Origin: Pseudomonadota bacterium
GTDB taxonomy: Bacteria; Pseudomonadota; Gammaproteobacteria; Steroidobacterales; JBCBZW01
Reading direction: 5' to 3'
Length of the DNA stretch: 35,554 bases
NCBI GenBank assembly: GCA_039815145.1
Contig: JBCBZW010000045.1
Location: 1 to 35,554 of the forward strand
Within the stretch, counting starts at the first letter, position 1; the number at the start of each line of letters is the position of its first letter. Positions 1-35,554 of this stretch are shown piece by piece. Made by a program: the position numbers and the translations under genes. The notes below the pieces were generated by a model. The model was not told the DNA's origin, did not search any database, and saw only the letters and a program-made list of their open reading frames with translations.

Positions 1-1241
1 CGCAGCGGGATCATGTCGGGACCGCCGTTGCCGTCGTTGTCGCCCGGAATCACCCCGAGGCGCGACAGCTCCCGGCCCATCGCCGCCACTGCCGGCAGGG
101 CGTCCGGCCCCACGTCCGAGCGCAGGCGCCACACCTTGCGCGCACCGAAGTCCGACTCAGAGCCCAGCACATGGTTTTGTAAGGTACCGTCCAGTTGGCG
201 GGCGGACGCGTAGGCGCGCGCGCCCAGGATGCCCACCTCCTCCGCGCCGAACATCACCACGCGAATCGTGCGCTTCGGGGCTTGGGGGAGCTCGCTGATC
301 AGGCGGGCCGCTGCCACGGTGATCGCCACCCCAGCGCCGTCGTCGAGGGCGCCGGTGCCGAGGTCCCAGCTGTCCAGGTGACCGCCGATGACCACGATCT
401 CTTCCGGCTTCTCGCGCCCGACGATCTCGCCGATGACATTGCCGGAGACGCCCTCGCCCCGCCAACCGGCCGGGGTCTTGATGCGCACAGCGATGTCGGC
501 GCCTTCCCCGTGGATACGTTCGAGCTGGTCCGCATCCGGTGCCGACACGGCGAGCACCGGAATCTTCGGTTTGCGCCCCTCGGGCAGGCCCACCAGGCCC
601 GTGTGGGGGAAGCGATGGCTGTCCGTACCCACGGAACGCACCAGCACGGCAGCCGCGCCCATGTCCTCGGCGGCGTGCCAGGCGCTGCGCCGCTTGCGGT
701 TGGCCCAGCCGTAGCCCTCCCCGGTGCGCGAGGCGGTCATCCTATCGTTGATGTACACCGCGCGGCCCTTCACGGCGGCCGGCTCGGTGCGCACGAAGTC
801 GTCGTAGGAATCGAAGTAGGTGATCGACGCCTCGAGACCCTCCGGCGGCGTTGCACCCCCGCCGCCGAGGGAACTGGCGAAGAGGGGCTGCGGATAGGGG
901 CTCACGATGCTGAGCTCCTCGTGCACGGAGTCCCCGCGGGTCCAGACGTCCAGGGCGAATTCCTCCACCCGCACGTTGGCAAAGCCCAGGGCACGCAGGG
1001 TGTCAGCGCCCCACTCCCGAGCACGCGCCTCCGCATCGGTCCCGGCCAGGCGGGGGCCGATCTGGGTGGTCAGGGAGGTGACCACCTCGAGTGCGAGCTC
1101 GCTGTCCAAGGCCTTCTCGGCCAGGGCGCGCGCCGTGCTGAGAGTCTGCTCAGGAATTTCATAGGTGTCGTCTGGCGTTTGCGCGCCCGCCAGGGGCGTG
1201 GCCAGGGCCAGCGCCAGGGTGATCATCGTTGTCCGTCGCAT
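1..1241 (-). CDS. M28-family zinc metallopeptidase, carboxypeptidase Q-like (partial, C-terminus off the left edge)
   Basis: An exported di-zinc exopeptidase is predicted. The start is the ATG at 1241-1239, giving an N-terminus MRRTTMITLALALATPLAGAQ that looks like a Sec signal peptide. At least 413 residues are visible. The catalytic core shows the M28 pattern: HLDSWD with its zinc-ligand His near residue 288, then DDGAGV, then the GAEE motif carrying the general-base Glu. The domain ahead of it (TQIGPRLAGT and following) matches plasma glutamate carboxypeptidase relatives. The last zinc ligands, expected in the missing C-terminal part, are beyond the window edge. The gene starts only 20 bases after the stop of the AttH-like gene at 1262, so it is probably the last visible member of that minus-strand operon. 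The family assignment is firm; the substrate is unknown, with extracytoplasmic peptide turnover most likely. Confidence 0.9.
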   Translation of the reverse strand, partial: MRRTTMITLALALATPLAGAQTPDDTYEIPEQTLSTARALAEKALDSELALEVVTSLTTQIGPRLAGTDAEARAREWGADTLRALGFANVRVEEFALDVWTRGDSVHEELSIVSPYPQPLFASSLGGGGATPPEGLEASITYFDSYDDFVRTEPAAVKGRAVYINDRMTASRTGEGYGWANRKRRSAWHAAEDMGAAAVLVRSVGTDSHRFPHTGLVGLPEGRKPKIPVLAVSAPDADQLERIHGEGADIAVRIKTPAGWRGEGVSGNVIGEIVGREKPEEIVVIGGHLDSWDLGTGALDDGAGVAITVAAARLISELPQAPKRTIRVVMFGAEEVGILGARAYASARQLDGTLQNHVLGSESDFGARKVWRLRSDVGPDALPAVAAMGRELSRLGVIPGDNDGNGGPDMIPL

Positions 1242-1261
1242 CGTTCCGTCTTTCTCCCGCG

Positions 1262-2437
1262 TCAATAGCCGGCGAGTTCCAAGTACCCTCGGCCGCTGAT
1301 CGTCTTCTCACCCTGCCGCCCGGTGACGTCCACGGCGCCTTCCCAGTAGCGCGTCGCCAGGTTCAGCTCCTGATCCTCGAGCGCCGCCCTGACCTCGAGA
1401 GCCAAGTCGTCGGCAGGCAGGCGCAGGGTCCAGCTTACCGGGTACTCGACCCCGCTGTTGGCGGAGCGCCAACGCGTCCGCGGGGTCAACTCCACGTCGT
1501 CGCCCTGGAGCCGCCTCACCTGCCACTGACCTGCCTCATCGTAGCCAGCGAGCGTGCCCGCGCTCCAGCGCGTCGACGCGCCCTGCGCCGTGCGCAGGCG
1601 GTAGAACATCAGGTCTCGCCCATCGTCGAGCTGTAGGGAAAACCAATCCCAGCCGGCCACGCCGGGAGCCAGGAAGCTGGTGCCCCACTCGCGATCGAAC
1701 CAACTCGTGCCCGTCACCTCGTGACGGGTGCCGCCAGCGTGCACAGTGCCCGTCGAACGCAAGCGCGTGAGGGAGTAGTAGGCGGAGGCGTTGGTGGGGT
1801 CATCTCCCTTACGGCTGTAGCCGTCCACCCCTTGGCGCACGATGGGCCGCTCGGCGACCAGGGACAGGTCGATACCCATCGACTCGTCCTGGAACTGGAG
1901 GTTTACCGCAAAGGCCGCGTCGTCGGCCGCGCCGGCGATCGACCAATCCTCCACCCAGACCCGCAACGGCTCGGTCTGCGCACCCGCCAGGCCCAGGGCA
2001 TCGCGCGCGAAGCGATCGGCCGCGGCAAACGTTCGGCCATCGATGTCGGATACGGCGAGGTGGGCCATGTACAGCTGCTCCGTGCGCCAGGCGGACGGCT
2101 CCTCGTCTCCCCCCGTGCTGCTGCCATCATCCCCGAGGGCGAAGCGGAAGATCGTCGCCTGGTAGCCGAAGCGCCGCCCCTGCGCCGTGGCCAGGTTGCC
2201 CGTGAAGTACCACCACTCCTGGCGGTACTCGGGGTGCGCGCCGTGATCGCGAGGGAAGCGCAGATCGGGCGCCGCGGTGACCTTCAGGAAGTCCTCATCG
2301 CCGCTCTGGGCACCGAGGGCGCGGTCGAGGGCGAGGCCACCGTCGCCCCCCCGCGGCGACTCCCCGGGCGCACACGCGACGAGGCAAAGGGCGAACCCAC
2401 AACCCGCAAGCGCCGACCACCACCTGGTCCTACTCAT
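1262..2437 (-). CDS. AttH/CrtC-like lipocalin-fold secreted lipoprotein
   Basis: 391 residues from the ATG at 2437. This start overlaps the permease stop by four bases (ATGA), so I prefer it over upstream in-frame starts. The N-terminus has a short hydrophobic stretch ending in LCLVACAP, a plausible lipobox, so the mature protein is probably a lipoprotein. The hallmark EWWYFTGNL follows roughly 70 residues later, and the protein ends in ISGRGYLELAGY. Both are typical of the 'predicted secreted hydrolase' family (AttH, related to the carotenoid hydratase CrtC), which forms two lipocalin-like barrels. In Agrobacterium AttH is encoded with ABC transporter genes, as here. No carotenoid genes are nearby, so a CrtC-type hydratase role is unlikely. 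The likely role is handling a lipophilic substrate at the envelope together with the adjacent transporter; the biochemical activity is not established for the family. Confidence 0.88.
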   Translation of the reverse strand: MSRTRWWSALAGCGFALCLVACAPGESPRGGDGGLALDRALGAQSGDEDFLKVTAAPDLRFPRDHGAHPEYRQEWWYFTGNLATAQGRRFGYQATIFRFALGDDGSSTGGDEEPSAWRTEQLYMAHLAVSDIDGRTFAAADRFARDALGLAGAQTEPLRVWVEDWSIAGAADDAAFAVNLQFQDESMGIDLSLVAERPIVRQGVDGYSRKGDDPTNASAYYSLTRLRSTGTVHAGGTRHEVTGTSWFDREWGTSFLAPGVAGWDWFSLQLDDGRDLMFYRLRTAQGASTRWSAGTLAGYDEAGQWQVRRLQGDDVELTPRTRWRSANSGVEYPVSWTLRLPADDLALEVRAALEDQELNLATRYWEGAVDVTGRQGEKTISGRGYLELAGY

Positions 2438-4983
2438 GCGCGCCCCGGCGTCAGGTCGCTGGCCTGCAGGCGCTGGCGCAGGCGCCAGGCGGGCCACGCC
2501 GCAGCCAACACGGCGGCAACCACCGCCAGGGCCAGGGTGCCGAGCATCGGGGTGAGGGTGAAGTGAGGCGCCATGGTCCACCCGAAGGAGCGCACGTTGA
2601 CCACGTAGATCAGCATCAGTCCGATCAGCAGCCCCGCGGGAATCGCGCACACCCCCGCGAAGGCGCCGAGGGCCCCACTCTCGGTGAGCAGCGAGCGAGC
2701 GATTTCATTCGGTGTCACGCCGAGCGCGCGCAGCACGGCGAACTGCGCATAGCGGTCCAGCAGCAAGGCGAGCAGCGCGTTGATAGTCCCCGCAAACGCG
2801 ACCAGGGCGGCGAGCACGCGCAGCACCTCGGTAATGGTGAACGTGCGCGCGAATACCTCCAGAGATAGGGCGATCAGCGACTCGCGCGAGCGCAGCAACA
2901 CGGGGCGGGTGCGTTGCTGTTCTTCGGCCCAGGCGGTGAGCGCTGCGTCGCTCTGCGCGCGATCCGCCGCTGGATCGAGGTAGACGCCGATGCCTTCCAC
3001 CGTGTCGCGCGTGGGAAAGTGGCCGACGAAGGTGGCCTCGCTCATCGCGATCGTGCCGTGCTCAGAGCCGTAGTCGCGGTACACGGCCCCAACCTCGAAG
3101 GGGCGCTCCCCGTTCGCCGTGCGCAAGGGAATGCTGTCGCCCACACGCAGCCCTCGCTTGTAAGCAAGCGTCTGGGTCACCATCACCACCGGTTCGCTCG
3201 CGAAGCGAGGCCAGAAGCGCTGCGGGTCCCCTTCCAGCAGGATGAAGCCGCGTCGGGCCCGCTCGTTCAAGGAGTAGGCCACGATACGATCGTGGCCGCT
3301 GGCAGTTTCCACCGTGTTCCAGCGCACGGTGCTCACATCGGCCACGCCTGGCTTGGCGGCGAGAGACGCCACGTCCGCCTGGGTGATCACCCGCGGCTGC
3401 TCACCCGCCACGTAGTAGTCGGCGGCGAGGACGCTATCGAGCCAGCTGACCACCGCGCGCTCGAAGCTCGCGATCATCAAGGTGATACCCAAGCTGGTAC
3501 CCAACGCCACGATTAGGGCCGCGAGGGCGGGAGCGGAACGGTGCAGGTGCGCCCCGACGCTGCGCACGGCAAGGCGTTGCAAGCTGAGGTCCGCGGCAGC
3601 AGCGGCGCGACGCGCGAACAGGCGCCGAGCCAGCCACGGCGCCTGGGCTGTGAAGCCGAGCAGCAGCAGGAACAGACCGACGAAGGCGGCAGTGACCTGC
3701 CCCGGCGTAACCAGCACCAGCACCAAGCCGCAGGCGATCGCCGCGAGCCCCGCAACGGCGAGACGCCCCCACAGGCCCTCGGCCTCGCGTGGCATCACGT
3801 CGTGGTTGCGCAGGTGCTCGACGGTGGCCCCCCGCACGGCTTCGCGCGCGGGCAGAACGGCCGCGAGCAGGCTGACGCCGACACCCAAGGCGCTCAAGCG
3901 CGCAAGCTGCCCCAAGCCCATCGGCGGCAGGGACGCGCTGACCGTCGCGTACAGGTCCGCCGACGTGCGCCCCATGAGACCCATCATCAACTGGGCCAGG
4001 GCACTTCCCGCGACCAGGCCGAGGATCGTGCCGATGACGCCGAGGGCGCACGCTTCCAGCAACACGGCGACGAAGATCTCCCGCGAGGTCACGCCCATCG
4101 TGCGCAGAATCGCGAACTCGCGCCGGCGCCGCACCACCAGAAAGGTCTCGGTGTTGAAGATCAGCATCGCGCCCACCAGCAGCGTGAGCAGGGAGAGCGC
4201 GGTGAGGTTCAGGTGAAAGGATTGGGAGAGGTCGAGCACGTTGGCCGCCCGCTGCTCACCCGTGAGCAGTTCCGTGCCCGGTGGCAACATCCCAAGTTGT
4301 TCGAGGGCGGTCAACTGGGCGGGCGTCGGTGACAGATCGATACGGGTCAGTTGCCCCTGGCGGCCGAGCACCTCCTGCGCCGTGGCGATATCGCTGAGCA
4401 GCAACCCCTCCCACGCCGCATCGCCAGCGGCGGTCACGTCGAGCACCGCGGCCACCGTGGGTGCGTGTGACCCATCGCCGGTGAGCGGCAAGCGATCGCC
4501 CACCGTCACCCCCAGGCGCTGCGCGAAGGACTGCGCCAGCACGACGCTGCGCGCCCCCGGCAACAGCGGCGCTCCCTGCAGCTCGCCGTCGCCGACCTCG
4601 CCCATCCAGGGCGGTGCCAGGCTGTCGGCAGCTAACGCAGCCGTCAGGTCGATACCGACCAGGCGCGCGCGTACGGCGCCTGCAGACAGGGTCACGGGCC
4701 CCTGCACCACGGGCATCGCCCGGCGGACGCCGAGCTCCACGCGCAGGGTGCGGTACACCGCCTCATCGACCCCGCTCACGCCACCCACCACATGGTGAGA
4801 AAAGGGCCCGGCGAGCAGATCCACGGAGGCTTCCAGATTGCGCCGCGAGGCGTCGATGGCGCGATCGACGGCGGTCACCACCGCCACCCCGAGCGCCACG
4901 CCCAGCACCGCCAGCAAGCCGAACACCGGCTGGCGCAGCCCCGAACGCGCGAAGCTGCGTAGCTGCAGCGCCAGCGCACTCAC
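2434..4983 (-). CDS. ABC transporter permease, FtsX/MacB type (AttF/AttG-like)
   Basis: 849 residues starting at GTG 4983, which overlaps the ATPase stop (GTGA). An ATG at 5025 would add 14 residues inside the ATPase gene and is less likely. The layout is a membrane segment at the N-terminus (GLLAVLGVALGVAVVTAVDR), a periplasmic MacB-type domain, a first FtsX block of three helices, a middle pair of hydrophobic segments, a second membrane segment and periplasmic domain, and a final FtsX block ending near the C-terminus. This duplicated arrangement of about ten helices characterises large permeases of the LolD-associated or AttFG group. It probably works with the ATPase encoded just upstream to move or extract hydrophobic envelope material, with the downstream AttH-like protein as partner. 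The C-terminus overlaps the next gene by four bases, indicating translational coupling. Confidence 0.9.
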   Translation of the reverse strand: MSALALQLRSFARSGLRQPVFGLLAVLGVALGVAVVTAVDRAIDASRRNLEASVDLLAGPFSHHVVGGVSGVDEAVYRTLRVELGVRRAMPVVQGPVTLSAGAVRARLVGIDLTAALAADSLAPPWMGEVGDGELQGAPLLPGARSVVLAQSFAQRLGVTVGDRLPLTGDGSHAPTVAAVLDVTAAGDAAWEGLLLSDIATAQEVLGRQGQLTRIDLSPTPAQLTALEQLGMLPPGTELLTGEQRAANVLDLSQSFHLNLTALSLLTLLVGAMLIFNTETFLVVRRRREFAILRTMGVTSREIFVAVLLEACALGVIGTILGLVAGSALAQLMMGLMGRTSADLYATVSASLPPMGLGQLARLSALGVGVSLLAAVLPAREAVRGATVEHLRNHDVMPREAEGLWGRLAVAGLAAIACGLVLVLVTPGQVTAAFVGLFLLLLGFTAQAPWLARRLFARRAAAAADLSLQRLAVRSVGAHLHRSAPALAALIVALGTSLGITLMIASFERAVVSWLDSVLAADYYVAGEQPRVITQADVASLAAKPGVADVSTVRWNTVETASGHDRIVAYSLNERARRGFILLEGDPQRFWPRFASEPVVMVTQTLAYKRGLRVGDSIPLRTANGERPFEVGAVYRDYGSEHGTIAMSEATFVGHFPTRDTVEGIGVYLDPAADRAQSDAALTAWAEEQQRTRPVLLRSRESLIALSLEVFARTFTITEVLRVLAALVAFAGTINALLALLLDRYAQFAVLRALGVTPNEIARSLLTESGALGAFAGVCAIPAGLLIGLMLIYVVNVRSFGWTMAPHFTLTPMLGTLALAVVAAVLAAAWPAWRLRQRLQASDLTPGRA

Positions 4984-5675
4984 GCGGGTGCGTCCTCGAC
5001 GATCTGCTGATCCTGCAGATGACACACCCGGTCCGCGCGGCCCATCACCTCGGCGCTATGCGTCGCCATGACCAGGGCCACGCCCCGCTCACGCACGAGC
5101 TCCTGCAAGAAGTCCAGCACCTGCCGGGCGGTCTCGAGATCGAGATTGCCCGTGGGTTCATCCGCGATCACCAGGGCGGGCGTATGGATCAGCGCACGCC
5201 CCACCGCCACCCGCTGCTGTTCGCCGCCGGAGAGCTCGGACGGGTAGCGAGCACCCTTGTTGGCCAACCCGAGACGATCCAACATCGACACCACCTGCGG
5301 CTCCCGTGCGCCGACGGCCACGTCGTTCAGGGCGAGGGGCAGGGTGAGGTTCTCCGCCACGGTCAAGGTGGGAATCAGGTTGAAGGACTGGAACACGAAG
5401 CCCAGCTGCGCTCGACGCAGGCGGGCGCGCTGCTGTTCATTGCCCGCCCACAGGGAATGCCCCGCCAGCTCCACCTCCCCGCGGTCCGGGGGTTCGAGTC
5501 CGCCGAGCACGTTCAGAAAGGTGGTCTTGCCCGAGCCGCTGCGCCCCAGGAGCACGACGAACTCCCCTGCCCTCGCCGCAAAACGCACATCGCGGAGCAC
5601 GGCTACGGGAGACGCTGACCTCACGCCGTAGGTCTTGTACAGTGCCCTACAGCGGACCGTGACAGGTGTGGCCAA
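4980..5675 (-). CDS. ABC transporter ATP-binding protein (LolD/AttE-like)
   Basis: 231 residues, a single nucleotide-binding domain of normal LolD/MacB-class length. Walker A is GRSGSGKT at residues 44-51, the Q-loop glutamine is near 96, the signature LSGGEQQR is at 148-155, and Walker B with catalytic Glu (IADEPTGNLD) is around 170-179. The H-loop ATHSAEV follows. I place the start at TTG 5675 because a GGAGGG ribosome-binding site lies seven bases before it, and no better ATG is available. The protein is cytoplasmic and powers the FtsX-type permease whose GTG start overlaps its stop. Together with that permease and the AttH-like lipoprotein it forms a three-gene export or extraction module. 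The 33 bases to the divergent gene at 5709 must hold the promoter or overlap the neighbour's 5' end. Confidence 0.93.
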   Translation of the reverse strand: MATPVTVRCRALYKTYGVRSASPVAVLRDVRFAARAGEFVVLLGRSGSGKTTFLNVLGGLEPPDRGEVELAGHSLWAGNEQQRARLRRAQLGFVFQSFNLIPTLTVAENLTLPLALNDVAVGAREPQVVSMLDRLGLANKGARYPSELSGGEQQRVAVGRALIHTPALVIADEPTGNLDLETARQVLDFLQELVRERGVALVMATHSAEVMGRADRVCHLQDQQIVEDAPA

Positions 5676-5708
5676 GCGAGGGCCCTCCGTGATCGCGAAA
5701 TACGAATA

Positions 5709-7691
5709 ATGAAAAATATAATCAGTGAGTTACGGATGGATCCTAGCAGACTCGGTGATCTCCCCAGAAGCGTTCTGGTAGCTCTGGTGGCGCTATTTGC
5801 TGCCGCCGCGTCCGCCCAGGAAGACGGGCCGTGCGTGCTCGATGAACCCGGACGAGAAGCCTTCTTCGGCGACGTCCACGTGCACACCCGCCTGTCCTTC
5901 GACTCGTACATCTTCGACAACGCCCTCGGTCCGGATGACGCCTACCGGGCGGCGCGCGGGGAACTGGTGCTGTTGTCGCCGGCGGTCCCCGACGAGGCGC
6001 CGCGAGAGTTCCAGCTGGACGGTCCGCCCCTGGACTTCGCCGCCGTCACCGATCATTCGGACCTCCTCGGCGAGACCAACCTGTGCATCTCCCCCGGTGC
6101 CGAACCGGACACGTTCATTTCCGACGCGATCGGGCAGGACTTCATCGATCTCGGCCTGATCGAACAGGGCATGCGTTTGATGGAGAACTGCGCCGCCTTC
6201 CGCGCCACCCGCGAGCGCCTGGACAGCATCTTCCTGGCCGAGCTGTGCACCTCGGAACCGAGCGACCGCCAGCTCTGCAACGTGACCAACGCCTACCTCA
6301 CCTCCGCCTGGCGGGAAACGCTGGAAGCGGCCGACAACGCGTACGCCCCGTGCACCTTCACCACCTTCGCGGGCTACGAGTACACGGGCAACAACGCGGA
6401 GAGCGGACGCATCGCGCGCAACCACCGCAACGCGCTGTTCCGCGACACGGCACCGCTCATCGCCGAAACCGGGGAGCTCAACCTGCTGCCCGTCTCGCGC
6501 GATGACGTGTTCCTGGCCTCGCGCTTCCGCGACATCCTGCGCGAGGAATGCCTGGGGATCGAGGGCGATCCGGAACATCCGGGCTTGCCCGGTTGCGACG
6601 TGCTCGCCATCCCGCACACCACCAACGCCAGCCTCGGCACCGCCTTCGAACTCGCGGAAGACGAGACCGAGTCGGCGCGCCTCGCGATGGAGCCGCTGAT
6701 CGAAGTCCTGCAGCACAAGCAGAGCAGCGAGTGCTCCCCGAGCAGCGCACCACAGGACCCTGGCTGCGACTTCGAACCGTACGTCCCCGCCCCCGACGAA
6801 TGGGCGCTCGCGGCCACCCAGGGCATGATTCGCAGCGGCCTGAACCGGGGCATGCGCGATGCCTTCCTCTCCGGGGGCGTGAACGCCTTTACCTACGGCT
6901 TCATCGCCGGCACGGACACCCACAACAGCACCCCGGGAGCCGTCGCCGAGAGCAACTTCCTGGGCCACGTCGGCTTGCTGGATTCCACCCGCACCAAGCG
7001 CTTGTCCTCCAGCAACGTCACCTTCAACCCCGGCGGGCTCGCAGGCGTTTGGGCGCAGACCAACACGCGCGACGATATCTTCGACGCCTTTCGCCAACGC
7101 GAGACCTTCGCCACCAGCGGCCCGCGCATCACCCTGCGCACGGCCGCCAACTGGCGCTCCGGCCCGCCCCTGGAGGACAACCCCAAGGGCCTGTGCCGTC
7201 AGCTACAACGCGATGAACTGGCCAACGTCACGCCCATGGGCAGCTACCTGCCAGCGCTGCCCGAACCGACAGCGCGCCCACAACTGCTCATCGTGGCTGG
7301 CGCGGACCCTGAGAGCGCCAGCCTAGGGGACGTGCACATCGTGCGCGCGCGAATCAACGCCGCTGGCAACGTCGAGGAGTCGGTGGTGGTCCTCCCCTCG
7401 CCGCCCGACGGGGTCCGGCAGATCTGCCGTGCGTGGATGGACGAGGAATTCGATCCCCTGCACCCCGCCTATTACTACGTTCGCGTGCTGCAGGAGCCCA
7501 CGGCCCGTTACTCCAAACGCCAGTGCAACGTCGTCGCCGACCAGTGGAGTTGTGAGAACCCGGAAGACCTCGAGGGCCCCTACGCGGCCTGCTGCGATGA
7601 CGAGTACTACAAGGACATCCAGGAGCGCGCCTGGGCCTCGCCCATCTACTTCGATCCGAGCGTGTCCGCTGCCGTCGCGTCCTCGCCCTGA
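5709..7691 (+). CDS. DUF3604 family secreted protein with PHP-like metal-binding motifs
   Basis: Up to 660 residues. A signal peptide (SVLVALVALFAAAASAQ) ends near residue 37, so the product is exported. Seen directly: GDVHVHT with paired His at 57 and 59, VTDHSD at 114-118, IPHTTN with His 303, and GTDTHN with Asp 403 and His 405. This spacing of His/Asp motifs is what PHP-superfamily metal-dependent phosphoesterases use, and DUF3604 proteins share such motifs; no reaction is established. The C-terminal part is rich in cysteines, including a CC pair near residue 635. The start is uncertain: ATG 5709 gives an extended n-region, while ATG 5736 gives a more standard signal peptide, and a TATAAT box lies between them. 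The next gene begins six bases after the stop, so the pair is probably cotranscribed. Confidence 0.88.
   Translation: MKNIISELRMDPSRLGDLPRSVLVALVALFAAAASAQEDGPCVLDEPGREAFFGDVHVHTRLSFDSYIFDNALGPDDAYRAARGELVLLSPAVPDEAPREFQLDGPPLDFAAVTDHSDLLGETNLCISPGAEPDTFISDAIGQDFIDLGLIEQGMRLMENCAAFRATRERLDSIFLAELCTSEPSDRQLCNVTNAYLTSAWRETLEAADNAYAPCTFTTFAGYEYTGNNAESGRIARNHRNALFRDTAPLIAETGELNLLPVSRDDVFLASRFRDILREECLGIEGDPEHPGLPGCDVLAIPHTTNASLGTAFELAEDETESARLAMEPLIEVLQHKQSSECSPSSAPQDPGCDFEPYVPAPDEWALAATQGMIRSGLNRGMRDAFLSGGVNAFTYGFIAGTDTHNSTPGAVAESNFLGHVGLLDSTRTKRLSSSNVTFNPGGLAGVWAQTNTRDDIFDAFRQRETFATSGPRITLRTAANWRSGPPLEDNPKGLCRQLQRDELANVTPMGSYLPALPEPTARPQLLIVAGADPESASLGDVHIVRARINAAGNVEESVVVLPSPPDGVRQICRAWMDEEFDPLHPAYYYVRVLQEPTARYSKRQCNVVADQWSCENPEDLEGPYAACCDDEYYKDIQERAWASPIYFDPSVSAAVASSP
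5717..5722 (+). promoter_or_regulatory. Perfect TATAAT box, candidate -10 for the DUF3604 unit
   Basis: A consensus -10 hexamer sits in an unusually AT-rich patch (about 5699-5730) between two divergent genes. No good -35 is present 17 bases upstream, so the call rests on the -10 alone. If real, transcription would start near 5729, downstream of ATG 5709, making ATG 5736 the true start with a very short leader. Confidence 0.35.
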
Positions 7692-7697
7692 GCGCCC

Positions 7698-8573
7698 GTG
7701 AGTAAAGACGGCGCTCCCCCACGTCCCCTCTGGGCTGACCCCTTCGTCCTGTTCGCCCTTGGCGGTGTCGTGCTGTTCGCGATCGCCACGGCCCTCGAGC
7801 GTGCGGCCGAGGCGGGGGACGCGGAGCGGCCGAAGCAGCTGCTCATCACCCACGCCAAGCAGGCAGAGCTGCGCACGCAGTTTCAGCGCGCCAACGGTCG
7901 CGCCCCCACGGAGCAGGAACACGCCGGGTCTATCGAACGCCACGTACGCGAGCGCATTCTCTTCGAGCAAGCCATCGAGTGGGACATGCATCGCAACGAT
8001 GTGGTGGTGCGCCGCCGCCTGGTCGAGCGCGTACGCATGCTCTTCGGCAACTACGCCGAGACGGATCGCGATGAGACCGATCTGCAGGCCACCTACGAGA
8101 AGTACCAGGAACGCTTTCTGACACCTCCCGCCATCGGCTTTCGCCAGATCTTCATCGATCGCGACGTGCATGGGGAGGCCAGCCTCGAGCGCGCCCGCGA
8201 TTTGCGACAAACGCTGCAGCGCACAGGCAGCGCCGAGGGAGACCTCTGGTACCAGGCGCCCACGGAGGCCGTGCGCAGCCTGCCGCGCATCGCCGCCATG
8301 ATGGGGCAGGAATTCGCCACCGCCCTGGACCTGCTTCCCGTAAACGAGTGGTCGCCACCCGTGGCTTCGGCCTTCGGCTACCACCTCGTGTTCATCGAGG
8401 AGAAGACGCCCGCCCGCCAGGCGCCCCTGGAGGAGGTGCTGGAGCAGGTATGGGTGCTGCACCGACGGGAGCGTGAGCAGGCGAGCTTCCAGACCTTCAG
8501 CGACCGTCTTCGCGCGCGCTACGAGGTCACCCTCGAGGCACCGCCCCCTGCACTCGCCGATGAAAATCGATAG
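7698..8573 (+). CDS. Membrane-anchored PpiC/parvulin-type peptidyl-prolyl isomerase
   Basis: 291 residues from GTG 7698, six bases after the DUF3604 stop. A single hydrophobic segment (PFVLFALGGVVLFAIATAL, about residues 15-33) anchors the protein in the inner membrane with the rest probably periplasmic. A charged helical region like the SurA/PrsA chaperone arm follows, then a rotamase-like domain from about residue 145 (TPPAIGFRQIFIDRD) to about 255 (PPVASAFGYHLVFIEE). The parvulin fold is recognisable through the closing FGYHLV motif, but the first conserved active-site His is Gln150 here and the usual GGDLG stretch reads GDLWYQ, so isomerase activity may be weak and a chaperone role likelier. 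The gene overlaps the following HupE-like gene by 14 bases. It may assist folding of its exported or membrane neighbours; this is inferred from context only. Confidence 0.83.
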   Translation: MSKDGAPPRPLWADPFVLFALGGVVLFAIATALERAAEAGDAERPKQLLITHAKQAELRTQFQRANGRAPTEQEHAGSIERHVRERILFEQAIEWDMHRNDVVVRRRLVERVRMLFGNYAETDRDETDLQATYEKYQERFLTPPAIGFRQIFIDRDVHGEASLERARDLRQTLQRTGSAEGDLWYQAPTEAVRSLPRIAAMMGQEFATALDLLPVNEWSPPVASAFGYHLVFIEEKTPARQAPLEEVLEQVWVLHRREREQASFQTFSDRLRARYEVTLEAPPPALADENR

Positions 8574-9600
8574 GCCCATTCGGCACGGTTGGTGGGTTGC
8601 AGGCCTCGTCCTGCTGACGCTGGCGCTCGACGCCCAGGCCCACGGCTTCCGCCCCGCGGAGCTAGAGATCGACGAGGTCGGCGCTGGCATCTTCCTGGTG
8701 CGCTGGGCACCGAACGACGCAGCGGAGGCCACGGAGTTCGTGGGCATCGCGCCCCTGCGACTTCACCTCCCCGAGCACTGCGAGCGCACGCGCTTCATCG
8801 GTGACAGCACCGCCGATTACTTTCGCCTCGATTGTGGCGCTGAATCGCTGCTCGGCGGCTGCCTCCGCGTGCAGGGCTTTGCGAGCTCGAACGCCCAGGC
8901 GATCGCGAAGCTGCGCCTGCGTGGCGGCAGTGCGCGAAGCCGCCTGCTCACCTACGGCAACGACACCTGGTGCCTGGACAGCCCGCGAGGCTGGATGGAC
9001 AGCGCCTCAAGCTACTTCTCGGCCGGCCTGAGCCACATCCTGGACGGCGCGGATCACCTGCTGTTCCTGCTCACCCTCGTGCTCATCTTCCGCCGCACCA
9101 CCCTGCGCCTGGCGCTGATCACCGCGTTCACCGTAGGCCACAGCCTCTCCCTCGCCCTGGCGACCCTGGGATGGCTCACACCGCCCATGGCGGCCATCGA
9201 GATCCTGATCGCCTGGACCGTCGCCTTCGCCGCCTACGAGGCCTGTCAGGGCCTCGACCACGACACCTCAGCGCCATCCTCGATCACGCAGAGGCTCCCT
9301 TGGCTCGTCACCGGTGGGTTCGGCTTCGTGCACGGCTTCGGCTTCGCCTCGGCGCTGCGCGAGATCGGCTTCGGCGACGGCGGAGAACTGGTGCTCCCGC
9401 TCCTGTCCTTCAACCTCGGGGTGGAAGCGGGCCAGGTGCTCGTGCTGGCGGTGGTGTTACTGGCGGAGTTCGCCCTGCGCCGGCTGCCCCTCGCCCCCGA
9501 CGATGGTCGACGGTTGGCCCGTGTGGGCGCGGTGGCGATCGGCAGCATCGCCATCTACTGGGTCTTGGAGCGCGGCGCGGACTTGCTGCTGACCGTGTGA
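8560..9600 (+). CDS. HupE/UreJ-family membrane protein
   Basis: 346 residues from ATG 8560, inside the last codons of the isomerase gene. This start gives a clean signal sequence (WWVAGLVLLTLALDAQAHG), unlike an earlier in-frame start at 8473. Residues about 27-145 form an extracytoplasmic domain. The membrane part follows: SHILDGADHLLFLL, a helix with TVGHSLSLALATLG, another around IEILIAWTVAFAAYEA, then a GFGFVHGFGFASAL stretch, a long hydrophobic region and a final helix near the C-terminus. The His/Asp-bearing helices (HILDGADH, VGHS, VHGFGFA) are the HupE/UreJ signature, a family linked to nickel or cobalt uptake in some members. No hydrogenase or urease genes are nearby, so the transported ion, if any, is unknown. 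It is the third member of a tight operon with DUF3604 and PpiC genes. Confidence 0.87.
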   Translation: MKIDRPIRHGWWVAGLVLLTLALDAQAHGFRPAELEIDEVGAGIFLVRWAPNDAAEATEFVGIAPLRLHLPEHCERTRFIGDSTADYFRLDCGAESLLGGCLRVQGFASSNAQAIAKLRLRGGSARSRLLTYGNDTWCLDSPRGWMDSASSYFSAGLSHILDGADHLLFLLTLVLIFRRTTLRLALITAFTVGHSLSLALATLGWLTPPMAAIEILIAWTVAFAAYEACQGLDHDTSAPSSITQRLPWLVTGGFGFVHGFGFASALREIGFGDGGELVLPLLSFNLGVEAGQVLVLAVVLLAEFALRRLPLAPDDGRRLARVGAVAIGSIAIYWVLERGADLLLTV

Positions 9601-9616
9601 CGGCGGGTACGCCCCG

Positions 9617-10309
9617 CTAGCGGTAGCGCGTCGGGTCGGCGATGCCGGCCGCCTCGAACCCCTCGCGCCGCAGCTGGCACGCATCGCAGCGACCGCAAGC
9701 GCGGCCGTCCTCGTCGGCTTGGTAGCAGGAGACGGTCATCGCGTAGTCCACGCCGAGCACTTCGCCGGTGCGAATGATCTGCGCCTTCGACAGCTGGATC
9801 AGGGGCGCCTTGACCTGGATCGCGGCCCCGCTGACGCCCGCCTTAGTCGCCAGGTTGGCGAGGCGCTGGAACTGCTCGACGTACTCGGGGCGACAGTCCG
9901 GATAGCCGGAATAGTCCACGGCATTCATGCCGGCAAAGATGTCTGTGGCGCCGATCACCTCGGCGTAGGCCAGGGCCAGCGATAGCATGACCGTGTTGCG
10001 GGCCGGCACGTAGGTGGCGGGGATCGCTTCCGGGCTGGTGCCCGCATCGGGCACCTCGATGGCCTCGTCGGTCAGGGCGCTGCCGCCGAGGCTCGCGAGG
10101 TCTACCTTCACGACGCGATGGGCGACGGCGCCAAGGGCCGTGGCCACCCGCTCCGCCGCTTGCAGCTCGGCCCGGTGGCGCTGCCCGTAATCGACGCTCA
10201 GGGCATGGCAGGCGTAGCCACCCTCGCGGGCGATGGCCAGCACGGTGGCGGAGTCCAAGCCCCCCGACAGCAACACCACGGCACGCGGCTTTTGCACTGC
10301 GTCGCTCAT
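9617..10309 (-). CDS. queC: 7-cyano-7-deazaguanine synthase
   Basis: 230 residues from ATG 10309, which overlaps the queE stop (ATGA). The enzyme converts 7-carboxy-7-deazaguanine to preQ0 with ATP and ammonia, a cytoplasmic step in queuosine tRNA modification. The PP-loop ATP motif SGGLDS is at residues 15-20. The zinc-binding cysteines near the C-terminus are visible as Cys195, Cys205, Cys208 and Cys211 (ACGRCDAC). Length and motifs agree with bacterial QueC. Earlier in-frame starts would lie inside queE and are rejected. It is the last gene of the Tol-Pal/Ruv block and ends 17 bases from the convergent HupE-like gene. Confidence 0.97.
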
Positions 10310-10998
10310 ACGCCAGGCACGTCGCCCCAGAGGTACTTGTGCAGTTGCACTTGCAAGCGCACGGGCAAGCGGTCGGCGACGATCCAATCGGCGAGGTCGC
10401 GCGGCGCGAGCACCTCGTGGCTCGGCGACAGGAACACCGGACAACGCTCGGCCAACGCGTGCTCGGCGATGAAACGCCGACTCCACTCGTAGTCCGCCCG
10501 GTCGCAGATCACGAACTTGACCCGATCGTTACTGTTCAGAAGCGTTAGGTTGCTAGCGACGTTTCGGTGCACCTCGCCGGAGGCGGGCGTCTTGATGTCC
10601 ACCACGCGCACCACGCGTGGGTCGACCTCACCGATATCCATGGCACCGCTGGTCTCCAGGGAGACGCGATGGCCCGCGTCGCACAGGCGGCCCATCAGGG
10701 TGAGCACGGATCGCTGCGCGAGGGGTTCGCCGCCGGTGACGCAGACGTGCTCGACGCCGTTGGCAGCCACCTGGGCGAGGATCTCATCGAGAGTCTTCAC
10801 CTCGCCCCCGTTGAAGGCGTAGGCCGTATCGCAATAGACGCAGCGCAGGGGGCAGCCGGTGAGCCTGACGAAGGTGGTAGGTGCGCCGGCCGTGTCCGCC
10901 TCGCCCTGCAGGCTCAGGAAGATCTCGCTGATCCGCAGGCGGTCGGCGCCGTGCGCCGACTCTCCGGCTGAGCGCGGCGAGAGCGAGGTGACGCTCAA
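10306..10998 (-). CDS. queE: 7-carboxy-7-deazaguanine synthase (radical SAM)
   Basis: 230 residues. QueE rearranges 6-carboxytetrahydropterin to 7-carboxy-7-deazaguanine using a 4Fe-4S cluster and S-adenosylmethionine. The cluster-binding motif CPLRCVYC gives Cys49, Cys53 and Cys56, and the C-x3-C-x2-C spacing is the standard one. The substrate-binding [11 protein letters not shown] stretch precedes it and the SAM-contacting TGGEP motif follows. The chosen ATG at 10998 leaves a gap of seven bases after cpoB, and its stop overlaps the queC start, so queE and queC are translationally coupled. The first 20 residues are poorly conserved in type, so a slightly later start is possible. Linkage of queE-queC to tol-pal genes is common in gammaproteobacteria. 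Confidence 0.95.
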
Positions 10999-11005
10999 GG
11001 CTGTC

Positions 11006-11782
11006 CTACCGACCTTCCTGCTGCATGCGATCGAGGCGATCGGCGGCGAGGCGTGCGGCGGAGCTGCCGCCGTAGCGGGCCAGCACCTCTTCGAGGGTGG
11101 CGCGGGCCTGGCTCCACTGCTGCAGTTCGTAGTGGCAGAACCCGAGCTTCAGCTGCGCATCAGCCGCCTTGCTGGAGCGAGGGTACTCGGCCAACACGCG
11201 GGCGAAGGCGTCGCGCGCCGTCTCGAAGTCGCGGCGCACGTAGTAGGTCTCGCCGTACCAGTACTGGGCGGCGCCGGCGAGGTTGCTCTGGGGCTGGCTG
11301 CGCACGAGCTCCGCAAACACCTCACGGGCCTGCTCGTACTGCTGACGCTTCAGGAGATCGAAGCCGTTGTCGTAGAGCTCCGAGTCACTGAGGGGCGTCG
11401 CCAGCGCGTTGCCCGGATCACCGACGGGCGCCGGCGCGGCGCCCGGCACCGACGGTGCCGATTCGACGGCGTTCACGCGATCGTCGATCTGCACGAACAT
11501 GTTGCGCTGGTTCTGCTCCAGCGTTGCCATATCGTTGCGGGTCACTTCGACATCGCCGCGAAGGAGTCGAACCTCCTCCTGCAGACGCTGCAGCTCGCCG
11601 ACCATGCTCACCATGCCTTCGTTGTCGAGGCGCGATTCGAGGCTGCTCAGGCGCGACTCGAGTTCGCCGATCTTCAGCAGCACGGGATCGTCCTCCGGCG
11701 GGACGGTGACGCAACCCGCCGCGATCAGCGCGCTGCTGGCGACGACCAGCGCTGCCGTGCGCGTGCTCGTCCTAACGGCCAT
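11006..11782 (-). CDS. cpoB: Tol-Pal system coordinator CpoB (YbgF)
   Basis: 258 residues from ATG 11782, which overlaps the end of pal by 11 bases. CpoB links the Tol machine to PBP1B-dependent septal wall synthesis in the periplasm. After the export signal comes a coiled-coil trimerisation region (LLKIGELESRLSSLESRLD and on, to about residue 105), a Pro/Ala-rich linker, and tetratricopeptide-type repeats over the last 120 residues (YDNGFDLLKRQQYEQA, AQYWYGETYYVRRDFETA, AQLKLGFCHYELQQW). The signal region ends in SALIAAGC, so Cys24 could be lipidated; E. coli CpoB is instead soluble in the periplasm. A longer in-frame start at 11854 would lie within pal and has no ribosome-binding site that I can see. 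Confidence 0.94.
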   Translation of the reverse strand: MAVRTSTRTAALVVASSALIAAGCVTVPPEDDPVLLKIGELESRLSSLESRLDNEGMVSMVGELQRLQEEVRLLRGDVEVTRNDMATLEQNQRNMFVQIDDRVNAVESAPSVPGAAPAPVGDPGNALATPLSDSELYDNGFDLLKRQQYEQAREVFAELVRSQPQSNLAGAAQYWYGETYYVRRDFETARDAFARVLAEYPRSSKAADAQLKLGFCHYELQQWSQARATLEEVLARYGGSSAARLAADRLDRMQQEGR

Positions 11783-12338
11783 ACACGATCTCCACACGAC
11801 GGTTCGCCGCGAAGCTGGCATCGTCCTGGCCGAACACGGCGGGGCGCTCCTCACCGAAGCTCACGGTGGCCAGGCGCGTGGACGGCACGCGCAGGGACAG
11901 GAGCGCCTGGCGCACGGCCTGGGCACGCCGTTCGCCGAGGCCGATGTTGTACTCACGCGATCCGCGCTCGTCCGTGTGCCCTTCCAAGCGCACGGAGACA
12001 ACGCCGTTGTCCACGATGTAGCGGGCGTGGCGGGCGAGGAGTTCGGCGTACTCGGCACGTACGTCACTGCGGTCGTAGTCGAAGTAGATGACGGTCTCCC
12101 GCGGCGGTGCCGGCCCCCGGCCGCCGGTGCCGCTGCCATCGACCGCGCCGCCGGAAATGCCCTCGCCACTGCTGGTGCCGTAGGTGGATCCGCCGTTACC
12201 GGCCAGGGCGCTGCTGTCCGCTCCGTCGGACCCGTCCGCAAATCCCCCACCATTGCTGCCAGTGCTGGCGCAACCGGTGGCTAGGACCAGCGCCCCCAGC
12301 GCTGCGAAGGTCATCGCGACCTGCCTGAACTTATGCAT
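11772..12338 (-). CDS. pal: Peptidoglycan-associated lipoprotein Pal
   Basis: 188 residues from ATG 12338. A GAGGAG ribosome-binding site lies just upstream, and this start yields a proper lipoprotein signal ending in LATGC (Cys23). Residues about 25-75 are a Gly/Ser-rich tether. The OmpA-like peptidoglycan-binding domain fills the rest: VIYFDYDRSDVR, then the diaminopimelate-binding LEGHTDERGSREYN motif, then GLGERRAQAV, and finally NRRVEIVYGR. Pal anchors the outer membrane to the cell wall and is moved to the septum by TolQRA energy through TolB. A 111-base gap separates it from tolB, the largest gap in this block, so pal and downstream genes may have an additional promoter there. That gap also contains a 6-base inverted repeat (12401-12406 with 12425-12430). 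Confidence 0.97.
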   Translation of the reverse strand: MHKFRQVAMTFAALGALVLATGCASTGSNGGGFADGSDGADSSALAGNGGSTYGTSSGEGISGGAVDGSGTGGRGPAPPRETVIYFDYDRSDVRAEYAELLARHARYIVDNGVVSVRLEGHTDERGSREYNIGLGERRAQAVRQALLSLRVPSTRLATVSFGEERPAVFGQDDASFAANRRVEIVYGR

Positions 12339-12449
12339 AGATGCTCCTCTGTGCGGTACAGCGTCGCCTACCCTGGCACTGCTGCACCCTTGCCCCAATC
12401 GCGAAATGTTACCTGTTGCGGCGGTTTCGCGCTCGTTAACGCCTTTCAG

Positions 12450-13781
12450 TCACCGCCTCGCCGCCAAGGGCCCCCACACGGGCTCGCGCACATCCCGCCC
12501 CTGGGAGGCCAGGCGCTGCTGCACGGAGCCGTCCACCGCCACCGCGGCCAGCACGCCGGCGCCCTCGTCCTGGGTGGCGTAGATGATCATGCTGCCGTTA
12601 GGGGCGAAGCTCGGACTCTCGTCCAAGCGCCCGTCGGTCAATACCTGTAACGCACGGCTGCGCAGATCGAGGACCGCGATCCGGTAGTTACCGCCATCGT
12701 TGTGCACCATCGCCAAGCGCGATTCGTCGGGCGAGAGGCGCGGACGGGCGTTGTAGGCGCCCTCGAAGGTCACCCGCTCGGTCTTACCCGAGTAGACGTC
12801 GGCCCGATAGATTTGCGGGCCGCCGGCGCGGTCGGAGGTGAAGTAGAGCGTTCGCCCATCGCGCGACCACACCGGCTCCGTGTCAATGCCGCGGCTGCGC
12901 GTGACCTGCTGCAGTTCCTGGGTGGCCACGTTGAGCACGTGGATGTCGAGGTCGCCGTTACCGTCGGACAGGGCCAGGGCCAGCTTGTTGCCGTCCGGGG
13001 ACCAGGCCGGCGCGCTGTTCACCCCCTGACGGGAGGAGACGCGGGTCTGCTCGCCGGTGGCAAGCTCCTGCACGTAGATGGCGGAGCGGTCGTCCTGGAA
13101 GGACACGAAGGCCAGGCGATGTCCGGCCGGGGACCAGCTCGGCGACATGATCGGCGCGGGGGAGTCGAACACGGCCAAGGCGTTCTCGCCGTCTGCGTCG
13201 GCCACGAACAGGCGATAGCGCTCGCTGCCGGGGCCGCCGTCCTTGGTGATGTAGGCGATGCGCGTCGCGAACACACCGGCCGTTCCCGTGAGTGCCTCAT
13301 AGACTTGATCGGCCACCAGGTGTGCGGCTGTGCGCAGCTGGGCCCGCTCCGCCACGATGCGATAGGCGAGCAACTGCTGGGCACGGACCACGTCGAAGAC
13401 TTCGAACTCGATCTGTACCGTGTCTTCGTTGCCACGGGCCAGGCGGCCGACCACGATGGCGTCGACGCCGAGCAGGCGCCAATCGCCGAAGTCCACCTCG
13501 GTGCCACTGCTCGGTCGGGCTAGCATGTCCGCGCGATCGATCGGGGCGAAGCGTCCGCTGCGGGTGAGGTCGGCATCGACCACGGCCGCCACATCGAGTT
13601 CTACGGGCACACCGTTGGTGGCGAAGGGCACGATGGCCACGGGCGTGGCGTTGGCCTCGCCCTTGGTGATCTCGATGACCAGCTGCGCCTGCGCCGATAG
13701 AGAGGCGAAGCACAGCGCGGCGAGCAGCGCGAAGCATGCGCGCGCTGGCGTGAATTGGGTCGTCGTCTTCCGTGTGTTCAT
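12450..13781 (-). CDS. tolB: Tol-Pal system beta-propeller protein TolB
   Basis: 443 residues. TolB is the periplasmic partner that binds Pal and TolA. A signal peptide is evident (ALLAALCFASLSAQA, cleavage near residue 32). The N-terminal domain (about 33-160) contains VAIVPF, LLGVDAIVVGRL and the LVADQVYEALTG motif. The C-terminal six-bladed propeller shows repeated PD40/WD40-like units: SPSWSPAGHRLAFVS, APAWSPDGNKLALAL, EPVWSRDGRTLYFTSD, RPRLSPDESRLAMVH and SPSFAPNGSMIIYAT. Length is close to that of E. coli TolB. The start codon lies 13 bases after the tolA stop, so it is cotranscribed with tolQRA. Confidence 0.97.
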   Translation of the reverse strand: MNTRKTTTQFTPARACFALLAALCFASLSAQAQLVIEITKGEANATPVAIVPFATNGVPVELDVAAVVDADLTRSGRFAPIDRADMLARPSSGTEVDFGDWRLLGVDAIVVGRLARGNEDTVQIEFEVFDVVRAQQLLAYRIVAERAQLRTAAHLVADQVYEALTGTAGVFATRIAYITKDGGPGSERYRLFVADADGENALAVFDSPAPIMSPSWSPAGHRLAFVSFQDDRSAIYVQELATGEQTRVSSRQGVNSAPAWSPDGNKLALALSDGNGDLDIHVLNVATQELQQVTRSRGIDTEPVWSRDGRTLYFTSDRAGGPQIYRADVYSGKTERVTFEGAYNARPRLSPDESRLAMVHNDGGNYRIAVLDLRSRALQVLTDGRLDESPSFAPNGSMIIYATQDEGAGVLAAVAVDGSVQQRLASQGRDVREPVWGPLAARR

Positions 13782-13793
13782 ACGTCTAACGCT

Positions 13794-14729
13794 TCACTCC
13801 GGTTCGAAGATGAATACCAAATACTCGTCGAAGAGGCTGGGATCGGGTGGCGGCGGCAGGGGCGAGGCGCGGTTCACAGCGCCCTCGATCGAGCGCTTGA
13901 CGGAATCGTTGCCATTGCAACGACCGAACTCCACCTTGATGACCTGACCATCGCGCAGTTGGCGCACGTTCACCTCGCAGGAGAGGCCGGCCTCGGCCTC
14001 CGGTGGTCGCGCCCAGTTGCGCTCCACCTTCTGCTTCACCTGGGCCTTGTACTGGGCCAGCAGACCGGCATTGACCTTGGCCTGGCGGTCCTCCTCCTCG
14101 GCGAGGGCGGCGAGCAACAACTGCTCCGCCTCCTTCTGTTGCTGAGCGATGCGCGCCTGCTCGGCGCGACGGCGTTCCTCCGCCCGGCGCTCCTCTTCGC
14201 GCCGCTTCTCCTCGGCGCGACGGCGCTCCTCGGCCAGGCGCTCCTCTTCCTTACGCTTCTCTTCGGCCAAGCGCCGCGCTTCGGCCTCGGCGGCCGCCGT
14301 CGCCTCGGCTTCGCGCCGGGCCTGGGCCTCGCGGGCCGCCTGTTCCTCGGCCGCGCGCTTGGCGTCGGCTTCGCGCTGCAGCTGCTGCAGTCGCGCCTGT
14401 TCAGCGCGCTGGGCCTCTTCGCGAGCCGCTTGCTCGGCGCGCGTCTGGCGCTCGCGAATCGCTTGCTCCTCGGCGGCCTGGGCGCGCAGGCGCGCCTGCT
14501 CGAGATCGGCGAGACGTTGCACCTCCGCGTCCAGCATGGCGGAATCCACGACCACCGCTTCGATCGCCTCGATCGTCGGTCCCCCCGCCGCGACCGCCGG
14601 CGCCGCCTGGTGGCGCCAGCCCAGGCTGAACACCAAGGCCACCAACACCAGCGCGTGCACCGCCACCGCGCCCAACCACGGCAGCACCGAGTCGGACAGG
14701 AAGCGGGTGAAGCGTTGGTACCAGCTCAT
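13794..14729 (-). CDS. tolA: Cell envelope integrity protein TolA
   Basis: 311 residues with the three-domain TolA plan. One inner-membrane helix near the N-terminus (LGAVAVHALVLVALVFSLGW, about residues 18-37) is followed by a long Ala/Glu/Arg-rich helical rod (about 75-220) with repeated EERRRAE/EEKRREEER-type segments. The C-terminal TonB-like domain follows (YKAQVKQKVERNWARPP to the end), including a cysteine pair, Cys in GLSCEVNV and Cys in EFGRCNG, that could form the usual disulfide. TolA spans the periplasm and transmits proton-motive-force energy from TolQR to TolB and Pal. The start is 20 bases after the end of tolR. The low-complexity rod explains why several other frames are open here; they are shadows. 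Confidence 0.96.
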   Translation of the reverse strand: MSWYQRFTRFLSDSVLPWLGAVAVHALVLVALVFSLGWRHQAAPAVAAGGPTIEAIEAVVVDSAMLDAEVQRLADLEQARLRAQAAEEQAIRERQTRAEQAAREEAQRAEQARLQQLQREADAKRAAEEQAAREAQARREAEATAAAEAEARRLAEEKRKEEERLAEERRRAEEKRREEERRAEERRRAEQARIAQQQKEAEQLLLAALAEEEDRQAKVNAGLLAQYKAQVKQKVERNWARPPEAEAGLSCEVNVRQLRDGQVIKVEFGRCNGNDSVKRSIEGAVNRASPLPPPPDPSLFDEYLVFIFEPE

Positions 14730-14749
14730 GGGTGTACGACGGGAAACGA

Positions 14750-15220
14750 TCAGGATCCCGCGTTAGGGTCGGCTGGCGGCGGCAAGGGCGACTGGGGCGC
14801 ATCGGTCACGAAGCCGATCTTGGCCGCCCCCGCCTGCTGCAGCAGGACCATGCCGCGCACGACGTTGCCGTAGGGCACCGCCTGATCCGCGCGCACCAGC
14901 ACGGGAGTTTCCGGCCGGCGCTTCAGGACCGCGCTGGCGCGAAACAGGGCCGTCGCCTCGTCGACCGCCGCATCCTCGTTCTCCCCCACGTTGAGGTAGA
15001 TGAGGCCATCGCGATCGATGGAGAGCACCAACGGCTCCTGGTTGTCGAAGTCCTCGCTGTCCAGGGGTTCGGCCGCCGCCTTCGGCAGATCCACCTCGAT
15101 GCCCTGGGTGAGCAGCGGCGCGGTGACCATGAAGATCACCAGCAGCACGAGCATCACATCGATGTAGGGCACCACATTGATCTCACCGAGGAGTCGGCGC
15201 CCGCGCGATCTACGGCCCAC
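14750..15220 (-). CDS. tolR: Tol-Pal system energy-coupling protein TolR
   Basis: 156 residues from GTG 15220, which overlaps the tolQ stop by 11 bases. TolR is an ExbD-type inner-membrane protein forming the ion channel with TolQ. The single helix INVVPYIDVMLVLLVIFMVT carries the essential aspartate at position 21, as expected for the proton-conducting residue. The periplasmic domain follows, with the LLTQGIEVDLPKA start typical of the family and a C-terminal stretch FVTDAPQSPLPPPAD. Position between tolQ and tolA and its length confirm the assignment over ExbD. Confidence 0.96.
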   Translation of the reverse strand: MGRRSRGRRLLGEINVVPYIDVMLVLLVIFMVTAPLLTQGIEVDLPKAAAEPLDSEDFDNQEPLVLSIDRDGLIYLNVGENEDAAVDEATALFRASAVLKRRPETPVLVRADQAVPYGNVVRGMVLLQQAGAAKIGFVTDAPQSPLPPPADPNAGS

Positions 15221-15929
15221 CGTTGGCGCTTCCCTTACCGCCCGCGGTGGCCGCGTGGCGCTGGAGGATGTTGGAGAACTCCTCGACGAAGGCCTCGAAG
15301 CGCGTCTCCAGACGATCGACCTGATCGGCGTAGCGGTTGTAGGCGATCACGGCGGGGATGGCGGCGAACAGCCCCATGGCCGTGGCCACGAGGGCCTCGG
15401 CGATGCCTGGCGCCACGGTGGCGAGGGTCGCCTGCCCCGCATCGCCGAGCTCACGGAAGGCGTTCATGATTCCCCACACGGTGCCGAACAAGCCCACGTA
15501 GGGGCTGGTCGACCCGATCGTGGCCAGGGTCGACAGATTGGTCTCGAGGCGATCGAGCTCCTTGTTCTGATACACCCGCATGGAGCGCCGCGCGTTCTCG
15601 AGCAGCTTATCGCCGCCTAAGGTGCGATCGCCGCGCAAGCGCCCGAACTCGCGGTAGCCCGCTTGGAAGATGCTGCCGACGCCTTCGCGCCCGTTGCTTG
15701 TATCCTGCAGGCGCTTGTACAGCACGTTGAGATCACCGCCGGACCAGAACTGGTTCTCGAACTCCTCCGTGTGGGCGCGCGCACGACCGATCACGCGCCA
15801 GCGGTTGAAGATGATCGACCACGACATGAGCGAGGCGATCACCAGCAGTAGCATCACGAGCTTCACGGCCAGGCTGGCCTGCATGATCAGCTGGATGAAG
15901 GTGAGATCCTGAGAGAGCAATTCGGGCAT
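15210..15929 (-). CDS. tolQ: Tol-Pal system proton channel subunit TolQ
   Basis: 239 residues from ATG 15929, which shares one base with the ybgC stop (TGATG). A TTG one codon earlier is possible but unneeded. Three membrane segments are visible: one near the N-terminus (LAVKLVMLLLVIASLMSWSIIF), one around STLATIGSTSPYVGLFGTVWG, and one around IAEALVATAMGLFAAIPAVIAYN. The last two include the conserved Thr and Pro/Gly residues of the MotA/TolQ/ExbB family. With TolR it uses the proton gradient to energise TolA during cell constriction. The ruv-ybgC-tolQRAB order identifies it as TolQ rather than ExbB. Confidence 0.97.
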   Translation of the reverse strand: MPELLSQDLTFIQLIMQASLAVKLVMLLLVIASLMSWSIIFNRWRVIGRARAHTEEFENQFWSGGDLNVLYKRLQDTSNGREGVGSIFQAGYREFGRLRGDRTLGGDKLLENARRSMRVYQNKELDRLETNLSTLATIGSTSPYVGLFGTVWGIMNAFRELGDAGQATLATVAPGIAEALVATAMGLFAAIPAVIAYNRYADQVDRLETRFEAFVEEFSNILQRHAATAGGKGSANGGP

Positions 15930-16333
15930 CAAGTCTTCTCTACGATGGCCGTGGGGATGGCACGGGGGCGAAAGGTGTTGACGTCCAGGCAGGCGCCGCG
16001 GATCGAGCCCTCCACCAGCAGCTCGCCGTCGACGCTGTCGCGATAGACGTTCTGGCCGAAGCGGACGCTCGTGCGCGTGCTGTCGTCGATGCTGACCGTC
16101 ACGGCCAGCATGTCATTGAAACGCGCGGGCTTGCGAAAGGTCACTTCCGCTTGCACGACGACGAAGATCACCCCTTCCCGGGCCATCAGCGTGTCCTGCT
16201 CGAAGCCCTTGGCGCGCAGGTACTCCGTGCGCGCCCGCTCCATGAAGCGCAGGTAGTTGGCGTAGTAGACGACGCCGCCCACGTCCGTGTCCTCGTAGTA
16301 CACGCGCACGGGCCAGGCGAACACATCACTCAT
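15929..16333 (-). CDS. ybgC: Tol-Pal-associated acyl-CoA thioesterase YbgC
   Basis: 134 residues from ATG 16333, overlapping the end of ruvB by eight bases. It is a single hotdog-fold domain of normal length for 4-hydroxybenzoyl-CoA thioesterase-type YbgC, a cytoplasmic enzyme acting on acyl-CoA or acyl carrier protein thioesters. The signature [19 protein letters not shown] is present with the catalytic aspartate at position 17. In E. coli the residue seven positions later is His25; here it is Tyr24. I believe some Pseudomonas-type relatives also have Tyr at this position, so this may be a lineage variant. It is the standard first gene of the tol-pal cluster. Confidence 0.95.
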
Positions 16334-17378
16334 CAATCGTGCCCTCGAACAGGTCCGACGGCGGCGTGCCGCTGCCAGGGGGTGCGGCGCGGCCGAGCAC
16401 CTCCCACGCCTTGCGCGTGGCGACGCGCCCGCGCGCCGTGCGCATCAGGTAGCCCTGCTGGATCAGGTACGGCTCCAGCACGTCTTCGATCGTGCCCCGC
16501 TCCTCGCCGAGGGCGGCGGAGAGGCTGTCGACGCCGACGGGCCCGCCGTCGAAGTTCTCCACGATGATGCTGAGCAGGCGCCGGTCCATCACATCGAAGC
16601 CGCGCTGATCCACCTCCAGCATGCCGAGGGCCTCCTGGGCCACGGCGTCGTCAATCTGCCCGCTCGCACACACCTGCGCGAAGTCGCGCACGCGCTTGAG
16701 CAGGCGGTTGGCGATGCGCGGCGTGCCCCGCGAGCGGGCCGCAATCTGCCGCGCGCCCGGACCGTCGATCGCCACATCGAGTATCCGCGCCGCACGCGAG
16801 ACGATACTCGTCAAGTCATCGACCCCGTAGAACTCCAGTCGTTCCATGATCCCGAAGCGGTCGCGCAACGGCGACGTTAGGAGACCGGCACGGGTGGTGG
16901 CACCGACCAGAGTGAAGGGGGGCAGATCGAGCTTGATCGCACGCGCCCCCGGCCCCTCGCCGATCACGATATCGATCTGGTAGTCCTCCATCGCGGGGTA
17001 GAGCACCTCCTCCACCACCGGGCTCAGGCGATGGATCTCGTCCACGAAGAGCACGTCGTGGGCCTCGAGGTTGGTGAGCAGGGCGGCGAGATCGCCGGCG
17101 CGCTCGAGCACGGGACCCGAGGTCTGGCGCAGGTTCACGCCCAGCTCGGTGGCGAGAATGTTGGCGAGGGTGGTCTTGCCGAGGCCCGGGGGGCCGAAGA
17201 GCAGCACGTGGTCCAGGGCCTCGCCGCGCCCGCGGGCCGCCTGCACGAAGATATCCAGCTGGCGACGCAAGCGTGGTTGGCCCACGAAGTCGTCGAAGCG
17301 GCGCGGCCGAATGGCGCGCTCGTAGGCGTCCTCCTCCGCGCGCGCGCCGGCGCCGATGACCCGCTCGTCTTCCTCCAT
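16326..17378 (-). CDS. ruvB: Holliday junction branch migration ATPase RuvB
   Basis: 350 residues, normal RuvB length. RuvB forms hexameric rings on either side of a RuvA-bound Holliday junction and drives branch migration. Visible motifs are Walker A GPPGLGKT at residues 62-69, Walker [10 protein letters not shown] with Asp113 and Glu114, the sensor region LVGATTRAG, the arginine-finger segment SPLRDRFG, and the C-terminal winged helix containing [16 protein letters not shown] strong ribosome-binding site AAGGAGGAG (17384-17392) sits five bases before the ATG, the best in this block, suggesting independent translation initiation after the 40-base gap from ruvA. Confidence 0.98.
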
Positions 17379-17418
17379 CGGAGCTCCTCCTTGATTGGGC
17401 GGTCGCGCGTCGTGCGCC

Positions 17419-18012
17419 TCAGCCGCGCAGGGCCAGGCGCACGATCTGCGCCGTATCCAGACCGTCTACGTCCAGGTCCTTCAGCATCCGCGATGCCTCA
17501 GCGTTCTTGTAGCCGAGGGCGAGCAAGGCCTCGAAGGCCTCGCGGCGGCCATCTGCGGGCAACGCTTCACGGCCGGCGAGGTTGACACCGAAGCTGCTAC
17601 TGGCGGCTTCGCCTTGCAGGCGATCGCGCATCTCTACCACGAGACGCTCGGCCGTCTTCTTGCCGATGCCTGGCAGGCGGGTTAGGCGACTGGTGTCCCC
17701 CTCCTCCACGCACCTAGCGAAATCGCTCACGCTGATGCCGGAGAGGATGCCGAGGGCCACCTTCGGCCCCACCTTGGAGACGCGAATCAGCTCGCGAAAC
17801 AAGCCACGCTCCGCCTCCGTGGCGAAGCCGAACAACACGTGGGCGTCGTCGCGCACCACCAGGTGCGTCAGCAGGTGGATGGCCTCGCCCGTGGCCGGCA
17901 GCTCGGCGCAGGTCGACATGGGGGCCTCCACTTCGTAGCCAACGCCGCCGACGTCGATCACCAGGGCCGGGGGCCGTTTCTCGGCCAGGCGGCCGCGCAG
18001 GAATCCGATCAT
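17419..18012 (-). CDS. ruvA: Holliday junction DNA-binding protein RuvA
   Basis: 197 residues from ATG 18012, overlapping the ruvC stop (ATGA). RuvA tetramers clamp the four-way junction and recruit RuvB. The N-terminal OB-fold begins MIGFLRGRL and includes [14 protein letters not shown]. Two helix-hairpin-helix elements follow ([19 protein letters not shown] and [20 protein letters not shown]). The flexible acidic linker is short, and the C-terminal RuvB-binding domain contains [16 protein letters not shown]. All domains are in the expected order and length. Confidence 0.97.
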
Positions 18013-18605
18013 CGCCGCCGCCCCCGGCGTCCGCGGCTGGCCCAGGCCTCGCGCAGCAACGCCTGGGTCTCGCTGCGTGACGCTGCGCGAGCGCCGGTGG
18101 TGGACTCCACCGCCACCCCGAGCCGTTGCTCCGTACGGCGCACGTAGGCGCGGCAGAGCGCCGCGGCCAGCGCGTCGGCGGCATCCGCTTGCAACGGACC
18201 CTCCTCGTCGAGGAGCAGGCGAACCATCGCCTGCACCTGGGTCTTCTCCGCCCCGCCGCGTCCGGCCACCGCTTGCTTGATCTCCCGCGCGCTGTACTCG
18301 TACACCGCCGGCACCGCCTCGCCAACGAAGGTGGCGCAGAGCGCCGCGCCGCGGGCCTGGCCCAGCTTCAGGGCACTGTCCACGTTGCGCGAGACGAACA
18401 CCCGTTCGATGGCCACTTCGGTGGGTTGGAAACGCGCGACGAGTTCGGCGACCGCCGTGTAGATGCCGTGGAGGCGACTGGAGAATTCGCCGTCACCGAC
18501 GCGAATGCATCCGTTCGCCACATGGATCGGATCGCTGTTGGGCAGGGCATCGACGATGCCGTAGCCGGTGACGCGTGAGCCTGGGTCGATGCCCAGGATA
18601 CGCAC
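18009..18605 (-). CDS. ruvC: Crossover junction endodeoxyribonuclease RuvC
   Basis: 198 residues from GTG 18605. RuvC resolves Holliday junctions by paired nicks. The RNase H-like catalytic acids are visible: Asp7 in GIDPGS, Glu67 in AIERVF, and Asp141 and Asp144 in the DAADALA motif. The C-terminal tail (about 160-198) is Arg-rich and longer than in E. coli RuvC, with no motif I recognise. The gene begins 38 bases after yebC and is coupled to ruvA by a four-base overlap. Confidence 0.97.
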   Translation of the reverse strand: MRILGIDPGSRVTGYGIVDALPNSDPIHVANGCIRVGDGEFSSRLHGIYTAVAELVARFQPTEVAIERVFVSRNVDSALKLGQARGAALCATFVGEAVPAVYEYSAREIKQAVAGRGGAEKTQVQAMVRLLLDEEGPLQADAADALAAALCRAYVRRTEQRLGVAVESTTGARAASRSETQALLREAWASRGRRGRRR

Positions 18606-18643
18606 GCGTGGCGTGGTCGCGGTCGACTTATCGCGCAGCTCGC

Positions 18644-19384
18644 TCAGAGTTTCTCCAGGATCTCGTCAGGGATATCCGCGTTCGAATAGACGTTCTGAAC
18701 GTCGTCCAGATCTTCCAGGGCATCGAGCAGCTTGATCATCGTGCCCGCGTCCCCTTCACCCAGCGTCGCGCTGGTCGAGGCGCGCATGGTGACCTCCGCG
18801 TTCTCCGGCGCGAGGCCGGCCGCGTTCATGGCCTCGTTCACCCGCTCGAACTCGTTTGGGTCGGTGAGGACGTCGATGGAGCCGTCGTCGTGGGTGACCA
18901 CGTCCTCCGCCTCCGCCTCCAGCGCCGCTTCTGTGACCGTATCTTCATCGGCCCCTGAGGGGTAACTGAGCACGCCGCAGTGGTTGAACAGGTAGGCCAC
19001 GGAGCCGTCCGCGCCGAGATTGCCGCCGAACTTGGAGAAGGCGTGGCGCACCTCGGCCACGGTGCGATTGCGGTTGTCGGTCATGCAATCGACCATCACG
19101 GCAACACCACCGGGACCGTAGCCCTCGTAGCGAATCTCATCGAGGTTGCCCTCGGCGCCGCCGCTGCCGCGCTTGATGGCTCGCTCGATGTTGTCCTTGG
19201 GCATGCTCTGCGCACGGGCCTTGTCGATGGCCAGGCGCAAGCGCGGATTGGACATCGGATCGCCGCCGCCGAGCTTCGCCGACACGGTGATCTCGCGCGC
19301 AAGCTTCGTGAACAATTTGCCGCGCTTCTTATCCTGTGCACCCTTTCGGTGCTGAATGTTGGCCCACTTACTGTGACCCGCCAT
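18644..19384 (-). CDS. yebC: YebC/PmpR family DNA-binding regulatory protein
   Basis: 246 residues from ATG 19384, preceded by a GAGGAG ribosome-binding site. An upstream in-frame start at 19531 would add 49 non-conserved residues and overlap the promoter region, so it is rejected. The family signature [20 protein letters not shown] opens the protein, followed by the segments [19 protein letters not shown] and [13 protein letters not shown], then the [13 protein letters not shown] motif. YebC proteins were described as transcriptional regulators; more recent work assigns some members a role in translation of proline-rich stretches. It heads the long minus-strand block, directly upstream of ruvC, its usual neighbour. 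Confidence 0.97.
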
Positions 19385-19461
19385 TTCGCTCCTCTCGTGC
19401 CGTTGGCACTCACGGGCTCCGCGACCGTTGCGGGCGCCCTGAAAAAGTTCATGATTTCGCC

Positions 19462-19467
19462 ATTGTA
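19462..19467 (-). promoter_or_regulatory. yebC: Candidate -10 box (TACAAT) for the yebC-ruv-tol block
   Basis: Read on the minus strand, TACAAT lies about 78 bases before the yebC ATG in the 244-base divergent gap 19385-19628. The -35 region is not close to consensus. The match to the -10 consensus (five of six) and location are the only support. Confidence 0.35.
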
Positions 19468-19562
19468 GTGCACACCGGCGGAGTCTCGCGAGCCGTCCGC
19501 ACGACGCCCCGGATAATCGATTGCGCGGCACCGAGCCTTGGCCTTGGCGGCCTGCGCTGGCG

Positions 19563-19568
19563 TATTAT
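19563..19568 (+). promoter_or_regulatory. relA: Candidate -10 box (TATTAT) for relA
   Basis: TATTAT lies 61 bases before the relA start codon in the divergent gap. A TTGGCC hexamer precedes it with a 19-base spacer, longer than ideal. Weak support; no operator or terminator could be identified nearby. Confidence 0.3.
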
Positions 19569-19628
19569 TCGCACCCCCTGGGGTTTTCCTGCCCCTGAGA
19601 ACTTGAGCTCACCGCGAGAGCGTCCTCC

Positions 19629-21800
19629 TTGGTCACGATCACTCGTCCAGACGACAGCAACGGGCCCGGCACCGCGTCGCGCAGCCGCGTTGTCGCGTGG
19701 ACCGCCGAGGTGCTGGCCGACGCGGAGCAGACCCTGACCACGGACGGCTTCCTGGACGATCTGCGCGAGCGCTGCGCGCGGGCCGACGCCGTGTCCGAAA
19801 TCGTCGGCCAGCTCGGCGTGGCGGAAGAGATCGAGCTCGCCACGATGATCCGCCCCCTGCGCGAGGCGGGCCTGTGCAGCAATGCCGGTATTGAGGAGCA
19901 GTTCGGCACGTCCGTCGCCCAGATGGTCGGTGAGTTGGAGCGCGCCGGGCGTTTCGTCCTGCCCCCCGAGTGGTCCCCAGGCCAGGCCCTGGGCGCGGAC
20001 CAGGCGGAATCCCTGCGCAAGATGCTGCTGGCGATCGTGGACGACGTCCGCCTGGTGCTGGTGCTCCTCGCCGAGCAACTCCATCGCCTGCGCTGCCTGA
20101 AGGGTGCTCCGGCCGACGAACAGGTGCGCTGCGCGACGGAGACCCGCGAGATCTACGCTCCCCTCGCCAGCCGCCTCGGCATCTGGCAGTTCAAGTGGGA
20201 GATGGACGACCTCTCCTTCCGCTACCTCGAGCCGGACACCTACAAGCAGATCGCACGCTGGCTGCGTGAGCGACGCGCCGATCGCGAGGAGTACATCTCC
20301 AACGTGGTGGAGGTGCTGGGCGGACGCCTCGAGGAGGCTGGCATCGATTGCCAGATCGCTGGCCGCCCGAAGCACATCTACAGCATCTGGAACAAGATGC
20401 TGCGCAAGGGCCTGGACTTCGAACACATCTTCGACGTGCGCGCCGTCCGCGTGCTGGTGAGCTCGCAGACCGAGTGCTACGCCACCCTCGGCATCGTGCA
20501 CGGCATGTGGCGCTACCTGCCGGGTGAGTTCGACGACTACATCGCAGCACCTAAGGAAAACAATTACCAATCGCTGCACACCGCCGTGATCGGCCCCGAG
20601 GGCAAGACCCTCGAGGTGCAGATCCGCACGCACGAGATGCACCGTCACGCGGAGCTCGGGGTCGCTGCGCACTGGCGCTACAAGGAAGGCGGCGACGATG
20701 ACAGCGCCTACCGCAACAAGATCAGCTGGCTGCGACGCCTGCTGGACCCGGACGAGGACGATCCGGATCTCGACTTCCTCGATCGGGTGCGCACGGAGAT
20801 CCTCGACGAGCGGGTGTACGTGCTCACCCCGCGTGGGGACGTAGTGGACTTGCCGAGCGAGGCCACGCCCCTGGATTTCGCTTACCACGTGCACACGGAA
20901 CTCGGTCATCGCTGCCGTGGAGCGCGGGTCAACGGACGGCAGGTGTCCCTCAACCACAAGCTCGCGAGCGGCGACCAGGTGGAGATCGTCACCGCCAAGG
21001 AAGCCAGTCCGTCGCGCGACTGGCTGATTCCCCAGCTCGGCTTCCTGGCCTCCACCCGCGCGCGGGCCAAGGTACGCCTGTGGTTCCGCCGCGAGGCTGG
21101 CGAGGGCAACGTCGAGCAGGGCCAAAGCATGGTCGAGCGCGAGCTCCAGCGCCTCGGGTGCGAGATGTCCCTCGTGAGCGCCGTGGTTCGCCACCTGCGC
21201 CTGGACAGCGCCAACTCCCTCTACGCGGCCGTGGGCGCCGGCGATATCACGCTCGCGGACATCGACGTGGCCGTGCAGAAGCTCACCTCGCCCCAGGTGG
21301 AGCCTCAGCTGTTGCCCGTGGCGCGGCGGCGTCCGCGGCGCATGCCGCAGCGCTCGGCCATCGAGGTGGGCGGCGTGGACGACTTGCTGCACAACTTCGC
21401 CCAGTGCTGCAAACCCCTGCCGCCCGACCCCATCCTGGGCTTCATCAGCCAGGGCCGAGGCATCAGCGTGCACCGCGCGGATTGCCCGAACCTGCGCAAG
21501 CTGATGGAGACGCAGCCCGAACGGGTGGTCGATGTGGATTGGCACGCCGATGCGAGCCACACCTTCACCGCGGACATTCGCATCGAGGCTGCCGATCGCC
21601 GCGGCCTACTGCAGGAGCTGTCGGGCGCCTTCGCCAGCGCCAACGTGAACATCACCGCCACCCAGACGGTCACCGACCGCACCACGGGCAGCGCGGTATT
21701 CAACCTAACGGTGGAGATCACCGGGCTCTCCGAGCTCAGCCGCGTTTTGCACCGCCTGTCGTCGGTGCGTGGCGTCCACGACGTGCGCCGCGTGCGCTGA
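19629..21800 (+). CDS. relA: GTP pyrophosphokinase RelA ((p)ppGpp synthetase I)
   Basis: 723 residues, near E. coli RelA length. RelA makes (p)ppGpp on ribosomes carrying uncharged tRNA. The N-terminal domain has the HD-hydrolase fold remnants but no HDxxED motif, so hydrolysis is not expected. The synthetase domain shows GRPKHIYSIWNKM near residue 245 and EFDD at 300-303, the acidic form characteristic of monofunctional RelA, followed by NNYQSLHTAV and VQIRTHEMHRHAELGVAAHW. A TGS domain (VYVLTPRGDVVDLP onwards), the zinc-finger region with Cys593-Cys594, and a C-terminal ACT domain complete it. The start is TTG 19629, the first available in this frame; no clear ribosome-binding site precedes it, so the exact N-terminus is uncertain. 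Confidence 0.96.
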   Translation: MVTITRPDDSNGPGTASRSRVVAWTAEVLADAEQTLTTDGFLDDLRERCARADAVSEIVGQLGVAEEIELATMIRPLREAGLCSNAGIEEQFGTSVAQMVGELERAGRFVLPPEWSPGQALGADQAESLRKMLLAIVDDVRLVLVLLAEQLHRLRCLKGAPADEQVRCATETREIYAPLASRLGIWQFKWEMDDLSFRYLEPDTYKQIARWLRERRADREEYISNVVEVLGGRLEEAGIDCQIAGRPKHIYSIWNKMLRKGLDFEHIFDVRAVRVLVSSQTECYATLGIVHGMWRYLPGEFDDYIAAPKENNYQSLHTAVIGPEGKTLEVQIRTHEMHRHAELGVAAHWRYKEGGDDDSAYRNKISWLRRLLDPDEDDPDLDFLDRVRTEILDERVYVLTPRGDVVDLPSEATPLDFAYHVHTELGHRCRGARVNGRQVSLNHKLASGDQVEIVTAKEASPSRDWLIPQLGFLASTRARAKVRLWFRREAGEGNVEQGQSMVERELQRLGCEMSLVSAVVRHLRLDSANSLYAAVGAGDITLADIDVAVQKLTSPQVEPQLLPVARRRPRRMPQRSAIEVGGVDDLLHNFAQCCKPLPPDPILGFISQGRGISVHRADCPNLRKLMETQPERVVDVDWHADASHTFTADIRIEAADRRGLLQELSGAFASANVNITATQTVTDRTTGSAVFNLTVEITGLSELSRVLHRLSSVRGVHDVRRVR

Positions 21801-21880
21801 GCAGCGCGCCAGCACGCACGTCAACCGCGAGCGGCCACGCTCGTTGTGTCCATCATGAACCCCCCAGGCTGGAGCCCGCC

Positions 21881-22339
21881 ATGGTCATGACCCCTACCCG
21901 TGGATGGTTAGGCGCCCTCTGCGTCGCCACCCTGCAGCTGATGGCGCCCGCCACCGCGACAGCGGCCTCGCAGGCCTATCACGCGCCCAGCGGCGTCGCC
22001 CTGGAGGGCTACGATGCGGTGGCCTACTTCACCGAGGGGCGGGCCGTTCGCGGCAAGGCCAAGCACGAGACCACCTGGGACGGGGTGCGCTGGCACTTCG
22101 CCTCGGCGGCGAACCTCGATGCGTTCCTGGCAGCCCCGCAACGCTACGCGCCCCAGTACGGTGGCTACTGCGCCCTGGGCGTGGCGGTGGGCAAGTTGCG
22201 GCGCGGAGACCCGAAGGTTTTTGCCGTGATCGATGGGCGTTTGTACATCAACTACAACCGCCGCATACACGAGCGCTGGGAACAGCGCTCGGGAGGGTTT
22301 ATCCGGCGCGCCAATCAGCAGTGGACTGACGCGCCCTAG
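21881..22339 (+). CDS. Exported YHS-domain protein
   Basis: 152 residues from ATG 21881, seven bases after GGAG; ATG 21887 is an alternative start. An N-terminal signal peptide (WLGALCVATLQLMAPATATA) predicts a periplasmic product. The YHS-type core follows: GVALEGYDAVAYFTEG, WHFASAANLDAFLAAP and YAPQYGGYCALGVAVG, then a C-terminal segment with DGRLYINYNRRIHERWE. YHS domains are small and often metal-associated; in this exported subgroup the function is not established. It lies 80 bases after relA on the same strand and 18 bases from the convergent lpd gene. No functional tie to either neighbour is apparent. Confidence 0.88.
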   Translation: MVMTPTRGWLGALCVATLQLMAPATATAASQAYHAPSGVALEGYDAVAYFTEGRAVRGKAKHETTWDGVRWHFASAANLDAFLAAPQRYAPQYGGYCALGVAVGKLRRGDPKVFAVIDGRLYINYNRRIHERWEQRSGGFIRRANQQWTDAP

Positions 22340-22357
22340 GTCAGGACTTGCGCCCGC

Positions 22358-23788
22358 CTACTTGCGATTGATGCCGTGGAGCGCCCGCTTGTCCACGGCC
22401 AGCGACGCCTCGTGCACCGCCTCGGACAAGGACGGGTGCGAGTGGATCGTGCGCTGGATGTCCTCGGTGCTGGCCGAGAACTCCATCGCCAACACGGACT
22501 CGCTGATCAGCTCGCCCGCCATGGGGCCGACGATGTGCACGCCGAGGATCTCATCATCCTCTTCCGCTGAGATGATCTTGACGAAGCCCGCCGCCGCTTC
22601 CAGCGCCTTGGCGCGCCCGTTGGCGGCGAAGCTGAAGCTACCGGTCTTGTAAGCCTTGCCCGAGGCCTTCACCTGCTCCTCGGTCTGGCCGACCCAGGCG
22701 ATCTCCGGCGCCGTGTAGATCACCGAGGGGATGACGTTGTAGTTGACCTCGCCGTACTTGCCGGCGATGAGGTCGGCGACCATCACGCCCTCTTCGGAAG
22801 CCTTGTGCGCCAGCATCGGCCCGCGCACGCAATCGCCCACGGCCCAGACGTTGGGCACGTTGGTGCGGCACTCGTCGTCGACCAGGATGAAGCCGCGCTC
22901 GTCCATCTTGATGCCGGCATCGGCACCGAACAGCTCGTCCGTGTACGGGCGGCGGCCCACGGCCACGACCACCTTGTCCACATCGATCGACTGCGTGCCC
23001 TTGGCATCTTCGTAAGCGAGCTTAATGCCGTCGGCCGTCTTCTCCGCACCCTGCACGCGGGCGCCGAGGCGAATGTCGAGGCCGAGCTTCTTGAAGTGGC
23101 GTTGGGCCTCCTTGGCCACGGCACGATCGGCCGTCGCCAGGAAGTCCGGCATCGCCTCGAGCACGGTCACCTCCGAGCCCAGGCGGCGCCACACACTGCC
23201 GAGTTCCAGGCCGATCACCCCGCCGCCGACGATACCGAGGCGCTTGGGCACGGCGTCGAATTCGAGGGCGCCCCAGGAGTCGACAATGTCCTCACCGTCG
23301 AAGGGCACCTGCTTGAGCTCCACCGGCGATGAGCCCGAGGCCAGGATCACCGTCTTGCTCTCCAGCACCTCCGGCTGCCCGTCGTGGGCGGTGAACTCCA
23401 CCTTACCCTGGCCGAGGAAGCGGCCATGGCCCTTGAGCCCGGTCACGCCGTTGGCCTTGAACAAGGCCTCGATACCGCCCGTGAGCTGCTTGGTGATGCC
23501 CGCCTTACGGGTTTGCATGGTGCCGAGATCGAAGGACACGCCCTCGAGCTGGATCCCGTGCTGGGCGAACTCGCCGTGGGTGCGGTGGTAGAGCTCGGAG
23601 GACTCGAGCAGCGCCTTGGAGGGAATACACCCCGCGTTCAGGCAGGTGCCGCCGAAGGCGTAGGTGCCGTCGTAGTTCTTCCAGGCGTCGATGCAGGCGG
23701 TCTTCAGTCCGTTCTGGGCAGCGCGGATGGCGGCGACGTACCCCGCCGGACCGCCGCCGATGACGACGACGTCGTAGCTGTTGCTCAC
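22358..23788 (-). CDS. lpd: Dihydrolipoyl dehydrogenase (E3)
   Basis: 476 residues from GTG 23788, preceded by AAGGAG. This FAD flavoenzyme reoxidises the lipoyl groups of the E2 subunit with NAD. Visible are the FAD-binding GGGPAG at residues 11-16, the redox disulfide in GGTCLNAGCIPSK (Cys49 and Cys54), the NAD-binding IVGGGVIGLELG segment, the second FAD motif VWAVGDCV, and the catalytic His451-Glu456 pair in HPSLSE near the C-terminus. All functional residues are intact. It follows sucB by 60 bases, so it is probably dedicated to the 2-oxoglutarate complex, although E3 can be shared with pyruvate dehydrogenase. Confidence 0.97.
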   Translation of the reverse strand: MSNSYDVVVIGGGPAGYVAAIRAAQNGLKTACIDAWKNYDGTYAFGGTCLNAGCIPSKALLESSELYHRTHGEFAQHGIQLEGVSFDLGTMQTRKAGITKQLTGGIEALFKANGVTGLKGHGRFLGQGKVEFTAHDGQPEVLESKTVILASGSSPVELKQVPFDGEDIVDSWGALEFDAVPKRLGIVGGGVIGLELGSVWRRLGSEVTVLEAMPDFLATADRAVAKEAQRHFKKLGLDIRLGARVQGAEKTADGIKLAYEDAKGTQSIDVDKVVVAVGRRPYTDELFGADAGIKMDERGFILVDDECRTNVPNVWAVGDCVRGPMLAHKASEEGVMVADLIAGKYGEVNYNVIPSVIYTAPEIAWVGQTEEQVKASGKAYKTGSFSFAANGRAKALEAAAGFVKIISAEEDDEILGVHIVGPMAGELISESVLAMEFSASTEDIQRTIHSHPSLSEAVHEASLAVDKRALHGINRK

Positions 23789-23848
23789 GCGTATCTCCTT
23801 AAGCCGTGAGGCGTAGGTGGGGATCCCGAACCTTAGTTCACAAGCCGA

Positions 23849-25060
23849 TCAGACTTGCAGCATCAGGCGCGCCGGGTCCTCCAACATCTCTTTGACGGCC
23901 ACGAGGAACAGCACGGCCTCGCGTCCGTCAATGATGCGGTGGTCGTAGGAGAGCGCGATGTACATCATCGGCCGCGGCACCACCTGGCCGTCCACCACCA
24001 TGGGACGCTCCTGGATCTTGTGCATGCCGAGAATCGCGCTCTGCGGCGGGTTCAGGATCGGCGTCGACATGAGCGAGCCGAACACGCCGCCGTTGGTGAT
24101 CGTGAAGGTACCGCCGGTGAGTTCCTCGAGGGTGATGGCGCCCTCCCGCGCGCGAGTGGCGTAGTCCACCACGCCCTGCTCGATCTGAGAGAAAGCCATT
24201 TGGCCGGCTTCGCGCAGGACGGGCACTACCAGACCGCGCTCCGTGGACACGGCCACGCCGATGTCCTGGTACTCGTGGAAGACGATGTCCCCGCCCTCCA
24301 CCGAGGCGTTCACCACGGGGTAGCGGCGCAGCGCTTCCACAGCTGCCTTGACAAAGAACGACATGAAGCCCAAGCGCACGCCATGAGCCTTTTCAAAGCT
24401 CTCTTTGTAACGCTTGCGTAAGGCCATCACCTCCGTCAGATCCACCTCGTTGAAGGAAGTGAGGATGGCGGCCGTCTGCTGCGCCTCGACCATGCGCTCG
24501 GCGATGCGCGTGCGCAGGCGCGTCATCGGCACCCGGCGCTCGGCGCGCGACCCGGGCGCTGGCAGATCCACGGCGGGTGAAGCGTCGTTGGCCGGCCCGG
24601 AGCTGCCCGAGGTGATGAAGGCCTGCACGTCGCCCTTGGTCACCCGGCCCGCCCGACCGCTCGCCGGTACGGACTGGGGATCCACGCCGTGCTCGCCTGC
24701 GAGACGGCGGGCAGCGGGCCCCATGCGAGGCGCCTCGGACGGGGCAGCCGCCTCTTCCGCCGCTGGCGCCGGTGCCGCCGCGGCGGCAGGTGCTGGCGCA
24801 GCGGCGGGCGCCGCTTCTGCCGTCGCGGTCTCATCCAGCACCGCGAGGATCTCGCCGCTGGTCACCGTGGCACCGTCCTCCACCTTCAACTCTACCAGCT
24901 TACCGCTGGCCGGGGCCGGCACCTCCAGCACGACCTTGTCGGTCTCCAGGTCCACCAGGTTTTCGTCACGTGACACGGCATCGCCGGGCGCCTTGTGCCA
25001 AGCGATCAGCACGGCGTCGGTCACCGACTCGGGCAACTGTGGGACCTTTACCTCAATCAC
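23849..25060 (-). CDS. sucB: 2-oxoglutarate dehydrogenase E2, dihydrolipoyl succinyltransferase
   Basis: 403 residues from GTG 25060, overlapping the sucA stop by eight bases, with a purine-rich GAAGGAAA upstream. A single lipoyl domain carries the lipoylated lysine, Lys42, in [13 protein letters not shown]. An Ala/Pro-rich linker (about 80-110) leads to the E3-binding domain ([19 protein letters not shown]). The catalytic domain ends with [15 protein letters not shown], where His374 and Asp378 are the expected catalytic pair. The enzyme transfers succinyl groups to CoA in the TCA cycle and forms the complex core. The single lipoyl domain and linkage to sucA distinguish it from pyruvate dehydrogenase E2. 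Confidence 0.97.
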
Positions 25061-27935
25061 GTTCGTTTCCTTCTTTCCTGCGATCTACGTGTTCAGTGGG
25101 CGACGCGCCAAGCGCGGCGGAGACCAGGGAGGTCTGCTCGTCGACGGGGCGACGGTAGTAGCCAACGGCCGGGGCAGCCATGGGTGCACGGCCAGCGTAG
25201 GTAAGCGTGATGTCACGCCCTTGGATAGCGCGCTGCAAGCGATGGCGAATCTGGTAGAAGGCACCCTGGTTGCGGGGCTCCTCCTGGCACCACACCAGTT
25301 CCTTCGCGTTCGGGTAGCTGGCGAGCAACGCGTTGAGTTCCGGATCCGGGAAGGGGTAGAGCTGCTCCAGGCGCACCAGTGCCACGTCGCCGAGCTCCAT
25401 CTCCTGACGGGACTTGAGCAGGTCGTAGTACACCTTGCCGCTGCACATGACCACCCGGCGCACGCGCTCGCGCTCGCCCAATTCAGTCTCGTCGATCATC
25501 AACTCGAAGCGGCCGGATGAGAGCTCGTCGAGGGCCGAAACGGAGAGCGGATGGCGAAGCAGGCTCTTCGGCGTCATGACCACCAGCGGGCGGCGCATGG
25601 GCTGGCGCATCTGCCGGCGCAACATGTGGAACATCTGGGCCGGCGTGGACGGTACGCACACCTGCATGTTGCCCTGGGCGCACAGCTGCATGAAGCGCTC
25701 GAGGCGAGCCGAGGAGTGCTCGGGGCCCTGCCCTTCGTGGCCGTGGGGCAGGAACAGCGCCAAGCCACAGAGGCGGTTCCACTTCGCTTCGCCGGAGCTG
25801 ATGAACTGATCGATCACCACCTGGGCGCCGTTGGCGAAGTCGCCGAACTGGGCTTCCCAGATGACCAGGGTGTTGGGGTCGGTGGTGGAGTAGCCGTACT
25901 CGAAACCGAGGACCGCCTCCTCGGACAGGAGCGAATCGTAGACCTCGAAGGTGCTGTTCGGTCCGTCCAGGTGTTGCAGCGGTACGTGCAGCTCGTTGTC
26001 GGCCTGATGGTGGAGCACGGCGTGGCGGTGGAAGAAGGTGCCGCGACCGCTGTCCTGGCCCACCAAACGCACGTCGTAGCCTTCGTTGAGCAGGGTGGCG
26101 TAGGCCAGGGTCTCGCAGAAACCCCAGTCGAGCGGGTGATCGCCGGCCAGCATCTTGCGCCGGTCGTCGTACACGCGCTGCACACGCGGGTGCAGTTTGA
26201 TGTGCTCCGGCACGCTCAGCATCTGCGTGCCGAGGGCCTGCAGACGCTCAGCCTCGGCGTCGGTCTGGGCGCCGCGCTGCACCTCAGCGGTCTCCTCCTG
26301 ACCGCCCTTGGCGAAGTACGGGGACCAGTCCACCGTGTGTTCGTTGCCGACCATCTCCCGCGGCGAGATCAGGGCGATGCGCCCATCGTCGAGGGCCTGG
26401 CGGTACTCGTCCACCTGGTCGCGCACGAAGTCCTGGTCGACCACGCCCTCTTCCATCAGCTGCTCGGCGTACATGCGACGCACGGGCTTGAGATCGCGGA
26501 TGGCGCGGTACATGACCGGCTGCGTGGCGGACGGCTCGTCCGCCTCGTTGTGACCGTGGCGGCGGTAGCAGACCAGATCGATCACCGCATCGCGGCCGAA
26601 GCGCTTGCGGTAGTCGAAGGCCATTTGGGTGACCAGGTGCACGGCTTCGGGATCGTTGCCATTGACGTGGAACACTGGCGCTTCGAGCATCTTGGCCACG
26701 TCGCTGGCGTAGGGCGTGGAGCGCGCATCCGCCGGGTTGCTGGTGGTGAAGCCGATCTGGTTGTTGCAGATCACGTGCACCGTGCCGCCGACCTGGAAGC
26801 CCGGGGTGCGCGACATCTGCAAGGTCTCCATGACCACGCCCTGGCCGGAGAACGCGGCATCGCCGTGTATCAACACGGGCAGGACGGCCTGGCCCTCGCT
26901 GTCCTTGCGCCGGTCCTGGCGCGCACGGACGGAGCCCGCCACCACCGGATTGACGATCTCCAGGTGAGAGGGGTTGAAGGCCAGCACCACATGCATATGC
27001 TCGTCCCCGACCGGAATGTCGGTGGAGAACCCGAGGTGGTACTTCACATCGCCCGTACCGAGCTGACTGCCCGCCTGATACAGGCCCTCGAACTCGCTGA
27101 ACAGCTCCGCCGGCGGCTTGCCGAGGACGTTGACCAGCACGTTGATGCGGCCGCGGTGGGCCATGCCGATGACGAGCTCGCGGATGCCGCTGTCGCCGGC
27201 CTGACCGATCAGGCTGTGGAGCAGCGGGATCAGGGACTCGCCGCCCTCGAGGGAGAAGCGCTTCTGGCCCACGTAGCGGGTGTGGAGGTAGCGCTCGATG
27301 CCTTCGGCTGCCGTCAGCTGAGCGAGTAGATCGCGCTTGCGCTCAGCGCTCAGCTTGGCCTCGACGGTGCTGATCTCCACGTGTTCGCGCAGCCACTGGC
27401 GCTCGACGACGTTGGAGATGTGGGCGTATTCGATGCCGATGCGGCGGGTGTAGATGCGCCGCGCCAGGGCCAGGATCTCCCGCAGCTTCAGACGCGTGGT
27501 GCCCGCCAGGCCCTCGGTGAAGAACTCCGTGTCGAGATCGGACTCGCCGAGGCCGTGCGACGCCGGGTCGAGATCCTGCGGGGAATCCGCCGCCAGCAAT
27601 CCCAGGGGATCGAGATTGGCGAGCTTGTGCCCGTGCAGGCGGTAGGCCCAGATCAGGCGCAGCACAGCCGACTGCTTTTCGAGAGCGACCGTGGAGCCTG
27701 CCGCGGACCCAGCCCCCACCTGAGGCTGTAGGGCGCGCGCCGCGAGGGCGTCGCGAATGGGTCCGTGGGGGATCTCACCGTTAGCGCCGTTGGCAATCCC
27801 GGCGAAATAGTCTCGCCAGGCAGGATCTAGCTGCTGCGGATCGGCGAGGTATTGTTCATAGAGAGTTTCGACGAGGGGCGCATTGGCGCCGAACAGGGGG
27901 CTGTTCTCGTATCGCTTTTGAAGGCTGTCGCTCAT
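25053..27935 (-). CDS. sucA: 2-oxoglutarate dehydrogenase E1 component
   Basis: 960 residues, normal SucA length. This thiamine-diphosphate enzyme decarboxylates 2-oxoglutarate and succinylates the lipoyl group of SucB. The N-terminal E2-interacting segment includes [16 protein letters not shown]. The core has [36 protein letters not shown], the diphosphate-binding [15 protein letters not shown] and [17 protein letters not shown]. The C-terminal half includes [20 protein letters not shown] and [14 protein letters not shown]. The ATG at 27935 has GGTGAG just upstream. It heads a sucA-sucB-lpd operon; sucCD do not follow, and no sdh genes precede it within the window. Confidence 0.98.
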
Positions 27936-28068
27936 TGCTCACCCAGTTGCACGCGCGCCGCAGGCGACGGGTTGTGCGGGGGCTGTGGACGTCCTGACGT
28001 CGGTCGGAAAAGGGTTCTGCTAGCGTTCTTGCAAGCGACCGCGGGGGGCGCTGCAACAAGGCGACAGA

Positions 28069-28074
28069 AGTATA
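28069..28074 (-). promoter_or_regulatory. sucA: Candidate -10 box (TATACT) for sucA
   Basis: On the minus strand TATACT lies about 134 bases before the sucA ATG within the 296-base divergent gap 27936-28231. The hexamer 17 bases upstream is TTTCTT, a poor -35. The gap shows no other gene; a TACACT at 28185-28190 on the plus strand could serve the MFS gene but lacks a -35. Confidence 0.35.
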
Positions 28075-28231
28075 GCCTCCCCACGCTCCTTAAGAAACGC
28101 TTTGTGCTCTCATTGGCGAAGCTTATGCAGGAATACCGACGCAGGTCGCACTTGGTGCGGCTGAGCGATGTGACGGGCGGTGACTACACTGCCCCGCGTA
28201 GCCCGCAACCGCGCCCGCAGAGCACGCCCCG

Positions 28232-29551
28232 ATGAGCGAAAACGCCGACCACCCACGCCGCTTCGATCCCGCCATGGAACGGGTGTACGCCGCGCTGGTT
28301 GACGAGGAGGACGCCCGCGCCTGCCGCGACATCTCCGAGGATGCGTGCCGGGTCGTTCCCCGCGCCTTCCTGGCCAACACCACCGCGCAAGCGATGACCG
28401 GGTTTGGCGATGCGATCATCAATCCCAAGACCACCCTGCCCTGGCTACTCACCTCCCTCGGTGCCCCCGGATGGGCCGCAGGCCTGCTGGTACCCCTGCG
28501 CGAGGCGGGCTCGCTCCTGCCACAGCTGGCGATAGCGGGTTGGCTGCGCACCCTGCCCCGTCGCAAGTTCGCCTGGATGGTGGGCGCCGGCTTGCAGGGA
28601 GCCTCGGTGCTCGCGATCGCGGGGGCCGCGCTGGGCCTCGAGGGCCAGGCCTTCGCCCTCGCCCTGCTCGCTTTGGTCACCGTCTTCAGCCTGTCACGGG
28701 GGATCTGCTCGGTGGCGGCCAAAGACGTGCTCGGCAAAACCGTCGCCAAGAGCCGGCGGGGCCGGGTGTCCGGCTACGCCTCGGCGGTGGCGGGCGCGGG
28801 CACCCTGGTGCTGGCCCTCGCCCTCTGGCTGCTCGGAGACCCCGAGCGTATGCCCTACGTCCCCATGTTGTTGCTCGGCGGCGCCCTGTGGCTGGCGGCC
28901 ATTCCCGTCTACCACCTGATCCCTGAGTACCCCGGCGCGACCGAAGGGGGTGCCAACGGACTGCGCGAAGCGATCCGGCGGATGCGTGTGGTGGTGGAAG
29001 ACGCACCGTTTCGACGCTTCCTGCTGGTGCGCTTCCTACTCATCTCCACCGCGCTCATCGGCCCCTTCGTCGTGGTCCTGGCACGCGAGCGCACGGACCT
29101 CACACTCGCGTACTTTCTGTTCGCCCAAGGGGCGGCCTCGTTGGTGGCGGGCCCGATCTGGGGACGCCTCTCAGATCTGTCGAGTCGGCACGTGCTCATC
29201 GTGGCGGCGTCGGGCGCGGCGGCGGTCGGCGGGGCGACGAGCGCGGTGGCTTGGCTACACCCGACGTTGCTGAGCTCCCCCTGGTTGCTGCCGGTGGTGT
29301 TCCTGGCCATCGCCGTGCTCCACGACGGCGTGCGCCTCGGGCGCAAGACCCACGTGGTAGATCTCGCCGGCGGCAACCGGCGCACGGACTACGTGGCGGT
29401 GGGCAACACGCTGACGGGCATTGCGCTGCTGGCGGTGGGCGCGCTGCTCGCGCTCGTACCCCTGGCGGCGGTTGGCAAGATCTTGCTCCTCACCGCGGTC
29501 ACCGCCATCGGGGCGGCCCTCGCCACCACCTTGAGCGACGTTCAAGCCTAA
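28232..29551 (+). CDS. Major facilitator superfamily transporter
   Basis: 439 residues with a cytoplasmic N-terminal extension of about 55 residues followed by roughly ten to twelve hydrophobic segments. These include PWLLTSLGAPGWAAGLLVPL, MVGAGLQGASVLAIAGAALG, FALALLALVTVFSLSRG, VAGAGTLVLALALWLLG, FLLVRFLLISTALIGPFVVV and the last pair around LTGIALLAVGALLALVPLAA. The loop between helices 2 and 3 carries the basic WLRTLPRRKFAW typical of MFS proteins, and the intracellular DVLGKTVAKSRRGRVSGYA segment resembles other unassigned MFS permeases. The substrate cannot be told. Adjacent genes do not belong to an obvious pathway. It is divergent from sucA and starts ATGAGC without a strong ribosome-binding site. 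Confidence 0.87.
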   Translation: MSENADHPRRFDPAMERVYAALVDEEDARACRDISEDACRVVPRAFLANTTAQAMTGFGDAIINPKTTLPWLLTSLGAPGWAAGLLVPLREAGSLLPQLAIAGWLRTLPRRKFAWMVGAGLQGASVLAIAGAALGLEGQAFALALLALVTVFSLSRGICSVAAKDVLGKTVAKSRRGRVSGYASAVAGAGTLVLALALWLLGDPERMPYVPMLLLGGALWLAAIPVYHLIPEYPGATEGGANGLREAIRRMRVVVEDAPFRRFLLVRFLLISTALIGPFVVVLARERTDLTLAYFLFAQGAASLVAGPIWGRLSDLSSRHVLIVAASGAAAVGGATSAVAWLHPTLLSSPWLLPVVFLAIAVLHDGVRLGRKTHVVDLAGGNRRTDYVAVGNTLTGIALLAVGALLALVPLAAVGKILLLTAVTAIGAALATTLSDVQA

Positions 29552-29569
29552 GAATCCGCCGCCACGGCC

Positions 29570-29589
29570 ACCTATCCCATTTGATAGGT
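29570..29589 (+). terminator. Weak hairpin after the MFS gene
   Basis: A 7-base inverted repeat, ACCTATC and GATAGGT with a six-base loop, lies 19 bases after the MFS stop. The stem is short and no T-tract follows, so termination is only a possibility. The stretch from here to 29756 is AT-richer than the surrounding genes. Confidence 0.28.
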
Positions 29590-29756
29590 TAATTCGAGCC
29601 CTGGTATGTGCATTCGACCGTTCGGAATGACGCATTGCGACTAGGCCCTGCTTTGTATTGGGATTTATCTCCCTAGGAAAACAGTCTCAAACGCGAATCG
29701 GACTGATATATTTCGGCCTTGATCACTCAGTAGACTCGGTCGAACTTCTGCCATTG

Positions 29757-30758
29757 ATGGGCTATTCGCGGATTTCATTGTGTGTGTTGCTGGCGGCAGC
29801 GGCCTCTAGTCCAGCCTCAGCGGCTCACTGTGAGAGTCCCCTTCTGCAGTTGAGCGCCGGCGGGCAGGTGCTGGCCGGTAGTCGGGAGCGGTTGATTGCG
29901 CACGTCAACCAAGGCGGGCGCGTTCGCATCGGCTGGCAGCTCGACTGGAACGTAGACGGCCACATTGATGTGAGCCATTGGTCCGATGGCAGCTTCCTCA
30001 CGGTTTTCGAGGGGGAAGTGTTCGCCCAGTTCGACGACATCCACCGCCAAATCCCGCTCCCTGGCAACGCGGAAGTTGCCCTGGCCGAGGGGGCACAGGC
30101 GGCGCGCTGGACGGGCAAGCTCGGCAGCGATGGGGTGCTGGAGGGAATCTTCGAAACCGGTAGTGCTCACCGTTGGAGCGTCGCCGCCCGTTGGTGCGAT
30201 GGCGCGAGCGCTGGCACTGCCTCGGCCAGCGAGATGCCCGCGCCGGTCTCCTGTTCAGCGCGTTGGGAAGAGCGCTTTCGCAACACGGCGCAGGGCGTAA
30301 CCGAGCGTGGCGATCGTCGCGACCTCATCGATGCGCTTCGTCGCGGTGATCCCCTGCGCGTCGCGTGGGGCAGCACCTATGCCGACGGCAGCTACACGAT
30401 GGAGCACGTGGCCGAACCGGTGTTCTTCTCCATCGTCGGCGGCGACCACGTGGTGGCACAATTGCCGGAGCATATCGGCCAGGTCACCTACGTGCGCCTG
30501 GACGACGCCCGTTTCGGTGCCGACCCGCAGGTGATGTGGCGTGGCCTGCTGCGAACCGACGGGCTGTTCGATACGGTCTGGGTGGACCGCGGTGACGGCC
30601 AGGTGGTGCGTCGCCTGCCGCAGCGTGCGGCGGTCTCCTGGCTGACCCACAGCACGCCTGCGGAAAGCGACTGCACCCGCTCCCCCGCCTTACAGCTCGC
30701 CGTGCCCAGCGGCGTGATCCCCGACGCCAACCGCCAGGGCGAACGCCTCCCCCGCTGA
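29757..30758 (+). CDS. Exported protein of unknown function with a duplicated domain
   Basis: 333 residues from ATG 29757, chosen because it opens with a clean signal peptide (MGYSRISLCVLLAAAASSPA, cleavage after residue 22). An in-frame start at 29658 would add 33 residues before it. I do not recognise the family with confidence. Two copies of one domain are visible. Copy 1 (about 39-149) reads GSRERLIAHVNQGGRVRIGW, then HWSDGSFLTVFEGEVFAQFD, then WTGKLGSDGVLEGIF. Copy 2 (about 183-297) reads GDRRDLIDALRRGDPLRVAW, then HVAEPVFFSIVGGDHVVAQL, then WRGLLRTDGLFDTVW. Each copy is preceded by a cysteine (Cys25 and CSARW). The product is probably periplasmic or secreted. It is followed by a possible terminator and then the adhesin-like gene. 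Confidence 0.78.
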   Translation: MGYSRISLCVLLAAAASSPASAAHCESPLLQLSAGGQVLAGSRERLIAHVNQGGRVRIGWQLDWNVDGHIDVSHWSDGSFLTVFEGEVFAQFDDIHRQIPLPGNAEVALAEGAQAARWTGKLGSDGVLEGIFETGSAHRWSVAARWCDGASAGTASASEMPAPVSCSARWEERFRNTAQGVTERGDRRDLIDALRRGDPLRVAWGSTYADGSYTMEHVAEPVFFSIVGGDHVVAQLPEHIGQVTYVRLDDARFGADPQVMWRGLLRTDGLFDTVWVDRGDGQVVRRLPQRAAVSWLTHSTPAESDCTRSPALQLAVPSGVIPDANRQGERLPR

Positions 30759-30839
30759 GCCCGACGGGCCTACGTGACCGGTCGATGGGCCCCTGAGCGC
30801 CCACCTCGGTCCAGTTCTCTTAATCCCACTGTAAAGCGA

Positions 30840-30879
30840 AAAACCTTGCCTCGTTATGCAACGAGGCGCTGTGGGTTTT
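30840..30879 (+). terminator. Hairpin with flanking A and T tracts, possible terminator
   Basis: An 8-base perfect stem (30848-30855, GCCTCGTT, pairs with 30860-30867, AACGAGGC) has the loop ATGC. It is flanked by AAAACC (30840-30845) and GGTTTT (30874-30879), which can extend the pairing around an internal bulge. The T-run makes a Rho-independent terminator for the gene ending at 30758 plausible. It could also lie in the leader of the adhesin gene, 113 bases before its ATG. Confidence 0.5.
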
Positions 30880-30992
30880 CTCGATGCGACCCGATAGCCG
30901 AACACTGAGAAGAAGCGATCGGCCCTCGCGGGGGACGCTCGCCCACACGACACGCGGCCATCGCTTGGTGGCCCGACGCATCGAGAAAGCAC

Positions 30993-32765
30993 ATGAGCGA
31001 CCAGCACGACGCGCAAGATCAGCCGAAGCAAGGCCCGAAGACGATCGACTCCGCCCTGGACCGAGATGTCGGCCAACAGAGCGACGATCGCCGGCGCGAG
31101 GATGTTGAGGAATTCGAAGTCGACGCCGACAACGCGGAGCAGGCCGGTCAGGCACCGCGCGCCGGCGGCTACGCCTCGCCGGACTTCGCGACGGATACGC
31201 GCGCGGAGACGACGGGCGATCTGCGCAGCGACACCGATCCCCTGGACCAGGCACAGGTGGGCGCGCGCACCGTCGACGTCGAGAGCACGGAGGCGGCGAC
31301 GCAGACGGGCGATGCCCGCCGCGGGGACCTCGACTCCGTGGACAGCCCGCAGGGTGAGGCCAGCACCAGCGACGCCAACGCGGTAGCGTCCGCCCCCGGC
31401 AACGCGTCTGACAACCCGCCCCCCACCACGGCCCGCGCTGAGGCGGACGGCCCGCAAACGCCTCCGCCCGTCGTCGCACTGGATGGTGCTGAGGAACCGT
31501 CTCCGGCCTTCGTTCCCGTGGAGCCGACGCCCGTTGGCGAGAGCGCTCCCCAGGGTGAGGCTCAGGACGTGGCGGCAGAGGAAAGCGAACCGTCCGAGAC
31601 GGAAGCCAGCCCCGCCCCTGCCCCAGGTGCCGGCGGTGGCATGGTCATGTCCGACGGCGACGTCGCCGAGGACGAGGTCAGCGAGAACGCGGTCGAGGGC
31701 GATCGCGTCGGCGTGATCGCCAGCGCCGCGAGCACCGATGGCTCCATGGTGACCTATTCCCTCGCCGACGACGCGGACGGGCGCTTCGCCATCGATCCGG
31801 CCACGGGCGAAGTGTTCGTACGCGCGCCGGAGTTGCTCGACTTCGAGTCCCAGGACAGCCATGAGATCGTCGTCAACGTCATGTCGGCGAACGGTTCCCT
31901 TAGTGTTCAGAACTTCGCTATCCGGGTCACGGATCACGACGAGTTCGACATATCCCCCGTGGTCGACGGGGACGCCGGCGACGAGCGCGTGTCGGAGAAC
32001 GCCAGCGTCGGCGATCGCGTTGGCGTCGCCGTCAGCGCCGAAGACGCGGACGGCAGCGACAACGCGGTCAGCTTCAGCTTGAGCGCGAATCCCAACGACG
32101 CCTTCGCCGTCGATGCGGCCACCGGCGTAGTCACCGTCGCGGATCCGAACGGCCTCGACTTCGAAACCGCCCAGTCCATGCAGATCGAGGTGACCGCCAC
32201 CTCCGCCGACGGCTCCTCGAGCAGCCAGCGCTTCGACATCGCCATCGACAACCACAACGAATTCTCGATCTCGCCGACCAGCGACGCCGACTTGGGCGCC
32301 GACGAGGTCAGCGAGGGAGCCCGGGTGGGCGATCTCGTGGGCGTCACCGCCCTGGCCGACGACGCGGACGGCGTCGACGGCGTGACCTACAGCCTCAGCG
32401 ACAACCCGGACGGTGCCTTCGCCATCGACCCACAGAGCGGCGTGGTCAGCGTGGCAGATCCGGCGGGCCTCGACTTCGAGTCGGCGCGCGCGATGCGGAT
32501 CGAAGTGACCGCCACCTCCGACGATGGTTCCGTCTCCACCCAGGCCTTCACCATCGCCGTCAACGACGAGGACGAGTTCGACGTCTCCGTGGCGAGCGAC
32601 ACCGACGACGCCGCCAACTCGGTGGCCGAGAACGCTGCTGCGGGTGACACGGTGGGCGTCACGGCCTTCGCCGAAGACGTGGACGGCTCGGCCAGCGCGG
32701 TCCAGTACTCACTCACCACGAACCCCAACGATGCTTCGCGATCGACGCCGACACCGGCGTGGTGA
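30993..32765 (+). CDS. Giant cadherin-like repeat protein, N-terminal reading-frame segment
   Basis: 590 residues as read, from ATG 30993. There is no signal peptide or membrane segment. Residues 1-212 are acidic and low in complexity, rich in Asp, Glu, Ala, Gln and Pro. From about residue 213 come cadherin-like repeats, each with an (A/S)ENA..GD.VGV opening, a FAID..(T/S)GVV core, a LDFE motif and an (I/V)TD..EFDVS end. Cadherin-type repeats of this kind are found in large calcium-binding adhesins exported by type I secretion, which lack an N-terminal signal; secretion route here is inferred. Repeat homology holds until base 32734; the last ten residues (ASRSTPTPAW) are off-frame, and the repeat continues in another frame from 32735. 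The intended protein therefore almost certainly continues to the window edge and beyond. Confidence 0.82.
   Translation: MSDQHDAQDQPKQGPKTIDSALDRDVGQQSDDRRREDVEEFEVDADNAEQAGQAPRAGGYASPDFATDTRAETTGDLRSDTDPLDQAQVGARTVDVESTEAATQTGDARRGDLDSVDSPQGEASTSDANAVASAPGNASDNPPPTTARAEADGPQTPPPVVALDGAEEPSPAFVPVEPTPVGESAPQGEAQDVAAEESEPSETEASPAPAPGAGGGMVMSDGDVAEDEVSENAVEGDRVGVIASAASTDGSMVTYSLADDADGRFAIDPATGEVFVRAPELLDFESQDSHEIVVNVMSANGSLSVQNFAIRVTDHDEFDISPVVDGDAGDERVSENASVGDRVGVAVSAEDADGSDNAVSFSLSANPNDAFAVDAATGVVTVADPNGLDFETAQSMQIEVTATSADGSSSSQRFDIAIDNHNEFSISPTSDADLGADEVSEGARVGDLVGVTALADDADGVDGVTYSLSDNPDGAFAIDPQSGVVSVADPAGLDFESARAMRIEVTATSDDGSVSTQAFTIAVNDEDEFDVSVASDTDDAANSVAENAAAGDTVGVTAFAEDVDGSASAVQYSLTTNPNDASRSTPTPAW
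32733..32735 (+). other. Single-base deletion site (frameshift) in the repeat gene
   Basis: All neighbouring units encode NPNDAFAID. Here the bases run GAT GC then TTC GCG ATC GAC, so the third base of the Ala codon is missing after 32734. The unit is 317 bases long instead of 318. Upstream and downstream frames are each open for hundreds of codons, which localises the break to this codon. Confidence 0.88.
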
Positions 32766-35554
32766 CGGTGGCAGATCCGCAAGGCCTCGACTTCGAATCC
32801 GCCCAGACGATGCAGATCGAGGTCACGGCGACCTCAGAGGACGGTTCGACCTCGACCCAGACCTTCGACATCGCCATCACCGATGACGACGAATTCGACG
32901 TCTCGCCGGTCAACGATGACGATGGCGCGGCGAATACGATCAACGAAGGCGCTGCCGTGGGCGACAGCGTGGGCGTCACCGCGTTCGCCAGCGACGCAGA
33001 CGGCACCAACAGCGGTGTCGAGTATTCCCTGAGCACTAATCCCAACGACGCCTTCGCCATCGACGCCGACACCGGCGTGGTCACGGTGGCGGACCCGGAC
33101 GGCCTCGACTTCGAGTCCGCACAGTCGATGCAGATCGAGGTGACGGCCACCTCCGAGGACGGCTCCACCTCGACCCAAACCTTCGACATCGCGATTACCG
33201 ACGACGACGAGTTCGACGTCTCCGCCGTGGGCGACACCGATGGCACGGCCAACGCCGTGGCAGAGAACGCCGCCGCTGGCGACACCGTCGGCGTCACCGC
33301 CTTTGCGAGCGACGGCGACGGCACCACCAGCGGTGTCGAATACTCCTTGAGCGAAAACCCCAACGACGCCTTCGCCATAGATGCCGACACCGGCGTGGTG
33401 ACGGTAGCGGACCCGGACGGCCTAGACTTCGAGTCCGCCCAGACGATGCAGATCGAGGTCACGGCCACCTCGGAGGACGGTTCCACCTCGACCCAGACCT
33501 TCGATATCGCCATCACCGACGACGACGAGTTCGACGTCTCGGCCGTGAGCGATACCGACAACGCCGCCGACACGGTCAACGAAGGGGCTTCCGCCGGCGA
33601 CACCGTGGGCGTCACCGCCTTCGCCAGCGATGGCGACGGCTCCAGCAACGGCGTCGAGTACTCCCTGAGCAACAACTCCAACGATGCGTTTGCTATCGAT
33701 TCTGATAGCGGCGTGGTGACGGTGGCGGACCCGAGCGCCCTCGACTTCGAGTCTGCCCAGACCATGCAGATCGAGGTCACGGCAACGTCCGAAGACGGCT
33801 CCACCTCGACCCAGACCTTCGACATCGCCATCACCGACGACGACGAGTTCGACGTCTCCGCCGTGAGCGACATCGACGCCAGCGCCGACACCATCGCTGA
33901 GAACGCATCCGCCGGTGACACCGTCGGCGTCACCGCCTTCGCGAGCGATGGCGACGGCACCACCAGCGGCGTCGAGTACTCCCTGAGCGCGAATCCCAAC
34001 GGCGCCTTCGCGATCGACGCGGATAGCGGCGTGGTCACGATCGCCGACCCGAGCGGCCTCGACTTCGAGTCTGCCCAGACCATGCAGATCGAGGTCACGG
34101 CCACCTCGCAAGATGGATCAACCTCCGCCCAGACCTTCGATATCGCGATCACCGATCACGACGAGTTCGACGTCTCCGCCGTCAGCGACAGCGACGGCAA
34201 CGCCAACAGCGTGGCCGAAAACGCCGCCGCGGGCGACACCGTGGGCGTGACCGCCTTCGCGAGTGACGGCGACGGCACCAGCAACGGCGTCGAGTACTCC
34301 CTGAGTGCCAACCCCAACGACGCCTTCGCCATCGATGCCGATAGCGGCGTGGTCACGGTAGCGGACCCGAGCGGCCTCGACTTCGAATCCGCGCAAAGCA
34401 TGCAGATCGAGGTGACGGCAACGTCCGACGACGGCTCCACCTCCACCCAGACCTTCGACATCGCGATCACGGACGACAACGAGTTCGATGTCTCCGCCGT
34501 CACCGACACGGACGGTGCTGGCAACACGATCAACGAGAGCGCGGCGGTCGGCGATACGGTCGGCGTGACGGCCTTCGCGAGCGATGCCGACGGCTCCAAC
34601 AGCAACGTCGAATACTCGCTGAGCGACAACCCCAACGACGCCTTCGCCATCGATGCGGACTCGGGCGTCGTCACCGTCGCCGATCCCTCTGGTCTCGACT
34701 TCGAAGCAGCTCAGACCGTGCAGATCGAGGTCACGGCAACGTCCGACGACGGCTCCACCTCGACGCAGACCTTCGACATCGCCATCACCGACGATGACGA
34801 GTTCGACGTCTCCGCCGTCACCGACACGGACGGTGCCGCCAACACCATCGCGGAGAACGCCAACGCCGGCGACACGGTGGGCGTGACCGCCTTCGCCAGC
34901 GATGCCGACGGCACCAGCAACGGCGTCGAGTACTCCCTCAGCGCCAACCCGAACGATGCCTTCGCCATCGATGCCGACAGCGGCGTCGTCACCGTGGCGG
35001 ATCCGAGCGGTCTCGACTTCGAATCCGCGCAAAGCATGCAGATCGAGGTGACGGCAACGTCCGACGACGGCTCCACCTCCACCCAGACCTTCGACATCGC
35101 CATCACCGATCACGACGAGTTCGATATCTCCGCGGTCAGCGATAGCGACGGCGATGCGAACTCGATCAACGAGGGCGCGGCGATCGGCGACACGGTGGGC
35201 GTCACGGCCTTCGCCAGCGATGCTGACGGCTCCAACGATGCCGTCGAGTACACCCTGAGCAGCAACCCCAACGACGCCTTCGCCATCGACACCGACAGCG
35301 GTGTGGTGACCGTTGCCGACCCGGCGGCCCTCGACTTCGAGTCCGCCCAGTCGATGCAGATCGAGGTCACGGCGACGTCCGAGGACGGCTCCACCTCCAC
35401 CCAGACCTTCGACATCGCCATCACGGACGACGACGAGTTCGACGTCTCCGCCGTGAGCGACACCGACGCCAGCGCCAACACCGTCGCCGAGAACGCATCC
35501 GCCGGCGACACCGTGGGCGTCACCGCCTTCGCCAGCGACGATGACGGCACCAAC
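32735..35554 (+). CDS. Giant cadherin-like repeat protein, continuation after frameshift (partial, right edge open)
   Basis: 940 codons without a stop from 32735 to the edge, in the frame one base shifted from the upstream segment. If translated separately, first starts are GTG 32759 or ATG 32810, with no good ribosome-binding site, so this is best seen as the continuation of the 30993 gene. It holds more than eight cadherin-like units of 106 residues, highly alike, with the consensus elements VGVTAFASD.DG, VEYSLS.NPNDAFAID, SGVVTVADPSGLDFESAQ, MQIEVTATS.DGSTSTQTFD and IAITDDDEFDVSAVSD. The Asp/Glu-rich junctions and LDFE resemble calcium-binding cadherin motifs, so rod stiffening by calcium is likely. 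The C-terminal export signal, expected for type I secretion, is beyond the window. Confidence 0.82.

Follow-up and report, generated by a model that had tools for sequence, protein, structure and literature searches.

A DUF3604–PpiC–HupE gene trio with a fixed PpiC–HupE pair and a possible role in the maturation of an exported PHP-type enzyme

In the window, i.e. the whole stretch of 35,554 nucleotides that was analysed, a gene coding for a DUF3604 protein is followed by genes of a parvulin-type PpiC protein and a HupE/UreJ-2 protein. The three families are associated across genomes, and within this association PpiC and HupE form a fixed pair. Our preferred reading, held tentatively and at somewhat less than an even chance, is that PpiC and HupE together serve specifically to mature exported DUF3604 enzymes. 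The trio bears on the largely open question of how exported metalloenzymes gain the right metal in the periplasm. Its strict and widespread gene partnership joins a PHP enzyme as yet unstudied with a single parvulin and a single permease of the metal type; what the trio does would bear on three families whose roles are unknown or known in part.

All three genes are located on the plus strand. The DUF3604 gene (5709..7691, ATG start, stop at 7691; PF12228, 366 bits versus a cut-off of 20.4) is separated by a 6-base gap (7692–7697) from the PpiC gene (7698..8573, GTG start; PF13145, 54.6 bits versus 27), which overlaps the HupE/UreJ-2 gene (8560..9600, ATG start; PF13795, 143 bits versus 24.5) by 14 bases (8560–8573); these coordinates confirm the order and spacing described in an earlier sequence-only reading. 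A divergent ABC/FtsX operon (2434–5675, minus strand) lies upstream of the trio, and the convergent queC gene (9617–10486, minus strand) lies downstream. No terminator-like sites were found in 5000–11000, as compared to 2.3 expected in shuffles; sigma-70-like sites were likewise not found in this interval, and since only 0.4 would be expected, the promoter scan is uninformative. The gene caller used mis-set some starts and missed the HupE gene of locus L038. As the earlier reading had noted, neither hydrogenase nor urease is nearby: the sole NiFe-hydrogenase match of the genome sits on a different contig, and a genome-wide search for urease-alpha gave no match. A role of HupE as an ordinary hydrogenase or urease accessory was rejected, as neither system is near the trio and its PF04955 score is below the cut-off.

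In a sample of 398 genomes of the phylum, triad PpiC was detected in 26 genomes and DUF3604 in 26, both being present in 25 (hypergeometric probability 2e-37, uncorrected for relatedness). All PpiC copies in this sample (30/30) are followed by a triad-type HupE 0–94 bases downstream, as measured between profile ends. The co-occurrence check proposed with the earlier reading thus came out far above chance, and its grouping of the three families holds. Thresholds were E 1e-25 for PpiC and DUF3604 and 1e-45 for HupE; the hits share only G000 with the genomes behind the PpiC profile A3. DUF3604 copy numbers are at-least values counted among the matches listed, since the candidates scored per genome were limited to at most 6, 3 and 5; the DUF3604 of the window was taken into the linkage table from the class-genome search, and one genome counted for DUF3604 (G380) matches through a short, stop-containing remnant. 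Among the matches listed in the 398 genomes, no other HupE scores as high as triad HupE. DUF3604 is unlinked in 2 of the 25 shared genomes, lying on another contig in G517 and 41 kb away in G479. One genome (G564) carries the pair with no DUF3604 in view, and another (G340) DUF3604 without the pair. Among 229 genomes of the class, 16 have a strong DUF3604 match (a subset of 23, after G003, G012, G033, G046, G104, G112 and G221 were dropped), and these include all 12 genomes in which triad PpiC was detected. DUF3604 without the pair was observed in class genomes G011, G093, G178 and G186 (some genomes being incomplete), and G138 carries DUF3604–PpiC and a triad-clade HupE on different contigs. 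A chance neighbourhood was rejected, the linkage being far above chance in genome samples and plasmids.

In a tree of 97 HupE sequences, built by a quick method from 123 hits (≥80 bits, ≥230 residues) and containing long branches, the triad HupEs form one group of 36 rows, 34 of which are located beside PpiC; the genomes of the other two also carry DUF3604. Adding six rows in a second tree gave no starred set for those clade members that were displayed. The neighbourhood, which the sequence-only reading placed in other marine gammaproteobacteria, reaches beyond these to alphaproteobacteria, Myxococcota and Acidobacteriota. Carriers of the trio include Sinorhizobium fredii NGR234, Rhizobium, Roseibium and Pseudoalteromonas. 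The side on which DUF3604 lies varies (46 upstream, 17 downstream among listed plasmids), while PpiC–HupE stays joined. Overlaps between plasmid records cover 74 of 78 listed for DUF3604, 69 of 78 for PpiC and 59 of 87 for HupE, with the HupE of NZ_CP013573 left out. Eleven listed DUF3604 plasmid records have no listed PpiC, and the two of them that were inspected, CP049030 and CP014600, have no PpiC nearby; of six PpiC records without listed DUF3604, five were inspected, CP141945 being left out. A Salipiger plasmid (L210) carries DUF3604 without the pair, in strain M382 the pair and DUF3604 sit on separate plasmids, and at L212, L214 and L215 no DUF3604 is in view with the pair. No PpiC is present in the covered stretch at 57 of 80 named loci, some of which are cut by contig ends. 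Another HupE clade adjoins SoxB, likewise an exported metalloenzyme, its identity being confirmed for one representative. The active site of SoxB is dimanganese.

The DUF3604 protein of the window (660 aa) is predicted to be exported. Its AF2 model (mean pLDDT 87.2) points to a PHP fold: the top 17 VIA-align rows, several of which are the same protein, are PHP-domain proteins, as given in some of the titles, with Z values of 15.8 to 7.2, and the row after them drops to Z 4.2. EndoQ, the Pol III entries and 9qrn are matches which we take to be PHP-domain proteins. Nine candidate metal ligands encoded within 5877..6923 (plus strand), namely H57, H59, D65, H116, E224, H239, H303, D403 and H405, are invariant in 38 aligned sequences and fit what is presumably the PHP ligand pattern (HxH, Asp, His, Glu, His, His, DxH). 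Because of this predicted fold and the invariant candidate ligands, DUF3604 is probably a PHP-type metal-dependent enzyme of putative activity, in line with the metal dependence suggested earlier. A C-terminal beta-sandwich is predicted at about residues 472–650 (plus strand, within 5709..7691). Searching PDB sequences with the DUF3604 profile gave nothing significant, and NCBIfam models gave no name for the protein. Tat export, and thus metal loading ahead of export, is possible for some DUF3604 proteins, because an RR pair precedes the hydrophobic stretch in 3 of 33 N-termini (L164, L166 and L207; judged by eye). The window genome contains four DUF3604 copies and one triad PpiC, and L198 six copies and one triad PpiC; neither PpiC nor HupE adjoins the remaining three DUF3604 loci of the window genome.

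The PpiC protein (291 aa) is of the parvulin type and predicted to be membrane-anchored, with its rotamase domain scoring above the PF13145 cut-off. It scores 324 bits with profile A3, which sets triad PpiC apart as a separate subfamily: in the class genomes members reach at least 206 bits and the next proteins 80 bits, a gap which favours the members, since 11 of the 12 high-scoring genomes had supplied the sequences of A3. H229 is invariant in alignments A3 and A6, and the first parvulin active-site His is replaced by Gln in the window PpiC and in 4 of 11 A3 rows, assuming that both active-site positions are correctly placed from Pin1.

HupE of the window (346 aa) scores 349 bits with triad profile A4, which was derived from the window and the named triads. 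His28 is the first residue past the predicted signal peptide, cut by eye between AQA and His; it opens a predicted periplasmic anglerase-like domain (residues 28–139; 8641..8976, plus strand), followed by the HupE/UreJ-2 transmembrane domain (residues 145–345; 8992..9594, plus strand). A His directly past the signal peptide occurs in 8 of 8 HupEs in A2 and in 17 of 18 complete N-termini in A4, the exception being an Asp in L182; L148 entered A4 without its N-terminus. Besides, the A4 alignment retains the HupE His/Asp motifs. With VIA-align, 105 residues of the N-terminal domain aligned with ZrgA (8f1b) at Z 9.5, which exceeds by only about 2 what models lacking a true match usually reach as their best; 9GCE was absent from the matches listed, and the PA4063 fold also resembles the domain. 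Foldseek with the HupE model gave no match at E 0.001, the HupE profile found nothing significant among PDB sequences, and NCBIfam models gave no name. The N-terminal His and the ZrgA-like domain suggest that HupE, as a putative function, acts on metal, which favours the metal role assigned to it by the earlier reading.

In the proposed maturation, DUF3604 would be secreted and the metals of its PHP site acquired in the periplasm, where the membrane-anchored parvulin would aid its folding; the anglerase-type HupE would manage a transition metal at that face of the membrane, either handing on the right metal or removing a competing one, so that the DUF3604 site is correctly loaded. One PpiC–HupE pair could serve several DUF3604 paralogues, and clients other than DUF3604 are possible because the pair is seen without it (L212, L214, L215, G564). 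What is shown is the association; the client–helper relation, the folding help, the metal with its direction of movement and site of loading, and the substrate are inferred. Maturation is favoured by the co-occurrence of the genes even when unlinked, the several DUF3604 copies per pair, the constancy of PpiC–HupE while DUF3604 switches side, the PHP fold and its candidate ligands, the N-terminal His of HupE and the HupE clade adjoining SoxB. It is weakened by the many DUF3604 genes that lack the pair, by the occurrence of the pair without DUF3604 in view, by the Gln at the first parvulin active-site position and by the RR pair of some DUF3604 N-termini. A broader and rather improbable view is that PF13795 permeases are partner-specific metallation devices, each group keeping to a single exported partner (SoxB, DUF4331, or DUF3604 plus its own parvulin); on this view the trio would act as a dedicated periplasmic metal loader, with the isomerase holding the client open and the permease delivering metal.

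Metal uptake, the role proposed for published HupE proteins, does not readily equate with supplying an enzyme in the periplasm and counts against maturation. It would fit a module for metal acquisition, an unlikely alternative, in which the exported PHP enzyme degrades an extracellular metal-holding compound, HupE imports the freed metal and the parvulin folds one or both. Anglerase-HupE binds Cu and Ni and has been proposed to act in metal capture and uptake, according to the part of the report available to us (PMC12537917). The resemblance of the HupE N-domain to zinc-binding ZrgA and PA4063 points the same way, as do an adjoining ABC transporter with an ATPase annotated dipeptide/oligopeptide/nickel (L212, L215) and, near the pair, CobW-type GTPases (L209, L216) and DUF1826 (L215, L216). 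The latter two are both named in Zur-regulated clusters in the available text of PMC2770081. Against acquisition, several DUF3604 genes sharing one pair ill suit a scheme in which a single enzyme feeds a single transporter, and no Zur-like site with ≤2 mismatches to the one core sequence scanned was found upstream of 133 DUF3604 or 40 PpiC genes, the upstream stretches being set from profile ends rather than true starts. That core is the sequence we assume for Zur. A Zur-regulated zinc operon was rejected, its best site scoring like those of shuffles; in the open PMC literature, joint mention of the Zur regulon and HupE is confined to a reference list.

Catabolism, with an exported DUF3604 hydrolase in lipid or xenobiotic breakdown and a HupE that transports a product or a counter-ion instead of metal, appears improbable. 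Neighbours in the 80 named loci, recognised from sequence and counted without a background rate, include SDR dehydrogenases (24), luciferase-like monooxygenases (12), enoyl-CoA hydratases (11), acyl-CoA ligases, CaiB-type CoA transferases and acyl-CoA dehydrogenases (7 each) and P450s (6), and DUF1254 proteins and sulfatases also recur near DUF3604. However, these neighbours differ from locus to locus while PpiC–HupE is constant, and the conserved N-terminal His and His/Asp motifs of HupE point to metal. Many copies of the trio are located on rhizobial and roseobacterial plasmids, and the distance matrices of 33 trios are correlated (Mantel r 0.55–0.74, 0 of 2000 permutations as high) to an extent for which relatedness alone could suffice, as would be expected if the genes merely travelled together on accessory DNA without interaction of their products. 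Such co-inheritance is very improbable, as the genes co-occur even when unlinked (G517, G479, M382) and do so across phyla.

In the open PMC literature, no description of the trio was found, nor a report of HupE in an operon with a periplasmic peptidyl-prolyl isomerase, a mention of PF13795, of HupE UreJ as a protein or family name, or of PF12228, or a paper that by its title pairs SoxB with HupE; in the texts available, DUF3604 appears only as an entry in a Chlamydia transposon table. The closest relative of HupE is the anglerase described in 2025, which combines a signal peptide, a His straight after it, a beta-sandwich and a PF13795 permease; Ang-1 binds Cu and Ni, and ZrgA 8F1B is the nearest solved fold published for RbAng-1a, 9GCE (PMC12537917). 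The window HupE shares with Ang-1-HupE/UreJ-2 the predicted signal peptide, the His past it and the permease, and its ZrgA-like N-domain may be a beta-sandwich like that of RbAng-1a. In contrast to the published neighbours DUF4198, indigoidine-type and PfkB proteins (PMC12537917), triad HupEs accompany PpiC and DUF3604, and they cluster apart from other PF13795 proteins; the available main text of that paper contains no mention of parvulin, peptidyl-prolyl or SoxB. To the HupE and UreJ nickel permeases of PF04955 the similarity is weak (20.4 bits, below the cut-off of 23); unlike these, the window HupE is a PF13795 protein with an additional periplasmic domain and lies near neither hydrogenase nor urease. 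DUF3604 resembles PHP phosphoesterases (3e38, 3o0f, 2yb1, RNase AM 7ug9, the Pol III PHP domain) in predicted fold and candidate ligand set, but differs in its predicted export, its size of >600 aa, large insertions and the C-terminal beta-sandwich. PpiC shares the Rotamase_2 domain and sequence similarity with SurA, PrsA and Campylobacter Cell-binding factor 2, and weak similarity with NifM; unlike all of these, triad PpiC is a subfamily of its own, tied to one partner set.

The DUF3604 gene (660 aa) is the first of three plus-strand genes at 5709-9600; that of a PpiC-type protein (291 aa) starts 6 bases 3' of it, and the ATG of the HupE/UreJ-2 gene (PF13795; 346 aa) lies inside the PpiC gene with a 14-base overlap. 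The compact cluster described in the sequence-only reading is borne out by the gene coordinates. It is flanked at the 5' side by a divergent ABC/FtsX operon and at the 3' side, on the opposite strand, by queC, a radical-SAM gene and Tol-Pal genes. The host genome (6.0 Mb, 295 contigs, the window being contig 45) contains four DUF3604 and seven PF13795 genes, and both families occur together on the window contig only. Its sole match to a NiFe-hydrogenase large subunit is located on a different contig (G000:C44:28986-30413), where the distance to another of the PF13795 genes is about 25 kb.

The association of the three genes is very strong. Among 229 genomes of the class, 67 contain PF13795 and 23 contain DUF3604; a profile for the DUF3604-adjoining PpiC subfamily (triad PpiC), built from 11 of its 12 high-scoring genomes, gave scores of at least 206 bits in these 12, the next score being 80 bits. 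All 12 fall within the 16 genomes with strong DUF3604 matches (hypergeometric 6e-17, kinship ignored), and the PpiC-like gene scoring 80 bits has HupE on one side and a divergent DUF3604-like gene on the other. Co-occurrence across genomes, by which the sequence-only reading proposed to check its grouping, was confirmed in a larger and more independent sample of 398 genomes of the phylum: 26 genomes have PpiC and 26 have DUF3604, with 25 belonging to both sets. The exceptions are G564, which has PpiC and in which the profile search found no DUF3604, and G340, with a divergent DUF3604 and no PpiC. DUF3604 matches lie within 3.3 kb of 27 of the 30 PpiC copies, on the same strand in 25 of these 27; the two genes are on separate contigs in G517 and 41 kb apart in G479, and the match in G380 is a remnant containing a stop. 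Triad-type HupE directly follows PpiC in 30/30 copies; among the matches listed, the first 30 HupE scores are the PpiC-adjoining ones, followed by a fall from 274 to 216 bits.

Plasmid records (n=72,556) yielded 78 DUF3604, 78 PpiC and 87 HupE matches. DUF3604 is also listed for 63 of the 69 PpiC records listed, each time within 2.4 kb and on the same strand, and PpiC and HupE are adjacent in 52/52 records listed for both. Five of the six plasmids with PpiC but no listed DUF3604 were inspected: NC_012852 does have DUF3604 next to the pair, CP049029 has a shortened version (206 aa), and none was seen within the stretch read around the pair in CP081100, CP123586 and CP099604. Strain M382, the host of CP081100, carries DUF3604 on the sister plasmid CP081101. 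A plasmid of Rhodobacteraceae SC52 (L216:2876-10918) combines a 206-aa DUF3604, a short HupE, PpiC, HupE, two CobW-type GTPases and DUF1826; two full-length DUF3604 genes reside on its other plasmid. On a Comamonadaceae plasmid (L214:3470-9065), the pair adjoins a PCu(A)C copper chaperone and a spermidine synthase, DUF3604 being absent from the stretch examined.

In a tree of 97 PF13795 proteins, all 34 PpiC-adjoining members fall inside one group of 36 (SH-aLRT 99), and the PpiC-neighbour label requires 3 changes, as compared to a shuffle mean of 28 (0/500 shuffles as low). The two extra members come from G138 and G186, each with DUF3604 on another contig; G138 has a DUF3604-PpiC pair without adjoining HupE. 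HupE neighbours of SoxB, DUF4331 or DUF4198 are placed elsewhere. A SoxB cluster, its identity confirmed on one representative (TIGR04486, 723 bits), adjoins a different PF13795 group in 16 of 104 mapped loci (L082, L086, L087, L092, L097, L098, L099, L102, L103, L105, L107, L109, L112, L117, L120, L122), divergently in 11. Tandem PF13795 pairs occur in ten loci (L080, L081, L089, L095, L100, L101, L106, L108, L110, L121), with a DUF4331 gene 5' of the pair in eight; one member of each pair belongs to a very long-branched group.

Triad PpiC was found in 23 of the best 80 named loci out of 572 confirmed DUF3604 loci among the matches listed, with HupE in 18 of the 23 and a contig end intervening in two more. 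Their hosts are Gammaproteobacteria (Solimonas, Hydrocarboniphaga, Sinimarinibacterium), Alphaproteobacteria, Myxococcota and Acidobacteriota. PpiC precedes HupE, while DUF3604 is upstream, downstream or divergent. Two DUF3604 genes accompany a single PpiC-HupE pair in L032, L033, L034, L036 and L182, and six do so in L198, as would be expected if a single helper pair acted on several enzymes; however, the stretches examined showed no triad PpiC in 57 of the 80 loci, nor next to the other three DUF3604 genes of the window genome, which counts against such sharing. L053:4212-8411 and L056:6500-10901 represent a second, divergent layout, in which the gene of a DUF3604-like protein (726-756 aa) is divergent from a small SurA/parvulin-like gene with HupE behind it. 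By raw counts, genes of the SDR, luciferase-like, enoyl-CoA hydratase, acyl-CoA and P450 types seem frequent around DUF3604 in L125-L204, and DUF1254-type proteins recur (L032, L207, L208, L211).

The AlphaFold2 model of the DUF3604 protein (mean pLDDT 87.2) matched PHP-domain proteins in the top 17 VIA-align rows, the following row having Z 4.2. The best match was 3e38 (Z 15.8, 3.2 A across 226 residues), also retrieved by Foldseek (E 3e-5); others were EndoQ 5zb8 (Z 11.6), 3o0f (Z 10.5), RNase AM 7ug9 (Z 9.1), 2yb1 (Z 9.0; a structure with Mn, AMP and phosphate) and Pol III entries. Nine candidate metal-ligand residues are invariant across 38 aligned sequences and fit the PHP metal-ligand pattern. 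By eye, an RR pair before the hydrophobic stretch is absent from 30 of 33 triad DUF3604 N-termini and present in three, suggesting that most would be Sec substrates.

Most exported DUF3604 proteins would fold and acquire their metal in the periplasm, in competition with metals that bind tightly. There, folding would be aided by the parvulin, and HupE of the anglerase type would either control how much metal is locally available or remove competitors. The role proposed for Ang-1-HupE/UreJ-2 proteins in PMC12537917, metal capture and uptake, would favor stripping or uptake over delivery. CobW-type GTPases (L209, L216) and DUF1826 (L215, L216) near the pair hint at zinc; no Zur-like site (up to 2 mismatches to a single Zur core sequence) was found upstream of 133 DUF3604 and 40 PpiC genes. 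We hold this maturation mechanism as a tentative hypothesis, at slightly short of even probability, and it is open to testing in cultured strains.

No description of the trio was found in the open PMC literature searched, where DUF3604 appeared in a single unrelated paper, and the main text of PMC12537917 does not mention parvulin, peptidyl-prolyl or SoxB. The window PpiC is a parvulin similar to SurA, PrsA and Campylobacter Cell-binding factor 2, with Gln in place of the first active-site His. The predicted HupE signal peptide ends in AQA, directly followed by His28; a predicted beta-sandwich and then a membrane domain follow, and two Cys are invariant. In the model, the beta-sandwich resembles zinc-binding ZrgA (8ezw, Z 9.8; 8f1b, Z 9.5) and PA4063 (7aly, Z 9.6). 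According to PMC12537917, 8F1B is the nearest DALI match of RbAng-1a, for which the Kd is 74 nM with Cu and 220 nM with Ni, and the N-terminal His is fully conserved within the published Ang-1-HupE/UreJ-2 set. The window HupE appears to share the layout described there. In the trio, three proteins of known kinds are combined in a new way.
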